From Halalkalibacter suaedae (GTDB lineage: Bacteria > Bacillota > Bacilli > Bacillales > Bacillaceae_D), in contig NZ_JAGKSQ010000007.1 in assembly GCF_017939705.1 (NCBI RefSeq), forward strand, positions 62,001-126,000: a DNA stretch of 64,000 nucleotides, in the 5' to 3' direction. Of the stretch, positions 1 to 64,000 are shown one piece after another. A program made the position numbers and the translations under genes. Each line of letters starts with the position of its first letter. The stretch's first letter is position 1. Below the pieces are notes generated by a model. It saw nothing but the letters and a program-made list of their open reading frames with translations, was not told the DNA's origin and ran no database searches.

Positions 1-2
1 TA

Positions 3-773
3 CCAGGTAGATTCACCTTTCCTAGGAATCAACAACAGCATGCATCTGAGGTTTGGTTAGAGTATGAGTTTACTTTGGAGGATCAGGTACTTCTATTAGA
101 TTGGAATAAGGACGGCAAAGAAGACTTGGCCATTTATAATCAACAAACTGGAGAGTTGAGAGTTGGAATGGCTAAGGAAGGTCATTTTGAAATCCCAATT
201 TCTCTTGGGAAACTACCGACTGAACTTGAGTCACTTCAAGTATTTCATTCATTTGAGGATCCTGGATTCGTTGCTAGAGAAGATGACCAAATCCTGTTTA
301 TTCATTTTCAAAATGATGAACTTGTGATTAAAAAGGAAAAGGTCTCTCGAGCGGATGACGCCGATTTATACATTGGTAGCTTTCAAAACTCAAAACAAGA
401 TGATCTGCTCTTTGTATCCCTTAAAGAACAATCTGCAGCTATTTTCCACTATCAAAGCAATGGACGCCTTTCAAAGGCTAATTCAGTCGAAGGAGTGAAT
501 TGGGCTAGGGACGCTCAATTATTAGTTGGCGATCCGGATGGAAACGGTATAAGCGATCTCATTTTGTATGATGCCAAAACAGGTATATGGCAAGAATACA
601 TGAACCAAGGAGAAGCTCAGTTTTACTTGTTGGAGAACAGCTTTGGGCCATGGGCTAAGGGAAAAGGACGAAAGGGTGTGGTCACCGATTTTGATGGTAA
701 TGGAAAAACAGATATTGCATCATATGATGAAGTCAATCAATTGATTGACATAGCTTTGTCATTTCAAAAGTGA
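3..773 (+). CDS. FG-GAP/VCBS-repeat protein, C-terminal part
   Basis: The reading frame is open from the left edge of the window, so this is the C-terminal part of a longer protein whose start lies outside. At least three calcium-loop motifs of FG-GAP/VCBS beta-propeller repeats are visible: DWNKDGKED (near base 99), DPDGNGISD (near 532) and DFDGNGKTD (near 688), each followed by an aliphatic-Tyr strand. Such repeats usually belong to exported or wall-associated proteins that bind polysaccharide or protein ligands. The gene ends 22 bases before a processive glycosyltransferase on the same strand, so the two probably form one transcription unit for an extracellular polysaccharide; that link is inference. 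A TTG at 75 could be read as a start, but the open frame upstream and the repeat architecture argue against it. Confidence 0.75.
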   Translation, partial: PGRFTFPRNQQQHASEVWLEYEFTLEDQVLLLDWNKDGKEDLAIYNQQTGELRVGMAKEGHFEIPISLGKLPTELESLQVFHSFEDPGFVAREDDQILFIHFQNDELVIKKEKVSRADDADLYIGSFQNSKQDDLLFVSLKEQSAAIFHYQSNGRLSKANSVEGVNWARDAQLLVGDPDGNGISDLILYDAKTGIWQEYMNQGEAQFYLLENSFGPWAKGKGRKGVVTDFDGNGKTDIASYDEVNQLIDIALSFQK

Positions 774-795
774 ATTCGAGAGGAAGAAAGTGTGA

Positions 796-2034
796 ATGCA
801 ACAATTCTTTATAGGCATTGCTAATCTATTTCAAATTATTATTTTTTCGGTTAGTATCTATCAAATTATCATCAGTTTGGCTGGTTTTAAGAAACAGAAA
901 GTGGACATGAGAGAAAAGCCTGCTCCAGAAAAGTCATTTGCTATTCTTGTTGCTGCTCATAATGAAGAGCAGGTTATTGCTCCTTTACTTGAAAATCTCA
1001 AAAAATTGGATTATCCCAAGGACTTATATGAAGTCATTGTCATTTGTGATAACTGTACAGACCAGACTGCAGAAATTGTAACAAAGCATGGTGTAAAGGC
1101 AATGGAAAGGTTTGACGAAGATAGAAAGGGCAAAGGCTATGCCATGGAGTGGATGTTGAATCAACTATGGCAACAGGAACGGCAATTTGATGCAATCATT
1201 GTATTTGATGCTGATAATTTAGTTAGCAAAAACTTTCTTCTTGAAATGAATCACAAGCTGATGGACGGTCACCGTGTCATCCAAAGTTATGTTGAAACAA
1301 AAAATCCCTATGATTCTTGGGTTACACTCTCATATGCGATCACATATTGGTACATTAATAGAATGTGGCAGCAAGCTAGACATAATTGGGGGATGGCAAG
1401 CACACTTGCGGGAACGGGAATGTGTTTTGAATCGAATTTACTTAAGGAAATGGGATGGGATGCCACATCGCTTACTGAAGATGTAGAGTTTACCGCTCGT
1501 TGCATTGGTAATGAGGTCTATCCAACATGGGCTAATCAAGCTATTGTATATGACGAAAAGCCGATTAAACTAATGAGCTCAGTTAGACAACGACTCCGTT
1601 GGATGAGGGGACATACAGATTGTGCACGGAGATACATGAAACCACTCTTATTACAAGCCATTCGAACACGTAGGTTTGCTCAGTTTGATGCCGTGATGTA
1701 CTTGTTCCAACCAATCCGGTTCGTTTTTGTTGCAGCTGTGTGGGTGATGTCATTTCTGCAATTAGCTACACCGCTATACACACAGTTTGCATTTCTAAAG
1801 ACGATACCTGATGAAGGTTGGATTATACTCAATATTGCCTTATTTCTACAATTTCCTATAGTGATGTTAATGGAAAGACGACCTTTAAAGTCTTATTGGG
1901 GACTGATCCTTTTCCCTGTATTTCAATTAACTTGGTTCCCGATTACTTTAATGGGGCTGTTCACAAGTAAGAATAAATCATGGAATCATACTATTCATAC
2001 TCGTTCTATCCGCTTAGAGGATATGGAAGGATAA
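796..2034 (+). CDS. Processive family 2 glycosyltransferase, membrane-bound
   Basis: A 412-residue membrane glycosyltransferase with the layout of hyaluronan/NodC/IcaA-type synthases. There is one N-terminal membrane helix (about residues 5-30), a cytosolic GT-A domain (about 45-280) and two or three C-terminal helices (about 300-390). Motifs in order: LVAAHNEE at 51-58, the nucleotide-sugar DAD at 138-140, GTGMCF near 207, the catalytic TEDVE at 227-231 and QRLRW at 265-269 (the QxxRW processivity motif). It should polymerise a sugar from UDP-sugar and extrude it; the sugar cannot be told from sequence. The start ATG is preceded by GAGGAAG at a good distance. The VCBS-repeat protein just upstream is the only obvious partner, and no deacetylase or cyclic-di-GMP PilZ domain is attached. 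Confidence 0.85.
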   Translation: MQQFFIGIANLFQIIIFSVSIYQIIISLAGFKKQKVDMREKPAPEKSFAILVAAHNEEQVIAPLLENLKKLDYPKDLYEVIVICDNCTDQTAEIVTKHGVKAMERFDEDRKGKGYAMEWMLNQLWQQERQFDAIIVFDADNLVSKNFLLEMNHKLMDGHRVIQSYVETKNPYDSWVTLSYAITYWYINRMWQQARHNWGMASTLAGTGMCFESNLLKEMGWDATSLTEDVEFTARCIGNEVYPTWANQAIVYDEKPIKLMSSVRQRLRWMRGHTDCARRYMKPLLLQAIRTRRFAQFDAVMYLFQPIRFVFVAAVWVMSFLQLATPLYTQFAFLKTIPDEGWIILNIALFLQFPIVMLMERRPLKSYWGLILFPVFQLTWFPITLMGLFTSKNKSWNHTIHTRSIRLEDMEG

Positions 2035-2084
2035 ACAAGTTTACTAAGACTTAACGATTTAGCTAACATAGACCCTAACAAGAC

Positions 2085-2323
2085 GAGGCTAGGACAAAAG
2101 TGATTTAACTAATAGCAAATCCGAACAATGGTGGTTGGAGGACGTAAACCGCTCCTGAAATATACTTCGCTTTCCGCGGGAAGCCGGTGAGCCTCCTCGT
2201 GCTTCGCACTGTGGGGTCTCACCTTTGGCTTTTGGGTCCCACAGGAGTCTACGTATATTTCATCCGCTTCGTGATTGCATTATTCGGTATTTCAGTTAGG
2301 TACTTTAGTTATGTCCCAACCTC
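2085..2323. repeat. Family A intergenic repeat, copy 1
   Basis: A 239-bp copy of a repeat seen several times in this window, lying between the convergent glycosyltransferase and DUF421 genes. It begins GAGGCTAGGACA and ends TGTCCCAACCTC, imperfect terminal inverted repeats. Inside, CCGCTCCTGAAATATACTTC is mirrored by TACGTATATTTCATCCGC, and GGTGAGCCTCC is mirrored by GGGGTCTCACC, so either strand can fold into a long hairpin. A 97-codon open frame crossing it is just translation of the repeat. It accounts for most of the gap between 2035 and 2360. Confidence 0.85.
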
Positions 2324-2360
2324 GTTTTTACCTTATAGAGAAAAGAAAGACAAACTTTCA

Positions 2361-2972
2361 CTAATCCAAACCATCTTTCGGTTTTTCTTTATGCTTTCTG
2401 TTTTTAACCTCGGTAAAAATAGTATCTGCCATCGTTGTTTGAGGTTTCGATGGTTCATTATGAGGAAGCGGCTGAGTTGATTCAATCAGCGATTTTATCA
2501 TTAGAATATCCTCTTTAGTAGCATATTGTTTATCAGGCTTTAACATAAACCCTAATTGACCGTTCGCTTCAATTGTCGCCCACTGCAAATCAGAAAAATG
2601 CTGAATGTTTTGTTGTCTCATTCGTACTTCAAGCATATCGACCGTCAACCTTAGCTTCTTTAAATTACTTTCGTTTACTTGGCCATTTTCAACAACTATA
2701 AGTGATTTCCCATAAATAAACGTCTCCAGAGCATCGTATTTTAAAGCGATGGACTCAATAAAAAGAAGTGTAATAACCATTAAAAATGTAATGATCATCG
2801 TAATCCAGATATTCCTATCGCCAACAGGTTGAATAATTAATGACCCTACGGCTATCATCATCACTGTCTGAGCAACAGTAAGCTGGGAAATTGATTTTCG
2901 TCCAGCCAACCGTAAAATCAGGACTCCTCCTACAACAACGACAATCGCTTTCCATATGAAGTTTAAATCCAC
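2361..2972 (-). CDS. DUF421 (YetF-like) membrane protein
   Basis: A 203-residue protein with the DUF421/YetF architecture. Three N-terminal membrane helices (about residues 5-80) include the family motif RLAGRKSISQLTVAQ, and a cytosolic domain carries the LIVVENGQVNESNLKKLRL segment and ends in a charged tail. Bacillus species carry several paralogues and their biochemical role is unknown. The GTG start is chosen because AAAGGGG lies at a suitable distance upstream and the helix pattern begins there. It is transcribed towards the glycosyltransferase, separated by a family A repeat, and has no obvious operon partner. Confidence 0.85.
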   Translation of the reverse strand: MDLNFIWKAIVVVVGGVLILRLAGRKSISQLTVAQTVMMIAVGSLIIQPVGDRNIWITMIITFLMVITLLFIESIALKYDALETFIYGKSLIVVENGQVNESNLKKLRLTVDMLEVRMRQQNIQHFSDLQWATIEANGQLGFMLKPDKQYATKEDILMIKSLIESTQPLPHNEPSKPQTTMADTIFTEVKNRKHKEKPKDGLD

Positions 2973-3265
2973 AAGAGGCCCCTTTCTCTAAGCATTTTCT
3001 AACTCAATTTATTAAGTCTATTAGCTATATAATTTCTATTTTTACCCATTGTTTAAAAAATATTTAAATAAAGGATTGACTACGACCAGTGTTGCATGGT
3101 AAATTTATTTCAACTTAAAAAAGTTCTATATCTAAATAAATTGCAATGGTATCTTTGAAACTTTATCATCTACTTGCTAAAGAGATCCTAGTACTCGTCG
3201 TTGCTTTTTTTTGGATATATATTTCAGTATTGAAATAAATTAAAACTAAATGGAGGAATGTTAAA

Positions 3266-3793
3266 ATGGCAAAATGGACAGTTGATCAATCGCACTCACA
3301 CATTAATTTTGAAGTAAAGCACATGATGGTATCAAAAGTAAGAGGACAATTTAATTCATACACAGCAAATGTGGAAGGTGCTGACTTAACGGACTTAACA
3401 ACAGCTTCTGTTGAATTCAAGTTTGACGTAGCAAGTATCAATACAAGTAGTGAAGATCGTGATAATCACTTAAAATCAGGTGATTTCTTTGATGTAGAAA
3501 CGTACCCAACAATTGATTTCAAATCAACGAACATCGCAAAAGACGGTGATGACTACAAAGTAACGGGTGACCTTACGATTAGAGACGTAACAAAATCAGT
3601 TACATTTGATGTGGAGTATGGTGGAAAAGGCAAAAACCCTTGGGGAGTAGATGTTTACGGATTCGAAGGGCAAACAAAAATTAACCGTGAAGAATTTGGT
3701 CTGACTTGGAATGCAGCACTTGAAACAGGTGGCGTTCTTGTCGGTAAAGACATTAAAATCAATGTTGAATTAGAGTTAAATCCAGCTGAATAA
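3266..3793 (+). CDS. YceI-family lipocalin-like protein
   Basis: A 175-residue protein that matches the YceI family over its whole length, starting WTVDQSHSHINFEVKHM and containing the typical SINTSSEDRDNHLKSGDFFD and FDVETYPTIDFKST segments. The family forms an extended lipocalin-type beta barrel that binds polyisoprenoids or amides in the proteins studied. This copy has no signal peptide, so it is probably cytoplasmic, as in other Bacillus homologues. The start follows a clear GGAGG. The AT-rich 290 bases upstream hold no other gene; a TTGACT near 3075 could be a -35 element. Its function here is unknown. Confidence 0.9.
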   Translation: MAKWTVDQSHSHINFEVKHMMVSKVRGQFNSYTANVEGADLTDLTTASVEFKFDVASINTSSEDRDNHLKSGDFFDVETYPTIDFKSTNIAKDGDDYKVTGDLTIRDVTKSVTFDVEYGGKGKNPWGVDVYGFEGQTKINREEFGLTWNAALETGGVLVGKDIKINVELELNPAE

Positions 3794-3808
3794 GTAATTT
3801 TCGTTGAA

Positions 3809-3929
3809 GAGGCTAGGACATAATAAAAGTGTTTAACTGAAACTCGGAATAATAGATCAGAACTGTGTTTCTACCCAGTCATGTTTATTCCGCTTTTCAT
3901 TAAGTTAAACACTTTTTGTCCTGGTCTCC
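3809..3929. repeat. Short family A repeat / bidirectional hairpin, copy 2
   Basis: A 121-bp inverted repeat with the same ends as the longer family A elements (GAGGCTAGGACATAA at the left, TTTTTGTCCTGGTCTCC at the right) but without the GC-rich core. The arms AAAAGTGTTTAACT and AAGTTAAACACTTTTT pair closely, so it may serve as a two-way terminator between the convergent YceI and SGNH genes. Confidence 0.65.
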
Positions 3930-3998
3930 TAATATTTTAGCCTTCTATACCGCTAGTCAAAACCCACTCCCAAACCAAATCTATCCACGAACCCCTCA

Positions 3999-5051
3999 TC
4001 ACTCACTGCCCTCAAGCTCCAACTCATACGTATCAAATGTACAATCAGCAGTAACAATACATTGATTAAAATAGTCGTTATATTTGATTGATCCACGATA
4101 ATTGACATGGCTTGGATCGCTGAAATATTTCTCATCTAATAACAGAACACTACTAGTGATTTTATCCTTATCTATCTGATTATACAGTTCAGTCATCTTA
4201 CCAAATGAAAGGTTCTCAATCATTTTTCTCCCTTGAGGCATTGGTGAGAAGAAAAAATGGTAATCGATATTACTACTCTCTAATTTCTCTAGCAATCTCT
4301 TGAAATATACTTGTGTCAGCACAGGAATTTCCTGAGTCGTATATGTATGAATGTACTCACCGTAATGAATGGCATCTGCTGTGTTAATTTGATTATTAAT
4401 TTCAGAGAAATCGAGTGTATCCTTTCCGAATAAAAAGAAACCTTTGTTATCTTTCAGTTTCTCGATCATTTGACCATCGCTAAGACGATTATTTAATCTT
4501 CTCCTTATACCTTCGATTAACGTTCCATTATCTTTATAAAAGTAGTCATTAAATGGGAAGGAATTGATACGTCTATACTTTTCCAATGCACTGCTATCAT
4601 AGGTTGATAGATCTATTGCTTCGTCTTTCTTGGCAACGAATCGTATGAACCGTTCACCGAGTGTCGTTTGTACGTTTGTATCGTGAGAAGTCAAATTCAT
4701 TGGATTAAGTTCAATGTATATTTTTTTAGGCTTAATGTCTTGTTCTAGTAACCGTTCAACAAAAAAGTAAACTGAGGGGGCCGTAGCACCCCCAACTGAT
4801 AAATTAACGGTTTCGGTATTGTAATTCCTACTGAGATATGAAGGGTTTAATGCTAATGTTCGAGACGTACCAATGATTAAGTAGTCATAGCTGTAGGTGT
4901 TGATATTATCGATCATACTTGATTTTGCTTTCCATGTGGCCCGTTCTAAATCATAGACAAATTGCTGAGCTGTGTACCTCAAGCTATATGTTAAAGATAG
5001 GAAGGTTAAGAGAATAGCCAGAAAGACAATCACCCATTTTTTATCGTTCAT
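3999..5051 (-). CDS. SGNH-hydrolase-like (DltD/AlgJ-type) membrane-anchored protein
   Basis: A protein of 350 residues with one N-terminal membrane helix (about 5-25) and an extracytoplasmic domain resembling the SGNH partners of MBOAT acyltransferases. Visible family features are the nucleophile block DYLIIGTSRT and, near the C-terminus, DPSHVNYRG, which supplies the Asp-x-x-His pair. A start at 5051 (MNDKKW) is preferred over the longer frame because AGAGGTG sits just upstream. It begins 11 bases after the MBOAT gene, so the two are surely co-transcribed. The likely role is to transfer acyl groups to an exported polymer, with the MBOAT protein bringing them across the membrane. No dltA/dltC genes are nearby, so this is not the teichoic-acid D-alanylation operon. 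Confidence 0.75.
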   Translation of the reverse strand: MNDKKWVIVFLAILLTFLSLTYSLRYTAQQFVYDLERATWKAKSSMIDNINTYSYDYLIIGTSRTLALNPSYLSRNYNTETVNLSVGGATAPSVYFFVERLLEQDIKPKKIYIELNPMNLTSHDTNVQTTLGERFIRFVAKKDEAIDLSTYDSSALEKYRRINSFPFNDYFYKDNGTLIEGIRRRLNNRLSDGQMIEKLKDNKGFFLFGKDTLDFSEINNQINTADAIHYGEYIHTYTTQEIPVLTQVYFKRLLEKLESSNIDYHFFFSPMPQGRKMIENLSFGKMTELYNQIDKDKITSSVLLLDEKYFSDPSHVNYRGSIKYNDYFNQCIVTADCTFDTYELELEGSE

Positions 5052-5061
5052 ATACACACCT

Positions 5062-6459
5062 CTAAAAATTAAAGTATAAAAATTCACTGACTTTGTTTAG
5101 TTGGAGAACGGCATATGTGAAAATAGCTGCTGAAAATAATAATGTTCTTATGTTTGGCTTAAAGTTCTCTTTTAGTTGGATTGAATTTTTAAAGAATAAG
5201 ACCAGAGTCATCGCTATCACGATTGCGGTTAGAGAAAGGATTGTTTCTAGACTTTCGAATGTTCCGACTGTGAAATTGTTTACAGCAAACATCGCCTCTA
5301 AAACATTAATAGCGTCCTCCCAGGTTGTCGCTCGAAAGAAGACCCAGGAAATATTGATAAAGTTAAACGTAATAAACCAAGCTAGTAGTTTATTCAACTT
5401 GAAGCCAAGAGACTTCCAATAACGACTAATGAGACTTGCTAGCCCGTGAAGAAAACCCCAAAACAGAAAGGTCCAGCCAGCCCCATGCCATAATCCGCTA
5501 ACTAAGAAGATAATCATAATGTTTATATACGTTCTTTTTCTTCCTTTCCGGTTTCCACCAAGTGGGATATAAATATAATGTGTTAAAAAACGACTAAGAG
5601 TAATATGCCATCTTCGCCAAAAGTCTTGGATATCTAATGCTTTGTAAGGGGAGTAGAAATTCACTGGTAATATGATGTTAAATAATAATGCAGCCCCTAT
5701 TGCCATATCGGTATAGCCACTAAAATCAAAGTACAGTTGAAAGGTATAAGAAAGGGATGTAATCCACCCTTCAGTGAGGGTTAAGGCTTCTGTTTGCTCA
5801 TATCCTTTTGAAGCCCAAACAGCAAATGTATCAGCAATTGCCACTTTTTTAAATAAACCAATTGAAAAGATGAAAATCCCAAGAGAAATATTCCTATAAC
5901 GAACAACTTTATTTCGTAGCATTTTAAATTGAGGCATCATTTCTTTGTGATGAACAATGGGACCAGCAATCAGTTGCGGGAAGAACGTGACGAAAAGAGC
6001 ATAATCTAAGAACTGATAATCCTTTGTTTCTCGTCGATATGCATCTACAAGATAAGCAATTTGCTGAAAGGTGAAAAAGCTAATAGCTAAGGGCAAGGCT
6101 AATTTCAAGAGTGCAGTATTGGTTGTAAATAATGCATTTATGTTTGTTATGAAAAAGTCTGAGTATTTGAAGTAAGCGAGTAAACCAACATTAAAAACGA
6201 TACCTATTGTAAGAACTGTTTTCCTATTTATTCTGGAGTGTTCTTTAGTAAGTATTGAGCCAACTGTGTAGTTAAAGAACATTGAAAATAGGATTAAAGG
6301 TAAATATGCGACATTCCACCAACTATAGAAAAAGAGTGAGCTTCCGACTAACCATGCTTTAGATGCTAAAATGAATCTTGCTCTGTTAAGAAGAAAATAG
6401 ATAATAAAAACAGCCGGTAAAAATGCAAAGATGAATTCAAAGGAATTAAAAAGCACCAT
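5062..6459 (-). CDS. MBOAT-family membrane O-acyltransferase (AlgI/DltB-like)
   Basis: A polytopic membrane protein of about 465 residues with the AlgI/DltB layout and around ten hydrophobic segments. Key family features are the LIAGPIVHH segment, DFSGYTDMAIG, DFWRRWHITLSRFL and the catalytic-histidine region VSGLWHGAGWTF. It is expected to move acyl groups from a cytosolic donor to an extracytoplasmic polysaccharide with its SGNH partner, which begins 11 bases downstream. Two starts compete: ATG 6474 gives MKWGRM-, and ATG 6459 gives MVLFNSFEF, the usual N-terminus of the family with GGGGAAG just before it; the latter is listed. The acceptor polymer is not evident; the glycosyltransferase at 0.8-2.0 kb is a possible source. 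Confidence 0.88.
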   Translation of the reverse strand: MVLFNSFEFIFAFLPAVFIIYFLLNRARFILASKAWLVGSSLFFYSWWNVAYLPLILFSMFFNYTVGSILTKEHSRINRKTVLTIGIVFNVGLLAYFKYSDFFITNINALFTTNTALLKLALPLAISFFTFQQIAYLVDAYRRETKDYQFLDYALFVTFFPQLIAGPIVHHKEMMPQFKMLRNKVVRYRNISLGIFIFSIGLFKKVAIADTFAVWASKGYEQTEALTLTEGWITSLSYTFQLYFDFSGYTDMAIGAALLFNIILPVNFYSPYKALDIQDFWRRWHITLSRFLTHYIYIPLGGNRKGRKRTYINIMIIFLVSGLWHGAGWTFLFWGFLHGLASLISRYWKSLGFKLNKLLAWFITFNFINISWVFFRATTWEDAINVLEAMFAVNNFTVGTFESLETILSLTAIVIAMTLVLFFKNSIQLKENFKPNIRTLLFSAAIFTYAVLQLNKVSEFLYFNF

Positions 6460-6640
6460 TCTTCCCCATTTCATGAATTATTTCTTCTCTCTTCAGTGTA
6501 TATAAGCTTCCTAAAATAGTAAATAGAATGAGAGAAAGCGCTATCATATCTCTACTAGCTATCCCCAAAAATATAAGACTTAGCTGTAATATGTTATAAA
6601 TAAAGAAGAAAAAAGAAGAGGTGAAGATGTTGTCATTCAA
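6446..6640 (-). CDS. Possible small two-helix membrane protein
   Basis: A 64-codon frame with two strongly hydrophobic segments (about residues 8-28 and 31-47) and a charged C-terminal tail. It overlaps the beginning of the MBOAT gene and would also overlap, on the other strand, the first codons of the peroxiredoxin-like gene. Its ribosome binding site is weak; an internal ATG at 6547 gives a shorter alternative. It may be a real upstream partner of the MBOAT gene or a chance frame in T-rich DNA. Confidence 0.3.
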   Translation of the reverse strand: MNDNIFTSSFFFFIYNILQLSLIFLGIASRDMIALSLILFTILGSLYTLKREEIIHEMGKNGAF

Positions 6641-7172
6641 ACTAGAGAACCCCTATGGAGAAAATCAGACACTTGAAACAGTTATACTTAATAAGAGAAG
6701 CATAGTTGTCTTTGTCAGATACCCTGGTTGACCGGTTTGTCGCCAGCTACTTACGCAGTTGCGTAAGCATTATAGCGAAATGACGAAAACTGGCTATCAA
6801 TTAATTGTTGTAGCTCCAGCGAGTGGCGACTTCTTGAAGCAGTTTGATCAAGCATTTGGGCCTTTCCCGTACCCTATTTACGGTGATCCAACTAAATATT
6901 TATACCGTAAAATGGGACATCAGTCGATGCCGAAGTGGAAGTTGTTGATGCAAGCAGGAATAGGATTTATCAAAAATGGTAAGAAAGCTTTCATGCCTGA
7001 TAATACAAGACAAAGAGAGCTTGTCAAAACGGCAATGAAGTCTCAAGATATTTATATTCAGGGTGGTACATGGATATTTAATGAAAATGGCAAAGTTGTC
7101 TGGAGTCATATTGATACAGAGCCCGAAAATCATGCTTCAATTCATGACCTTCTAACTATCATTAAAAAATAG
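6627..7172 (+). CDS. Candidate selenocysteine-containing peroxiredoxin-like protein (AhpC/TSA_2, UxxC)
   Basis: Read through one internal TGA at 6729-6731, this gene gives a 181-residue protein of the AhpC/TSA antioxidant superfamily, closest by eye to the PRXL2/SelU-like branch (AhpC-TSA_2). The thioredoxin-fold strand VVFVRYPG is followed by TGA-Pro-Val-Cys-Arg, so the stop codon is at residue 35, exactly where the first Cys of the family CxxC motif belongs; Cys38 remains. Downstream the frame is intact and conserved-looking (strand LIVVAPAS, FPYPIYGDP, GGTWIFNENGKVVW). ATG 6627 follows GAGGTG at a normal distance. A perfect hairpin lies 25 nt after the TGA. If Sec is inserted the product would be a thiol/selenol redox enzyme; if not, the gene is a nonsense mutant. 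A separate start at TTG 6759 would remove the active site and is unlikely. Confidence 0.75.
6729..6767 (+). promoter_or_regulatory. UGA codon plus candidate bacterial SECIS hairpin
   Basis: The TGA at 6729-6731 is followed by CTTACGC (6750-6756), loop AGTT (6757-6760) and GCGTAAG (6761-6767), a perfect 7-bp stem. The apical loop begins 25 nt after the UGA and has G at its second position. As recalled, bacterial SECIS models require a loop roughly 16-37 nt downstream of UGA with a G in the first two loop positions; this element fits. SelB binding is inference. Confidence 0.65.
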
Positions 7173-7318
7173 TAAGTATTAGTATGGATGTAATATAGAA
7201 GCAATAAGTTACTAGTTGACAGAATAGTAGAAAGTAAAAAATATTGAAACGTGTGCCTAGACTGAGGACGAATCTTAGAAAGTGTACTAATGAATGAACT
7301 TGTAAATGTAAATAGTAA

Positions 7319-7355
7319 GCCGCTGAAGGGGATACACCTCTTTTTCAGCGGCCTT
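7319..7355. terminator. Intrinsic terminator between convergent genes
   Basis: GCCGCTGAA and TTCAGCGGC form a 9-bp GC-rich stem followed by CTTTTG on the + strand and preceded by an A-rich stretch. It lies between the peroxiredoxin-like gene and the convergent chemoreceptor and can serve either. Confidence 0.7.
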
Positions 7356-7378
7356 TTGAGTTTATGAATGCTTCATGC

Positions 7379-8709
7379 TTATGAAACCTTAAATTGACTA
7401 ATTTCAACATTCAAGTCATCAGCTAATTGGTATAAGTCTTTTGATGACTCTGAAACAAGCTCGGTCGATGCAAGCTGCTCCTGGCCAGAGGCTGAGATTT
7501 CCTCCGTACTCGCAGCGAAATCCTCGGCTGTATTAGCCATGTTTTGAATCTGGTTTGAGATGGTCTTTGATTTTTCATTTATTGTATCAATGGCAATGGC
7601 TGTATGCTTAAAGCTATCTACAATATTATCGTACGTGATTTTTATTTTGCTAAATGCTGATTCTGTTATTTTGAGTGCATCCTTTTGTTCCTGAATCAAG
7701 GAACTTGAGGTACTAATATTTGTAACAGCAGCATTTGATTTCTCAGTTGTTGTGACAATTAATTCAGTAATTTCCTTTGCTGATTTTGAAGACTGCTCAG
7801 CTAATTTTCTAATTTCCTTCGCAACAACTGCAAATCCTCTCCCTGCATCTCCGGCTCGACTAGCTTCGATCGAGGCATTTAATGCTAGCAAATTCGTTTG
7901 TTCAGAGATTGAGGTACAATGCCACTAACATTTTCGATGACCTCACTTAGCTCTTTAATGGATTGATTAGCTTCAGTAGAAACATTAATATTTTGATCCA
8001 TTTTTATAATTTGTAAATCAATTGTCTTTTGTCCCTCGATCACGGCATCAAGTGAAGCAACTGCCTGATCAGCACCTGATGAAGCTTCATCCGTGATATG
8101 TTCAATAAGCTTTACCATCTCTAACAGCGATTCATTAATATCATTAATGGTTTCTGATTGCTCGTTATTACCAATCGCAATACTATCAATTGTTGAGACA
8201 ACCTGACCGATCGAAATGGCGTTTTCTTCTGTTCTTTTTGTTAAGTCATTAGAATGAGTGGTGACTGTTGATGAAATGTCCTGTAGTCTCATGACCATCT
8301 CCCTCAGTACCTTTCTTGTTTCCCTGAAAGCCAAAGCCATCTGTCCTATTTCGTCTTTTGTCATTACTTTCTCTATAGCTTGTTCATGATCCTCACGTAA
8401 ATCGAGCTTGGATGTTCTTTCAACAATATCAGTCATTGTTAAAATAGGTTTTGAAATTATTTTTCCTAATATATATGAAAGAATAACTCCAATTACTAAT
8501 GAAATAGCTAACCCAATTAAAATAGGAGTTGGAAGAAGGAAGCCTCCTTGTACTGTAGCTACGGCATCAGTAGTCTCTTCAATAGGTGCCGTCGCAGTCC
8601 CGCCCCTCATAACTAATGAACCAATGACATTAATGGATGCAACAATAATTGAATTAATTAATGATAAAAGAATAATTTTAGTAGAAATCTTAGTGTTTGT
8701 TTCCTCCAA
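7379..8709 (-). pseudogene. Methyl-accepting chemotaxis protein, frameshifted
   Basis: Two overlapping frames together make one chemoreceptor. The upstream part (8709-7885) has two membrane helices separated by a short periplasmic-side loop of about 25 residues, a HAMP domain (ISKPILTMTDIVERTSKLDL) and the first signalling helix. The downstream part (7891-7379) has the signalling hairpin ([21 protein letters not shown]) and the return helix. The join falls in a conserved segment: the - strand reads GTACCTCAATCTCTGAACAA, and one extra base after GTA would restore Val-Thr-Ser-Ile-Ser-Glu-Gln. So a single base is missing near 7914. It may be a recent mutation or a sequencing error; no other lesion is seen. 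The small sensing loop suggests a membrane- or energy-state sensor. Confidence 0.85.
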
Positions 8710-8718
8710 GTAAGTAGA

Positions 8719-9675
8719 TTAATTAAGTGAATAAGTCGAATTTAGATTGTATATAGTCCTTCTTTTAGATTGCAATGAACTGATTTTGCTATCTCGCTCT
8801 AATACGTTAAAAAAGGCATCAACAACGTATGGATCAAACTGTGTACTCTTATGCTGTTGAAGTTCATCAAGAACCGAGGTCCAGTCTGCCTGTGTTCGGT
8901 AATTTCTTCTTGATGTCATTGCGTCAAAAGCATCTGCGACAGCCATAATTCTAGCTTCAAGTGGTATTGCATTCCCCTTTAAACCATGAGGATAGCCAGT
9001 ACCATCGAATCGCTCATGATGATATTGGATCATGTTTAAGATGCCGCTCTGTTTAAAACGATGGATATGCTTAACTAAATTAAAGCCTATGACGGGGTGC
9101 TGCTTAATCTGATCATACTCTTGATCAGTTAATGCAGATGGTTTGTTTAAAACGGCTTCTGGAATGCCAATTTTTCCAATATCATGAAGCAGGCCACCAT
9201 AATAAATATTTTCACAAACTCTTCTCGGAAGCTTCATTTCTAGTGCGATCTTTTTTGAGTAATCTGCGACATTTTGAGAGTGAAATGCTGTGTATTCATC
9301 TCTTGAGTCTAGTGATTTTGCTAAACTATTAATAAGGTCAATTGTGCTTTTTTTCTCATTAAAATATTTTTCAAGCAATGTCACAATAAAAGCGGCAGTC
9401 ACAAATGATGTGAACCAATGAAAGAAAAACATATGTAGATTCATATGTGAAAAATTCGGCTCACCTAGAAGGGCAATAAAGCCACTAGAGATCGCTTGGA
9501 TCGATAGCTTCCGAAATGACAATGCAGAAAACGTTAAGATAATAAGATTAATTCCAAAGCTCAAATCTCTGTTATCAAAGAATTGGTTAGCATAGAAGTA
9601 GATAGGAATCATCAGAAGAAATAACCAACGGTAAATATATGTTTTTTCTATTAGTAAAGATAATCTGGATTTCAA
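8719..9675 (-). CDS. Membrane-anchored HD-GYP phosphodiesterase
   Basis: A 318-residue protein with an N-terminal membrane domain (about residues 15-105, four or five helices) and a C-terminal HD-GYP domain. The metal and catalytic motifs are intact: HS at 132-133, LLHDIGKIGIP (HD at 164-165), and HHERFDGTGYP at 219-229 with the complete GYP. The domain hydrolyses cyclic di-GMP, or related cyclic dinucleotides. The start is TTG 9675, preceded by AAAGGAG. It lies 9 bases upstream of the chemoreceptor on the same strand, so the two are probably co-transcribed. Two AAGG half-sites with an 11-bp period lie about 50 bases upstream and match sites at the VTC and beta-helix lipoprotein promoters, which suggests control by the nearby response regulator. 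Confidence 0.88.
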   Translation of the reverse strand: MKSRLSLLIEKTYIYRWLFLLMIPIYFYANQFFDNRDLSFGINLIILTFSALSFRKLSIQAISSGFIALLGEPNFSHMNLHMFFFHWFTSFVTAAFIVTLLEKYFNEKKSTIDLINSLAKSLDSRDEYTAFHSQNVADYSKKIALEMKLPRRVCENIYYGGLLHDIGKIGIPEAVLNKPSALTDQEYDQIKQHPVIGFNLVKHIHRFKQSGILNMIQYHHERFDGTGYPHGLKGNAIPLEARIMAVADAFDAMTSRRNYRTQADWTSVLDELQQHKSTQFDPYVVDAFFNVLERDSKISSLQSKRRTIYNLNSTYSLN

Positions 9676-9726
9676 TCAGGCTCGACTCCTTTGAAGTGGT
9701 TTCCTATTAGTAATATAGGTTGCAAA

Positions 9727-9743
9727 CCTTAAAAGAACCTTAA
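9727..9743 (-). promoter_or_regulatory. Paired TTAAGG response-regulator site upstream of HD-GYP gene
   Basis: CCTTAA occurs at 9727-9732 and again at 9738-9743, an 11-bp period. On the - strand it reads TTAAGGTTCTTTTAAGG, pointing to the HD-GYP gene. The same arrangement occurs at 13707 and 15899. Tandem half-sites with 11-bp spacing are typical of OmpR/PhoB-family regulators. It also lies about 100 bases upstream of the catalase, which could be a second target. Confidence 0.55.
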
Positions 9744-9845
9744 GCCAATATTTAGGATGCCGATTCAAACTAATCATGTTTGCTCATTTATTAATTGGGG
9801 TAACTGGTAGTAGTGAGGATTTATTTTTAAGAAGGAGGATGAATA

Positions 9846-11894
9846 ATGAGCGATAAGCGTCGAGTTAACCAAAGTAGTAAAGAAGAACAATTGGACAAGT
9901 TCACAGTAGATGATCAAGGAAAAGATCTGACGACGAATCAAGGCTTGAAGGTGTCTGAAGATGAATTTTCTTTGAAAGCTGGTGAACGTGGCCCGACTTT
10001 AATGGAAGACTTCCATTTCCGTGAAAAAATGACTCATTTTGACCATGAACGAATCCCTGAACGGATTGTCCATGCACGTGGTTATGCTGCTCATGGTGAG
10101 TTTGAAGTGTATGAGTCAATGAAAGAATATACGAAGGCAGGGTTTTTACAGGATCCTAACAAAAAAACACCAGTTTTTGTTCGGTTTTCAACCGTTGCTG
10201 GTTCACGTGGGTCTGGCGAACTAGCAAGAGATGCCCGTGGCTTCTCTACAAAATTTTATACAGAGGAAGGCAATTATGACTTAGTTGGTAATAATATTCC
10301 TGTCTTTTTCATTCAAGATGCGATCAAATTTCCTGATTTGGTTCATGCCCTTAAGCCTGAGCCACATAATGAAATGCCACAAGCGGCTTCTGCTCATGAT
10401 ACCTTTTGGGATTTCATTGCAAACAATCAAGAATCAGCTCATATGATTATGTGGGCAATGTCAGATCGTGCGATACCGAGGAGCTTTCGAATGATGGAAG
10501 GCTTTGGGGTTCATACATTTCGCTTTGTGAATGAAGAAGGTAGAGCTCATTTTGTGAAATTCCATTGGAAGCCTGTTCTTGGAACCCATTCTGTCGTTTG
10601 GGATGAGGCTCAAAAGCTTAACGGGAAAGACCCTGACTTCCATCGTCGCGACCTATGGGAAGCAATTGAAAACGGCGATTATCCAGAATATGAATTAGGT
10701 GTGCAAATTCTAGCTGAGGAAGATGAATTTAAGTTTGATTTTGATATTCTAGATCCGACGAAGCTTTGGCCAGAGGAAGACATCCCGGTCAAACGTATTG
10801 GAAAGATGACATTAAATCGTAATGTTGATAATGTATTTGCTGAAACGGAGCAAGTTGCCTTTCACCCAGGTCACGTCGTACCAGGAATTGATTTCTCAAA
10901 TGATCCATTACTACAAGGGCGCTTATTCTCTTATACAGATACACAATTAATTCGTCTCGGTGGGCCGAATTTTCATGAGTTACCAATTAACCGTCCTGTC
11001 TGTCCGTTCCATAACAATCAGCGTGATGGATATGGTCGTCAAACAATTAACAAGGGACCGGTTAGCTATCACCAAAATTCTCTAGCAAATAATACACCAA
11101 GACCAGTAAGTGAGGCTGAGGGTGGTTATAAGCATTATCAAGAGAAAATGGAAGGTCATAAAGTAAGGGCTCGAAGCCAAAGCTTTGAAGATCACTTTTC
11201 TCAAGCGACTTTGTTCTGGAATAGCATGAGTGAAACTGAGAAAGGCCATATTATTCAAGCCTTCAGTTTCGAGCTTGGTAAAGTGAAGAGCAAATCCGTA
11301 CAGCAACAAGTAGTGGATATGTTTGGACATGTTAGTAATAGACTTGCGACAACGGTTGCTGAAGCAATTGGGGCAACACCACCACAGGTAGAGGATAGTG
11401 GGGTAACCAAAGCATCGGCTGCTTTAAGTCAGCTGAATACGAAGATGAAGCCAGCTACTCGTAAGGTTGCGGTTCTTATTGATCACGACTTTGATGAGAG
11501 TGTTGTTAATCCAGTGTTGGAGAACTTAAAGGATGTTGGAGCACAGCCCGAGTTTGTAAGTGGAAAGTTAGGAATGGTAAAAGGAAGTAATGGGAAAGAG
11601 ATTGAAATTAATCATACGTTACTAACTGCAGATTCTGTATTGTTCGATGCTATTTATATCGTTGGTCCATTTAACGAGAACAGTACCTTTTACAAGCAAA
11701 CCTTACCGTTTGTTAAAGAAGCTTATACACACTTCAAACCAATTGGTGCAACAGAAGAAGGTAAAAGCATACTTATCTCAAACCAAATTGAGCAGGGCCA
11801 AGGTGTAATTTACGGCCTAGAGCAAAAGGAATTCTCAGAGAAGTTTATTGATGCAATTTCTGCACATAGACATTGGGATCGTCAAGTCGTTTAA
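9846..11894 (+). CDS. katE: Large-subunit (clade 2, HPII-type) catalase
   Basis: A 682-residue haem catalase that dismutates hydrogen peroxide. The core (about residues 25-505) has the distal His76 in RIVHARGYAAHGEFE, the distal Asn in DLVGNNIPVFF and the proximal Tyr in RLFSYTDTQLIRLGG. The C-terminal extension (about 530-682, KVAVLIDHDFDESVV) is the flavodoxin/amidotransferase-like domain found only in the large clade 2 enzymes. Length agrees with B. subtilis KatE (about 686). AAGGAGG lies 6 bases before the ATG. It is monocistronic, ending in a strong terminator. In Bacillus this enzyme is a sigma-B general-stress protein; no sigma-B promoter was firmly identified here. Confidence 0.96.
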   Translation: MSDKRRVNQSSKEEQLDKFTVDDQGKDLTTNQGLKVSEDEFSLKAGERGPTLMEDFHFREKMTHFDHERIPERIVHARGYAAHGEFEVYESMKEYTKAGFLQDPNKKTPVFVRFSTVAGSRGSGELARDARGFSTKFYTEEGNYDLVGNNIPVFFIQDAIKFPDLVHALKPEPHNEMPQAASAHDTFWDFIANNQESAHMIMWAMSDRAIPRSFRMMEGFGVHTFRFVNEEGRAHFVKFHWKPVLGTHSVVWDEAQKLNGKDPDFHRRDLWEAIENGDYPEYELGVQILAEEDEFKFDFDILDPTKLWPEEDIPVKRIGKMTLNRNVDNVFAETEQVAFHPGHVVPGIDFSNDPLLQGRLFSYTDTQLIRLGGPNFHELPINRPVCPFHNNQRDGYGRQTINKGPVSYHQNSLANNTPRPVSEAEGGYKHYQEKMEGHKVRARSQSFEDHFSQATLFWNSMSETEKGHIIQAFSFELGKVKSKSVQQQVVDMFGHVSNRLATTVAEAIGATPPQVEDSGVTKASAALSQLNTKMKPATRKVAVLIDHDFDESVVNPVLENLKDVGAQPEFVSGKLGMVKGSNGKEIEINHTLLTADSVLFDAIYIVGPFNENSTFYKQTLPFVKEAYTHFKPIGATEEGKSILISNQIEQGQGVIYGLEQKEFSEKFIDAISAHRHWDRQVV

Positions 11895-11901
11895 ATATTG
11901 A

Positions 11902-11944
11902 GAAGGGTGACTCAGGGCAATGCTTTTTGAGTCACCCTTCTTTT
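11902..11944 (+). terminator. Terminator after the catalase gene
   Basis: GAAGGGTGACTCA pairs with TGAGTCACCCTTC (13 bp) and is followed by TTTTCT. It lies 8 bases after the stop codon. Confidence 0.9.
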
Positions 11945-11951
11945 CTATCTC

Positions 11952-12080
11952 TTACTTGTTTGTGCTATGCTGTTTATTTGGTAATTTACGATTTGCGTGG
12001 GCTTTCCCTTGGCGTTTTTCGTTTTGCTTAGCTTTTTGCTGATCTTCATGTAACTTCTCAACAAATTCATGAGTATCCAT
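11952..12080 (-). CDS. DUF4023 small protein
   Basis: A 42-residue, very hydrophilic protein that begins MDTHEFVEKLHEDQQKAKQN and ends in LPNKQHSTNK, the pattern of the DUF4023 family of small Bacillaceae proteins of unknown function. AAGGAGG precedes the ATG at 12080 by eight bases. It stands alone, convergent with the catalase and sharing the terminator region. It has no membrane segment and many Lys and Gln residues. The function is unknown. Confidence 0.8.
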   Translation of the reverse strand: MDTHEFVEKLHEDQQKAKQNEKRQGKAHANRKLPNKQHSTNK

Positions 12081-12226
12081 TAGAAACCCTCCTTCGAAAT
12101 CATTCATTGTTAATTTCCCTCAAAAATCATCGTCAATGCATGTAAGTAACTGGAATCGATTGAAGTGAGTGATTATTACAAAATGATTCATACTAGGAGT
12201 AACAAAGATCAAATCAAATACCAGAC

Positions 12227-12910
12227 TTATGCTGTGAAATTACCGTCATAGCTTAGCATGATTGCTGACTTTACTCCGTCTATTGTTGAAATATGGTTAA
12301 TAAAGTCCATGTCGGCTTCCTTTACTCTAATTTCGTAAGTGACTTCATAGTCATCACCTGGCATCACTGATTTTGATTTTATGACATGTTTTTTTGTGTG
12401 GCCTGAGACAACGTGCTGTAATGAGTTTTCAACGGAAATATCTTCATATTTAATAACAAGCAAATAGGGATTTTCAATTGTAATTTTATTAATAAAGATG
12501 ATAAAAACAAGTCCAATTAAGATTGATCCAACAATGGCTAGTGGAATGAAGCCAGCTCCGCATAGAATTCCTGCAACAATTGCCCAAAACATATAGACGA
12601 TATCAATCGGATCTTTAATTGGTGTGCGAAAGCGGACAATCGACAGGGCTCCAACCATCCCGAGTGAAAGCAAAACATTCGATGAGATTCCCATAATAAT
12701 TAAGGCAGTAGCCATAGTCATAATAATTAACGAAATATTATACGTATGGGAATAGATGACTCCTGAGAATGTCTTTTTATATACAAAATAAACGAACAAT
12801 CCGACTACAAATGCCACTAGTAATCCAATCAGTGAATCAACAATTGAAAAGCTACTCGTTTTCTCTAAAATACTTGATTTGAAAATATCATTAAAATTTA
12901 TACTATCCAT
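12227..12910 (-). CDS. DUF4956 membrane protein, partner of VTC-domain protein
   Basis: A 227-residue protein with four predicted membrane helices (about residues 20-145) containing the family segment SLGMVGALSIVRFRTPIKDP, then a soluble C-terminal domain of about 80 residues. DUF4956 proteins almost always sit beside VTC-domain proteins, as here (45 bases downstream on the same strand), and are thought to act together on an anionic or surface polymer. The start at 12910 is preferred over ATG 12916 because the GGAGG is too close to the latter. The operon is preceded by paired TTAAGG half-sites. Confidence 0.85.
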   Translation of the reverse strand: MDSINFNDIFKSSILEKTSSFSIVDSLIGLLVAFVVGLFVYFVYKKTFSGVIYSHTYNISLIIMTMATALIIMGISSNVLLSLGMVGALSIVRFRTPIKDPIDIVYMFWAIVAGILCGAGFIPLAIVGSILIGLVFIIFINKITIENPYLLVIKYEDISVENSLQHVVSGHTKKHVIKSKSVMPGDDYEVTYEIRVKEADMDFINHISTIDGVKSAIMLSYDGNFTA

Positions 12911-12955
12911 TTTCATTTCCTCCAGTAGATGATCGTCTTTAATCTGAATTAAGTA

Positions 12956-13648
12956 TTAACCGTACATTCGGCTTATTTGGTATTTTGAATACGTTCCAAG
13001 ACGTCTGTCTCCTACCTGTAATAGCTGCTTAATGATAGTTGGAATATATTCATCGAATTTCACCTCAAGAATGACGATATCGGAGTTCGTTTCCACCATA
13101 GCCAAATCAGGGTTAAGTACGTCATTATTACGAAAGCTTGTTTTAATCGAACTATCAAAGGTGACACGGACATTCCCATACTTGTAAATGAAAACTTCCC
13201 GTTCATAATCAACAACAGTAATTGGCTTAATCTGGTATAAACTCATTTGATAATATAATTCTTGAATAAGTGGTCTTGAATCAAACTCCATCCAATCGAT
13301 ATGACCACTTCTCATTTGTTCATACTCAGCAGCTGTAATTCGGCAATTTTGCTTATACGTTAAGTTATTACGCTTGCTCTTTTTTTCTAAGTTCATATAG
13401 GACGTATTTAAATCATAGAGTCGTACTCGAAACTTATCTCGTTCGTAAAAGCCTTCTTTCTTTTGGGTAAGGACCTTATTATCGAAGTTATCGAAGTAGA
13501 CACTTCGGATTAAATAGGTTCCTTTACTATTAGCATGTGGATCCAAGTCCATATAATGTTTCAGCTTATTTCTAAGTAGATAACAATCCATTTTTGAGAT
13601 CTCATGCTTTAATTCTCTGCGTCCTTTCAAACCAGTTAAACTACTCAT
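12956..13648 (-). CDS. VTC-domain (polyphosphate polymerase-like) protein
   Basis: A 230-residue protein of the VTC/CYTH tunnel-fold type. Seen are the RRELKHEIS strand that opens the fold, the SVYFDNFDNKVL strand, the Arg/Lys-rich FRVRLYD segment and the metal-binding VILEVKFDEYIP segment. In yeast Vtc4 this fold polymerises phosphate from ATP; in Bacillaceae the substrate of the stand-alone domain is not established. The start at 13648 (MSSLTGLKG) follows GAAAGAGG at about ten bases; a longer TTG-initiated frame to 13705 runs into the regulatory half-sites and is rejected. First gene of the operon with the DUF4956 protein. Confidence 0.85.
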   Translation of the reverse strand: MSSLTGLKGRRELKHEISKMDCYLLRNKLKHYMDLDPHANSKGTYLIRSVYFDNFDNKVLTQKKEGFYERDKFRVRLYDLNTSYMNLEKKSKRNNLTYKQNCRITAAEYEQMRSGHIDWMEFDSRPLIQELYYQMSLYQIKPITVVDYEREVFIYKYGNVRVTFDSSIKTSFRNNDVLNPDLAMVETNSDIVILEVKFDEYIPTIIKQLLQVGDRRLGTYSKYQISRMYG

Positions 13649-13706
13649 ATGCGGAAGCCTCTTTCCTATATTTCTTTTATGCGATGGCCTTATTATTGAG
13701 GACAAA

Positions 13707-13723
13707 CCTTAAACAAACCTTAA
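13707..13723 (-). promoter_or_regulatory. Paired TTAAGG site upstream of the VTC/DUF4956 operon
   Basis: CCTTAA at 13707-13712 and 13718-13723. On the - strand this reads TTAAGGTTTGTTTAAGG, nearly identical to the site before the beta-helix lipoprotein gene. It lies just downstream of the terminator of the two-component operon and about 60-75 bases upstream of the VTC start. Confidence 0.6.
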
Positions 13724-13774
13724 AAAAAGAGAGTGAATCAAAAGGGTTGTTTGTTAACCCTTTGATCCACTCTC
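13721..13774 (-). terminator. Terminator of the two-component operon
   Basis: GAGAGTGAATCAAAAGGGTT (13729-13748) pairs with AACCCTTTGATCCACTCTC (13756-13774). On the - strand the hairpin is followed by TTTTTTT. It separates the histidine kinase gene from the VTC operon. Confidence 0.85.
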
Positions 13775-13788
13775 GTAACTATGTTCTA

Positions 13789-15090
13789 TTATTTCGGTAA
13801 TCTCACTTTAAAGGTTGTGCCTTTATGTTGGTTCTTAAAAACAGATATTGTTCCGCCATGCTTTGTCACAATCCACTGAGCAATTGATAAGCCTAAGCCG
13901 ACACCACCAGTCTCACGAGAGCGTGCTTTATCCTCACGGTAAAAACGTTCAAAGATGGAATTCATATTTTTTTCATTGATTCCAATCCCGGTATCGGTAA
14001 CCTCGAAAACAACCTTTTGATCCTCCATATACGTTTTTACCCCGATACTGTCATGTTCACCAGTGTACTTTAAGGCGTTATCAAGAAAGATAACGAAAAG
14101 CTGATGGAGTCTGACGTCATCTGCTTCGAAAGTGACCTTGCTATTTAGGTTAAGCCAAAAATGCTTTTCCTGTGATTCTGCTATTTCAATATAAGGGGCA
14201 CAGACGCTTTTAACAAAGGAATCAAATTGAATGGTTTGTTTCGTTAATTCGGTTTCGGTTGAATCTGCCCGCGCTAGTGTTAACAAGTCAGAGGTTAGCT
14301 TAGATAATCGTCTTGTCTCAGACAAACTAAGAGCAATATTTTCGAACTTGTTGATAATTTTTTCTTCAGGCTCAGTTAGCAGTAATTCTAATTTATTTTG
14401 AATAATCGTTAACGGAGTTCGTAATTCATGCGATGCATTTTCAACGAATTCTGCTTGTTTGTTCCAGGATCTGATTATTGGCTTCATCATTTTCTTTGAT
14501 AATAGATAACTTGCAGAAATGGATAAGGTAATGAAAATGGATGAACAGATGACCATAAGCTTTCCGAAATTATTTAATATGGTTTGCTCAGCATCTGTAT
14601 TTATAATTAATTGTGTGTAAGCAACTTCTTCATTATCTTCGGTATCATTTTCAAAGAGAAGATATCTAAAGTGGTATTGGTCATTGATAACAATATTAGT
14701 AAATTGATTGAGGTTGGTTAGATTAAGCTCGTAATCCTGTAAATAATTCTCATAAAATAATGATCCGAGTTCATTTTGATTAACTAGTTCCCCTTCCTTC
14801 GTCCAGTCCAACACAATAATCCTTGGGTTTAGATTATTCTTTGGACGTTCTTCAATTGGGGGACCTTGATCCATCTCTTCATCACGCATTGGACGCTTTT
14901 CTTCCATAAACGGATCATTTAACTGCATTTCTTTGAAATTTAGTAACTCCTTATCTGTTTGAGAAAATAAGGTAGTCTGTACCTGACTGTAAATAATTAC
15001 ACTAAAGACCGTAAAAATGATCGTAAAGGCGATGAAGTTTAAAATCATAAAGGTGAGCTGCTGTTTTCTAAATACCCTATGTTTAAACAT
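13789..15090 (-). CDS. Sensor histidine kinase
   Basis: A 433-residue membrane kinase. TM1 is about residues 12-36, the extracytoplasmic region about 37-175 (rich in Asp, Glu and Pro near 60-85), TM2 about 177-198, followed directly by the dimerisation/phosphoacceptor helix with His221 in NASHELRTPLTI and an ATPase domain with DNALKYT (N box), DTGIGI (G1) and GGVGLGLSI (G2). No clear HAMP domain is present. The start at 15090 (MFKHRV) follows AAAGGTGAGG; it overlaps the response-regulator gene by 8 bases, showing translational coupling. The signal is unknown. The flanking VTC/DUF4956 and beta-helix lipoprotein genes are the probable targets. Confidence 0.92.
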   Translation of the reverse strand: MFKHRVFRKQQLTFMILNFIAFTIIFTVFSVIIYSQVQTTLFSQTDKELLNFKEMQLNDPFMEEKRPMRDEEMDQGPPIEERPKNNLNPRIIVLDWTKEGELVNQNELGSLFYENYLQDYELNLTNLNQFTNIVINDQYHFRYLLFENDTEDNEEVAYTQLIINTDAEQTILNNFGKLMVICSSIFITLSISASYLLSKKMMKPIIRSWNKQAEFVENASHELRTPLTIIQNKLELLLTEPEEKIINKFENIALSLSETRRLSKLTSDLLTLARADSTETELTKQTIQFDSFVKSVCAPYIEIAESQEKHFWLNLNSKVTFEADDVRLHQLFVIFLDNALKYTGEHDSIGVKTYMEDQKVVFEVTDTGIGINEKNMNSIFERFYREDKARSRETGGVGLGLSIAQWIVTKHGGTISVFKNQHKGTTFKVRLPK

Positions 15091-15769
15091 GATCCTCACC
15101 TTTTTCAGTGAGCATATAGCCTAAGCCACGGAAAGTTTTGATGTAGTGATCATAATGATACTTTTTTAAGGTTTTTCGTAAATTACTCGCATACACTTCA
15201 ACAACAGTTGTAGACGTATCTGATTCAAAGCCCCAGATCCGATCAAAAATTTGTTCCTTTGTAAGAATAGTGTTCTTGTTATTAATAAAGAACTCTAGTA
15301 AGTCAAACTGTTTTCCATTTAATTTAAGTGAGTTGTCACCAATGAAGGCGGTCTTTGTTTTAACATTTAGTTTCAAATCCTTAAAGGAAATGGTATGATC
15401 CTTAAATTCTCCGTTTGATCTGCGAATGATCGCTTCCAATCGTAATAAAAGCTCAGCACGATGAAATGGTTTTACTAAATAATCATCGGCTCCAACCTTA
15501 AAACCTTGAATTTTATCATCAATTCCGTCTTTAGCCGTCAAAATAATGACGGGCGTTGTAATTTGTTTTTCTCGCATTTGTTCGAGTACTTGATAGCCGT
15601 TTAAGTGTGGAAGCATTATGTCTAAAATGATGACGTCAAAAATATTCTGTTCAGCAAGAAACAACCCCTCTTCCCCGTCAAAGGCTTGTTCTATTTCAAA
15701 TAGTCCTATTGTCGTTTCTTTAATGGTTTCAGACAGTGCGTGATCGTCTTCAATAATTAGTAGCTTCAT
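15083..15769 (-). CDS. OmpR/PhoB-family response regulator
   Basis: A 228-residue regulator. The receiver domain (about 1-118) has acidic IIEDD at 5-9, phosphoacceptor Asp50 in VIILDIML, Thr in VIILTAKDG and Lys in DDYLVKPF. The winged-helix DNA-binding domain (about 130-225) ends with VEVYASNLRKTLKKY and TFRGLGYML. It is transcribed before its kinase. OmpR-type regulators bind tandem half-sites about one helical turn apart; the repeated TTAAGG pairs at 9727, 13707 and 15899, two of which flank this operon, are the best candidates for its operators. That assignment is inference. Confidence 0.93.
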   Translation of the reverse strand: MKLLIIEDDHALSETIKETTIGLFEIEQAFDGEEGLFLAEQNIFDVIILDIMLPHLNGYQVLEQMREKQITTPVIILTAKDGIDDKIQGFKVGADDYLVKPFHRAELLLRLEAIIRRSNGEFKDHTISFKDLKLNVKTKTAFIGDNSLKLNGKQFDLLEFFINNKNTILTKEQIFDRIWGFESDTSTTVVEVYASNLRKTLKKYHYDHYIKTFRGLGYMLTEKGEDHV

Positions 15770-15794
15770 TAGTAGATCTCCTATTCATTAGTAA

Positions 15795-15857
15795 GAGGCC
15801 GGGGACATAACTAAAATGTCTAACTAAAATAATGAACCAGTCTCCTTAGTTATTTTG
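15795..15857. repeat. Possible family A end remnant
   Basis: GAGGCCGGGGACATAACTAA followed by AATGTCTAACTAAAATAATG resembles the left end of the long family A element at 39178 (GAGGTTGGGACATAACTAAA). The core and right end are missing. It lies in the divergent gap between the response regulator and the lipoprotein gene. Confidence 0.5.
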
Positions 15858-15898
15858 ATTATAGGCTGAATCCAATTTATTTCAATGTTTTTTTCGTT

Positions 15899-15915
15899 TT
15901 AAGGTTTTGTTAAGG
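15899..15915 (+). promoter_or_regulatory. Paired TTAAGG site upstream of the beta-helix lipoprotein
   Basis: TTAAGGTTTTGTTAAGG: half-sites at 15899-15904 and 15910-15915, period 11 bp, about 70 bases before the lipoprotein start and in the direction of that gene. Closest relative is the site at 13707. Confidence 0.6.
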
Positions 15916-15981
15916 TTCGTCTCTAATAATAGGTCGTGGAAGGTCACATTCCTATTACTAGATCCTAGAGGAGACGAGAAT

Positions 15982-18054
15982 ATGAAAAAGAAATCAAGAT
16001 ATGTTCGAATGTCAGTTGCCGTTTTAAGCCTGCATCTGTTATTTGCTTGTAGTGATGATTCTGCTACAAATTCAGAAGCGAGTACAGCATCAGAAACGAC
16101 AAATGAAGCAGTAAATGAGGAGGTCACTACAACAATTAGTGAATGGGTTACCTATTCGGATGAGGACTACTATACCGATTGGAAAAGCGAAAATCCCTAT
16201 TATATTGAACTGAACGGTTCAGATGCTGATTTTGATAGCAATGCACCAATTCTCTATCAGGATGGCGTTGTGACAATTAAGACAGGCGGTGTTTTCGTAT
16301 TTAGTGGACAGCTAGCGAATGGACAGATTGTCGTAGATGCAGAGGATAAGAACACGGTTAAGATTATTTTAAATGGAGTGGAGATTCATTCCGAAACTAG
16401 CTCAGCCATCCATGTCGTTAATGCAGAAAAAACGACGATCTCTCTTGTTGAAGATACTGAGAATATCATTTCTGATGGGGAGCAGTATGTTTTTGTAGAT
16501 GCGTCAGATGATGAACCAAATGCAGCCATTTTTAGTAAGAGCGACCTCACAATCAACGGAAGTGGGAAGTTGGTTGTGAATGGAAATTATAACAATGGGA
16601 TAACGAGTAAGGACCAATTGAAAATTACTGGAGGAAACCTCGAGATCGTTTCTGCCGATGATGGATTAATGGGACGAGATATCGTCGCTGTCCAAGCAGG
16701 AAACATCCAAATAGAAGCTGGTGGAGATGGGATTAAGTCAACAAATGACGAGGATACGACAAAAGGGAATATTGCTTTAGAAGGAGGAACATTTGACATT
16801 GTTGCAGGTAATGACGGAGTTCAAGCTGTAGCATCATTATTGGTAGACGATGGAGTCTATACAATTGTATCTGGTGGAGGCAGTCCTGAAACCATTGCAA
16901 ATGCTAACAGTATGCGAGGCGAGGGACAGGTGGCTCCAACAACAGAAACAGAGTCAGAAAGCTTTAAAGGGTTAAAGGCTACAAAAGACTTAATTGTTGC
17001 AGGAGGTAGCTTTTTAATTGATTCTGCAGATGACGGGATCCACAGTAACGATACCATTACAATTGGTGGCGGTGATGTAACGATTGCTTCGGGAGATGAT
17101 GGCATTCACGCTGATGGCTCCATCACAACTCAAGGAGGAAACATTACAGTCACAAAGAGTTATGAGGGACTTGAGGGTAATGCGGTAACGATAGAAGATG
17201 GGAATCTCCACCTAACTGCAACGGATGATGGAATCAACATCGCAGGTGGAAATGATGGATCAGGAATGGATATGGCTCAAACTAGCTCAACAAGTGATCG
17301 TCTGCTAGCAATTAATGGTGGGTTCACCTATGTTAATGCAGAAGGAGATGGCCTAGATTCTAATGGGTCGATCACGATGACGAATGGTACTGTAATTGTA
17401 AATGGACCGACAAATAGTGGTAATGGCGCTCTTGATTATGATGGTAGCTTCGGTGTGAGTGGTGGGACATTAATTGCTGTAGGAAGTGCAGGAATGACTC
17501 AGTCTGCTTCTGATACATCGAAGCAATTATCTGTGTTAATGAGCTATTCTGAAACACAAAAAGCAGGAACACTGGTTCATTTAAAGGGCAGTGATGGAAA
17601 TACAGTGATCACATTTAGTCCAGAAAAGGATTACCAATCCGTTATGATAAGCTCACCTACCCTTACGACAGGGACGTCTTATACGTTATTCTCAGGAGGG
17701 ACTGCAACAGGAAATGAACTAAATGGACTATACACAGATGTAACCTATCAGAATGGATCAGAAATAATTGAATTTACACCAACTGAAACAGTTACGTGGT
17801 TGAATGAATCTGGGATAACAACGGGTGGCATGAATGGACCAGGTGGTGGAATGAATCAAGGAGGAATGATGAATCCAGGAGGAGAACGTCCTGAAAGAGG
17901 AGCTCAGGGAGCAATGTTCGATAGTTTAGATGAAGAGACGAGAGCAAAGGTTGAAGAAATTATGGAACAACAGCAGGCCGGGACAATTACAAGAGATGAG
18001 GCTCAGGCCCAGCTTGCAGAATTAGGGGTTGAATTTGGTACAGGAAGACCATAG
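15982..18054 (+). CDS. Cthe_2159-type (DUF4353) beta-helix carbohydrate-binding lipoprotein
   Basis: A 690-residue exported lipoprotein. A short signal peptide ends in the lipobox LLFAC (Cys23). The body is a parallel beta-helix marked by recurring Asp/Gly turns such as SADDGL, AGGDGIKS, AGNDGVQA, SADDGIHS, SGDDGIHA and AEGDGLDS between about residues 200 and 480. This is the pattern of the Cthe_2159 family, whose founding member binds cellulose and acidic sugars. A Gly/Met-rich linker (GMNGPGGGMNQGGM) precedes a charged helical C-terminus. ATG 15982 follows AGAGGAGA; an upstream in-frame ATG at 15907 would overlap the regulatory site. It is divergent from the two-component operon and in many Firmicutes travels with VTC and DUF4956 genes, as here. 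It probably works at the cell surface, in adhesion or matrix binding. Confidence 0.88.
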   Translation: MKKKSRYVRMSVAVLSLHLLFACSDDSATNSEASTASETTNEAVNEEVTTTISEWVTYSDEDYYTDWKSENPYYIELNGSDADFDSNAPILYQDGVVTIKTGGVFVFSGQLANGQIVVDAEDKNTVKIILNGVEIHSETSSAIHVVNAEKTTISLVEDTENIISDGEQYVFVDASDDEPNAAIFSKSDLTINGSGKLVVNGNYNNGITSKDQLKITGGNLEIVSADDGLMGRDIVAVQAGNIQIEAGGDGIKSTNDEDTTKGNIALEGGTFDIVAGNDGVQAVASLLVDDGVYTIVSGGGSPETIANANSMRGEGQVAPTTETESESFKGLKATKDLIVAGGSFLIDSADDGIHSNDTITIGGGDVTIASGDDGIHADGSITTQGGNITVTKSYEGLEGNAVTIEDGNLHLTATDDGINIAGGNDGSGMDMAQTSSTSDRLLAINGGFTYVNAEGDGLDSNGSITMTNGTVIVNGPTNSGNGALDYDGSFGVSGGTLIAVGSAGMTQSASDTSKQLSVLMSYSETQKAGTLVHLKGSDGNTVITFSPEKDYQSVMISSPTLTTGTSYTLFSGGTATGNELNGLYTDVTYQNGSEIIEFTPTETVTWLNESGITTGGMNGPGGGMNQGGMMNPGGERPERGAQGAMFDSLDEETRAKVEEIMEQQQAGTITRDEAQAQLAELGVEFGTGRP

Positions 18055-18092
18055 TTGGATAGTTAACCGAACTCTAGTGAACTGAAAATTTA

Positions 18093-18133
18093 GAAAAACA
18101 CCTTTGAAAAATTGAATCTCAAAGGTGTTTTTC
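18093..18133. terminator. Bidirectional terminator
   Basis: AAAAACACCTTTGA pairs with TCAAAGGTGTTTTT, with A- and T-rich flanks on both sides. It lies between the convergent lipoprotein and AI-2E-family genes. Confidence 0.85.
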
Positions 18134-18178
18134 ATGTAATCTGCACTTTTTCCCCAGTCTTCTTGGTGCTGAGAGAAT

Positions 18179-19246
18179 CTATGCTGTCCGAAGCTGATAG
18201 AATCTGTAGACATTTTTGATAATGACTTTTAGTACAGAGTAGAAAGGTACAGCTACTAAAATTCCAATAAATCCGTAGACGGTTCCCGCTGCAAGTAGTA
18301 ACAGAATAACAGTTAAGGGATGTATCGATAGCTTGTTGCCGATAATTAATGGCGAAACAAAGTTTCCTTCTAGTTGTTGTACGATGAGAAGAATAAGCAA
18401 AATCCATAATACCATGACTGGATCAGTCAAAAGAGCAATAATAATGGCTGGGAGAATTCCTAAGGCCGGACCAATAATCGGAATAACGGCAGTTACAACG
18501 ACAATTAAAGCCAGAACAATAGCATAATCTAAACCAATAATTAAATAACCAATATACATTAAAATCCCGTTCACCAAAGCAACAAGCATTTGCCCTCCAA
18601 TATATGTTGAGAGGGTCTGATCGATATCATGTAAGAGCCTTTTCCCCTCATCCTGATGCTTCTCAGGCAAAATTTTAAGTAGGTATGGGAGCAAGCGTGG
18701 TCCATCCTTTAAGAAATAAAATAAAACAAATGGCACAATAACGAGTACAGTTATAAAGTTAGTAATGGTAGATACAATTGCGTTTACATTATCTCCTATC
18801 TTCGCACTCTGGTTACTTATATAGGTAATGACCCTCTGTTTTGCTTCTTCATAGGACATCAGACCAAAGTTATTTTCATTAACTAGTTGCTTAGTCTGTT
18901 CTTCATTTTCTTCAATGATTGTTGGGACATCTTGAGCGAATTGTACAAATTGCTCCTCAACCGATCCGCCTATTGATGCACCAGCTAACACAATACCCCC
19001 GACCAATGTAGTAAAGACAATCAATATGGCCACTGATCGTGGAATGTACTTAGCTTTGGCAAGAAATTGTACAATTGGTTTGAAAATATAATACAAAAAT
19101 CCAGCAAAGAGCAGTGGGAAAAATAAAATAGTTGCAAAATTAATGATTGGACTCAGAATAAATTGAACTTCGCCTAATAAATACAACGTGATTAACACTA
19201 AAACAACACCAGTTAAGTATTTGAAAAAAGGATGTTTAATCCACAT
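18179..19246 (-). CDS. AI-2E family (PerM/YtvI-like) membrane transporter
   Basis: A 355-residue polytopic protein with the family pattern: two or three N-terminal helices (about residues 8-75), a soluble segment (about 80-150, SVEEQFVQFAQDVPTIIEEN) and four or five C-terminal helices including FVLFYFLKDGPRLL, PIIGPALGILPAII and the terminal GIMLVAVPFY-like stretch ILVAVPFYSVLKVI. Members have been linked to autoinducer-2 export or sodium/proton antiport; the substrate here is not evident. ATG 19246 is preceded by AGGAGG. It stands alone, divergent from the petrobactin operon. Confidence 0.9.
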   Translation of the reverse strand: MWIKHPFFKYLTGVVLVLITLYLLGEVQFILSPIINFATILFFPLLFAGFLYYIFKPIVQFLAKAKYIPRSVAILIVFTTLVGGIVLAGASIGGSVEEQFVQFAQDVPTIIEENEEQTKQLVNENNFGLMSYEEAKQRVITYISNQSAKIGDNVNAIVSTITNFITVLVIVPFVLFYFLKDGPRLLPYLLKILPEKHQDEGKRLLHDIDQTLSTYIGGQMLVALVNGILMYIGYLIIGLDYAIVLALIVVVTAVIPIIGPALGILPAIIIALLTDPVMVLWILLILLIVQQLEGNFVSPLIIGNKLSIHPLTVILLLLAAGTVYGFIGILVAVPFYSVLKVIIKNVYRFYQLRTA

Positions 19247-19371
19247 TTCACTCGCCTCCTATAGCTATAACTCTATTTCCTTGCCTATTCCCTTACTGCA
19301 GGAAAATACACATTTCACCGAAACCTATGAATGGAATATAAAAACAAATATGTACAAATATTAAATATATA

Positions 19372-19401
19372 TTGAAATTGATAATCATTATCAAGTATGA
19401 T
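19372..19401 (+). promoter_or_regulatory. Promoter with Fur box, petrobactin operon
   Basis: A -35-like TTGAAA (19372-19377) and a -10-like TATGAT (19396-19401) are 18 bases apart, and the spacer is filled by TTGATAATCATTATCAA (19378-19394), a perfect palindrome matching the Fur consensus. Iron-loaded Fur would block RNA polymerase directly. Confidence 0.9.
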
Positions 19402-19420
19402 AGTGGTGATTAAGATTTGA

Positions 19421-19636
19421 GGAGGGAACTATGAATGTTTAGACAGACAAGAACGTTATGATTCGTTTGGAATCATAAAGTGGGTGGAAAGCATGGGAAA
19501 TAATTGGTGTTCATTTAACTAGCATCATGTTAGTGATATGCCAGGTCCATCCCATTTTGAAAGTAACCAAGATGTTTATAATCTGCTTGGTCAAAAGGTA
19601 AATTCAAATGCTATAGTACTTTTTTTTTACTATTAA
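19421..19636 (+). pseudogene. Broken small reading frame in the asb leader
   Basis: A strong ribosome binding site (GAGGAGG, 19419-19425) precedes ATG 19431, but that frame stops after three codons. Another frame from 19421, reached by adding one base after the ATG codon region, runs to TAG at 19520 and then continues open to TAA at 19634. It encodes protein-like sequence (RQERYDSFGIIKWVESMGNN, then HHVSDMPGPSHFESNQDVYN). This looks like a gene of about 66 codons with one frameshift and one amber codon. It is not recognised. Alternatively the region is an untranslated leader. Confidence 0.35.
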
Positions 19637-19689
19637 CTGAGAATAGTTATCATCTACTAAGACTAAAGACTTAGTGAAAGGATGGAAAT

Positions 19690-21516
19690 ATGGATCAGTC
19701 AGCAAAACAAATCGCACAAAATGCAACGTTTCAGTCATTTGTAAATAGCTATATTCGTGAAATAGACGGTGGAGTTTGGTCCCAAACGGAGCAATGGATG
19801 AATGAGAACCGAACATCGATACTTCTTACTGGAGACCAAATGCTTGAGCTTGAACTGCCCCATCAATCAATTAAGGTCGCTATTGAAGTTAAGTATCAGT
19901 CCCTTGTTGGTAGGCAATTATTTGGTGTCTTACTGAAATATTGTCGAGATAGTCAAGAATGGTACAAAGAAGATTATCTTCCTTTCTTGATAACGCTTAT
20001 TCAAGAACTTCATTTGATGAGTAAATTGACGTGTGATAATGAATATGCTTCACATTATGATGAACTAATCCTTCGTCTAATTGAAAGCTTTCAAACGATG
20101 ACAAACTATATTGAAAAGAGGATGAACAACTTTGTGGCTCCTCCTTTTAATGAGTTGAGATTTATTGCTGCAGAACAATCACTACATTTTGGTCATTGGC
20201 TACATCCGACACCTAAAAGTAGGCAAGGAATGGCACAATGGCAGCATAGTAGCTTTGCTCCAGAACTTGAAGGCTCTTTTCAGCTACACTATTTCCAAGT
20301 TAATCGCAAATTAATAAAGGAATCATCCATTCTGCAAGAGAGTGCAAGTGAAATCATAAAGAATTCAGTTTCAAACTGGAAATGTTCATCTAGTATTTCT
20401 GATGATTCTTGTATCATTCCAATACATCCTCTTCAAACACAATGGTTACTACAACAGGATTATGTTAGAAAGGCGATGGAAGAAGGGATAATTGTTAACT
20501 TAGGAGCACATGGTCCCAATTATACAGCGACATCTTCGCTTAGAACTGTGTATAACGCCGAGGAAGCTTATATGTACAAGTTCTCCATTCCGGTAAAACT
20601 AACTAATTCGTTACGTGTCACTCAAAGACATGAACTAGAAGCTGGTATTGTTATGGCGAGTTTAATAAGCAAAATTTCATTTTTAGAAAACTATCCATCG
20701 TTTCATATCATTGATGATCCAGCCTATATAACTGTCGATTTACCAAATCAAGAGGAGTCAGGATTTGAAGTGATAGTGAGATCCAATACCTTTCCAAAAG
20801 GGAAAGATCGAGGAATAAGCTTAATAGCAGCCATAGTCCAAGATCCTATGCCAAACAGGAGCTCACATCTTGCCCAAGTGATCACTGAACTAGCTTATGA
20901 GGAATGTAGGTCGATTGAGAAGGTGAGTATAGATTGGTTTAAGCAATATTGGAGTTGTGCAATTGAGCCACTAATTCGTTTATATGATGAATATGGAATT
21001 GCTCTTGAAGCACATCAGCAAAATAGTGTGTTAGACATATCGAAAGGGTACCCTGAAGGTTATTATTATCGTGATAATCAAGGATACTACTTATCCAATT
21101 ACTATAGTAAGAAGTTACGAGCTATTGAGCCATCACTAGCGAAAACACCGGAGCTCTTTTACGACGATTGTCTCATCCAAGAAAGATTTACCTACTATTT
21201 ATTTATGAACCAACTATTTTCTGTCATTTATAGATTTGGTGCTGATGGCCTCATAAGTGAAAACAAACTTATTCACTGGACAATTAATGAATTAAAACTA
21301 TTAGAGAGACAATTAACAGGGCAAGGGAAAACGTTTGTTCAATCCATTTTATTGAAAGAAAAGTTAGCCTTTAAAGCAAACCTTCTGACAAGGTTTCATG
21401 ATGTTGATGAATTAAAGGCCAAATTAGAACAAGCGGTATATACAGAAATACCGAATCCGTTCACCCTTCATAACAAGGAGGAAGAGCATGAACAAGCTAT
21501 TTCAATTTCCTTATAA
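19690..21516 (+). CDS. asbA: Petrobactin synthetase AsbA (IucA/IucC family)
   Basis: A 608-residue NRPS-independent siderophore (NIS) synthetase. Seen are the nucleotide/citrate-binding segment HFGHWLHPTPKSRQGM, IIPIHPLQTQWLL, and the C-terminal FhuF-like ferric-reductase-type domain region with GIALEAHQQNSVLD. AsbA adenylates citrate and joins it to spermidine, the first condensation of petrobactin synthesis. The length is that of B. anthracis AsbA. The start follows AAAGGATGG. The gene overlaps asbB by 29 bases, and all six asb genes overlap in sequence, so translation is coupled. Expression should be induced in iron starvation through the Fur box 300 bases upstream. Confidence 0.95.
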   Translation: MDQSAKQIAQNATFQSFVNSYIREIDGGVWSQTEQWMNENRTSILLTGDQMLELELPHQSIKVAIEVKYQSLVGRQLFGVLLKYCRDSQEWYKEDYLPFLITLIQELHLMSKLTCDNEYASHYDELILRLIESFQTMTNYIEKRMNNFVAPPFNELRFIAAEQSLHFGHWLHPTPKSRQGMAQWQHSSFAPELEGSFQLHYFQVNRKLIKESSILQESASEIIKNSVSNWKCSSSISDDSCIIPIHPLQTQWLLQQDYVRKAMEEGIIVNLGAHGPNYTATSSLRTVYNAEEAYMYKFSIPVKLTNSLRVTQRHELEAGIVMASLISKISFLENYPSFHIIDDPAYITVDLPNQEESGFEVIVRSNTFPKGKDRGISLIAAIVQDPMPNRSSHLAQVITELAYEECRSIEKVSIDWFKQYWSCAIEPLIRLYDEYGIALEAHQQNSVLDISKGYPEGYYYRDNQGYYLSNYYSKKLRAIEPSLAKTPELFYDDCLIQERFTYYLFMNQLFSVIYRFGADGLISENKLIHWTINELKLLERQLTGQGKTFVQSILLKEKLAFKANLLTRFHDVDELKAKLEQAVYTEIPNPFTLHNKEEEHEQAISISL

Positions 21517-23284
21517 TAAGGCGGCGACACGAGTACGAAGGCAGTTGGTAGAGGCGATCTTATTTGAGGGTTTGGTTGAATATAAGGTAGAACAGCTAGT
21601 TAACGAACCGCCCTTAAGCTCCTTTGTATTTGGGACAAAACGCAAATACTACTGCGTCGGTAGAACCACGGCGTTTAACCGCATCAGACTGATAGAAAAC
21701 CGTATTTTTGAAAAGCTTCCAGGCTCACAGCTTAGAGAAGCCTTGATTGAAGAGGTTCTTGAAGAGGTTGTATCTGATATGAAAACGAAAGAACGCATAC
21801 TAAATGAACTGTTACAAACGGTTAGATTATGCGAATGGAATGAAAGTCATATCGTTCAACTAAGATCCCGGAGAGAATCTAGTTATGAAGAGCTAGAATC
21901 TGAAATTACTGAGGGTCATCCATATCATCCATGCTTTAAGTCACGAACGGGATTTACATTAGATGATCATGAAAGATATGGTCCAGAGGCTAAACAGAGC
22001 TTTAGTCTTAAATGGCTCGCTGTTAGAAGAAACAGAGTAACACTGTCTGTTCCAGAAGACGAGGTGGAATTTTGGATTAGCGAGCTTGGCATGACAATGT
22101 GGCAAGAACTTTTAAGTCAGCTTAAGGAAAGAAATTTGACGTTTGGAGAGTATACCTTTCTACCTGTTCATCCGTGGCAATGGAAAGCGATTCAACATCG
22201 TTTGCTGTCAGAAAGTATAAAGAAAAGTGACATTTTATTATTGGACGTGGGCGGGGATCGGTATAGATCGACGCAGTCAGTTCGCACGTTATGGAATGAA
22301 TCGAACCCTAAGCGAGCATACATCAAACTGCCAATGAATATGGTAAATACGTCTTCCTTACGAAAGCTGGAGCCTCACTCAGTCTGTGCAGCACCATCTA
22401 TTTCAGCTTGGATTGAGACCATCATTCAATCTGACCCTTATTTGAAAGAGGAAGCGTCTCTTACAGTGTTAAAGGAATATGCAGGTATCATGTTTGAAGG
22501 TGAAGATGGAAACGAGAACAAGGAAATAGAAGGACAGCTTGGAGTCATCTGGAGAGAAAGTGTGCACAATGATCTAAAGAAAGACGAAGACGCAGTGCCG
22601 TTCACGGCCTTAATGATCATGGAAAATGATGGTCAGCCATTTATTGCTCCTTGGCTCAAACAATATAATGCCCAAAAGTGGGTGGAACAGCTCATCAACG
22701 TAAGTGTCATCCCGGTTTGGCATCTCCTTGTTGCCCATGGAATAGCAGTTGAAGCACATGCCCAGAATATGATATTAGTGCATAAGAACGGCTGGCCAAT
22801 TAGAGTCATTTTAAGGGATTTTCATGAAAGTGTAGAGTTTGTTGAAGAGTATTTAGAAGATCCGAGTAGGGTCCCATTATTTGCGACTATTCATAAGAAC
22901 TATAAGGATGGACCTTTAGATCAGTTTTTCTGGATGTCGTCTGTAGAGGCTTTAAGAGAATTGGTGATGGATACTTTATTTGTTTTTCATTTAAGTGAGT
23001 TGTCGTTCTTGCTTGAGAACCAAAACAATTATCGAGAGGATTTCTTTTGGAAGCAAGTTGATCAAGCTCTTATAAAACATTTAGAACTATTTCCTCATTT
23101 AATAGAACGGCATCAACAGCTTCAATATGCGAATGATCAGATATACGTCGAGTCGCTACTCAAAAAGAAGGTTCAAAACAAGGGAGATGAAAGTTTCCGC
23201 CATCTGGTCAATAATGTTTTTTCTGAATTTAGACAAAAGGGGAATGAGATATGTTCTATATCGACGACCGCTACTACACAATAG
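21488..23284 (+). CDS. asbB: Petrobactin synthetase AsbB (IucA/IucC family)
   Basis: A 598-residue NIS synthetase paralogous to AsbA, with GHPYHPCFKSRTGF, LPVHPWQWKAIQ and GIAVEAHAQNMILV. It makes the second amide between the citryl-spermidine intermediate and another spermidine or 3,4-dihydroxybenzoyl-spermidine. AAGGAGG lies seven bases before ATG 21488, inside the end of asbA. The frame overlaps asbC by 34 bases. All conserved His, Lys and Arg positions of the active-site segments appear present, so the enzyme is presumably functional. Confidence 0.95.
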   Translation: MNKLFQFPYNKAATRVRRQLVEAILFEGLVEYKVEQLVNEPPLSSFVFGTKRKYYCVGRTTAFNRIRLIENRIFEKLPGSQLREALIEEVLEEVVSDMKTKERILNELLQTVRLCEWNESHIVQLRSRRESSYEELESEITEGHPYHPCFKSRTGFTLDDHERYGPEAKQSFSLKWLAVRRNRVTLSVPEDEVEFWISELGMTMWQELLSQLKERNLTFGEYTFLPVHPWQWKAIQHRLLSESIKKSDILLLDVGGDRYRSTQSVRTLWNESNPKRAYIKLPMNMVNTSSLRKLEPHSVCAAPSISAWIETIIQSDPYLKEEASLTVLKEYAGIMFEGEDGNENKEIEGQLGVIWRESVHNDLKKDEDAVPFTALMIMENDGQPFIAPWLKQYNAQKWVEQLINVSVIPVWHLLVAHGIAVEAHAQNMILVHKNGWPIRVILRDFHESVEFVEEYLEDPSRVPLFATIHKNYKDGPLDQFFWMSSVEALRELVMDTLFVFHLSELSFLLENQNNYREDFFWKQVDQALIKHLELFPHLIERHQQLQYANDQIYVESLLKKKVQNKGDESFRHLVNNVFSEFRQKGNEICSISTTATTQ

Positions 23285-24483
23285 ATGATTTAGAAGCTCA
23301 ATTCGAAAAATATGAAACGATATCCTATTTAAGAGATTGTCAGGACTATAGGCTTGCTGTTTGTCTACCTGATCAATTTCAGTGGCTATCTCTTTGTTTT
23401 TACATAAGAAAGAAAGGAGGATCCGTCTTTCCTATTCATCCTTCCACACCAAAAGAAGGGGCAATTCGAATGGCGTCCAACGTAGCTAGTCATTATTTAC
23501 TCTACGAATCAATTGAGACAGCTATTGAACTCTCCGCACATAAGAGTGATGGGAATGGAGTGCTGATTCAAATGAGCTCAGGTACAACAGGGGAACCGAA
23601 GTGTATTGAACGTACATGGGATTCAGTCGAAGAAGAAATCACAGCATACACAAGAACATTGCCGATCGATCACTTAACGACATCAATCATTGCTTGCCCA
23701 ATTACTCACTCCTATGGATTGATTAGTGGAGTGATGGCTTCCTTAGAAAGAGGGGCTGAACCAGTGATTATAACGAATATGAATCCTAAATACTTATTGA
23801 AAAAGCTCAGAGAACAACCAAATCATATCCTTTACGCATCACCAACTTTGCTACATACACTCGATCGTTTAAAGGACGAGAAGCAGCACTTTAATTATGT
23901 TATGACTTCGGGAACAATCATGCCATCTAAATGGTTCATTTCGCTAAAGAAATCTTCCCGTCTTGTTCTTCAGCAGTATGGCTGCTCTGAAGCAGGATGC
24001 GTGACCATTCAAGGTCAGTTAGAGGATGTACGAGAACTTGGCTATCCATTGCCCCACTTAAAAGTAAAGGCAGGTAACGAAACAAACCCTGAAGAGATCA
24101 TAATTGAAACATCTGAAAAGATAATCTATACAAAGGATGTAGGATATATAAAAGAGGGAAAGGTGTTATTTGTTTCAAGAATTGACGACATGATTAACGT
24201 TGCTGGTTTAAATGTCTATCCACAGGAAGTGGAAGATGTCATTTTAAATGATCCAAGAATAGAGGAAGTTGTTGTATATAAGAAACAAAATAAGCTATCA
24301 GGTGAACGCGTTTGTGCTCAATTTGTTTCAACTGATCCAGTAGAAGGCAATGAGCTTAGAGATTGGTGCTCTAAATTTCTTGCTCCATTTCAGATTCCAA
24401 TGGAGTTTACTCGTGTCACTGAAATCGAAAAGCTACCAAATGGAAAAATAAGCAGAAGGAAAATAGGGGGCGTTCTTGTATGA
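23251..24483 (+). CDS. asbC: 3,4-dihydroxybenzoate-AMP ligase AsbC
   Basis: A 410-residue member of the ANL adenylating family. The phosphate-binding loop SSGTTGEPK is at 109-117, the QQYGCSEAG segment is near the substrate pocket, and the C-terminal lid has DDMINVAGLNVYPQEVE and the catalytic Lys in LPNGKISRRK. It activates 3,4-dihydroxybenzoate and loads it on AsbD. It is shorter than typical ANL ligases, as known AsbC proteins are. ATG 23251 follows AAAAGGGGAATGAG. The last bases overlap asbD by 4 (ATGA). Confidence 0.93.
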   Translation: MFYIDDRYYTIDDLEAQFEKYETISYLRDCQDYRLAVCLPDQFQWLSLCFYIRKKGGSVFPIHPSTPKEGAIRMASNVASHYLLYESIETAIELSAHKSDGNGVLIQMSSGTTGEPKCIERTWDSVEEEITAYTRTLPIDHLTTSIIACPITHSYGLISGVMASLERGAEPVIITNMNPKYLLKKLREQPNHILYASPTLLHTLDRLKDEKQHFNYVMTSGTIMPSKWFISLKKSSRLVLQQYGCSEAGCVTIQGQLEDVRELGYPLPHLKVKAGNETNPEEIIIETSEKIIYTKDVGYIKEGKVLFVSRIDDMINVAGLNVYPQEVEDVILNDPRIEEVVVYKKQNKLSGERVCAQFVSTDPVEGNELRDWCSKFLAPFQIPMEFTRVTEIEKLPNGKISRRKIGGVLV

Positions 24484-24755
24484 CGAAGGAGGAAATTATC
24501 ACAATTATTTACGAGATCTTGGATAAAAAAATAGAACTTCCTACGCTGTCTTATTTTCATGAGAACGCTCGCTTAAATGAAGATCTTTATATGGATTCCG
24601 TCATTATTCTTGAACTTATCCTACATTTAGAATTAGATTACGGTTTTACTATTCCGGATGAACAGATGGATCCAAATGATTTCAAAACAGTAGAGAGGCT
24701 TGCCCTTTTTTTAGAAAAGCGGCAAAAGGAAGCGACATTGGAGGGAGAGCGATGA
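24480..24755 (+). CDS. asbD: Aryl carrier protein AsbD
   Basis: A 91-residue acyl carrier protein. The phosphopantetheine attachment site is Ser40 in DLYMDSVIILELI, the expected Asp-Ser pair, within a four-helix carrier fold. It carries 3,4-dihydroxybenzoyl from AsbC to AsbE. Start and stop both overlap neighbours by four bases (ATGA), showing tight coupling. A phosphopantetheinyl transferase is not in the window and must come from elsewhere. Confidence 0.93.
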   Translation: MTKEEIITIIYEILDKKIELPTLSYFHENARLNEDLYMDSVIILELILHLELDYGFTIPDEQMDPNDFKTVERLALFLEKRQKEATLEGER

Positions 24756-25723
24756 TTAAAGTTCATTGCTTTGTAAGTTGTGTGTGTGAAGTCATTAAGA
24801 AACAGCCGGGTGTGGATCATCGTCCTTACTATTTCGGGGTGTGGGACGCTGACTTTGATGTCATTGACGGGATTTTAACCTACCACTCTGAGCGGATAGA
24901 TCATGCTTTTTTTGAAACCTGGTATGAGCAACTGTATGGGATTAAGCTCTACAAATGGTACGATGAAAGTCGTTCAAAACAAGAAAATCTAGCAGAGATC
25001 CAAAGACTTTTAGAAAACAAGCTGCAGCATCAGCACATTATGGTCATGCTCGATTTGTCTAAGCTGCCGGAGAGAGAAAATAAATTCAACCAACAGCCAT
25101 TTCCTCATTACGTCATGCTTGAAACTACGGATAATGATGAAGAATGGTTTATGTTTGACCCTGACTTCCGCTGGGAAGGTGTGTTACCAAAGGAAAGAAT
25201 TCTGAACGCAATTAATGAACCGTCCGTTGGAGGGGGGTATTATTTCAATACAGAAGCACTAGTTGCTCCTACAACTGAAACAGTAGAGGCTTATTTTAAT
25301 ACTTGTATCAAACACGACCGCAATCCGATGACAGATACGATAACGGAACTAATCGAGATGTACACTGTTGGCAAAGAGAAAGAAGAGCTTTCTAAACTTT
25401 CGCTTGCGTTGAAGCAGGTACCTGTTTTAGCAATTAGAAAGTATGCATATGAACATGCCTTTGCGTATTTTTGGGAAATCCTTGAATATGATGAGGACGG
25501 GTTTGAAGCATGGTGCGATGAGATTGAACGCCTAGTGAAAGGCTATACGACAATACAATATCGAGCAATGAAGCTTGCAATGACGAAGGATCTGTTGTTA
25601 GTGGATAGCATTTATACCAAGCTAGAGGAACAACAACGACTAGAATTTAAAATAAAGAGCGGCTTACAAGAATGCTTTACTGCATGGTCAAAACTGAAGC
25701 AAACCAAGAAGGTGGTGAGTTAA
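24752..25723 (+). CDS. asbE: 3,4-dihydroxybenzoyl transferase AsbE
   Basis: A 323-residue protein recognised from position and sequence as AsbE, which moves 3,4-dihydroxybenzoate from AsbD to the free amine of spermidine or citryl-spermidine. It opens IKVHCFVSCVCEVIKKQPGV and has WFMFDPDFRWEG in the middle; there are two Cys residues near the N-terminus. No well-known catalytic motif is visible by eye, as is usual for this family. The stop codon TAA shares its last base with the ATG of asbF. Confidence 0.9.
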   Translation: MIKVHCFVSCVCEVIKKQPGVDHRPYYFGVWDADFDVIDGILTYHSERIDHAFFETWYEQLYGIKLYKWYDESRSKQENLAEIQRLLENKLQHQHIMVMLDLSKLPERENKFNQQPFPHYVMLETTDNDEEWFMFDPDFRWEGVLPKERILNAINEPSVGGGYYFNTEALVAPTTETVEAYFNTCIKHDRNPMTDTITELIEMYTVGKEKEELSKLSLALKQVPVLAIRKYAYEHAFAYFWEILEYDEDGFEAWCDEIERLVKGYTTIQYRAMKLAMTKDLLLVDSIYTKLEEQQRLEFKIKSGLQECFTAWSKLKQTKKVVS

Positions 25724-26553
25724 TGAATCTGTCTCTTTGTACAATCTCATTTCGGCATCATCTATACTCCATCGATCAACTAGCGCACTGGGCAGCAACT
25801 CAACATTTTCAAGCAATCGAATTGTGGGGAGTTCATGCAAAGAACCTTTCAGATCAATCTCATTATAATGCGAGTTGGCTTGAGTCTTATGGTTTAAAAA
25901 CGAGCATGCTTAGTGACTACTTACCCTTGGATTCATCGATCCCAGATATGATGAGGGAAACGAGAAAGCTCTCAACACTTGCTAAGCACTGGGGTACGAG
26001 TAAGATTCGGACATTTGTAGGGAGAAAAGCAAGTGTAAAAACGAGTAAAGAGGAAAGGGCTATACTTGTTGAGCGAATTAAAATGATATGTGAGTATGTC
26101 GAATCACAAGGACAATCGATTCTTGTTGAAACACATCCGAATACGTTAACAGATACCTTAGCGTCGACATTGCAACTTATTTCTGAAACCAATCATCCTG
26201 CTCTTCGTGTGAACTTCGATGTTCTACATATATGGGAATCGGGAGTTGACCCAATCGAGGCAGTTAAGCAGCTTCAACCGCATGTCTCTCATTTTCACTT
26301 TAAGAACATTTCTTCTCGTGAACACTTACATGTATTTGCACCTGATAATGTATATGCAGCAGCAGGTTCTAGAAAAGGAATGGTTCCCTTATTTGAAGGA
26401 GCAGTCAATTTCCGTGAGTTTCTATTAGAAGTCTTCCCAATGATGAAAGTAGAAGCATCCTTAGAATGGTTTGGGCCGAGTGTTAAGGAAGTGTTAGCAA
26501 AAGACGGAGAAGAAGTTAGAAAGATGTATAAGATTGCTGAAGCAATAACATAA
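25723..26553 (+). CDS. asbF: 3-dehydroshikimate dehydratase AsbF
   Basis: A 276-residue TIM-barrel enzyme of the xylose isomerase/endonuclease IV type that converts 3-dehydroshikimate to 3,4-dihydroxybenzoate, the aromatic unit of petrobactin. The likely metal-binding residues sit in ILVETHPNTL, LRVNFDVLHIWESG, HVSHFHFKNIS and EASLEWFG. ATG 25723 is chosen (GGTGGTGAG just upstream) over a longer frame at 25672 that overlaps asbE. As the last gene of the operon it is followed two bases later by an intrinsic terminator. Confidence 0.95.
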   Translation: MNLSLCTISFRHHLYSIDQLAHWAATQHFQAIELWGVHAKNLSDQSHYNASWLESYGLKTSMLSDYLPLDSSIPDMMRETRKLSTLAKHWGTSKIRTFVGRKASVKTSKEERAILVERIKMICEYVESQGQSILVETHPNTLTDTLASTLQLISETNHPALRVNFDVLHIWESGVDPIEAVKQLQPHVSHFHFKNISSREHLHVFAPDNVYAAAGSRKGMVPLFEGAVNFREFLLEVFPMMKVEASLEWFGPSVKEVLAKDGEEVRKMYKIAEAIT

Positions 26554-26554
26554 A

Positions 26555-26592
26555 AAGACTAGGCCACTTCACATTGTGGCCTAGTCTTTAGT
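26555..26592. terminator. Terminator of the asb operon
   Basis: AAGACTAGGCCAC (26555-26567) pairs with GTGGCCTAGTCTT (26576-26588), followed by a short T run. It lies between the convergent asbF and chemoreceptor genes and is symmetric enough to serve both. Confidence 0.88.
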
Positions 26593-26606
26593 TATAGGGC
26601 GTGAGA

Positions 26607-28082
26607 TTATTGAGAGTTGATAATCGAGTTCGCTTTGGTCGCTGTTTCATTCATTGCCTGTGCGATGCTCTCACTGTCTTTTGTTAACGTTTCTACAGTT
26701 GCATTCATTTGCTCAAGACTTGCACTAGCTTCTTCAATAATAGCTGCTAATTCTGATGTTGATTTTTGAACATCGAGGGTATTAAGGACAACCTCTTTTG
26801 AAAATTGTTCAGTCTCAACCGTGTTAGCGTTAATCTTCTGGAACATTAGTTTAAGCTGGTCAAAATAATGAGCAACCTCTTTAGATGAATCGAGCATGCT
26901 TGTCACTCTTTGCTCACTTGAGCTCATCTTCTCTAATGTTGTCATATTATCATTGTTAACTTGATCTAGATTAGATGTGATATTCTCGGCTGTTTGGTTT
27001 GTTAATTCTGCTAGCTTGCGGATTTCTTCAGCAACGACAGAAAAGCCTTTACCTGCTTCTCCTGCACGAGCTGCTTCAATTGAAGCATTAAGTGCTAACA
27101 AATTCGTTTGACCAGAAATTTGCTTAATGCTATCCGAAAATGTATTTGTTTCTTGTATTTTCTTGCTTAATTCGATAAATGTTTGATTAAGATCACTAAT
27201 GAAGGAATGGATATCCTGGACATCCTTATTAAATAAAGCAACCTTCGCTTCGCCCTTTGTAGCAACTTCTTTTGTCTGTTTCGTTTCTGTAGTCAATTCA
27301 CTCATTAAATTCTGCAGTTTCGCCATAATCTCATGAGAGGTTTGAGCGTTTTCGGTAACACGGTAAATTTCTTCACTTTGGAATTGACTTCCGGTAGCAA
27401 CCTCATTAATACCAACCTTCATTTCAGCCTGTGCTCTAAGGTTGCTTTGGATATTCTCATTTGCATTTGTCACACCATGCAGAATGCTCGACATATCCCT
27501 TTGAAGCTCTTCCTTTTTAACTTTCTGTTCATTTGCATTGTTTTCTGTCTCAACAAGTAGATTCTTAATGTTGCTTTGCTGTTTGTTGCTTAAATGGATA
27601 AGAATAAACAGAATGGCTCCTGCTAAGATATACGTCAAAATAACTGTAGGGGCGGTCTCCTTCAAAGTGCTGACTGTTGGCCCTTGTTTAGAAATCGTCA
27701 GTAGTAAGTTTAGCAATCCTAATGTAAAGCCAATTGTGAAGATTTTCTTATCAAATGGCACGACTGATAAAATAGCAAGGAAGAAGGTAACAATCACGAT
27801 CGACCAGCTTCCACCAGTTACGTATAAACCAACAACTGAAAAAATATTAACTAAAATAACAGTGATATATGGAAATAGCCTTTCCCCTTTAAAGAACTTA
27901 GTACAGGAGATGAATAGTAATGAAAAAATAGCTAATTCAGAACCGAAAAAAATACTCCCTGTTGAATCCTTTGTTACTAATGCTTTTACAAAAGCTAATG
28001 CCAATGAAATAGCAAAGACCGAATACATTAAGATATTCTTACTTTTTCTATCCTCCATTAGCATCTGTTGAACTTGGTTCAT
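26607..28082 (-). CDS. Methyl-accepting chemotaxis protein with polytopic membrane sensor
   Basis: A 491-residue chemoreceptor. The N-terminal 170 residues are about six membrane helices with very short loops and no extracellular domain; there is no HAMP. A coiled coil follows from about 175 and the signalling hairpin is [26 protein letters not shown], ending in the adaptation region. Such receptors probably sense a signal in or near the membrane. It is convergent with asbF across a shared terminator. On the upstream side a TCCGATAT sequence resembles a sigma-D -10 element, as expected for a motility gene. Confidence 0.92.
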
Positions 28083-28130
28083 ATTGAAATCTCCTCTATA
28101 TGATATTATTCGACATTTTTCGATTGTCCC

Positions 28131-28142
28131 TTATATCGGATT
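28131..28142 (-). promoter_or_regulatory. Sigma-D-like -10 element
   Basis: The - strand reads TCCGATAT (28133-28140), one base from the sigma-D -10 consensus GCCGATAT, about 50 bases upstream of the chemoreceptor start. A matching TAAA -35 is not clear, so this is tentative. Confidence 0.35.
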
Positions 28143-28328
28143 AAATAGTACATTACTGAAGTATTTTGAAAAAATAGATGATTTAGAATGAGAATTCCTT
28201 TGTTATCGCCTCTTGATAGTATTCAAAATAATGGTTGAAAATAAATAAATACTTGCAGGGTTTTTACTTATTTTACGCGAAGGTACGTTGTAACAATGAA
28301 TAAATTTGGCATGGGATGAGTGATCATT

Positions 28329-29213
28329 ATGAAAAAGAAGGTCGTTTTAGCAGGCGGTACAGGTTTTATTGGCACATATTTTGCAGAAGAATTTAGGAAA
28401 CTAGACTATGAGGTCAAAATGATTTCAAGACAATCAGTTCATACCCAATGGGAGGATAAAGCAGCGATCATTGATTTGCTTAACGGTGCTGATCTGTTAA
28501 TAAACTTAGCTGGTAAATCAGTTAATTGTCGTTATCACGAGAAAAATAAAGAAGAAATAATGCACTCAAGAACGGAAACGACAGAAAAGCTTGGGGAAGC
28601 TATACTAGAATGCTCTAATCCACCAAAGCTTTGGATAAATTCTAGTACGGCTACAATCTACAGACATGCAGAAGATCGGCCGATGACAGAAGATCAAGGT
28701 GAAATTGGTGCAGGTTTTTCAGTTGATGTTGCAAAAGCCTGGGAACGCTCATTTTTTCAATATAAACTACCTGAGACAAGGCAGGTCGCCCTCCGAATTG
28801 CAATTGTATTAGGAGAGCACGGCGGCGTAATGACCCCATTTAAAAACTTAGTTCGTTTTGGCCTTGGAGGACATCAAGGGACAGGCGAGCAAATGTTTAG
28901 TTGGATCCATGTAGAAGACTTATTTGAAATCACCCGTTTCCTCGAGAGGAACGAACAATTAAGTGGTGTGTTTAACTGTTCTGCTCCGAATCCAGTGAAG
29001 AATAGGGAATTGATGAAACAACTTAGACGTGTCATGAATCGTAATGTTGGACTTCCAGCAGCTAAGTGGATGTTAGAAATTGGAGCATGGTTGATTCGAA
29101 CAGAAACAGAGTTAATTGTAAAAAGCCGATGGGTTATACCTGAGAGGTTAGAAAGAGAAGGATATACTTTTAAATATGACACATTAGAAAAAGCATTAAG
29201 ACAAATGGTCTAA
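28329..29213 (+). CDS. TIGR01777 family NAD(P)-dependent epimerase/dehydratase
   Basis: A 294-residue extended short-chain dehydrogenase of the SDR39U1/YfhF type. The Rossmann motif GGTGFIG is at the N-terminus, followed by LINLAGKSVNCRYHEKNKEEI and the C-terminal DUF1731-like part (MLEIGAWLIRTETELIVKSR). The canonical YxxxK site appears altered, as is common in this family. Its substrate is unknown; in Bacillus the homologue stands near recX. ATG 28329 is used because GGATGAG lies 8 bases upstream; a GTG at 28320 is in the same frame. No clear operon partner; rlmN starts 90 bases on. Confidence 0.88.
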   Translation: MKKKVVLAGGTGFIGTYFAEEFRKLDYEVKMISRQSVHTQWEDKAAIIDLLNGADLLINLAGKSVNCRYHEKNKEEIMHSRTETTEKLGEAILECSNPPKLWINSSTATIYRHAEDRPMTEDQGEIGAGFSVDVAKAWERSFFQYKLPETRQVALRIAIVLGEHGGVMTPFKNLVRFGLGGHQGTGEQMFSWIHVEDLFEITRFLERNEQLSGVFNCSAPNPVKNRELMKQLRRVMNRNVGLPAAKWMLEIGAWLIRTETELIVKSRWVIPERLEREGYTFKYDTLEKALRQMV

Positions 29214-29304
29214 ACAATAAACAGAGGACGTTCCTTGCTACTTTGAGCTAATTTAAGTACAATGAGGAGATGAAATTCTATTGTTTTGAAATGAGGGACA
29301 TAAA

Positions 29305-30366
29305 TTGAATAAAGAATCCATTTACGGATTAACATTTGAACAACTAACTGCTTGGTTATTGGAGCATGGACATAAAAAATTTCGCGCATCTCAAGTTTGG
29401 GATTGGCTGTATGTTAAGAGAGTCACTGATTTCGCTGAAATGACAAATGTAAACAAAGAATGTCTTCAATTATTAGCAGATCATTTTGTTATCCATACAT
29501 TAGAGGAACATATTAAACAGGAGTCAAAGGATGGTACAGTCAAATTTCTATTCAGATTAGTCGATGGGAACTTAATTGAGACTGTACTAATGAAGCATAA
29601 ATATGGGTTATCTGTTTGTGTGACAACACAGGTAGGCTGTAACATTGGCTGTAGCTTCTGTGCTAGCGGACTTCTAAAGAAAAGCCGAGACTTAAATAGC
29701 GGGGAAATCGTTGAACAAATTATGAAGGTTCAGCTTCATTTAGACGAGGTTGGCAAGAGTGAACGAGTCAGTCACATTGTTATCATGGGTATTGGTGAGC
29801 CATTCGACAACTTCCAAAATATGGTAGACTTCCTAGAGACAGTGAAGGACCAAAAAGGATTATCAATTGGAGCGAGACATATCACCGTATCAACAAGTGG
29901 ACTTGCGAATAAAATTTATGAATTTGCTGATTTAAATCTACAGGTTAACTTGGCGATTTCATTACATGCCGCTAACGATGAGCTTAGAACACGTATCATG
30001 AAAATCAACAAGGCGATTCCAATTGAGAAATTGATGAAGGCTGTTGATTATTATTTAGAAAAAACAAATAGAAGAATTACGTTTGAGTATATTCTTCTTA
30101 GAGATGTAAATGACCAAAGAGAGCATGCTACAGAGCTTGCCAATTTAATTGGTGAAGACCGTCGCCGGCTTGCATATGTTAACTTAATCCCATATAATCC
30201 GGTTGATGAGCACAGTCAATATCAACGAAGCACCGACGAATCAATTCGTGCCTTTTATGATACCTTGAAAAAGAGAGGGATCAATTGTGGTGTTCGTCTT
30301 GAACACGGTACCGATATTGATGCTGCATGTGGGCAGTTAAGAAGTAAGCAAATTAAAAATGCCTAA
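29305..30366 (+). CDS. rlmN: RlmN-type 23S rRNA (adenine-2503-C2) methyltransferase
   Basis: A 353-residue radical SAM methyltransferase of the RlmN/Cfr family. The iron-sulfur cluster motif is CNIGCSFC (Cys112, 116, 119). MGIGEPFDN and the C-terminal [13 protein letters not shown], which holds the catalytic methyl-carrying Cys, are intact. It methylates C2 of A2503 in 23S rRNA and also tRNA in E. coli. The start is TTG 29305 after GAGGGA. It is not in the usual Bacillus yloN neighbourhood (prpC-prkC) so it may be a second copy; Cfr-like C8 specificity cannot be excluded by eye but the length and N-terminal region favour RlmN. It ends in a strong terminator. Confidence 0.88.
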
Positions 30367-30373
30367 TAGGAAG

Positions 30374-30413
30374 GCACTGAAAAAGGATCGTTTCCTTTCT
30401 CGGTGCTTTTTTT
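30374..30413 (+). terminator. Terminator after rlmN
   Basis: GCACTGAAAAAGGA pairs with TCCTTTCTCGGTGC (one mismatch, one G-U) and is followed by TTTTTTT. Confidence 0.88.
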
Positions 30414-30496
30414 ATGGTTTTGCAACAAAATAATTACTAAATAATGTTAAAATAGGGAATGTGAGTGTAGCAAACATATATGAAGGAGTTGATGAG

Positions 30497-31405
30497 ATGA
30501 AAGAACCACTTACAAGCTCGAAAAGCCTAGGAGAAAGTCTTGATTTGACCTTTACGTTAAGTAAAAAATACTTTTCTTCCTTTATAGTAATTTTACTTGT
30601 TTTAATTGGACCTATTTATGCCTTGCAAGCGATTGTTCAGCTTCTGTTTGGAGTTAATTTCTTTAGGGAGTTAGGTGAAGGAAGTAATTGGATAGATCAA
30701 ATTGCGTCGAGCTTTGAAGTAGAGATGGAACCGACGGCTTCTCTTCCAATTGATAATTGGCTACTTGTACTTGGAATAGCTAGTTTTGTCTTGTATCCAG
30801 TTGCCCAAGCGGCAATTATTCTTGCAATTAACTACATAAGAAAGAAGGAAACCTTCACAGTAAAGGGTGTAATTAAAGAAGCCTTTGCCCTTTTTTGGAA
30901 CATCCTTGGAGGAAGTATTCTCTATTTCCTTATTGTGATCGGCTTTATTTTTGTTCCTAGTATTCTATTGGTTTTTATCGTGATTTTTAGTATGACCTTT
31001 GACACTGTCTTTAGCATTATTCTTTCAATCTTAGTGGGTGTTGGCTTTCTAATAGCTACTATTTATTTTTTAACTAGATGGAGCTTCTTTCTTGGTTCTA
31101 TTGTCTTAGATGATACTACGCCAGGGTTAGGGAGGAGCTGGACGCTTACAAAACGAAGAGTATGGGCGACTATTGTTTTTTATGTCATCTTAATGGTGAT
31201 TCTCGGAATAATTGTCTTTGCACTTGAAGCTTTATTTGGAGCTCTGCTTGGTAACAGTGTGTTATTTAACCTAATTAGGAATGTAGTTACGTTAGTCACA
31301 ACACTTTTTTTCTCTGTTGGCTACACAGTGAAGTTTCTAGATCTAAGAGTAAGGCAGGGAGCTGAGGATTTAAAGGAAATGATTGAGGAATATGAGCCGA
31401 AATAA
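30497..31405 (+). CDS. Polytopic membrane protein, first gene of MoxR cluster
   Basis: A 302-residue protein with about six membrane helices (for example FIVILLVLIGPIYALQAIV and ILGGSILYFLIVIGFIFVPS) and the SLDLTFTLSKKYFSSF N-terminus seen in membrane proteins that precede DUF4129 genes. A segment DTTPGLGRSWTLTKRRVW, typical of this family, lies near residue 220. ATG 30497 follows GAAGGAG; a longer GTG-initiated frame is rejected. It is the first of five co-directional genes (membrane protein, DUF4129, DUF4350, MoxR, DUF58). The function is not known. Confidence 0.78.
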   Translation: MKEPLTSSKSLGESLDLTFTLSKKYFSSFIVILLVLIGPIYALQAIVQLLFGVNFFRELGEGSNWIDQIASSFEVEMEPTASLPIDNWLLVLGIASFVLYPVAQAAIILAINYIRKKETFTVKGVIKEAFALFWNILGGSILYFLIVIGFIFVPSILLVFIVIFSMTFDTVFSIILSILVGVGFLIATIYFLTRWSFFLGSIVLDDTTPGLGRSWTLTKRRVWATIVFYVILMVILGIIVFALEALFGALLGNSVLFNLIRNVVTLVTTLFFSVGYTVKFLDLRVRQGAEDLKEMIEEYEPK

Positions 31406-31437
31406 GTTGATAGCTTGTTGTAAAGGTAGGTGAATGT

Positions 31438-32076
31438 ATGGCAGCAAGAGACGAATTAGAAGCGATTCTAAGTAAGGAGGAATATACGCAGTATTATGAC
31501 CAATCGCAAGGTTTCTTTGCAAAGTGGATTGGAAAAGCGTGGACATGGTTTCTTGATCAATTAGCTAAGTTATTTCCAGCGATTGAGCGATCTAGTGGTG
31601 TACCTGGAATGGTTTATGTTGTTGCCGTTGTGGTTGTAGTTGTCGTTCTGGCGATTGTCCTATTTTTAATTAGTCGCAATATAAAACGTCGTCATGATTT
31701 CCGGGAAAATAAACCACTCCAATCAATGAACGAAATCAATTGGTCATCAAGCATGCACATGGATGAATTGAGGAAACGAGAGCAAGCTGGGGATTACAAA
31801 AGCTCTACTCGTCATTTGTTCTTAGCACTACTGCTACATTTCCATGAAAATAAGTGGCTTGAGGCAAGAATATGGAAAACGAATTGGGAATATTATGATG
31901 AATTACAAAAAGTAGACCAACAAGCTGCAAGTATGTTTAATGATGTTGCACTTTTGTTTGATAAGGTGACGTATGGGGAGCATATCGTTACAGAAAATGA
32001 ATACATGCATTATAGAGGTAAAGTGATGGAATGGTTAGACAGCAACCTGCAAACATCTAATCAGAAGGAGGAATGA
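31438..32076 (+). CDS. DUF4129 domain protein
   Basis: A 212-residue protein with one membrane helix (about residues 58-82) and a cytosolic C-terminal DUF4129 domain containing RKREQAGDYKSSTRHLFLAL and the WEYYDEL segment. DUF4129 domains are found in transglutaminase-like and MoxR-linked proteins. The N-terminal 50 residues probably lie outside the membrane. AGGTAGG precedes the ATG. It is eight bases upstream of the DUF4350 gene, consistent with one membrane complex. Confidence 0.85.
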   Translation: MAARDELEAILSKEEYTQYYDQSQGFFAKWIGKAWTWFLDQLAKLFPAIERSSGVPGMVYVVAVVVVVVVLAIVLFLISRNIKRRHDFRENKPLQSMNEINWSSSMHMDELRKREQAGDYKSSTRHLFLALLLHFHENKWLEARIWKTNWEYYDELQKVDQQAASMFNDVALLFDKVTYGEHIVTENEYMHYRGKVMEWLDSNLQTSNQKEE

Positions 32077-32083
32077 AGACGTC

Positions 32084-33217
32084 TTGGAAAAGAGAAAAAC
32101 ATTGAGACGAACTTGGATTTGGCTAACGGTTCTTCTCCTATTATTTACTCTTAGTAGTTATATTGTGCTAGACCAGCCACCGAGAGAATTTCCGCCGAAC
32201 GTTTCTCATTCGCCGTCTCCTTCTGGTGTCAAGGCACTTTATACATATTTAGCAGAAGAGAATACCAACCAAAGTAGGTGGTCTCAAGATCCTGAGCTTT
32301 TACTAGCCAATGGACATGAGCAGTTACTTATTATGATTGAGCCAGCCTTTATCCCAAGTACAGAAGAAATGAACCAATACAGAGCATTTATTGAAGACGG
32401 GAATACGGTTCTACTTGTGAGTGAAAATCCTACTGGGATGTTTGATTTGAAGGCAAGTCCAGTTGCTCCTTCCGAGGAAGAGATTATTGTAACCGATTCG
32501 AATGGACAGGATTTTACTGCCTTCATTCCTTCAACTGTTCGCTTGATGACGGATGAAGATGATGAAATCTTATTGGAGGATGAAGATGGCGTTATCGCCT
32601 TTAAGCGGAGTATTGGCGAGGGTGAATTGATCGTCTCCAACTCTCCAAGTTGGTTTCAAAATGGGCAAATTCTTGAAGCGGAGCATCTCACTCTTGTCTT
32701 GGAACTTCTTGATGAACATCAAGCAACAACGGTTCTGTTTGATGAGTATATTCATGGGCAAGAAAATGCCGAAAAGCTGACGAATATTTATCCGAAGTGG
32801 TTTTTATTTAGTTTACTCCAAGCCTTCCTCCTAGCAGTATTATGGGTTTGGTTCCGTGGCAAGAGATTTGGTCCGATTCTTGTTGCACGTAAGGAGTCTG
32901 TTCGATTTAGTGATGAGGCAATTAACGCTCTGGCTGCTTGGTTTATTCGGAGCAAACGTTATTCAGACTCCTTGGCAATCCAGGCTGACTATATGAGGAT
33001 ATTGCTACAGGAACGTTGGGGTATTTCCTACTCGAAGGATTGGAAGGAAATAGGCCCATTGTTAGAACGGAAGTGGAGTGATGTATCTCCACAGGATCTT
33101 CAAGAGTTTCTAGGCGGATTACAACAAGTATTGAATAAGGAGAAAATAAGCAAGCAGGAATTTCTATTCTGGTCCAAGAAAATCGACCAATTACAGAAAG
33201 GGGTGGAGCAAGGATGA
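32084..33217 (+). CDS. DUF4350 domain protein
   Basis: A 377-residue protein with an N-terminal helix (about 10-30), a long extracytoplasmic DUF4350 domain with the SPSGVKALYTYL signature and a GELIVSNSPSWFQN segment, a second helix (about 240-260) and a cytosolic tail. The family resembles the GldG/IFT52-like fold. The start is TTG 32084 with GGAGG 12 bases away, a little far. The last four bases overlap the MoxR ATG. Confidence 0.82.
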   Translation: MEKRKTLRRTWIWLTVLLLLFTLSSYIVLDQPPREFPPNVSHSPSPSGVKALYTYLAEENTNQSRWSQDPELLLANGHEQLLIMIEPAFIPSTEEMNQYRAFIEDGNTVLLVSENPTGMFDLKASPVAPSEEEIIVTDSNGQDFTAFIPSTVRLMTDEDDEILLEDEDGVIAFKRSIGEGELIVSNSPSWFQNGQILEAEHLTLVLELLDEHQATTVLFDEYIHGQENAEKLTNIYPKWFLFSLLQAFLLAVLWVWFRGKRFGPILVARKESVRFSDEAINALAAWFIRSKRYSDSLAIQADYMRILLQERWGISYSKDWKEIGPLLERKWSDVSPQDLQEFLGGLQQVLNKEKISKQEFLFWSKKIDQLQKGVEQG

Positions 33218-34143
33218 GAACTGAACTTGCAACATTACTAGAAGACTATGAAAAAAGAATCCTTGGTCAAAATACAAATATAAGATTATTACTTGCTGCT
33301 GTTTTATCGGGCGGGCATGTTTTACTTGAGGGAGTGCCAGGTACAGGGAAAACACAAATGGTTAAAAATCTCGCATTCCTGTTAGGAGGTACCTTTAATA
33401 GAATTCAATTCACACCCGATTTACTACCAAGTGATATTACAGGTAGTACCATTTACAACATGAAGGACGGCCAATTTCAAACTTTAAAAGGACCGATCTT
33501 TACCAATGTTTTATTAGCAGATGAAATTAACCGAACACCAGCAAAAACCCAGGCGGCACTTCTTGAAGCAATGGAAGAGAAACAAGTGACCATTCAAGGT
33601 GAAACCTACTCACTTCAAGATGTTTTCTTCGTCGTTGCGACTCAGAATCCAATGGAGTTTGAGGGGACCTATCCACTTCCTGAGGCACAGCAAGATCGTT
33701 TCCTATTTAAGCTCCATATTGAATTTCCATCATTTGAGGAAGAAAAGCATGTGCTAAAGCAAGTCATTGAAAAAAGCTTTAATACAGGTAGAGCAGAAGC
33801 CGTATTAGATCTGCAAACATTTCTATCAATAAGAAAAGAGATTGAACAAGTAACAATTAGTGACAGTGTGCTGACGTACATTATGGAGATTGTTAGAAAA
33901 ACGAGAGACTCTGAGTCCATTCGTTTTGGTGCTAGTACAAGAGCGGCTATTTCCATCGGAAAGGCAGCTCAAGCTTGGGCCTATTTAATGGATCGAGATT
34001 ATGTCACACCAGATGATATTAAAATGGTAGCAAAACCTGCATTAAGACATCGAATTCAATTATCTCCACATATGGAATTGGAGGGGGCGACTGTTGACCA
34101 AATTATTGAAGAGCTTGTTGGGTCGATTACTGTTCCAAGGTAG
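33214..34143 (+). CDS. MoxR-family AAA+ ATPase
   Basis: A 309-residue MoxR ATPase. Walker A is GVPGTGKT (40-47), Walker B is VLLADEINR, and sensor 1 is VVATQNPMEFEGTYPLPEAQ, the family hallmark. MoxR ATPases remodel or insert cofactors into partner proteins, usually with the VWA/DUF58 protein encoded next to them, as here. AAGGGGTGGAGCAAGG gives a good ribosome site. It overlaps DUF4350 by four bases and DUF58 by fifty, indicating translational coupling. Confidence 0.95.
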   Translation: MRTELATLLEDYEKRILGQNTNIRLLLAAVLSGGHVLLEGVPGTGKTQMVKNLAFLLGGTFNRIQFTPDLLPSDITGSTIYNMKDGQFQTLKGPIFTNVLLADEINRTPAKTQAALLEAMEEKQVTIQGETYSLQDVFFVVATQNPMEFEGTYPLPEAQQDRFLFKLHIEFPSFEEEKHVLKQVIEKSFNTGRAEAVLDLQTFLSIRKEIEQVTISDSVLTYIMEIVRKTRDSESIRFGASTRAAISIGKAAQAWAYLMDRDYVTPDDIKMVAKPALRHRIQLSPHMELEGATVDQIIEELVGSITVPR

Positions 34144-35452
34144 AGGAATTGTTCCGACAGCTAAATTAATGATCGCCTTTTCATCTATTTCATTTCTATT
34201 AATTGTTGCTTCGTTCTTTGGGATCTCATGGACATGGGTTCTACTTATAAATGGTTTCTTCATAGCTGGAAGTTTAGTTGATTTAATGCTTTCGCCAAAT
34301 AAAAGACAAATTCATTTTCAACGAACGATACCGGAGGAAATGGAAAGGAACCTTACCTATCATGTAGAGATTTCTGTGGTTAATGAGTCGTCACACCGCT
34401 TTCACTTCAGGGTGGTTGATGGGCTTCCACAATCATTTTTACGGCCATTCCCTTTAATTGGGCAAGTGAATGAACAGATGCAGACCGTTCTTCTATATGA
34501 AACGAAAGCACCAGTAAGAGGAAGCTATATTGTTGATAAGCTTCATGTAAGATACCGAAGCGTTCTTGGCTTATGGGAGAAGCAGACAACAGTCTCACTT
34601 GAGACAAAGGTTAAGGTCATACCAGATTTAACGGAGACTAAACAGTATCTAGAAAATGCTCAACAGTTTCTGAAGTATGAAGGGGTCAATATTCGTCGTC
34701 AAAAAAAGGGCATGGGAGAGTTTTCAAAAATCCGCAATTATGTTGTTGGTGATGATCCTAGAATGATTAACTGGCGTCAAACAGCTAAGCTACAGGAAGT
34801 GATGACAAATGAATATGAGCCAGAGCATGGGAAATACATTACGATTTTGATTGATTGTGGCAGGATGATGGGGGCCGAACTAAAAAAAGGCAATCGCCTT
34901 GAAAGAGCTTTGGAGGCTGCGTTAACTGTTGCTGCTGCCTCTTTGCAAAAAGGAGACCATGTGTCGGTTATTGCTTTTTCTAATAAAGTAAAGGTATACG
35001 TACCTCCGGCAAAGGGGATGGCTCATCTCCAAACGATCCTTCATGCAATCTATCATTTAGAGGTTGATGCAGTCGAATCAAACTATGCTGATATTCTCCA
35101 CTATATCCAAACAATGCAAAGAAAGAGAAGTTTGCTTTTGTTATTTAGTGATGTACGTACGTTTCTCCATGAAGAAAGTGCTCTAATCTATTTATCACGA
35201 CTTAGAAGACAGCACTTGTTCCTAATGATTGGTGTCGAGGATCGAACCTTGCTTGAAAAGGCAAGCCAACAACCAACGCACCTACATGTGACAATGGCTA
35301 AGAGCATGGCAATGCAACAGTTGATAATCAAAAAACGTGAAAAGAATAAGTGGGAGAAGAGTGGCCTCCATATGCTGGAGGCCAGGGAGGAACAGCTAGC
35401 AGTCACAGCCGTGTCCTCATATATAGACATTATGAATCGAGGGTTGCTCTAG
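34094..35452 (+). CDS. DUF58 (VWA-like) protein, MoxR partner
   Basis: A 452-residue protein. Two membrane helices lie near residues 28-60, followed by a beta domain and the DUF58 core with GMGEFSKIRNYVVGDDPRMI and NWRQTAKLQ. A degenerate von Willebrand A fold follows (ITILIDCGRMM). The TTG start at 34094 is supported by GAGGGGG at 34081-34087 and gives a 50-base overlap with the MoxR gene, longer than usual; a later ATG would remove the first helix. Its last 23 bases overlap the convergent SpoIIM-like gene, so there is no room for a terminator between them. Confidence 0.88.
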   Translation: MTKLLKSLLGRLLFQGRGIVPTAKLMIAFSSISFLLIVASFFGISWTWVLLINGFFIAGSLVDLMLSPNKRQIHFQRTIPEEMERNLTYHVEISVVNESSHRFHFRVVDGLPQSFLRPFPLIGQVNEQMQTVLLYETKAPVRGSYIVDKLHVRYRSVLGLWEKQTTVSLETKVKVIPDLTETKQYLENAQQFLKYEGVNIRRQKKGMGEFSKIRNYVVGDDPRMINWRQTAKLQEVMTNEYEPEHGKYITILIDCGRMMGAELKKGNRLERALEAALTVAAASLQKGDHVSVIAFSNKVKVYVPPAKGMAHLQTILHAIYHLEVDAVESNYADILHYIQTMQRKRSLLLLFSDVRTFLHEESALIYLSRLRRQHLFLMIGVEDRTLLEKASQQPTHLHVTMAKSMAMQQLIIKKREKNKWEKSGLHMLEAREEQLAVTAVSSYIDIMNRGLL

Positions 35453-36410
35453 AATCTTTTCTTTTAAGAAGTGCTTTCCCAATGGCAACATAGAATACGA
35501 GCCCAAAGACGGTAATGATGGCGACAAGGTATTTTGCTTCAAGAGAAATGGCTGCTGGTGTAATAAATCCTTCAATTACACCAGCAATAATAAATAAAGG
35601 AATCGTGCCAAGTAACAATTGAACCGAACGTTTTGCTTGTTCCTTTAATTGATAGCCTCTTGAATAAGAACCAGGAACAAATAACTTGTACCCCATCAAT
35701 AGACCTGCTCCGCCAGCAATGAAGATCGCTGTTAATTCAATCATGCCATGTGGAACAATATAAGCCCAGAAGTCATAGGTTTTGTCATATTGCCAAAAAA
35801 GGGCGGCAAGAGCTCCAATGATGATTCCGTTGTAAATAAGGATATAAATGGTGAGTAAGCCAAAGGTTATTCCACCTGCAAACGCCAAGATCGCAACTTG
35901 GATGTTATTTGTCATAATTTCTGCAGACATTACAGGAGCATCAACCATCCCGTCACTGGCTCCAAGTTGATCAGGATTAACCCCTTGTGCAATTTGAGGG
36001 GGAAGAACAGAATATAAGTGCAGTGGATCATTAATGACTGCAGCAAAGCTTCCTGCCGCTCCTAATGTAAAAAGAAGCATAGCAATAACGACAAATCTCC
36101 ATTGTTCAGAAAGCAAACGAACAAATGTGGTGCCAAAGAATGTTCTAATTTGTTTCATACTTGAAACTTGATCACGATAGAGTAAGTTATGAGACTTAGC
36201 AACGAGGCCATTTAAATAGGCTGTTACATCATCCTGCCCGAAATAAGTTTGACTATAAGACAGGTTCTGTGTGGCCTTCTGGTAAAGTCGATGAAATTGG
36301 TTAATTTCTTCACCAGATATATGTCGCTTCTGTTTGTGCAATGTTGTCATTAGTTCCTCTAGTTGTTTCCAATCAGCACGATGCTGCTTAACAAATTGCT
36401 TTACATTCAT
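35430..36410 (-). CDS. SpoIIM/DUF95-family membrane protein
   Basis: A 326-residue member of the stage II sporulation protein M family. A cytosolic N-terminal segment (about 1-110, with ISGEEINQFHRLYQKATQNL) precedes five or six membrane helices and the family motif PHGMIELTAIFIAGGAGLLMG. SpoIIM itself is shorter; this type usually lies beside RDD, MoxR and DUF58 genes, as here, and its role is probably vegetative. It is divergent from the RDD gene and convergent with DUF58, sharing 23 bases. Confidence 0.88.
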   Translation of the reverse strand: MNVKQFVKQHRADWKQLEELMTTLHKQKRHISGEEINQFHRLYQKATQNLSYSQTYFGQDDVTAYLNGLVAKSHNLLYRDQVSSMKQIRTFFGTTFVRLLSEQWRFVVIAMLLFTLGAAGSFAAVINDPLHLYSVLPPQIAQGVNPDQLGASDGMVDAPVMSAEIMTNNIQVAILAFAGGITFGLLTIYILIYNGIIIGALAALFWQYDKTYDFWAYIVPHGMIELTAIFIAGGAGLLMGYKLFVPGSYSRGYQLKEQAKRSVQLLLGTIPLFIIAGVIEGFITPAAISLEAKYLVAIITVFGLVFYVAIGKALLKRKDSRATLDS

Positions 36411-36524
36411 AATAGCACCTTCTTACTGTATGTTGTTTATTCTGATGAACTCCTTCTATAGTATAGTATCAATAGAAAAATAGAAACATGTAAAAGTAAA
36501 AATGTTCCATAAAAGGAGGGCTCT

Positions 36525-37322
36525 ATGAGTCAAGAAAAGATTGAAATCAAAACACCAGAGTATGTCTCGTTACAGTATCAAACCGCAGGGCTTGGAAGTA
36601 GGGCTTCCGCGTTCATCATCGATCAAATCATCATCACAATCGTAAATATTGCCATGGTTCTTTTTTTCGTTTTTGTCATGATTGGCCAAGATAATTTATT
36701 CATTGAGTCATCAACGGTGCCAATTGCAATTATGGTTATTAGTATATTTCTTGTTAATTGGGGTTATTTTTTCGCGGTAGAGTATTTTTCTGGTGGACGA
36801 ACGATTGGGAAGAAGATGATTGGGATTAGAGTTATCCAAGAAAATGGCCACAGTATTACTTTACTAGCAAGCTTTATTCGTAATCTGTTAAGAATTATTG
36901 ATCAACTCCCTGCAAGCTATTTACTAGGAATGACCATGGTTTTCTTACATTCTAAGCATAAACGTTTAGGGGATATCGTTGCAGGCACAATCGTTGTCCA
37001 TGAAAGAAGGAAGAAACAAAATAAGAAGATGACGCCTCTTGAAAAGGAAATAGAAAGAAGAGGTCTCTCGTTAGATGATCTTGTTTTAGAGGAATGGGCG
37101 ATGAAGGCAATAACAGCAAAAGAGTGGGACATCCTCAAAACATATAGTGAGCGTCTTTCTGGATTGCCTTTGTCAGAAAGAAAAGAACTAACTGCCAAAG
37201 TTGGAAACATTATATTGGTTAAGGTCGGTCTAGAGACCGGAGACAAAACAGAAACGGAACTGGAAAACATGCTCCTTATTGTTTATTTAAAGCTAAGAGA
37301 AGAGTGGGAGTTTGAATTGTAA
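36525..37322 (+). CDS. RDD family membrane protein
   Basis: A 265-residue protein with the RDD domain in its first 160 residues (AGLGSRASAFIIDQIII, then FSGGRTIGKKMIGIRVI and RNLLRIIDQLP) with three or four helices, and a charged cytosolic C-terminal helical domain (about 165-265) seen in this MoxR-linked subtype. ATG follows AAAGGAGGG. It is divergent from the SpoIIM-like gene, with which it commonly forms a complex in inference from co-occurrence. A terminator follows. Confidence 0.88.
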   Translation: MSQEKIEIKTPEYVSLQYQTAGLGSRASAFIIDQIIITIVNIAMVLFFVFVMIGQDNLFIESSTVPIAIMVISIFLVNWGYFFAVEYFSGGRTIGKKMIGIRVIQENGHSITLLASFIRNLLRIIDQLPASYLLGMTMVFLHSKHKRLGDIVAGTIVVHERRKKQNKKMTPLEKEIERRGLSLDDLVLEEWAMKAITAKEWDILKTYSERLSGLPLSERKELTAKVGNIILVKVGLETGDKTETELENMLLIVYLKLREEWEFEL

Positions 37323-37339
37323 AGTTATAGTAAAATTTG

Positions 37340-37376
37340 AAATACCCTGAAGGCAAACGCCTTTGGGGTATTTTTC
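37340..37376 (+). terminator. Terminator after the RDD gene
   Basis: AAATACCCTGAAGGC pairs with GCCTTTGGGGTATTT, followed by TTCTTTT. Confidence 0.87.
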
Positions 37377-37465
37377 TTTTACCACCAGTGTGTTGAATCA
37401 TGAAAGGTTAACAGATTCTTAATATTTCTTTGCTATACTCTCCCTTATATATAGGAGGGGTCTTG

Positions 37466-39172
37466 ATGGGAAGAGAGAGAGAAACTCGTACAAGCTTTTA
37501 TGAAAAGGTCTTTCAAAAGATTGATTTGAAAGCTCGGTTGTTTACTTTATTCTTTGCGATATTAGTTATTTCGGTAGTTGCTGTTGGTCTTAGTTCATAT
37601 TTACAAGCGAAGGATGCAACGACGGAAACCATTGAAAATAGACTAATACGAGAAGCAGAGCTAATGGGGCATATAGCTGAAAATTTAAAGTTTCTGTACG
37701 TTAGTGATGAAAGTTACTTTAATCAAGAGCTAAACAAGCATATAAAAGCACAGAAAGAAACGTTAGAAAAGGAAGGGATTCAACCAGAGTTTTTCTATAT
37801 TACTAATAAAGAAATAACTCCGTTTACAGTCAGTGAGCAAGAGTTACCGACCGTGAGTGAGGCCATCGTAACCGAAATGATTGAGGTTAAACACGGTGTA
37901 TTACATAAAGAAATTGAAGGTACTGCTTATACCATTTCATTCCGGGAAATGAATGAAATCGGTGGCGTTTTTGCACTTCTTGTCCCAGTAGAGTCATACA
38001 TGGGCGCTATTGAAAAAATGGCTAATATGACCCTCATTGTGGTCATTGTAAGTATTGTTTTATCATTTGTTCTATTAGTGTTTTTCGTACGTTCAATTAC
38101 GGTGCCATTGAACAAAATTAGAAATATGATGAGAGATATCCGCGAAGGTAACTTTCAAAAAACAAATGAAATAAACACAACGTTACCTGAAATTATTTCA
38201 TTGCACAAAAGTTATTCGGCTATGATTGATCATATAAGTATGATTTTGAAGGATCTTAACCATACAACGATTAAATTGGAGCGGACAGGAGAGGGCTTAA
38301 GGACATCTTCTGAGGGCACTCTTGCTTCAAGTCAACAGCTAGTTACGGCTATAGGTCTCGTAAAAGAAGGGTCAGAGCAAACAGCAAGTAGCTCAGAGGG
38401 CAGTCTAAATCAATTTAGAGAAATGAAGCAGATAACCCAGGAGATGCAAATCAAGATGGGGAAGGTGTTTGGTCATTCCGAGGATATGAACGACTCCGCT
38501 AAGCAGGGTGAGCATAATATGACGGATATGATTGAAATGATGCACTCCTTCGAGCATGATTTTCATCATCTCACATCAACAATCCAAGACGTAAAGGAAA
38601 GCTCACTATTGATTGCAAATATGGTTGGTTTAATAAAAGGAATCTCTGAACAAACGAAGCTACTCGCGTTAAATGCAACGATTGAAGCAGCTAGAGCGGG
38701 AGAATCAGGAAAGGGATTTGCCGTTGTTGCAACTGAGGTTCGGAAATTAGCTGAACAATCGACGAAAGCAACAGAAGAAATCACCAATTCAATTGTGAGA
38801 ATGGAAGGGAAGACCGTAGAGGCTTCAAAAGAATTTGAACAAATGCTAGCAAAGACAAAGACTAATTTAACAATGGCGAATCACTCAAAGCAATCGTTTG
38901 ATTTGCTAATGCAGGAAATTACAGCAGTGAGTCATAATCTCAAAGAGATGCAGGACGAGCTCAACCAATTCAATGAAACTATACCAACACTCGAATATTC
39001 TGCAGACCGCCTTTCTTCAATTTCTCAGGAAACATCAGCAAGTGCTCAGGAAATGCTAGCAACTAGTGAGCATCAAATCAAACAAATGGAAAATACCCAT
39101 CAAATTGGCTTAGAATTAATCAATCTAGCTACATCGCTATCCAAGATGACAAAGCAATATACGATAGAATAA
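37466..39172 (+). CDS. Methyl-accepting chemotaxis protein
   Basis: A 568-residue chemoreceptor. TM1 (about residues 22-45), an extracytoplasmic single-CACHE-like region (about 46-180), TM2 (about 188-212), HAMP ([20 protein letters not shown]) and the signalling domain with [20 protein letters not shown], where NATIEAA replaces the usual NAAIEAA. ATG 37466 follows ATAGGAGGGG. It faces the next chemoreceptor across a composite family A repeat. The ligand is unknown. Confidence 0.92.
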
Positions 39173-39177
39173 AAAAA

Positions 39178-39596
39178 GAGGTTGGGACATAACTAAAGTG
39201 TCTAACGGAAATGCCGAACAAAGCAATCACATAGCGGATGAAATATACGTAGACTCCTGCGGGATCTAAAAGAGGCCACTGAAAAAGGTGTGATTTTCAC
39301 CTTTCTTTAGTGGCCTTTAAGCAATGAGCGAAACCGTTGCATTGTCTTAAGCCTGCTATGAGTGGGTTTCTCATAGAAGGCGTGCAACGTGAGGAGCCAT
39401 TGCTGCTTCCTCGAACTTGCCCAAAGGGACTTTTTCAGTGGCCTCATCTAAAAGCCAAGGGTGAGACCCCACAGGCGTAGACGAGGAGGCTCACCGGCTT
39501 CCCGCGGAAAGCGTAGTATATTTCAGGAGCGGTTTATGTCCGCTAACTATTGTTACTCGGATTTTCTATTAGTTAAATCACTTTTGTCCCAACCTC
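39178..39596. repeat. Family A repeat, copy 4, with nested insertion
   Basis: Outer element with ends GAGGTTGGGACATAACTAA and TTTTGTCCCAACCTC, inverted relative to copies 1 and 5. Removing the 174-bp insertion and one copy of its 8-bp duplication leaves about 237 bp, close to the full-length copies. It fills the convergent gap between two chemoreceptor genes. Core motifs GATGAAATATACGTAGACTC and GGCTTCCCGCGGAAAGCG are present. Confidence 0.9.
39272..39445. mobile_element. 174-bp MITE-like insertion with 16-bp TIRs and 8-bp TSD
   Basis: The insertion begins GAGGCCACTGAAAAAG and ends CTTTTTCAGTGGCCTC, a perfect 16-bp terminal inverted repeat, and is flanked by ATCTAAAA on both sides (39264-39271 and 39446-39453), an 8-bp target duplication. 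It has no gene. Its left 44 bases form a hairpin by themselves. It is non-autonomous; an IS with the same ends elsewhere in the genome would supply the transposase. Confidence 0.85.
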
Positions 39597-39606
39597 TATT
39601 TAATCA

Positions 39607-41661
39607 CTACTTTAATTTAAAGTGCTGAATAGAACCTTGTAATTGTTCGGCAAGTTTTGCTAGAGATAGAGTGGCTGATGTAACCTCTTTTGAAGAAGCC
39701 GCCTGCTCTTCCATAGATACAGAGACTTGTTGAGTTTTTGAAGCAGTCTCACTTGAAATAGTTGTTATTTGTTCAACACTTGAAGAAATACGTTTAATGG
39801 ATGATTGGATAAGTTCTGATGCTGTTGAAACCTCTTGGATTTGTCCAGTGACATAATCAACCGATTGCTGTATATCATCAAATGTATGTTCAACGGTTTT
39901 GATCGCTTCAATGCCTTTAGAGGATTGTTTCACTGTTTCATCCATTGACTGAACCGTTTCCTCTGTTTCTTTCAAAATGGCTGTAATTAGACTCGTAATC
40001 TGCTCAGATGAGTTTTTTGATTGTTCAGCAAGATTTCGGACCTCATTTGCTACTACAGCAAACCCTTTTCCATGCTCACCTGCTCTAGCTGCTTCAATCG
40101 CTGCATTTAGGGCAAGTAGATTTGTTTGATCAGAAATTTGCGTGATCACGCCAATAATCTGACCAATTTCTTTTGAGCGTACCTCAAGCTGTTTAATTTT
40201 CTCGGCAACCTGTTGAATCTCATCATTTGTTGTTTCAATTTGTGAAAGAGAGGAGTCAATAATCGTAGCACCTTCTCTTGCTTTTTCTGATGTCGTATTT
40301 GCTGCCGTTACTACTTGCTGAGCATTTGCAGTTACCTGTTGTACACTAGCTGTTACATCACGGAGAAGATCGGCACTTTGTAAGACATTGTCTGATTGAT
40401 CCTCTGCCCCAACGGCGACTGCTTGTATCGCTTCAGTTACTTGTTCGGTGACCCTAGTCGATTGCTCTGAAGAGGCAGAAAGTTCTTCAGCAGATGCAGC
40501 TACACTTTCGGACGTCGTGCTAACTTGATGAATCATCGTTTGAAGGTTTGCTAGCATTTGATTGAAGGAATGAGCTAATTCACCAACTTCATCCTTGGTA
40601 TTAAGCTCGATTGGGTCGATAGTTAAATCACCCTGGGCAATTCGCTGAGCTGACTTTGAAACGATACCAATTGGTTTCACCATTCTTCTTAGAATAATAA
40701 AGATAACAATCGCTGCAAAAACGATGCTTAGGATCATCACGATGATAATGTTTGATTGTAACCCTTGAACAGAACCCATATAATGCTCAACTGGAGTATA
40801 CGTTAAGATCGTTAATTGATTATCCTCATTCTCTATAAAGGTTCCCATATTCTCTTGATCATTAAGAGTAAAGGTTCCGTAGCCTGATTGTGCTTCTTGC
40901 ATCTTTTCAAATAAGTCACTAATTCCACCCGCCTGCTCACTGAAATTTAAATTCAGAGCAAGGTCTGCTTGACTTGAGGCAATGACAAGGCCAGATGGAT
41001 CCAAAATCATAGTATTACTTTCCTCGACAGAATCGGTTGCGACTAGTACCTCAGTTAATTTATTAATATCAACAGCAATAACAAGAACTGAAAGAATCTC
41101 TCCTGTTTGCTGATCCATAATTGAATTAGAGATTGTAATAACAGGTCTGCCTGTTATTGGAGAATACATATAGTCACTTGCTGAGACTCCTGGATTTTCT
41201 AGTTGTTCAAAATAGTAAGATTCTAGCTCCTTATCGAAAACGTGACCGACAGAATTGCCACCAACACCATCAATGAATACTTTATCGTCATAAGAAAAAA
41301 AGAGGTTTTCATATAACCCATTTGATGAGTTAACACGTTCGGCTAAATTTTGAGCAATTACTTCAACCTTTTCTTGATCAATTTGATTGGTTTCATTTAA
41401 CTCATCAAAGAACTCGATCATAAAAAGCTCACTAACCATTGCTTCAGATAATTGGAATTGTGAATCAAATACTGATTCAAATTGTTTGTTTTTTTCATTT
41501 GCGACCGAGCTTAAAGAGTTTCTAGCTTCGGTTTCTAGTGCATTTGAAGTGGTGTAGCTCGTGTAAACTAACGTAATTAACATTGGAATAATTAAACAGA
41601 TAAGGCTAGTAAGAAAAATTTTCAAAAATAAACTGTTTTTATAAAATGACCTTTTCTTCAT
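39607..41661 (-). CDS. Methyl-accepting chemotaxis protein with double-CACHE-like sensor
   Basis: A 684-residue chemoreceptor. TM1 (about 10-32), a long extracytoplasmic domain (about 33-300) of the dCACHE type (for example [20 protein letters not shown]), TM2 (about 305-328), HAMP and signalling domain with [20 protein letters not shown]. This layout is shared with B. subtilis McpA/B/C and TlpA, receptors for amino acids and pH. ATG 41661 (MKKRSFYK) follows AAGGGAGTG; a longer frame to 41772 lacks a ribosome site and would bury the signal anchor. Confidence 0.93.
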
Positions 41662-41838
41662 TTGTTGCACTCCCTTTAGTTGGTTAAAGTTTTCTTTACA
41701 TATAGTAGCACGAAGGATCAAAAATAGTACAGTATTTAAACTTAAAATATTAAAATAAAATAATTTTGACATAAATGATCGATTATTCTTCTTTCTTTTT
41801 ACTAACCTAAAAAGTTTGCAATAATGTTAAAATTTCGA

Positions 41839-41868
41839 TTGACAAAATTAATTGGAAAATTATACAAT
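41839..41868 (+). promoter_or_regulatory. Strong sigma-A-type promoter of the ABC exporter leader
   Basis: TTGACA (41839-41844) and TATACAAT (41861-41868) with a spacing of 16-18 bases, about 30 bases before the leader peptide start. Confidence 0.7.
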
Positions 41869-41898
41869 GTGGTTACTATTAAAAGGGGGGTATATGAA

Positions 41899-41970
41899 AT
41901 GATTGTTTTAAAGTATAGTATCTTTACAACTTCAAACAATGTAACCCGCCTAAAATATCGTTCCTTTTAA
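41899..41970 (+). CDS. Leader peptide of a BmrB-type attenuator
   Basis: A 23-codon frame (MIVLKYSIFTTSNN and so on, ending in RSF) preceded by AAAAGGGGGG. It lies between a strong promoter and an intrinsic terminator, upstream of the YheI/YheH-like exporter genes. In B. subtilis the equivalent genes (bmrCD) are preceded by the leader gene bmrB, whose translation controls terminator formation in response to ribosome-targeting drugs. An ATG AAA TGA five bases upstream might compete for initiation. The end of this frame, 41941-41953, can pair with 41991-42003, giving an alternative RNA fold. Confidence 0.6.
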   Translation: MIVLKYSIFTTSNNVTRLKYRSF

Positions 41971-42033
41971 AGGACTATTTATTTTGTTATTTACGCAGGT
42001 TACGTAACTTAGTAGCGTGCGATTTTGTCTTTT

Positions 42034-42068
42034 GGGGGCGTCATGCACTAACGCATGACGCCCTTTTT
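42034..42068 (+). terminator. Attenuator terminator upstream of the ABC exporter genes
   Basis: GGGCGTCATGC (42036-42046) pairs perfectly with GCATGACGCCC (42053-42063), followed by TTTTT. It lies between leader peptide and transporter genes with no gene in between, so transcripts must read through it to express the exporter. Confidence 0.9.
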
Positions 42069-42138
42069 GTGTTTAACGGTTGTTCCGAGTATTTACTCGT
42101 TAACAATAAATTAAAAAAAGTGAAAGGAGTTTTTGACA

Positions 42139-42195
42139 ATGAAGCAAGTTGAGGGGATCCGCATGATTAAATCAGATTGGACAGAAGATGGCTAA
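42139..42195 (+). CDS. Possible second short ORF in the exporter leader
   Basis: An 18-codon frame (MKQVEGIRMIKSDWTEDG) with GAAAGGAG at a suitable distance, between the attenuator terminator and the exporter gene. It may be a translated leader or aid coupling into the first transporter gene; no relatives are recognised. The ribosome site is the main support. Confidence 0.35.
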   Translation: MKQVEGIRMIKSDWTEDG

Positions 42196-42237
42196 CGAAG
42201 CAATAAAAATGGAAATAATGGAGGAGGAACTTGTTTT

Positions 42238-43986
42238 ATGTTCTCAGTACTTTGGAAACTAGGTTGGTTTTTTAAGCAATATTGGAAGCGATATACGATC
42301 GCAGTCCTATTACTAATTGTCGTTAGCTTCTTGGACGTCATTCCACCAAAACTAATTGGAATTGCTATTGATGAAATACAGTTTAGACAGTTGACGATGG
42401 AACGGCTACAGGAGCTTTTATTATTTTATGGTGGATTAATCATCGTAAGTTATTTAGTCACGTATGTTTGGATGTACCAGTTGTTTGGGGGAGCTTTTTT
42501 AATTGAACGTATTTTAAGGTTTCGTTTCATGAGACATTTGCTTTCAATGACTCCTCGCTTTTTCGAAAAAAACCGTACAGGTGATTTAATGGCAAGAGCA
42601 ACAAATGATTTGAAAGCCATATCAATGACTGCCGGTTTTGGTATCTTAACGTTAATTGATTCAACGATTTTCATGATTATTATTATTGCGGTCATGGGTT
42701 TTACGATCAGCTGGCAGCTTACTCTAGCAGCATTGATTCCATTACCATTGATGGCAATTGCTATTCAATTTTATGGTAAATTAATTCATCAACGGTTTAC
42801 AGCCGCTCAAGACGCATTCGGTAACTTAAATGACAATGTCTTAGAATCGATTGCGGGAGTGAGAGTAATCCGGGCCTATGTACAAGAAAAGGCAGATGAA
42901 AAAAGATTCAAAGATGAAACAGAAGGCGTCTATGAGAAGAATATGGGAGTTGCAAAGGTAGATGCCCTTTTCGAGCCGACGATTAAGATTTTAGTTGGGT
43001 TAAGCTATGTTATTGGACTTGGATATGGTGCTTATCTAGTTTTTCACCAAACAATTACACTTGGTCAATTGATTAGCTTCAATATTTACTTAGGAATGCT
43101 TATTTGGCCAATGTTTGCAGTAGGGGAGCTCATTAATGTCTTACAACGAGGGAATGCTTCCTTGGATCGTGTAAATGAAACACTTTCCTACGATCCTGAT
43201 GTCAAGGATGCAGATCAGAGCCTGACAGTGGCAAGTCCAGAAACAATTTCGTTCTCGGATGTTACCTTCCGCTATCCTTCATCAACGTCGGATAATTTGA
43301 AAAATATTTCTTTATATGTTGAGAAGGGGCAAACCATTGGGGTTGTTGGTAAAACAGGTAGTGGAAAGACAACACTCTTGAAACAGTTGTTACGTGATTA
43401 CCCATTAGGAACTGGAAGCATTTCTATATCGAATACACCGCTTGAGCAGATCCCAGTAGATGATGTACATTCCTGGATTGGATACGTTCCACAGGAGCAA
43501 ATTCTATTTTCGAGAACAATTCGAGAAAACCTTAAGTTTGGGAAAGAAGAAGTTAGTGAAGAAGAGATTGAATATGCACTAACTTTAGCCGCATTTGATA
43601 ATGATTTAACTGTCCTTCCAAAAGGGCTAGATACACTCGTTGGTGAGAAAGGGGTTGCCCTATCTGGGGGACAAAAACAACGAATTTCAATTGCACGAGC
43701 GTTAATTAAAAACCCAGATATTCTTTTACTGGACGATGCGATGTCTGCTGTTGATGGAAAAACAGAAGCAAAAATGATAGAGAATATTCGCAGAGAACGT
43801 GCAGGAAAGACAACATTTATTACGACACATCGCCTTTCAGCAGTCCAACATGCAGATTGGATTGTAGTCATGGAAGACGGCGAAATCGTAGAAGAGGGTA
43901 CACATGAGCAGCTACTTACGCTCAATGGATGGTACAAGGAGCAATTTGACCGTCAACAGTCTGAGTCATATGGGGAGGTGAGCTAG
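42238..43986 (+). CDS. yheI: ABC multidrug exporter half, YheI/BmrC-like
   Basis: A 582-residue ABC half-transporter: six-helix membrane domain (about 1-310) and ATPase domain with GKTGSGKTT (Walker A), LSGGQKQRISIARAL (signature) and LLLDDAMSAVD (Walker B), in which the residue after the catalytic-glutamate position is unusual: the sequence is DDA rather than DEA. This degenerate site is characteristic of BmrC, which pairs with BmrD to form a heterodimer with one working ATP site. Length is close to B. subtilis YheI (585). GGAGGAGG lies before the ATG. The stop codon is immediately followed by the ATG of the partner gene. Confidence 0.93.
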   Translation: MFSVLWKLGWFFKQYWKRYTIAVLLLIVVSFLDVIPPKLIGIAIDEIQFRQLTMERLQELLLFYGGLIIVSYLVTYVWMYQLFGGAFLIERILRFRFMRHLLSMTPRFFEKNRTGDLMARATNDLKAISMTAGFGILTLIDSTIFMIIIIAVMGFTISWQLTLAALIPLPLMAIAIQFYGKLIHQRFTAAQDAFGNLNDNVLESIAGVRVIRAYVQEKADEKRFKDETEGVYEKNMGVAKVDALFEPTIKILVGLSYVIGLGYGAYLVFHQTITLGQLISFNIYLGMLIWPMFAVGELINVLQRGNASLDRVNETLSYDPDVKDADQSLTVASPETISFSDVTFRYPSSTSDNLKNISLYVEKGQTIGVVGKTGSGKTTLLKQLLRDYPLGTGSISISNTPLEQIPVDDVHSWIGYVPQEQILFSRTIRENLKFGKEEVSEEEIEYALTLAAFDNDLTVLPKGLDTLVGEKGVALSGGQKQRISIARALIKNPDILLLDDAMSAVDGKTEAKMIENIRRERAGKTTFITTHRLSAVQHADWIVVMEDGEIVEEGTHEQLLTLNGWYKEQFDRQQSESYGEVS

Positions 43987-46020
43987 ATGAGAAAGCAAAC
44001 GGCAGGAAAACGCCTTTTCCAATATGCTCTTCTGTATAAACGGACGATTATCATCGCATTATTGATGTTAACTGTTGCTGTTGCCGCGGAACTAACTGGG
44101 CCTTTTATTGCAAAGAAAGTTATTGATGATCATATGATGGGAATTGAAAGTCCTTGGCAACAAGTTATGACAGAGGATGATAAAACAGTTACTTATCAAG
44201 GGTTGCTATATAAACGGGCTCAATATGTGACGAGTGATGATGAAGTTGGTGAAGAACTGTTACAACTTGTTCAAGTTGGTCGTTCCTTTTATGCTGTTGA
44301 TGAGCATTTGGCCTTTGATGGTCAAAGAGAACTCAACGGAACGAATTTAACAATCACACAAGGTGAAAACGAAGCAAGCTATACGGCTGTTCCTTTGACA
44401 CAGTCAGAGCTCATTGCTTTTTATCAACCAGAAGTTCGTCCAATCATTATGCTGCTTGCATTTTACGTTGGATTGCTTCTGTTCGCAGCCTTCTTTCAGT
44501 ATGGAAAAGCAATACTATTGCAAAAGGCTGCAAATCGAATTATTCAAAGAATGAGAACCGATGTTTTTGAGCATATTCAACGAGTACCGATCAATTACTT
44601 TGATAATCAACCAGCAGGTAGGATTGTTTCACGTGTAACAAATGATACCGAGGCCATTCGTGAACTCTATGTAAAAGTGTTAGCGACATTCTTTACGAGC
44701 GGGATTTACATGACTGGAATTTTCGTTGCACTATTCTTACTAGACACAAGACTTGCATTAATAACTATGTTAGTTGTGCCAATCATTTTAGTGTGGATGT
44801 TTGTCTATCGTAAGCTAGCATCAAAGTATAATTATTTAATTCGTACAAGAGTTAGTGACATTAATGGAATGATTAATGAATCGATTCAAGGAATGCCAAT
44901 CATCCGTGCCTTTAGACGAAAGGAACAGATGTCAAAGGAATTTGAAACATTAAACCAGGAGCATTTCACGTATCAGAATAAGCTATTAAGCTTAAATGCT
45001 CTAACATCCCATAACCTTGTATCTGTCCTTAGAAATCTTGCTTTTGTTGTTTTGATTTGGTATTTTGGTGGCCAATCGATGACTGCTGCAGGGCTCGTCT
45101 CAGTTGGGATGCTATACGCCTTTGTTGACTATTTAAATCGGTTATTCCAGCCAGTAACAGATATTGTTAACCAGTTAGCACAGCTGGAGCAGGCTAGAGT
45201 TTCTTCAGAGAGAGTGTTCGAGCTTCTAGATGAAGAAGGGGAAGATGTAAGTACAGAACAGCTTCCGAGATATGAGGGACATGTGAAGTTTAATGATGTT
45301 TCTTTTTCATATGATGGTGAGCATGATGTCTTAAAGAACATTAGCTTTGAAGCGAGAAAAGGCGAGACCGTTGCATTGGTTGGTCATACCGGTTCTGGTA
45401 AAAGCTCAATCATTAACTTACTCTTCCGCTACTATGATATTAAACGTGGTGAGATTACGATTGATGGTATCAATGCACAGACAATGCCTCGTCAGCAGCT
45501 AAGAAAGCACATGGGGATTGTTCTTCAGGATCCGTTCTTATTCACTGGTACGATTGCAACAAATGTTAGCCTAGAACACCCAACCATTTCAAAAGAGCAG
45601 GTTATTAAAGCATTGCGTGATGTCGGAGCGGATCGCTTTATCGAGAAGCTACCGAATCAATATGATGAACCAGTTCTAGAAAAGGGGAGTACATTATCAG
45701 CTGGTGAAAGACAGCTAATCTCTTTCGCACGTGCATTAGCATTTGATCCAGCCGTCTTAATTTTAGATGAGGCAACAGCGAATATCGATACCGAGACGGA
45801 AGCGATGATTCAGCATGCCTTGAATATTGTCAAAGAAGGAAGAACAACCTTTATTATTGCTCATAGATTGTCGACGATTAGACATGCTGATCAAATTCTT
45901 GTACTTGATCACGGAGAAATTGTTGAACGAGGCAATCATGAAGAGCTTCTTCTTCAAAAGGGGAAATACTTTCAAATGTATCAGCTTCAACAGGGAAGAG
46001 AAGTATCTGTTGTCAGCTAA
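43987..46020 (+). CDS. yheH: ABC multidrug exporter half, YheH/BmrD-like
   Basis: A 677-residue partner of YheI. It carries an insertion of about 90 residues between TM1 and TM2 (near residues 48-145, starting GIESPWQQVMTEDD), a feature of BmrD/YheH (673 residues in B. subtilis). The ATPase has GHTGSGKSS, LSAGERQLISFARAL (altered signature, SAGER for SGGQ) and ILDEATANIDTET with the catalytic Glu. With YheI it should expel drugs; expression is probably inducible by translation inhibitors through the upstream attenuator. A terminator follows after 8 bases. Confidence 0.93.
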   Translation: MRKQTAGKRLFQYALLYKRTIIIALLMLTVAVAAELTGPFIAKKVIDDHMMGIESPWQQVMTEDDKTVTYQGLLYKRAQYVTSDDEVGEELLQLVQVGRSFYAVDEHLAFDGQRELNGTNLTITQGENEASYTAVPLTQSELIAFYQPEVRPIIMLLAFYVGLLLFAAFFQYGKAILLQKAANRIIQRMRTDVFEHIQRVPINYFDNQPAGRIVSRVTNDTEAIRELYVKVLATFFTSGIYMTGIFVALFLLDTRLALITMLVVPIILVWMFVYRKLASKYNYLIRTRVSDINGMINESIQGMPIIRAFRRKEQMSKEFETLNQEHFTYQNKLLSLNALTSHNLVSVLRNLAFVVLIWYFGGQSMTAAGLVSVGMLYAFVDYLNRLFQPVTDIVNQLAQLEQARVSSERVFELLDEEGEDVSTEQLPRYEGHVKFNDVSFSYDGEHDVLKNISFEARKGETVALVGHTGSGKSSIINLLFRYYDIKRGEITIDGINAQTMPRQQLRKHMGIVLQDPFLFTGTIATNVSLEHPTISKEQVIKALRDVGADRFIEKLPNQYDEPVLEKGSTLSAGERQLISFARALAFDPAVLILDEATANIDTETEAMIQHALNIVKEGRTTFIIAHRLSTIRHADQILVLDHGEIVERGNHEELLLQKGKYFQMYQLQQGREVSVVS

Positions 46021-46027
46021 TCGAAAA

Positions 46028-46073
46028 TAAAAAAGGGTATCCAAAGGAGAATGACTCCTCGGATACCCTTTTT
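46028..46073. terminator. Bidirectional terminator between yheH and fumC
   Basis: AAAAAAGGGTATCC pairs with GGATACCCTTTTT around a second small stem (GGAG/CTCC). It serves convergent yheH and fumC. Confidence 0.88.
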
Positions 46074-46083
46074 ATTTATAGTA

Positions 46084-47472
46084 TTATTCACTAGGATGGA
46101 CCATTTTTTCAGGACGAACATATTTATCAAAGTCTTCAACAGTAAGAAGTCCGGTTTCTTCTGCCGCCTCTCTTAATGTTAATCCCTTTTGATGGGCAAG
46201 CTTAGCAATTGTTGCAGCATTCTCATATCCAATATGGGGATTTAAGGCTGTAACAAGCATCAGAGATTGATCCAAGTTTCTTTGAATTACATCAAGGTTT
46301 GGTTCAATTCCAACAACGCAATTATCATGGAATGAAGTAATTGAATCAGTCAATAATTGAACTGATTGTAAAAAGTTATAACCGATAACAGGTTTAAACA
46401 CATTCAATTCAAAGTTACCTTGACTTGCAGCAAATCCGATAGTAGCGTCATTACCCATCACCTGGCAGACAACCATTGTTAAAGCCTCACTTTGCGTTGG
46501 ATTTACTTTCCCCGGCATAATTGAACTACCAGGCTCGTTTGCAGGGATATTAATCTCACCGATCCCTGAGCGGGGTCCACTTGCTAACCAGCGAACATCA
46601 TTAGCAATTTTCATCAGATCAGCTGCCAGAGCCTTCAATGCCCCATGTGTATAAACCATTTCATCATGACTTGTAAGTGCATGAAATTTATTCTCTGCCG
46701 TTCTAAATGATTTACCTGTTAGTTGACTAATTTCTTTAGCAACTAGCTCACCGAATGCGGGATGGGCGTTAATACCAGTACCAACTGCTGTTCCCCCAAT
46801 AGCAAGCTCACGTAATGTTTCTAAGCTTTGCTTAATCATTTCTTCGCTTTTCTCAAGCATACGATGCCAACCACTTATTTCTTGTCCTAGTGTTAACGGG
46901 GTTGCATCCTGTAAGTGAGTACGACCAATTTTAATGATATCGTCAAATTGATCTGATTTTGTTTTGATCGTTTGTTTAAGCTTGGTTATTGCAGGTAATA
47001 AAAAGTCTTCCATTTTCATTAAGGTTGCAATATGTAATGCCGTTGGGAACGTATCATTTGAACTTTGTGAATGGTTGACGTCATCGTTTGGATGGACCTT
47101 TTCCTCTATTCCTTTTTCTTTTAACAGTTGATTCGCACGGAAAGAGATCACTTCATTCACATTCATGTTAGACTGAGTTCCGCTTCCTGTTTGCCAGACC
47201 TTTAATGGAAAATGATCATCAAGTTTACCTGTTAAGATTTCCTCAGCTGCTTGTTCAATGACTGCTGTTTTTGCCTCACTTAACTTACCTAGCTTGTGAT
47301 TGACACGGGCTGCACTCATTTTCAGAATAGCAAAAGCATGAATGAGTTCAATTGGCATTTGTTCCAGACCAATATTGAAATTCAGACTACTACGCTGTGT
47401 TTGAGCACCCCAATATTTATCTGCACGTACTTCAATTTCACCCATTGTATCCTTCTCAATTCTCATGTTCAT
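46084..47472 (-). CDS. fumC: Class II fumarate hydratase
   Basis: A 462-residue fumarase of the iron-independent, homotetrameric type: fumarate + water gives L-malate in the TCA cycle. Seen are [15 protein letters not shown] (substrate-binding), [16 protein letters not shown] and the superfamily signature [11 protein letters not shown]. The ATG at 47472 follows AAGGAGG at eight bases. It is monocistronic, convergent with yheH and divergent from the iron importer. Confidence 0.96.
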
Positions 47473-47585
47473 ATGATCGCCTCCTTAATAGTAATGGTAA
47501 AAAAAAGCAGAGTATGAAGTCAACTAAAAAGATGAATCCCTTTTACTACTATGTGCATGTGACGGAAAAAATAATAATATAGTTA

Positions 47586-47615
47586 TTGACAATGAGAATC
47601 ATTACCAACTATACT
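47586..47615 (+). promoter_or_regulatory. Promoter with Fur box, iron importer
   Basis: TTGACA (47586-47591) and TATACT (47610-47615) are 18 bases apart, and the spacer contains ATGAGAATCATTACCA, a Fur-box match. The same design is used at the petrobactin promoter. Confidence 0.85.
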
Positions 47616-47623
47616 TGTTAATG

Positions 47624-47646
47624 TAGTGAGAATGATAATCGATTAT
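47624..47646 (+). promoter_or_regulatory. Second Fur box, iron importer
   Basis: TGAGAATGATAATCGATTAT lies just downstream of the -10 element, about 25 bases before the substrate-binding protein start. Tandem boxes suggest tight iron repression. Confidence 0.75.
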
Positions 47647-47668
47647 TAAAAAGGGGAGAAATACACAG

Positions 47669-48673
47669 ATGCAGGGGAAACAGAGACTAAAGATATTTTT
47701 ATTTGTTTTGTTAGCGTTTACGATTTTCTTAACAGGTTGTAATCAGGAGGACGCAGCTCCTGCTGAGGATACGGAACCAGAAACGACAGAAGAAACAACC
47801 GAGGAAGCAACAGAAGAAACAAGTGATGTACGAGAAATTGAACATGCGATGGGAACAACTCCAATTGAAGGAACCCCAACCAAAATTGTGACCTTATATC
47901 AAGGAGCAACTGATGCTGCAGTAGCGTTAGGAATTAAGCCTGTTGGTGTTGTTGAGTCTTGGGTACAACAACCTACATATGAGTATCTTCGTGATGATTT
48001 AGAGGGTGTTGCTATTGTTGGGTTAGAGAACCAACCGAATCTTGAGGAGATCGCAAAGCTAAAACCAGATCTAATCATCGCATCTAAGCTTCGTCATGAG
48101 GAAATTTACGAGCAACTTGAAGCAATTGCTCCAACAGTGACACATGAGTCAGTGGAATTTTATAAGGAAACGCTTGAGTTAGTTGGTCAAGCTACAAATA
48201 AAGAAGCAGAAGCAGACCAAATTCTAGCTGATTGGGATGCGAGAATAGCTGATTTTCAAGGCAAGGTATCAGAGAAGTTAGGAGATCAATGGCCACTTAA
48301 TGTGTCTCTCCTTAATTTCAGAGCAGATCATGCACGTATTTACTATCAAGGATTCGCAGGAGCAATCTTAGAAGAGCTTGGCTTTACACGTCCAGAAAAT
48401 CAGCAAGTGGATGAATGGGGAGTTCAGCTTCAAGATAAGGAAAGCATTCCAGAAATGAATGCAGATGTATTCTATATCTTCAATGAAGATGATGAAGCGG
48501 TTAAGAAAACATTTGATGAATGGACTAGTCACCCATTATGGGAAAACCTTGATGCCGTTAAAAATGACCAGGTATTTATGGTTGATGAAGTGACTTGGAA
48601 TATGGCTGGTGGTATTCTAGCTGCAAATCTAATGTTGGATGATATTTATGAGCGCTTTGAATTAGAGCAATAG
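47669..48673 (+). CDS. Iron-siderophore ABC transporter substrate-binding lipoprotein
   Basis: A 334-residue lipoprotein with signal peptide ending at LTGC (Cys24), an acidic Glu/Thr-rich linker (residues 27-55) and a type III periplasmic-binding fold (VTLYQGATDAAVALGIKPVG, KPDLIIASKL, DEVTWNMAGGILAANLML). It captures ferric siderophore outside the membrane. The gene order with two FecCD permeases and no ATPase matches B. subtilis yfiY-yfiZ-yfhA, a hydroxamate/citrate-siderophore system that borrows the ATPase YusV. Petrobactin as ligand is possible given the asb operon, but not shown. AAGGGGAG precedes the start. Confidence 0.92.
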   Translation: MQGKQRLKIFLFVLLAFTIFLTGCNQEDAAPAEDTEPETTEETTEEATEETSDVREIEHAMGTTPIEGTPTKIVTLYQGATDAAVALGIKPVGVVESWVQQPTYEYLRDDLEGVAIVGLENQPNLEEIAKLKPDLIIASKLRHEEIYEQLEAIAPTVTHESVEFYKETLELVGQATNKEAEADQILADWDARIADFQGKVSEKLGDQWPLNVSLLNFRADHARIYYQGFAGAILEELGFTRPENQQVDEWGVQLQDKESIPEMNADVFYIFNEDDEAVKKTFDEWTSHPLWENLDAVKNDQVFMVDEVTWNMAGGILAANLMLDDIYERFELEQ

Positions 48674-48683
48674 GAACAGCAAA

Positions 48684-48728
48684 AAGCAAGGATTGCGAGA
48701 GAAAAAAATCTCTGCAGCCCTTGCTTGT
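48684..48728 (+). terminator. Intra-operon stem-loop after the substrate-binding protein gene
   Basis: AGCAAGG-TGC-GAGAGA pairs with TCTCT-GCA-CCTTGCT around an A-rich loop, followed by only a weak T tract (TGTTTCTATTT). It lies between the binding-protein and permease genes and likely trims or partially ends transcripts, giving more binding protein than permease. Confidence 0.65.
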
Positions 48729-48761
48729 TTCTATTTAATTATGACTGAAGAGAGGGAGAGC

Positions 48762-49772
48762 ATGAGACATTTATTTTCTCGTATTCCTGGTGTAGGTCTT
48801 GTCTTAATGATTTGCTTATTTATTCTTTTGTTTTTTTTAAGTATGGCACTTGGGAAAACACCTATACCATTTCCGATACTAATTGATGCAATCTTTAATT
48901 ATGATCCAACTAATACAGAACATATGATTATTATGACCTCCAGATTGACAAGAGCACTAATCGCAAGTGTGATTGGGGCAAGTTTGGCGATATCTGGTGC
49001 ATTGATGCAAGCGTTGACAAGAAATCCGCTAGCAGCTCCCGACATATTTGGTATTAATGCAGGTGCGTTATTCTTTATTGTATTTGCAGCTACTTTCTTT
49101 TCTATGTCCTCGCTCGTTGGCTATATGTGGGTAGGCTTTTTAGGGGCGGCTGTTGCAGCAACCTTTGTATACGTAATTGGTTCATTGGGGAGAGACGGGT
49201 TAACCCCTATAAAAATTGTACTAGCAGGAGCGGCAATTACAGCTTTATTTGTTTCATTCACGCAAGGCTTGCTGGTCATTAATGAACAAGGTCTGCAAAG
49301 CATTTTGTTCTGGCTTTCGGGTTCCGTTGCTGGAAGGTCGATTGATATGTTAATCCCGCTTTTACCTTTTGTGATCTCAGCGTGGGTAGTGTCAATGTTC
49401 TTAGGTAGATCAGTTAATATTCTCCGTTCAGGTGAAGACGTTGCAAGAAGTCTAGGTCAGCGAACCTTGCTGGTGAAGCTAGTGATTGGGTTAATTATTG
49501 TTTTTCTTGCGGGCGGTTCTGTTGCTATCGGTGGGGCGATTGGGTTTATCGGATTGATTGTACCTCATATCGTCAGAGGAATGGTAGGGATAGACTACCG
49601 CTGGGTGCTTCCATATTGTGCATTTGGTGGTGCTGCATTGCTCCTCCTTGCTGATATTGGAGCCAGATTCATCATTATGCCTCAGGAAATGCCAATCGGT
49701 GTCATGACGGCAATGATTGGGACTCCATTTTTTATCTACATTGCTAGAAAGGGGTTAGCTAAAGGTGAGTGA
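48762..49772 (+). CDS. FecCD-type iron-siderophore permease
   Basis: A 336-residue permease with about ten membrane helices and family motifs SLAISGALMQALTRNPLAAPDIFGI (in full at about residues 80-105), GGSVAIGGAIGFIGLIVPHIVR and the EAA-like loop. It forms the membrane channel with the next gene. ATG 48762 follows GAGGGAG; a longer frame from 48693 would start inside the stem-loop and is rejected. It overlaps the next gene by 8 bases. Similar to YfiZ (333 residues). Confidence 0.92.
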   Translation: MRHLFSRIPGVGLVLMICLFILLFFLSMALGKTPIPFPILIDAIFNYDPTNTEHMIIMTSRLTRALIASVIGASLAISGALMQALTRNPLAAPDIFGINAGALFFIVFAATFFSMSSLVGYMWVGFLGAAVAATFVYVIGSLGRDGLTPIKIVLAGAAITALFVSFTQGLLVINEQGLQSILFWLSGSVAGRSIDMLIPLLPFVISAWVVSMFLGRSVNILRSGEDVARSLGQRTLLVKLVIGLIIVFLAGGSVAIGGAIGFIGLIVPHIVRGMVGIDYRWVLPYCAFGGAALLLLADIGARFIIMPQEMPIGVMTAMIGTPFFIYIARKGLAKGE

Positions 49773-50799
49773 TATCAACTTTCGAAACAAGTCAGGTTCA
49801 ATTTCCTTTCAAGTAGAAAAAAGAAATATTAAAGCATTCATTTATCTAACGATTGTGGTACTTATCACATTATTTATCGGAATATCTGTTGGTAGTACAT
49901 GGCTTAACCCAATAACTGTTATTACCCATTTGCTGGGTCTTAGTGATGAACATACGTATATCATCCATACCCTCAGGCTTCCAAGAGTTCTATTATCCTT
50001 TTTAGTAGGAGCAGCATTAGCTGTATCTGGTTTGATTCTGCAATCCTTGGTACGTAATCCTCTGGCCTCTCCAGATATTATTGGAATTACTGGTGGTGCG
50101 TCTGTAGGAGCTGTTTTCTTTTTAATTACATTTGCAGGAACAGTGAGCATCAAATGGCTCCCTGTATCAGCTATTACTGGTGCATTACTAGTGGCGATTC
50201 TTGTCTATTCTCTGTCATGGAAAAATGGAATTACACCAATTCGTCTTGTACTTATTGGAATTGGTGTTTCAGCCGGAATGAGTTCACTAACAACAATGAT
50301 GATTGTCTTAAGCGAAATGGCAATCGCGACAAAGGCATATGTTTGGCTAACAGGTAGTGTGTACGGAGCTAACTGGGAGAATGTCTACGGCATGCTGATA
50401 TGGGCATTGGTCTTTATCCCGCTTACGTTTCTTTTCTCAAGAACGGTTAATGCTAAGCAGTTAGGTGATGATGTTGCGACTAGCTTAGGTATCCATGTTC
50501 AGCTGCAGCGCTTTGCACTGCTTTTTATCAGTGTTGTCCTGGCTGGTTCTGCCGTTTCTTATGCTGGGGGAATTGGCTTTGTTGGCTTAGTTGCACCACA
50601 TATTGCAAGAATGATCATTGGGCGATCCTTTGGTCCACTTATTTTTAGCTCTGCCTTAATTGGTGGACTACTTGTTTTAGTTTCCGATATTATTGCACGA
50701 ACGGCCTTCTTGCCATTGGATCTGCCTGCAGGTGTATTCACTGCTGGAATTGGGGCCCCTTTCTTCATCTACTTACTGTTTCGTAAAAGAAATATGTAA
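49765..50799 (+). CDS. FecCD-type iron-siderophore permease
   Basis: A 344-residue second permease with LAVSGLILQSLVRNPLASPD, SYAGGIGFVGLVAPHIAR and about ten helices, similar to YfhA (343). The GTG start at 49765 lies within the end of the first permease gene. No ATP-binding protein follows; the next gene is rpiA. The energy-coupling subunit must therefore be encoded elsewhere. Confidence 0.92.
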   Translation: MSDINFRNKSGSISFQVEKRNIKAFIYLTIVVLITLFIGISVGSTWLNPITVITHLLGLSDEHTYIIHTLRLPRVLLSFLVGAALAVSGLILQSLVRNPLASPDIIGITGGASVGAVFFLITFAGTVSIKWLPVSAITGALLVAILVYSLSWKNGITPIRLVLIGIGVSAGMSSLTTMMIVLSEMAIATKAYVWLTGSVYGANWENVYGMLIWALVFIPLTFLFSRTVNAKQLGDDVATSLGIHVQLQRFALLFISVVLAGSAVSYAGGIGFVGLVAPHIARMIIGRSFGPLIFSSALIGGLLVLVSDIIARTAFLPLDLPAGVFTAGIGAPFFIYLLFRKRNM

Positions 50800-50869
50800 C
50801 CTCTTTCATCAGCGGCAGTTGTGATATACTAGATGTGGAAAATAGATACATAAAGTGAGGGATAGAGAC

Positions 50870-51568
50870 ATGATTTGGGAAAATAAGATTGCGACAACAT
50901 TACAATGGTCTAGTGAAATTTCAAATCTTGAAGCAAAGCAAAAAGTAGCAAGGAAAATGGCTGAAAGAGTTAAAGATGGTGATGTCATTGGCATAGGCTC
51001 AGGTTCAACGTCTTTTTTGGCACTTCAGGAAATTAGTAAAAAGGTAAAACAAGAACAGTTAAATGTCCTGGCGATTCCAACGTCACATGAAGTTTCGCTA
51101 ACATGCTCTATTTTAGGAATGCCTACCTCAACATTATTAAATGCTCGTCCTGATTGGGCGTTTGATGGGGCAGATGAAGTTGATCCACAAAAAAGCCTAA
51201 TCAAAGGTAGAGGTGGAGCGATGTTTGCAGAAAAGATCGTCATGAAGAGCTGTGAAGAAAATTATATCCTAGTAGATCCATCAAAGTTTGTAACTTACTT
51301 AGGGGAGAAATTCGCAGTACCAATCGAGGTTGATCCACGAGCTGTGAATCTAGTTGAGACGGAATTAGCTAGATTACATGCAACCGACATCAGCTTGAGA
51401 ATGGCAGTATCTAAGGACGGCCCTGTTATCACTGAAACCGGAAATCTTATTTTAGACGTAAGGTTCAAAGAGATTCCTACGAGCTTTGAAAAGGAAATCA
51501 AAGCAATCCCAGGAGTGATTGAGACAGGTTTATTTATTGGCTATCCAATTGAAGTATTATCAACATAA
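50870..51568 (+). CDS. rpiA: Ribose-5-phosphate isomerase A
   Basis: A 232-residue enzyme of the non-oxidative pentose phosphate pathway that interconverts ribose-5-phosphate and ribulose-5-phosphate. Seen are the phosphate-binding GIGSGSTS loop, DGADEVDP with the catalytic Asp residues, KGRGGAMFAEKIV and the ILDVRF segment. ATG 50870 follows GTGAGGG; an in-frame GTG at 50855 is less likely. Monocistronic, with its own terminator. Confidence 0.95.
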   Translation: MIWENKIATTLQWSSEISNLEAKQKVARKMAERVKDGDVIGIGSGSTSFLALQEISKKVKQEQLNVLAIPTSHEVSLTCSILGMPTSTLLNARPDWAFDGADEVDPQKSLIKGRGGAMFAEKIVMKSCEENYILVDPSKFVTYLGEKFAVPIEVDPRAVNLVETELARLHATDISLRMAVSKDGPVITETGNLILDVRFKEIPTSFEKEIKAIPGVIETGLFIGYPIEVLST

Positions 51569-51579
51569 TGTCTTATTTA

Positions 51580-51617
51580 AAGTCTTCCTCAAGTCAATTG
51601 AGGAAGACTTTTTTTAT
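51580..51617 (+). terminator. Terminator after rpiA
   Basis: AAGTCTTCCTCAA pairs with TTGAGGAAGACTT, followed by TTTTT. Confidence 0.9.
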
Positions 51618-51708
51618 TGTCTTAAAAGCAGAACTAGTTTTCTTATCAAGAGTTCAGGGAAGAGATAGTTTATGAGGTAACGTTTGTAATTTTGAATGGG
51701 AGGAACAT

Positions 51709-53118
51709 ATGAGTGCTGAAATAGTTGGATTTAGTATTATCTTAATCGGTATATTATTATTACTTGGGAAATGGATAAGGGTGAAATTCTCTATTTTTCA
51801 GAAATATTTCTTACCTAGTTCGATCATTGCTGGTTTTATTGCTCTACTATTAGGTCCTGAAGTGCTAGGTAAGATATTCATTCTTTTTCAGGGCGAGGAG
51901 ACATTCCTATCAGATGGCCTCTTCCCTGAGAATGTCCTTGATTCTTGGTCAACCTTTCCTAGTCTTTTAATTACAGTAATCTTTGCAAGTCTATTCTTAG
52001 GAAAAAGGATACCAAGCTTAAAAGAAATTTGGTTCACTGCTGGTCCCCAAGTTTCCTTTGGGCAAACGATTGCTTGGGGTCAATATGTTTTTGGATTACT
52101 TCTAACTTTATTAGTCTTAACACCGTTTTTCGGTTTGAACCCAATGGCTGGTGCCTTAATTGAGATCGGTTTTGAAGGTGGACACGGAACAAGTGCTGGT
52201 TTGGAGGAGACCTTTGTAGAGCTTGGATTTGCAGATGGTGCTGACCTTGCGATTGGTTTAGCAACCGTCGGAGTCGTTTCCGGTGTTGTTATAGGTATTA
52301 TCTTAATAAATTGGGGAGTTCGAAAAAATAAAACGAATATATTAACTGATCCCAATGATCTACCTGAAAATAAACTAAGAGGCATCATTGAACAAGGCGA
52401 GCGTCCATCTGCTGGGAAGATAACGACTAGTCCTGAATCAATTGAACCTCTTGCTCTACATATTGCTGTCTTAGGTGTCGCTATATTAATTGGTAAAGGA
52501 TTATTAGAGGGATTAATCTTTCTTGAAAGTATCACCTGGGGAGCGTGGACAGATACAGAGATTATGACCTATCTTCCACTGTTTCCATTAGCTATGGTTG
52601 GTGGCGTGTTATTACAATTATTTATTAATAAATTTGATACCTTTAGGCTTGTCGATCGACAAATAATCTTACGTGTACAAGGATTTGCACTAGATTTTCT
52701 TATCGTCAGTGCAATTGCTACATTGTCTTTAACAGTAATCGGCAACCATTTGGTACCTTTCCTTCTGTTAGCTCTAACGGGGATTGTTTGGAATGTTGCT
52801 GCTTTCATTCTTTTAGCACCTCGTATGATACCGAATAATTGGTTTGAAAGAGGTATCGGTGATTTCGGTCAGTCAATGGGGATGACCGCAGCCGGCTTAA
52901 TGCTAATAAGAATAGCTGATTCAAAGGGAGAGACTAAGTCACTTGAAGCCTTTGGGTATAAACAATTAATGTTCGAACCAATGGTAGGTGGGGGTCTCTT
53001 TACTGCAGCATCGGTGCCATTAATTTATCAGTTTGGACCAATACCCGTGTTTATTTTTTGTTTGGTTATTATGCTTGGCTGGCTCGGGTTAGGTTTGTTT
53101 TATTTTGGTAAAAAATGA
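51709..53118 (+). CDS. gltS: Sodium:glutamate symporter family protein
   Basis: A 469-residue polytopic protein of the ESS (GltS) family: about eleven helices, with the duplicated re-entrant-loop motifs GFEGGHGTSAGLEETF and GDFGQSMGMTAAGLML. It should import glutamate with sodium. It is about 70 residues longer than E. coli GltS owing to a longer central cytosolic loop (about residues 215-245, NKTNILTDPNDLPENKLRG). The start follows GGGAGG. A family A repeat lies just beyond the stop. Confidence 0.85.
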   Translation: MSAEIVGFSIILIGILLLLGKWIRVKFSIFQKYFLPSSIIAGFIALLLGPEVLGKIFILFQGEETFLSDGLFPENVLDSWSTFPSLLITVIFASLFLGKRIPSLKEIWFTAGPQVSFGQTIAWGQYVFGLLLTLLVLTPFFGLNPMAGALIEIGFEGGHGTSAGLEETFVELGFADGADLAIGLATVGVVSGVVIGIILINWGVRKNKTNILTDPNDLPENKLRGIIEQGERPSAGKITTSPESIEPLALHIAVLGVAILIGKGLLEGLIFLESITWGAWTDTEIMTYLPLFPLAMVGGVLLQLFINKFDTFRLVDRQIILRVQGFALDFLIVSAIATLSLTVIGNHLVPFLLLALTGIVWNVAAFILLAPRMIPNNWFERGIGDFGQSMGMTAAGLMLIRIADSKGETKSLEAFGYKQLMFEPMVGGGLFTAASVPLIYQFGPIPVFIFCLVIMLGWLGLGLFYFGKK

Positions 53119-53124
53119 TAAAAA

Positions 53125-53355
53125 GAGCTTGGAGAAGAGTGATTTAACTAATAGAAAATCCGAACATGATAATGGCTGAAGTAAACCGCTACTGAAATAT
53201 ACTTCGCTTTCCGCGGGAAGCGCTGAGCCTCCTCGTCTACGCCTGTGGGGTCTCACCTTTGGCTTTTGCATCCCGCAGGAGTCTACGTATATTTCATCCG
53301 CTACGTGATTGCTTGTTCGGTATTTCAGTTAGACACTTTATTTATGTCCAAGTCT
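53125..53355. repeat. Family A intergenic repeat, copy 5
   Basis: A 231-bp copy in the same orientation as copy 1, from GAGCTTGGAGAAGAGTGATT to TATGTCCAAGTCTG, in the convergent gap between gltS and the MFS gene. The intact internal site GGCTTTTGCATCCCGCAGG corresponds to the site occupied by the MITE in copies 4 and 6. Confidence 0.88.
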
Positions 53356-53384
53356 GTTTTTTCACTGTCTTAAAAGCATAACTT

Positions 53385-53425
53385 AAAAGGGATGAATCCA
53401 AATTCTTGAGATTCATCCCTTTTTG
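53385..53425. terminator. Terminator between gltS and MFS genes
   Basis: AAAAGGGATGAATC pairs with GATTCATCCCTTTT, with A- and T-rich flanks on both sides. It lies six bases before the stop of the convergent MFS gene. Confidence 0.88.
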
Positions 53426-53430
53426 TTATA

Positions 53431-54717
53431 CTATACCGCCGTTTCTTCTCTTATTGATTTACCATCCACTTTCGGTTCTGGAACGAAAGCAAGGATGATA
53501 ATACCGATGATAAACAAAATGATTAAACTAAAGACACCACTGCTTGAATTTCCAGTAAGTTGTGCGGTTACTGCTACTAGCAGCGGGCCCATAATAGAAG
53601 CAAACTTGCCAAAGATATTATAGAAGCCGAAAAATTCATTAGCGTTCTTTTTAGGAATCAACTTGGCGAAATACGCTCGGCTTAGAGCTTGGATCCCACC
53701 TTGTGAAGTTGCAACAAGCATCGCAAGGATCCAAAAATCAAGGGTGGTTTTTAAGAAATAGGCGTAAATACAAACAATTGTATAAATGATAATACCGACA
53801 TAAAGCATTTTCTTACCGGTAAAGCGCTCAGCTAATTTCCCATATAAAATGGCAAAGGGGGCTGCTACAACTTGTGTAACGAACAAAATAATAAGTAGAT
53901 CTGTTGAACCAATTCCTACATCACTACCGTAAGCAGTTGACATCTTAATGATGGTTCCAACTCCATCGATATAAAAAAAGTAGGCAATTAAAAATAAAAA
54001 TAATGCTCGATATTTTCGAATTTCCCTAATCGTGTTACCAAGTCGTTTAAAACTATTAATGACTGGTTTTGGTTCACGCTCAATATAATAAAGCTGTTTC
54101 ACATGCTTAAGCATAGGAATTGTAAAAACACCCCACCACACTGCTGTAATGATAAAAGCGATTCGGCTAGCTAATGTAACTGAAATAGGAATCAGTTCAC
54201 TTTGGGCTAGAAGAATGACTGCAATGCTAAGTAAAAAGGGAATTGTACTTCCAATATAGCCTAATCCGTAGCCACGTGCTGATACCTTGTTCATCTTTTC
54301 TTCTGGTGCAACATCCACTAAAAAAGCATCATAAAAAACATTAGCACCGGCAAATCCAATCGCGGTAACGGTATAGCAAATGAGTAGCAATAACCAGTTT
54401 TCACTAGGAATAAAAGCTAACGATGCGGTGGAGATAACACCAAGACCAAAAAAGAATAGGAAGAATCGTTTTTTAAATCCTTGGTAATCAGCAATTGTAC
54501 CTAAGATTGGACTGAGCATTGCTAATATAAATGTAGCTAAGGCAATCGTATAACCTAAATAGGCTGTTGAATCAGTTGCACTTATCCCAGAGTCAGTAGC
54601 AGCGGCTTTATAAAACAGTGGGAACACAGCGGTGCTAATAATAATGGAATAGGCTGAATTAGCCCAATCATAAAGCACCCAGCTGTTTTCTGCTTTCTTA
54701 GGGTTTTGATTTTTCAT
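53431..54717 (-). CDS. UMF1/Atg22-like MFS transporter
   Basis: A 428-residue transporter with twelve helices. The N-terminus [21 protein letters not shown] is the signature of the UMF1 family (Atg22-like, B. subtilis YxiO type). Other recognisable segments are [17 protein letters not shown] and [20 protein letters not shown]. The yeast member exports amino acids from the vacuole; the substrate of the bacterial proteins is unknown. The start is ATG 54717. Upstream, 54718-55562 has no gene and holds family B and family A repeats. Confidence 0.9.
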
Positions 54718-54852
54718 TAGTAGTAGGCCTCCGACTATAAATTTCCTATATTGTACAGGAAAAAAACTTTATAATTGGAAACTATACATAAAATAAACTA
54801 TAGTTTTACATTTGTTTACAAAACAACAGGTACTAGGCTAAAAACGATGCGA

Positions 54853-54981
54853 GACGCTTCGATTTCGCTGCCGGGATGGGGGGGGCACGCTTTCTGCAGG
54901 CGGGCGTGGAACTAACCGGATCCGTCGGTGGATTTCCACCTGCCCGTTCCGTCCTGCAGGAGTCGGCCCCATCCCGTCCGC
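54853..54981. repeat. Family B GC-rich repeat, copy 1
   Basis: About 129 bp, much richer in G and C than its surroundings, matching the reverse complement of 60837-60967. The ends GCCGGGATGGGG and CCCATCCCGTCCGC are inverted repeats; the centre GTGGAACTAACCGGATCCG and GTCGGTGGATTTCCAC can fold. It shares GCTTTCYGCAGG and CTGCAGGAGTC elements with family A. Confidence 0.8.
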
Positions 54982-55176
54982 TTTGGTTAGTGGTATACAA
55001 AAGAATTTACTTCTTTTCCATTCTTATCCTACTTTTGTATGTGGATGATACATGAGGTTATATAGAGATATTGCGGTTATAGATCTTAAGATTATCTTTT
55101 TTCTCCTTTAAGTTAATCTTATGGATTCAGTCTGATCTTCTAATTCCTTCTATATAAAGATAGTTATAAAACTTCT

Positions 55177-55232
55177 AGATAATAGACAAAACACCTTTAA
55201 GAAACTTCTTAAAGGTGTTTTGTCTATTATCT
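55177..55232. repeat. Perfect 27-bp inverted repeat
   Basis: 55177-55203 and 55206-55232 are exact reverse complements separated by two bases; the inner arms are CACCTTTAAGAA and TTCTTAAAGGTG. It lies next to family A copy 6 and not close to a gene end on the + strand; on the - strand it is more than 300 bases beyond the small protein gene. It could be a terminator or a cruciform. Confidence 0.8.
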
Positions 55233-55233
55233 G

Positions 55234-55517
55234 GAGACCGTAACATAACTAAATTGTCTAACTGAAATATCGCATAAAGCAATCAGCGAAACCGTTGCAT
55301 TGTCTTAAGGTTGCTATGAGTGGGTTTCTCATAGAAGGCGTGCAACGTGTGGAGCCATTGCTGCTTCCTCGAATCTGCTAAAAGGGACTTTTTCAGTGGC
55401 CTCATGCAAAGCCAAAGGTGAGACCCCGTAGTGCCGAGGCACGAGGAGGCTCACCGGCTTCCCGCGGAAAGCGAAGTAGATTTCAGGAGCGGTGACCTTG
55501 CACTATCTATTTTTGTT
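55234..55517. repeat. Family A repeat, copy 6, composite
   Basis: Same orientation as copy 4, starting GAGACCGTAACATAACTAA, and ending near AGGAGCGG then CACTATCTATTTTTGTT, which matches the corresponding end of copy 7. It contains a shortened form of the 174-bp insertion. It occupies most of the gap between the MFS gene and the small helical protein gene together with the family B copy and the palindrome. Confidence 0.82.
55277..55403. mobile_element. Left-truncated copy of the MITE-like insertion
   Basis: From GCGAAACCGTTGCATTGTCT to TTTTTCAGTGGCCTC this matches the right 120 bases of the element at 39272-39445. The left end is lost: host repeat sequence passes into the insertion at AAGCAAT (55277-55283), a heptamer present both in the family A repeat and inside the insertion. 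The right flank ATGCAAAG is the expected target site. Confidence 0.8.
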
Positions 55518-55562
55518 AGAGTTTTGATTCGGTCTAGAAATTGTTATCTTGGCCTTCTTACA

Positions 55563-55826
55563 TTAATCCTGTTTTGAAATTGTTTTGAATGCTTGTCTTT
55601 CTTGATCTAGATCACCTTGTAGCATTTTTAAGGCATCTTGATTCTCAATATCTGATGCTTGTTGAACTGAGTGTTCTGCGTGCTCTAGTGAATTTTTAGC
55701 ATGCTCAATTGTCTCTTCAGTCGGGTGTGACTGTGCTTGACTAATTGCATTGTGGGCATGTTCAATTGATTGCTGTGCTTGCGAAATAGAATTCTGTGTT
55801 TGAACACTTGTAATATTGTTTTTCAT
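55563..55826 (-). CDS. Small helical protein, unknown
   Basis: An 87-residue, strongly hydrophilic protein with no hydrophobic segment. It is built of His, Gln, Ala and Glu-rich amphipathic stretches that recur about every 18-23 residues (SIEHAHNAISQAQ, TIEHAKNSLEHAE, SVQQASDIENQDA), so it is probably a helical bundle or coiled coil. AAAGAGGAG precedes the ATG. It is a single gene. Its family is not recognised; similar small proteins in Bacillaceae are often stress- or spore-associated, but nothing here shows that. Confidence 0.75.
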   Translation of the reverse strand: MKNNITSVQTQNSISQAQQSIEHAHNAISQAQSHPTEETIEHAKNSLEHAEHSVQQASDIENQDALKMLQGDLDQERQAFKTISKQD

Positions 55827-56087
55827 CTAAAATCACTCCTCTTTAATAATGAAGACATTACTAATTTGCTTAAGTGCCCCTGTTTGTATGCATTAAAGTA
55901 AAAGTTCTTTAGTCGATTGTAAAAAATACCCTCATTTATAAATGAATTGTTAATAAAACCTGTCCATCATTCACAATTCGTTTTCAAATTTAAAAGAACC
56001 ATACGTTATTTTAATGGTAGCTTAACCCAATTAATCTTCTGACAAGGTACTCTTGTAGTAACGAAACAAGGAAGAGGAGAGGAACGA

Positions 56088-56810
56088 ATGATTATTCGGG
56101 AGGAACCACTTCAACATCTTGAGATAGCAGAGTACTTAATTAATCAGGTTCAGAAAGGAATTATTAAGGCAGGCCAAAAGATTCCATCGGAAAATGACCT
56201 CTGTGAGCAATTTCATGTTAACCGGCATGTTGTTAGACAAGCCATTGCTAGATTAACGAATCTTGGCTGGGTAACCCCACAGCAAGGAAAAGGGTGTTAT
56301 GTCAATTGTTTACCTAAACCGATTCTTTATGTCTTATCGTCACAAACTCGTTTTACTGAAAATATGGAAACTCAAGGTGTTTCCCATGAAAGCAAATTAA
56401 TTCATTGGGAGATTGACCTGCCGGATTTAAATGAGCAAGAAAGCTTACAGTTGGATGAAAGAGAGTATGTTTATCGATTAGACATCCTGCGTTATATCAA
56501 TGAACAACCACTCTCAATAACAACATCTGTTTTTCCTTGTTTAGAACTACCAAGATTAGAGCAGCATTTTGATCATTTTGACTCTCTTTATGGAATCCTA
56601 CTTGATCATTATCAATTACGTCCAATACGTAGTCATTCGATGTTTCAAGCATGCTTACCAACATTGAAGGATACAGAGCATCTAAAAATACCAGAAAATA
56701 TCCCCATTATCCGTATTGAAAGTGTAATGAACCATCCGAGCGGATTTCCAATTGAGTATAGCGTCGCCCGTGTAAGAGGGGATATGCAGAAATGTGTAAT
56801 TGAGTTTTAG
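56088..56810 (+). CDS. phnF: GntR/HutC-family regulator PhnF
   Basis: A 240-residue regulator. The winged-helix domain (about 12-75) has IPSENDLCEQFHVNRHVVRQAIARL and the UTRA effector domain (about 95-238) includes YRLDILRYINEQPLS and GFPIEYSVARVRGD. The family represses phosphonate operons and responds to a small ligand. It lies 70 bases upstream of phnD on the same strand and is probably its regulator and operon leader. GAGGAGAGG precedes the ATG. The 260 bases upstream (55827-56087) are AT-rich with no gene seen. Confidence 0.88.
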   Translation: MIIREEPLQHLEIAEYLINQVQKGIIKAGQKIPSENDLCEQFHVNRHVVRQAIARLTNLGWVTPQQGKGCYVNCLPKPILYVLSSQTRFTENMETQGVSHESKLIHWEIDLPDLNEQESLQLDEREYVYRLDILRYINEQPLSITTSVFPCLELPRLEQHFDHFDSLYGILLDHYQLRPIRSHSMFQACLPTLKDTEHLKIPENIPIIRIESVMNHPSGFPIEYSVARVRGDMQKCVIEF

Positions 56811-56880
56811 TCCATCAATATGCAGTCCTTGATTGCATTGATGATAAATTATTTTTTATAAGACGAGAGGGGCAATTTAA

Positions 56881-57972
56881 GTGAAGAAGGTATTTTTGTT
56901 TTTATTTGCATTAATAACAATGACATTGGCGGCTTGTGGTTCATCAACAGACACAGGAACAGAGACGAATGGGGAAGCAGGAAGTGAAGAGGTAAAAACA
57001 AAAACAGCTGCTGAAACAGAGGAAAAAGAAAAATTAACAATGGTTTGGTATCCAAATGAATCAGGTGCTGATCTTAAAGATGCTCGTGATGAAATCGGAA
57101 GACTTATTGAAGAAGAAACTGGAATCAAGGTAGAGCACCAAACAACAACAGATTATATTATTGCGATTGAATCAATTGCACAGGGAAATGCTGACTTAGC
57201 ATTTATGGGAGCTCAAGGATATATTGAAGCAAATAATAAAAGTGATAGTGTTCAACCACTTGTTGTTTCTAGTGGGAAATCAGGTACATTAGAAGATGCT
57301 GTTTACTATAGCTGGTTGAACGTAAAAAAAGGCAATGAAGATCAGTACAAAGACGGGGAAGAGTATTCTCTAGATAATATCGTTGATAAGAAATTCTCGT
57401 TTGTTTCTAACAGTTCAACATCTGGATTTAAAGTCCCTTCAACAGGAATTGTTTCTTATTTCTCTGAAAAGGACGAATTCAAGGATTTGACAACGGATGA
57501 TCTATTAGAAGGTGGAGCTTTCTTTAGTGAAGTACTTTACGGTGGTTCTCACCAAGGATCAGCAGTCAATCTTCTTCAAGATCGTGCAGAAGTGGCAGCA
57601 TTCTGTGATGTTTGTGTGAATAACTACATCGAATTAGTAGAAGGCGAAATGAATCGCCCAGGTGCCGTTTATCAAGTGAAAGATGACGCGGCTGAGCCTT
57701 TTAATACAGTTGCAGGTGAGCAATTTGTTTCAATCTCTGTAACTCCAGTACTTAATGCACCATTTGTTGTTAATGAAGAGACAGTTAGTGAAGAATTAAT
57801 TGAGAAAATTAGAGCATTGTTCCTTTCTGATGCTGTTGCTGAAAATGAGAAAATCTTTATTCCTGAAGGATCTGAGTTTACTGGTTTGTTTAGTAAATCA
57901 GAAGAAGGATTAGAGCGTTTTGTTGAAGTAGAAGATGCTTGGTTTGACCCAATTCGCGAACTTTCAAAATAA
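56881..57972 (+). CDS. phnD: Phosphonate ABC transporter substrate-binding protein PhnD
   Basis: A 363-residue lipoprotein with signal peptide and lipobox LAAC (Cys19), a Thr/Glu-rich linker and the PhnD fold (MVWYPNESGADLKDARDEIG, NADLAFMGAQGYIEAN, FVSNSSTSGFKVPSTGIVSYF). It captures phosphonates. The GTG start follows AGAGGGGC. It opens the transporter operon phnDCE1E2; the next gene begins 28 bases on. Confidence 0.93.
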   Translation: MKKVFLFLFALITMTLAACGSSTDTGTETNGEAGSEEVKTKTAAETEEKEKLTMVWYPNESGADLKDARDEIGRLIEEETGIKVEHQTTTDYIIAIESIAQGNADLAFMGAQGYIEANNKSDSVQPLVVSSGKSGTLEDAVYYSWLNVKKGNEDQYKDGEEYSLDNIVDKKFSFVSNSSTSGFKVPSTGIVSYFSEKDEFKDLTTDDLLEGGAFFSEVLYGGSHQGSAVNLLQDRAEVAAFCDVCVNNYIELVEGEMNRPGAVYQVKDDAAEPFNTVAGEQFVSISVTPVLNAPFVVNEETVSEELIEKIRALFLSDAVAENEKIFIPEGSEFTGLFSKSEEGLERFVEVEDAWFDPIRELSK

Positions 57973-58000
57973 TTCATTATAGTGAAAAAAGGAGTTAACA

Positions 58001-58789
58001 ATGACAACCTTACTGGAGCTAAACAATGTATCTAAGAAATATGGTAGTGATACATTAGCGCTGTCGGATGTTAACTTCTCTGTCAAAGAAGGAGAGTTTG
58101 TTTCCGTCATTGGTCCCTCGGGAGCAGGGAAATCAACTCTTCTTCGTTGCATTAATCGGATGATTGATGCAACAAGCGGAGAAGTCATTTTTGATGGTGT
58201 CAATGTTCAGAATTTAAATAAAAGAGAGCTTCGCAAAACAAGAACAAAAATAGGGATGATTTTTCAGCATTATAACTTGGTGAACCGCTTAAGTGTGATT
58301 GAAAACGTTCTTCACGGAAGACTCGGTTTTAAGTCAATAATCACAGGTGTGTTAGGCATGTATAGTGAAGCAGAAAAGAAGCAAGCAATTGAGCTTTTAA
58401 CTGTACTCGGACTTGAGGATCATATGTACAAACGTTGTGATCAATTAAGTGGTGGTCAAAAGCAACGAGTGGGTATTGCACGAGCTCTTATCCAAAGTCC
58501 GAAAATGATGTTATGTGATGAACCAATTGCCTCACTTGATCCAAACAGCTCTAAAGTAATCATGGATCATCTAAGAAATATTTCAAAATCAATGGGCATT
58601 ACGGTTGTCGTGAATTTGCATCAGGTTGATGTCGCCCTCTCTTATTCAGATCGAATTATTGGTGTTAGCAAAGGAGAGGTCGTATACAATGGTTCACCAC
58701 AACAAATTACGTCAGAAGAAATTTATCAAATCTACGGCTCAGAAGCTGGCGAACTGATCATGGATGTAGGTGGGAAAAATGCAGGCTAA
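58001..58789 (+). CDS. phnC: Phosphonate ABC transporter ATPase PhnC
   Basis: A 262-residue ATPase with GPSGAGKST (38-46), signature LSGGQKQRVGIARAL and Walker B MMLCDEPIASLDP. It has the PhnC-specific FQHYNLVNRLSVIENVLHGR segment after the Q loop. It powers phosphonate uptake with the two PhnE proteins. Its stop overlaps the start region of phnE by about ten bases. Confidence 0.95.
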   Translation: MTTLLELNNVSKKYGSDTLALSDVNFSVKEGEFVSVIGPSGAGKSTLLRCINRMIDATSGEVIFDGVNVQNLNKRELRKTRTKIGMIFQHYNLVNRLSVIENVLHGRLGFKSIITGVLGMYSEAEKKQAIELLTVLGLEDHMYKRCDQLSGGQKQRVGIARALIQSPKMMLCDEPIASLDPNSSKVIMDHLRNISKSMGITVVVNLHQVDVALSYSDRIIGVSKGEVVYNGSPQQITSEEIYQIYGSEAGELIMDVGGKNAG

Positions 58790-59564
58790 TTATTTTGTAA
58801 AGAAGCGAATTCAGTCGGGGCTTATTTTAGGAGTCCTCCTTTTAGTCACATATGGAGCAATGATCCTGACTGAATTTGACTTTATTAAAAGCGTACAGTC
58901 TATTCCAGAAGCTATCAAATGGGGAGTTACTAACTTTTACCCAGATGCTAAGTCGCTTGAAAAGCTCCCGAATATTTGGGAGAAATTATTGGAAACGATC
59001 TTGATTTCTATTGCTGCTGCCACCATTGCAGGAGCTCTTGCTTTGCTATTCGCAATACTAGGATCGAATACTACTAGGGTTAATGTATTTTTTGGCACGA
59101 TGGCAAGAGGAGTTGCTACGTTATTTCGTAATATCGATGTTGCAGCTTGGGCACTAATTTTATTATTTTCCTTTGGGCAAAGTTCATTGACTGGTTTTTT
59201 TGCATTGTTTTTTGTTTCCTTTGGTTTTCTTACTCGGGCGTTTATGGAAACGATTGATGAGGTCAGTAATAGTTCGGTAGAAGCTTTGCGAGCAACTGGT
59301 GCAAGCTATTTTTCAATTGTTGTTCACTCTGTTATTCCTTCAAGTCTACCACCAATGATTAGCTGGCTCCTATTTATGGTTGAAACCAATATTCGAAGTG
59401 CTACTCTAGTTGGAATTCTTACAGGTACTGGTATTGGTTTTTCGTTTGATTTGTACTACAAAAGTTTAAATTACAACGCTGCAAGTTTAGTTGTCTTGAC
59501 GATCGTTGCGACCATTTTGTCAATTGAACTTATTTCAAATTACGTGAGAAGGGTGATTCTATAG
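58779..59564 (+). CDS. phnE: Phosphonate ABC transporter permease PhnE (first)
   Basis: A 261-residue permease with six helices and the EAA loop EALRATGASYFSIVVHSVIPSS in part (residues about 170-190). ATG 58779 has AGGTGGG just before it; an in-frame GTG at 58770 is also possible. Start and stop are coupled to the neighbours: the stop shares its final base with the GTG of the second permease gene. Confidence 0.92.
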   Translation: MQANYFVKKRIQSGLILGVLLLVTYGAMILTEFDFIKSVQSIPEAIKWGVTNFYPDAKSLEKLPNIWEKLLETILISIAAATIAGALALLFAILGSNTTRVNVFFGTMARGVATLFRNIDVAAWALILLFSFGQSSLTGFFALFFVSFGFLTRAFMETIDEVSNSSVEALRATGASYFSIVVHSVIPSSLPPMISWLLFMVETNIRSATLVGILTGTGIGFSFDLYYKSLNYNAASLVVLTIVATILSIELISNYVRRVIL

Positions 59565-60433
59565 TGGGAAATCCATCAAAAACTGTGACTCCACAACCGG
59601 GTGGCCATTTCCTGCCTTTATCACCTAAGCGTATTAAGGTGAAGCCTTTAACAAAGGAAAAACTCGTGATCCGTGGAATTTTACTTTTGCTTGTGCTGTT
59701 ATCGGTCTATGGTTTTTATAGCTTTGATTATAAAGATATTACGCTTTTGAGTGGGATCACATCAACATTAGCTAATTTTAAGGTAATGTTCACTGAAGCT
59801 CACTTCGTTCACTTCACATTTTGGGATGCTGTCTACCAAGTGTTTGTGACATTAGGTTTAGCCGTGCTTACGACTTTATTTGGTGGGATAATTGCCTTGT
59901 TTTTTGCGTTACTTGCAGCTCAGAACTTATCAAGTGTGAGGGTATCAAATACGATTAAGGGGATTGTGGCCTTTATCAGAGCTGTTCCAACAGTCTTGTG
60001 GGTGCTTATCTTTGCAGTTGCAGCAGGATTGGGTAGTGTTGCAGCTGTTGTCGGTATGACATTTCACTCCGTAGGTTATTTGGTCAAAGCCTATTCTGAA
60101 TCGTTTGAGGAAATGGATAATGGGGTTATTGAAGCATTAAAAGCAAGTGGTGCGAGCTGGTGGCATATCATTTTTCAAGCAGTGATTCCATCCTCAATTA
60201 CCTACCTTGTATCATGGACATTTTTACGATTCGAAATCAACTTTGGTGTAGCTGTGGCAATGGGAGCTGCTGCTGGAGCAGGTGGAATTGGTTTTGATAT
60301 GTTTATGGCAAGTGGCTTCTATTTAGATTTACGTGAGATTGGTACAATTACATATTTCATCTTAGTTGTTGCTGTTCTCTTAGAAGTGTTAGCCATTCAA
60401 ATCAAGAAAAGGTTAAAGGTAACGAATATATAA
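59564..60433 (+). CDS. phnE: Phosphonate ABC transporter permease PhnE (second)
   Basis: A 289-residue permease, paralogue of the preceding gene, with a longer cytosolic N-terminus, six helices and EALKASGASWWHIIFQAVIP. A split of PhnE into two genes is common in Bacillaceae. GTG 59564 follows AAGGGTG. It ends the transporter part; about 700 bases of repeats and regulatory DNA separate it from phnG. Confidence 0.93.
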   Translation: MGNPSKTVTPQPGGHFLPLSPKRIKVKPLTKEKLVIRGILLLLVLLSVYGFYSFDYKDITLLSGITSTLANFKVMFTEAHFVHFTFWDAVYQVFVTLGLAVLTTLFGGIIALFFALLAAQNLSSVRVSNTIKGIVAFIRAVPTVLWVLIFAVAAGLGSVAAVVGMTFHSVGYLVKAYSESFEEMDNGVIEALKASGASWWHIIFQAVIPSSITYLVSWTFLRFEINFGVAVAMGAAAGAGGIGFDMFMASGFYLDLREIGTITYFILVVAVLLEVLAIQIKKRLKVTNI

Positions 60434-60498
60434 AGGAAGCATTCTTTTTGGTGTCTCAGACCTAGACAAACAGGCAGGCGAAAATAATTTAAAACCTG

Positions 60499-60706
60499 AA
60501 CAAAGATAGATAGTGTGTAGTGTCGGGACACCGCTCCTTAAATATACTTCGCTTTCCGCGGGAAGCCGGTGAGCCTCCTCGTGCTTCGCCACTGCGGGGT
60601 CTCACCCTTGGCTTTGTGTCCCGCAGGAGTCTACGTATATTTCATACGCTACATAAAGTGCTTTATTCGTAATTTTCATTCAGCAACTTCAGCTATGTAC
60701 CAACCC
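60499..60706. repeat. Family A repeat, copy 7
   Basis: Orientation of copies 1 and 5: AACAAAGATAGATAGTG, then CCGCTCCTTAAATATACTTC, CTTTCCGCGGGAAGCCGGTG and CTACGTATATTTCATACGCT, ending TATGTACCAACCC. Its left end is like copy 6 and unlike copies 1 and 5, so sub-types exist. It lies between phnE and phnG. Confidence 0.82.
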
Positions 60707-60836
60707 TTTCAAGTCAATGACATCATTCCAAATCAAGTCTGATAATTAGTCATATCTAGATAGAATGGATTGAGCTGTCTCACATTTGTCCTAGTATTAT
60801 GGAAGGTAGGTATACTCCTAATTATTCTCTTATTAA

Positions 60837-60967
60837 GCGGACGGGATGGGTGGGCCGACTCCTGCAGGAAATAAGGGCAAAATGGAAATCCACCGGCGGA
60901 GCCGGTTAGTTCCATGCCCTCCTGCGGAAAGCGTGCCCCCCATCCCGGTAGCGGAGTCGAAGCATCT
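60837..60967. repeat. Family B GC-rich repeat, copy 2
   Basis: About 131 bp from GCGGACGGGATGGG to CCATCCCGGTAGCGG, opposite in orientation to the copy at 54853. ACTCCTGCAGGAAA and CTCCTGCGGAAAGCG are close to the family A core, but the ends differ. Confidence 0.8.
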
Positions 60968-61032
60968 TATCATGGCAACTCTCCTTAATACAACTTGTCG
61001 AATGTCTTTGAAAGAGATACTGTTGACAAGCT

Positions 61033-61058
61033 AAAGCATCCTCTTTGGGTGCTTTTTC
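61033..61058 (+). terminator. Possible weak terminator
   Basis: AAGCATCC and GGGTGCTT (one G-U pair) are followed by TTTTCTG. It would end transcripts entering from the transporter operon before the phnG promoter. Confidence 0.5.
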
Positions 61059-61073
61059 TGTCTTTATCAAACC

Positions 61074-61090
61074 TTTACAAAGCCTTAACC
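61074..61090 (+). promoter_or_regulatory. Pho-box-like site upstream of phnGHI
   Basis: TTTACA (61074-61079) and TTAACC (61085-61090) are direct half-sites with an 11-bp period, as in the PhoP consensus TT(A/C/T)ACA-N5-TT(A/C/T)ACA. It lies about 55 bases before phnG, with a possible -10 near 61105. PhoP control in phosphate starvation is inferred. Confidence 0.55.
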
Positions 61091-61144
61091 TTTGTAACTT
61101 GTCGATAAGATACATTAAGGATAACGAGAAGGGAGCTGAGGGTG

Positions 61145-61582
61145 ATGAAAAAGAAAAGATTGACGAAGATCCTTGTTGAGGGTAGACCTGAATTTCTGCA
61201 AAAGCTTGCTAATCAAATAGAGGATAAGCATTCTCCTAAGATAGAAAGAGAGCCTGAAACAGGTCTTGTGATGGTAAAGGCTCGTGACTCTGTATCGATG
61301 CAGCCCTTTTATATGGGGGAACTCCTTGTTACCGAATGTACGGTTTCAATCAGTGGGGTTTTAGGTTTTGGCATGATAAAAGGAGAGGAGCTTGAGCGAG
61401 CCTATCAACTTGCGGTCGTTGATGCAGGCTTTAATGCCAACATTCCAGAGGTGGCATATTGGCTTGATGAACTTGAGCTTGAAGAAGGCTTGATTGTCCA
61501 GCGTCATAAGAAAGAGGAAGCGATGGTGGCTCAATCTAGAGTACATTTTGATACGATGGAGGATTACTATGATAAAAGCTGA
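61145..61582 (+). CDS. phnG: Carbon-phosphorus lyase subunit PhnG
   Basis: A 145-residue subunit of the PhnGHIJ core complex, with LVEGRPEFLQKLA, MVKARDSVSMQPFYMGELLVTECTV in part, and GDEAYQLAVVDAGF-like EERAYQLAVVDAGF near the end. With PhnH, I and L it attaches phosphonate to the ribose of ATP. The start may be GTG 61142 or ATG 61145; the latter follows GGGAG better. The end overlaps phnH by 14 bases. Confidence 0.92.
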   Translation: MKKKRLTKILVEGRPEFLQKLANQIEDKHSPKIEREPETGLVMVKARDSVSMQPFYMGELLVTECTVSISGVLGFGMIKGEELERAYQLAVVDAGFNANIPEVAYWLDELELEEGLIVQRHKKEEAMVAQSRVHFDTMEDYYDKS

Positions 61583-62183
61583 TCAAACCTTTGATAAAGT
61601 ACATGATTCACAAAGGACTTTTCGAGTACTTCTTGATTGTATGGCACGTCCAGGGAAAATTGGAGCACTACAGATTGAAGTAGAAGCAGAGTTTATTTCG
61701 AGTGGACTCCTCCAAATTGCGTTAACTCTTTTAGACCGTGAAGTCTCATTTTCGATTATGGCGAAAGAAAAAGAAAAAATAAGACGCTATCTAAAATGGA
61801 ACACATTCAGTGAAGAGAGTGAAGCTTGCGATGCCGATTATCTCTTTATTGATACATCATTGACCTCTGTGCAAATTGCCGAGGTGATGAGGAATGCAAA
61901 GAGGGGAACCTTAGCTGATCCCCATCAAAGTGCAACGTTTGTTGTCTATATTGAGGAATTATTTGCAGAAGATATAGGTTTGCGTTTAAGTGGACCTGGC
62001 ATTAAAAATCAGCGTCAGGTAGCTCTATCTAAACATATAGAAAGATGGTTAGGTGAGCGGGAGATGGTCAATGAGGAGTATCCACTTGGTGTTGATATGA
62101 TTTTTGTTAATTCCGTTGGCGAGCTTCTTGCTCTCCCTCGAACGACAAAAGTAGAGAGGGTGGATGAACAGTGGGTTATGTAG
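61569..62183 (+). CDS. phnH: Carbon-phosphorus lyase subunit PhnH
   Basis: A 204-residue core subunit that begins MIKADQTFDKVHDSQRTFRV, followed by LLDCMARPGKI, the usual PhnH N-terminus; GTLADPHQSATFV and LSGPGIKN are conserved segments. ATG 61569, preceded by GGAGG inside phnG, is chosen over a longer frame from 61494. It overlaps phnI by 13 bases. Confidence 0.93.
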   Translation: MIKADQTFDKVHDSQRTFRVLLDCMARPGKIGALQIEVEAEFISSGLLQIALTLLDREVSFSIMAKEKEKIRRYLKWNTFSEESEACDADYLFIDTSLTSVQIAEVMRNAKRGTLADPHQSATFVVYIEELFAEDIGLRLSGPGIKNQRQVALSKHIERWLGEREMVNEEYPLGVDMIFVNSVGELLALPRTTKVERVDEQWVM

Positions 62184-63298
62184 CTGTAACAGGTGGCCAG
62201 ACAGCGATAGAGCATGCTGAGAAGCTTGTGAAGGCCTATCGTCTTAAAGGCTCAGAACAATCGTTGGATGTAGATGATATTAGGCAGCAAATGCGATTAC
62301 TTATTGATAAGGTGATGGGAGAAGGTGGACTGTATTCTCCTGATTATGCAGCCATTGCTCTGAAGCAATCAGAGGGAGATCCTGCTGAGGCAGCATTTCT
62401 ACTAAGAGCCTATCGGTCAACATTGCCGAGAAACCATTATTCCTTAACGGTTGAGCCTAGTGAAATGAGAGTGATACGACGTATTTCATCCTCTTTCAAA
62501 GACATTCCAGGCGGGCAGGTTCTTGGGCCAACATATGATTACACGCATCGTCTATTAAACTTTGATATGCGTAATCAGAAAGAGTCATTTACAGATTTTC
62601 TAAAAGAGTTAGATCTTGAAGGAATGGACGAGACTGGTCCACAAACCTTTCAGAAGGTAACAGACTTGTTGAGAGAGCAGAATTTACTTGGAAACACACA
62701 AGCCTCAGAGACAGAGCCATTTGATATCACAAGGGAGAAGCTAACGTTTCCAACAACTAGATCAGCCAGGCTCCAAATGCTCACTAGGGGTGAAACCGGG
62801 ACTATGACTGCTCTAGCCTATAGCAGCATGCGAGGGTATGGTGTTGTTCATCCAACAATCGGAGAATTACGAGTTGGCTATACCGAAGTTTATCTTCCTT
62901 ACCCATTTAGTGATCAAGCTGACGATGATTCTATCTATATTGGTGAAATGCTGTTGACTGAGGTCGAAACGATTAACTCCTTTACACAGAATAAGCAAGG
63001 AGAGGTTGAGTTTGAGCTTGGTTATGGTCTGACATTTGGCCAAAACGAAGCTAAGGCGATTGCTATGGCCATCTTAGAAAGAAGTTTAGAGACGGAAGGT
63101 AGCACACCAACACAGGACGAGGAGTTCGTGCTACTACACATCGATAGTGTTGAAGCAAATGGATTTGTCTCACACCTGAAGCTTCCTCATTATATTACCT
63201 TTCAGTCAATGCTTGATCGAATCCGTCAAACGAAGCAATCTGATAAAAAGCCGAGTCCGAGCACAGCAGCGAATCCAGTTCGTTTTAGTCATTCATAA
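62171..63298 (+). CDS. phnI: Carbon-phosphorus lyase subunit PhnI (nucleosidase)
   Basis: A 375-residue subunit: GYVAVTGGQTAIEHAEKLV at the N-terminus, RISSSFKDIPGGQVLGPTYDYTHRL in part, RGYGVVHPTIGELRVGY in the middle and DSVEANGFVSHLKLPHYITFQ near the end. It replaces adenine of ATP with the phosphonate at ribose C1. GTG start within phnH. The following phnJ starts after 24 bases. Confidence 0.95.
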   Translation: MGYVAVTGGQTAIEHAEKLVKAYRLKGSEQSLDVDDIRQQMRLLIDKVMGEGGLYSPDYAAIALKQSEGDPAEAAFLLRAYRSTLPRNHYSLTVEPSEMRVIRRISSSFKDIPGGQVLGPTYDYTHRLLNFDMRNQKESFTDFLKELDLEGMDETGPQTFQKVTDLLREQNLLGNTQASETEPFDITREKLTFPTTRSARLQMLTRGETGTMTALAYSSMRGYGVVHPTIGELRVGYTEVYLPYPFSDQADDDSIYIGEMLLTEVETINSFTQNKQGEVEFELGYGLTFGQNEAKAIAMAILERSLETEGSTPTQDEEFVLLHIDSVEANGFVSHLKLPHYITFQSMLDRIRQTKQSDKKPSPSTAANPVRFSHS

Positions 63299-63322
63299 TC
63301 TAATAGAAAGGAATGAGTTCAC

Positions 63323-64000
63323 TTGCCGCAATCAAATTATAATTATGCCTTTTTAGATGAAGGTTCAAAAAAGGAAATACGTCGTAGTGCCTTAAAGGCT
63401 GTTGCGATTCCAGGTTATCAGGTTCCGTTTGCTTCAAGGGAGCTCCCGATTGGCAGAGGCTGGGGCACAGGCGGATTACAATTGACGCTATCTCTTATTG
63501 GGAAACAGGATACGTTAAAGGTCATCGATCAAGGTCATGATGATAGTGTTAATGCCGTCAGTATTAAGAAATTAGTTGAGAGTTGTTCAGAGGTTGAGAC
63601 AACAACTAACTCAGAAGAAGCAACGATTATTCAAACTAGGCATCGTATTCCAGAAATTCCTCTACGTGAGGATCAGATTCTAGTACTACAAGTACCGATG
63701 CCAGAACCTCTTAGAAGAGTAGAGGCGAAAGAAAAGGAAACAAAACGTCTGCATGCGGAGATGGATTATAGTACGATGTGGCTCAGGCTTTATGAGGATA
63801 TCGTTCGATGGGGGAAAATTACGATTGGTGCTGATTATCCAAGTATGGCCAATCATCGTTATATCTTTAATCCAAGTCCAATTCCTCGCTACGACCTATT
63901 GAAGCTTCATCAGTCAGATGGTTTATATCTATTTGGGGCAGGAAGAGAAAAGAAAATTTATGCCATTCCTCCACACACTGATGTTATTCCTTTGCAATTT
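63323..64000 (+). CDS. phnJ: Carbon-phosphorus lyase PhnJ, N-terminal part
   Basis: A frame open to the right edge (226 codons), starting at TTG 63323 after AAAGGAATGAG. It begins SNYNYAFLDEGSKKEIRRS in part and has AIPGYQVPFASRELPIGRGWGTGG (residues about 28-50, the PhnJ signature) and MDYSTMWLRLYEDIVRWG. PhnJ is the radical SAM enzyme that cuts the C-P bond; its cluster cysteines lie in the missing C-terminal part. phnK, L and M would be expected next. Confidence 0.93.
   Translation, partial: MPQSNYNYAFLDEGSKKEIRRSALKAVAIPGYQVPFASRELPIGRGWGTGGLQLTLSLIGKQDTLKVIDQGHDDSVNAVSIKKLVESCSEVETTTNSEEATIIQTRHRIPEIPLREDQILVLQVPMPEPLRRVEAKEKETKRLHAEMDYSTMWLRLYEDIVRWGKITIGADYPSMANHRYIFNPSPIPRYDLLKLHQSDGLYLFGAGREKKIYAIPPHTDVIPLQF

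Follow-up and report, generated by a model that had tools for sequence, protein, structure and literature searches.

A predicted selenocysteine-containing PRXL2-type redoxin with a conserved bacterial SECIS hairpin in Halalkalibacter suaedae and other Bacillales

The question raised by this locus is whether a TGA codon interrupting an otherwise intact redoxin gene is a stop or is decoded as selenocysteine (Sec). In the window, that is, the whole analyzed stretch of 64,000 nucleotides of Halalkalibacter suaedae DNA, the frame from ATG 6627–6629 to position 7169 was open save for a single in-frame TGA at 6729–6731, which corresponds to residue 35 in the context VRYPG-U-PVC. The sequence-only reading had described the frame as broken by this codon alone, which was confirmed, and had placed the terminator TAA at 7170–7172; the position was correct, but the codon there is TAG, and a second stop, TAA, follows directly at 7173–7175. 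The truncated ORF that it had foreseen from TTG 6759 does exist and is 137 aa long. In the genome (4.32 Mb, 30 contigs, 98.73% complete), the gene is located at G000:C28:68627-69172. Its features were as follows.

6618..6623, + strand: Shine-Dalgarno-like GAGGTG before ATG 6627 (by eye from the sequence)
6627..7172, + strand: predicted selenoprotein gene, PRXL2/AhpC-TSA_2-type redoxin, 181 residues and TAG stop (sequence, Pfam, homologues, structure model)
6729..6731, + strand: UGA predicted to encode Sec35, the residue that opens the U-P-V-C site (homologue alignment, dN/dS)
6738..6740, + strand: Cys38, probable partner of Sec35 and sole Cys of the window protein (sequence, codon alignment)
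6750..6767, + strand: SECIS hairpin, stem 6750–6756 with 6761–6767, loop AGUU at 6757–6760 (folding, covariation)
6759..7172, + strand: TTG-started truncated ORF of 137 aa, as ordinary gene calling would give (judged not to be the real gene)

The redoxin gene looks stand-alone. When 79 loci and the window were compared, each neighbor group was confined to 15 loci at most, and the only neighbor that the window had in common with other loci was the minus-strand ORF 8719–9675, found in one locus (L080). A chemoreceptor-type coding stretch adjoins the gene on the minus strand (7379–8709); it is split into ORFs 7379–7891, which matches MCPsignal, and 7885–8709, and the split looks as it would after a frameshift.

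Comparison of residue 35 among relatives, one of the checks proposed together with the sequence-only reading, returned TGA at the aligned codon in all 88 rows holding the region (81 distinct 99-nt sequences), down to approximately 30% identity among homologues. Neither a Cys nor a Trp codon was found at this site in any of the 88 rows, and the aligned motif across members was RHLGUPxC. The rows represented 87 loci of L027–L114 and the window, with some genes coming from two collections and L046 being the window gene again; L114, a C-terminal remnant without the region, stands outside them. A homologue search (E ≤ 1e-10) detected a homologue in 70 of the 397 genomes of the order, and one TGA was present in 69 of the 70 matches; 66 of these had no other stop, two (G042 and G043) had a TAA at the N-terminal edge before the open frame, and G210 had a TAG. 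Decayed copies were observed in G210 (L113; a short frame with TGA and TAG) and in G316 (L114; a C-terminal fragment), and both genomes keep SelB. No Cys orthologue was found in the order in this search or in one with NF040769. The latter gave 51 matches of at least 64.9 bits, each with one TGA; the matches at or below 50.5 bits were a mix with and without TGA, mostly with partial profile coverage, and were taken as other redoxin families, the active residue having been examined in few of them.

Downstream of the UGA, the window RNA folds into a hairpin with a 7-bp stem that starts 18 nt after the UGA, with 25 nt from the UGA to the loop and an energy of −9.3 kcal/mol. The rules for bacterial SECIS elements (bSECIS), as given in the legend of Fig. 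2 of PMC13188914, are a loop of 3–9 nt, a stem of 4–16 bp, a G among the first two loop nucleotides, 16–37 nt from the UGA to the loop, and an MFE ≤ −7.5. The window hairpin agrees with all of these rules, with G in the second position of its AGUU loop. Among the 81 distinct sequences, the MFE was ≤ −7.5 in 80 and −6.8 in one, and the loop was AGUU in 79 and AGGU in two. Folding of the window RNA as a single sequence gave a modest signal (z from −1.2 to −3.1), and it is the comparative test that carries the case for the hairpin: in 73 distinct 45-nt sequences, 98.6% of the cells were paired in stem columns 22–28 with 33–39, as against only 15–62% when the stem was slid by 1–3 columns. Both sides had changed at three stem pairs, in 31 cells, and RNAalifold unaided recovered six of the seven pairs; Rfam gave no match around the gene.

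The same segment was marked by codon choice, which was nearly fixed among synonyms at codons +8 to +12 after the UGA and, by the same criterion, at no other position between codons −20 and +29. The third base of codon +8 was G in 80 of 80 genes, all 77 Ala/Thr codons being NCG (20% and 27% elsewhere); codon +9 was CAG in 80 of 80 (46% elsewhere); and codon +10 was TTG for all 78 Leu (14% elsewhere in these genes), with L113 and L114 left out of the count. It should be noted that TTG 6759 is itself a Leu codon within the hairpin. On its own genome, the hairpin model R1 retrieved the redoxin site (2.4e-15) and 12 weak sites from E = 0.075 upward, and in the five of these that were inspected the UGA was followed by just 5–16 open codons; since R1 misses the hairpin of selD, it cannot count selenoproteins.

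The machinery for Sec insertion was searched for in the genome, as had also been proposed, and selA, selB, selC, and selD were all present. The tRNA-Sec scored 60.2 bits, above the Rfam cut-off (22 other matches of the same search lay below it), and ARAGORN called it as well, with tca as its anticodon. SelA (562 bits), SelB (358.8 bits), and SelD (407.4 bits) each exceeded their own cut-off, and the four genes lie inside a 9-kb stretch of contig 29. An in-frame TGA is present in SelD itself, in AGUGCKIG, and the first 50 or 60 nt from this UGA fold as an 8-bp stem whose GUU loop lies 33 nt on; a segment of only the first 45 nt folds differently. Thus, a signal of this type is apparently used by a second gene of the genome. 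SelD and the redoxin were the only predicted selenoproteins found by targeted searches of the window genome; its one formate dehydrogenase alpha match (600.3 bits, cut-off 666.25) was without an internal stop.

The sel cluster (L026:7660-16420, on G000:C29) contained tRNA-Sec, selB, a GT4 glycosyltransferase, a PhnD/PhnE/PhnC-like ABC transporter, selD, and selA. The glycosyltransferase was a weak match to the selenosugar synthase SenB (72.2 of 300 bits), and the transporter binding protein reached 166.2 of 250 bits for the putative selenate ABC transporter TIGR04553; a function in selenium uptake is possible. Near selC, a gene for a sortase-signal protein (L026:5133-6506), after which a class F sortase gene follows (138.2 of 166 bits), was similar by eye to a gene neighboring the redoxin gene in 13 loci, downstream of it in 12 (e.g., L055, minus strand).

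SelB (E ≤ 1e-60) was detected in 179 of the 397 genomes of the order, including all 70 with a homologue (naive hypergeometric 6e-29, relatedness ignored), and the gene was found in none of the 218 genomes of the order without SelB. SelB was present and the gene absent in 109 genomes; thus, the redoxin is not the sole Sec user in the order. A selenoprotein had been regarded as notable in a Bacillus-type host; this was an overstatement, as the above frequency of SelB shows that the Sec system is not unusual in the order, although B. subtilis, one of 14 controls, gave no SelB match at E ≤ 1e-60.

Several explanations other than Sec insertion were weighed against these data. If the UGA were a plain stop and the remainder of the gene were decaying, the interruption of the frame would be accounted for, and decay does occur in the family (the truncated G210 with its further TAG and the remnant G316); however, the sequence downstream of the UGA, where degeneracy had been named as the mark of a nonsense pseudogene, was not degenerate but under purifying selection, with dN/dS downstream of the hairpin of 0.02–0.20 (16 printed pairs of close homologues, one a repeat). 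Together with the TGA retained in every row, the covarying hairpin, and the sel genes, this brings the pseudogene explanation close to refuted, and it was rejected as highly improbable. Readthrough of the UGA independently of SelB, by a near-cognate tRNA or with insertion of Cys or Trp, has nothing specific in its favor, although no stop would interrupt the frame if it were decoded in this way; the confinement of the gene to genomes with SelB, the agreement of the hairpin with the SECIS rules, and the lack of any codon for Cys or Trp in the aligned rows led to its rejection, with a minimal probability assigned to it. The short protein from TTG 6759 is what mechanical gene calling gives as the product, but, by the structure model, such a protein would begin halfway along the first helix and have neither the active site nor the first strand. 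In addition, the sequence ahead of the UGA is conserved, and the TTG belongs to the hairpin as one of its fixed codons; this product was rejected as scarcely credible.

The proposal of a selenoprotein is strongly supported by the sel genes, the TGA in 88 of 88 rows, the covarying hairpin, and purifying selection, and it is predicted by computation with near certainty that UGA 6729–6731 is decoded as Sec.

The best Pfam match of the window protein was AhpC-TSA_2 (PF13911; 7.4e-15, 55.8 bits against a gathering score of 27), and AhpC-TSA (PF00578; 1.8e-12) and Redoxin (PF08534; 3e-10) were also above the cut-off. With a profile of 42 members, human prostamide/PGF synthase came first of 14 PDB sequences (1.4e-9), the Sec site being aligned with the active Cys of PGF synthase 9us9 (GUPICR on GCVVCR). 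The AlphaFold2 model, built from 18 sequences with Cys in place of Sec, had a mean pLDDT of 88, and its best fold match was 9usa, the C44S/C47S PGF synthase (E = 1.6e-9, TM 0.69/0.76, 18% identity), with many peroxiredoxins nearly as good; residue 35 of the model is located after strand 24–29 and directly before the first long helix, 36–47. The earlier assignment to the PRXL2/SelU family agrees with the PF13911 match above the cut-off and the match to human PGF synthase, and a PRXL2-like fold is predicted with very high confidence. The accompanying description of the residue as the catalytic cysteine of a peroxiredoxin calls for care: the canonical peroxiredoxin motif, PxxxT/SxxC(U), also given in PMC13188914, is absent in both the window protein (RYPGUPVC) and the alignment, and Sec is first in a CxxC-type site. 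Position 38 was Cys in 71 of the 80 genes and Tyr in nine; thus, the second Cys is dispensable while Sec is kept.

According to the proposed mechanism, SelB with Sec-tRNA-Sec would bind the AGUU-loop hairpin of 7 bp 18 nt past the UGA, and Sec would be inserted at residue 35, where it would be the nucleophile attacking a peroxide or a disulfide. In the window protein, Cys38 would then close a selenenylsulfide with Sec35, a step that is not general in view of the Tyr at position 38 in nine genes, and the selenenylsulfide would be reduced by the cell thiol system, thioredoxin or bacillithiol. The enzyme would have a role in oxidative defense. This explanation as a whole, namely, a PRXL2/AhpC-TSA_2 selenoprotein in which Sec35, inserted by SelB and the hairpin, is the redox nucleophile, is held with high confidence.

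For the activity itself, a peroxidase is predicted with a probability slightly better than even. The enzyme may instead, with Sec likewise inserted, be a ResA/StoA-like thiol-disulfide oxidoreductase or some other reductase of the PRXL2 type and no peroxidase, an alternative given a substantial probability that falls short of even. The position of Sec in a CxxC-type site, the absence of the canonical peroxiredoxin motif, weak matches to ResA in 15 and to StoA in seven of the 42 members, and PGF synthase as the best solved relative point to a reductase, whereas matches to thioredoxin-dependent thiol peroxidase are more numerous (23 of the 42), many peroxiredoxins are nearly equal fold matches, and the partner Cys is replaced by Tyr in 9 of 80 genes.

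Within the family to which H. suaedae belongs, the gene was present in 4 of 41 genomes, namely, the window's own and three of genus g4, whose homologues were 36–37% identical to the window protein with TGA at the same residue. The gene has the same place in G009 as in Alkalihalophilus pseudofirmus OF4 (NC_013791.2), from which we infer that g4 is Alkalihalophilus. Of the 12 further genomes from the window's genus, none had the gene, though 11 had SelB. In the FastTree protein tree of the homologues of the order, the window gene was grouped with families f13 and f4 (support 0.95, 61–62% identity) and not with the homologue from g4, a genus within its own family. This grouping and the absence of the gene from the other 12 genomes suggest that it was probably gained laterally in its genus; no neighbor genes were common across its clade. 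A scan of named genomes yielded 18 loci in the genera Mesobacillus, Neobacillus, Bacillus (B. dakarensis, B. suaedaesalsae, B. infantis, and a MAG), Salipaludibacillus, Alkalicoccus, Rossellomorea, Alkalibacillus, and Alkalihalophilus, and searches of the plasmid collection with the gene and of PHROGs gave no match.

Eukaryotic SelU is known to occur with Sec at this site. The window protein has PF13911, the aligned site, and the best fold in common with PRXL2 (eukaryotic SelU/PRXL2A and the PGF synthase PRXL2B), but it is approximately 18% identical to PGF synthase, a bacterial SECIS closely follows the UGA of its gene, and some members have Tyr for the second Cys. All 42 scanned members matched the SelL-related redox protein NF040769 at E ≤ 0.01, whereas the window protein (81.6 bits) was below the curated cut-off of 120 bits, which was passed by none of 299 genomes of the order; L117, from elsewhere in the phylum, has Sec and exceeds this cut-off (145.7 of 120 bits). 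The redoxin fold and presumed peroxide chemistry are common to the window protein and the Sec peroxiredoxin (Prx), but Sec of the window protein falls at the T position of the TxxU of Prx, and the window protein is without the PxxxT motif.

The catalogue in Table 1 of PMC13188914 (2026) comprises 119 prokaryotic selenoprotein families or subfamilies, and its entries include a Prx-like thiol:disulfide oxidoreductase (PF00578, UxxC/UxxU), a redoxin family (PF08534, UxxC), and a peroxiredoxin-like family (cd02970, UxxS). These share the fold group and the position of Sec in the motif with the window protein, whose family differs from them in having PF13911 as its best match and UxxC or UxxY as its motif. 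The available part of PMC13188914 contains no separate Table 1 entry for a PF13911 UxxC/UxxY family of Bacillales and no mention of Bacillales, and members may be counted there under the PF00578, PF08534, or cd02970 names. For Firmicutes/Bacillales, three selenoprotein families with three selenoproteins were reported in 2006, unnamed in the available part of PMC1794560, and the family of the window gene may be among them. No description of a PRXL2-type Sec redoxin in Bacillales was found in our literature search.

In a sample of the phylum, 19 of 398 genomes matched at E ≤ 1e-6, including the window's own gene and that of G123. Among the weak matches inspected, 14 loci had U at the motif (GFxUPFC in several, RHLGUMLG in L117), four had Cys (L119, L122, L129, and L136), and L132 had neither; L126 was without the region, and L134 and L135 were the same frames as L117 and L118. 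Thus, Sec at this site is common beyond the clade of the order.

Distant phylum redoxins with UGA at the same motif: L117, L118, L120, L121, L123, L124, L125
The same, continued: L127, L128, L130, L131, L133, L137

A redoxin with UGA at the active site (GTWUPNC) was also observed fused in-frame to an MCP chemoreceptor signaling domain in five genomes, which all belong to a single family of the order (in L138, AhpC-TSA 6.6e-32 and MCPsignal 1.5e-25), and the hairpin CAGCTG-GTC-CAGCTG after the UGA was identical in all five.

L154:927-2309, L155:926-2302, L156:831-2315, L157:920-2308, + strand: redoxin–MCP fusions (NF040769 search)
L158, frame 904-2280, reverse strand; also L138: redoxin–MCP fusion

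This fusion may be a selenoprotein chemoreceptor sensing redox state; the literature search found no paper titled on such a protein.

The absence of a Cys orthologue and of copies in genomes without SelB is the basis for a tentative reading, considered possible rather than probable, in which the redoxin forms an obligate-Sec SelU/PRXL2 clade of spore-formers that moves between families of the order as a single gene and has lost the partner Cys in some lineages, in which Sec would carry out the chemistry by itself. As the sole selenoprotein besides SelD in the targeted searches, the redoxin may help to keep the Sec system in the window genome. Spore-formers of this order are usually regarded as mainly aerobic, and the family adds to them a widespread, apparently Sec-only redox enzyme. 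According to PMC13188914, selenoproteins are rarely retained in aerobic bacteria, a statement that SelB in 179 and the gene in 70 of the 397 genomes make testable in culturable bacilli. The active site of the redoxin would be lost in ordinary gene calling. The hairpin of the gene, with its sharp boundaries, is moreover a natural SECIS of a clean kind from Bacillales.
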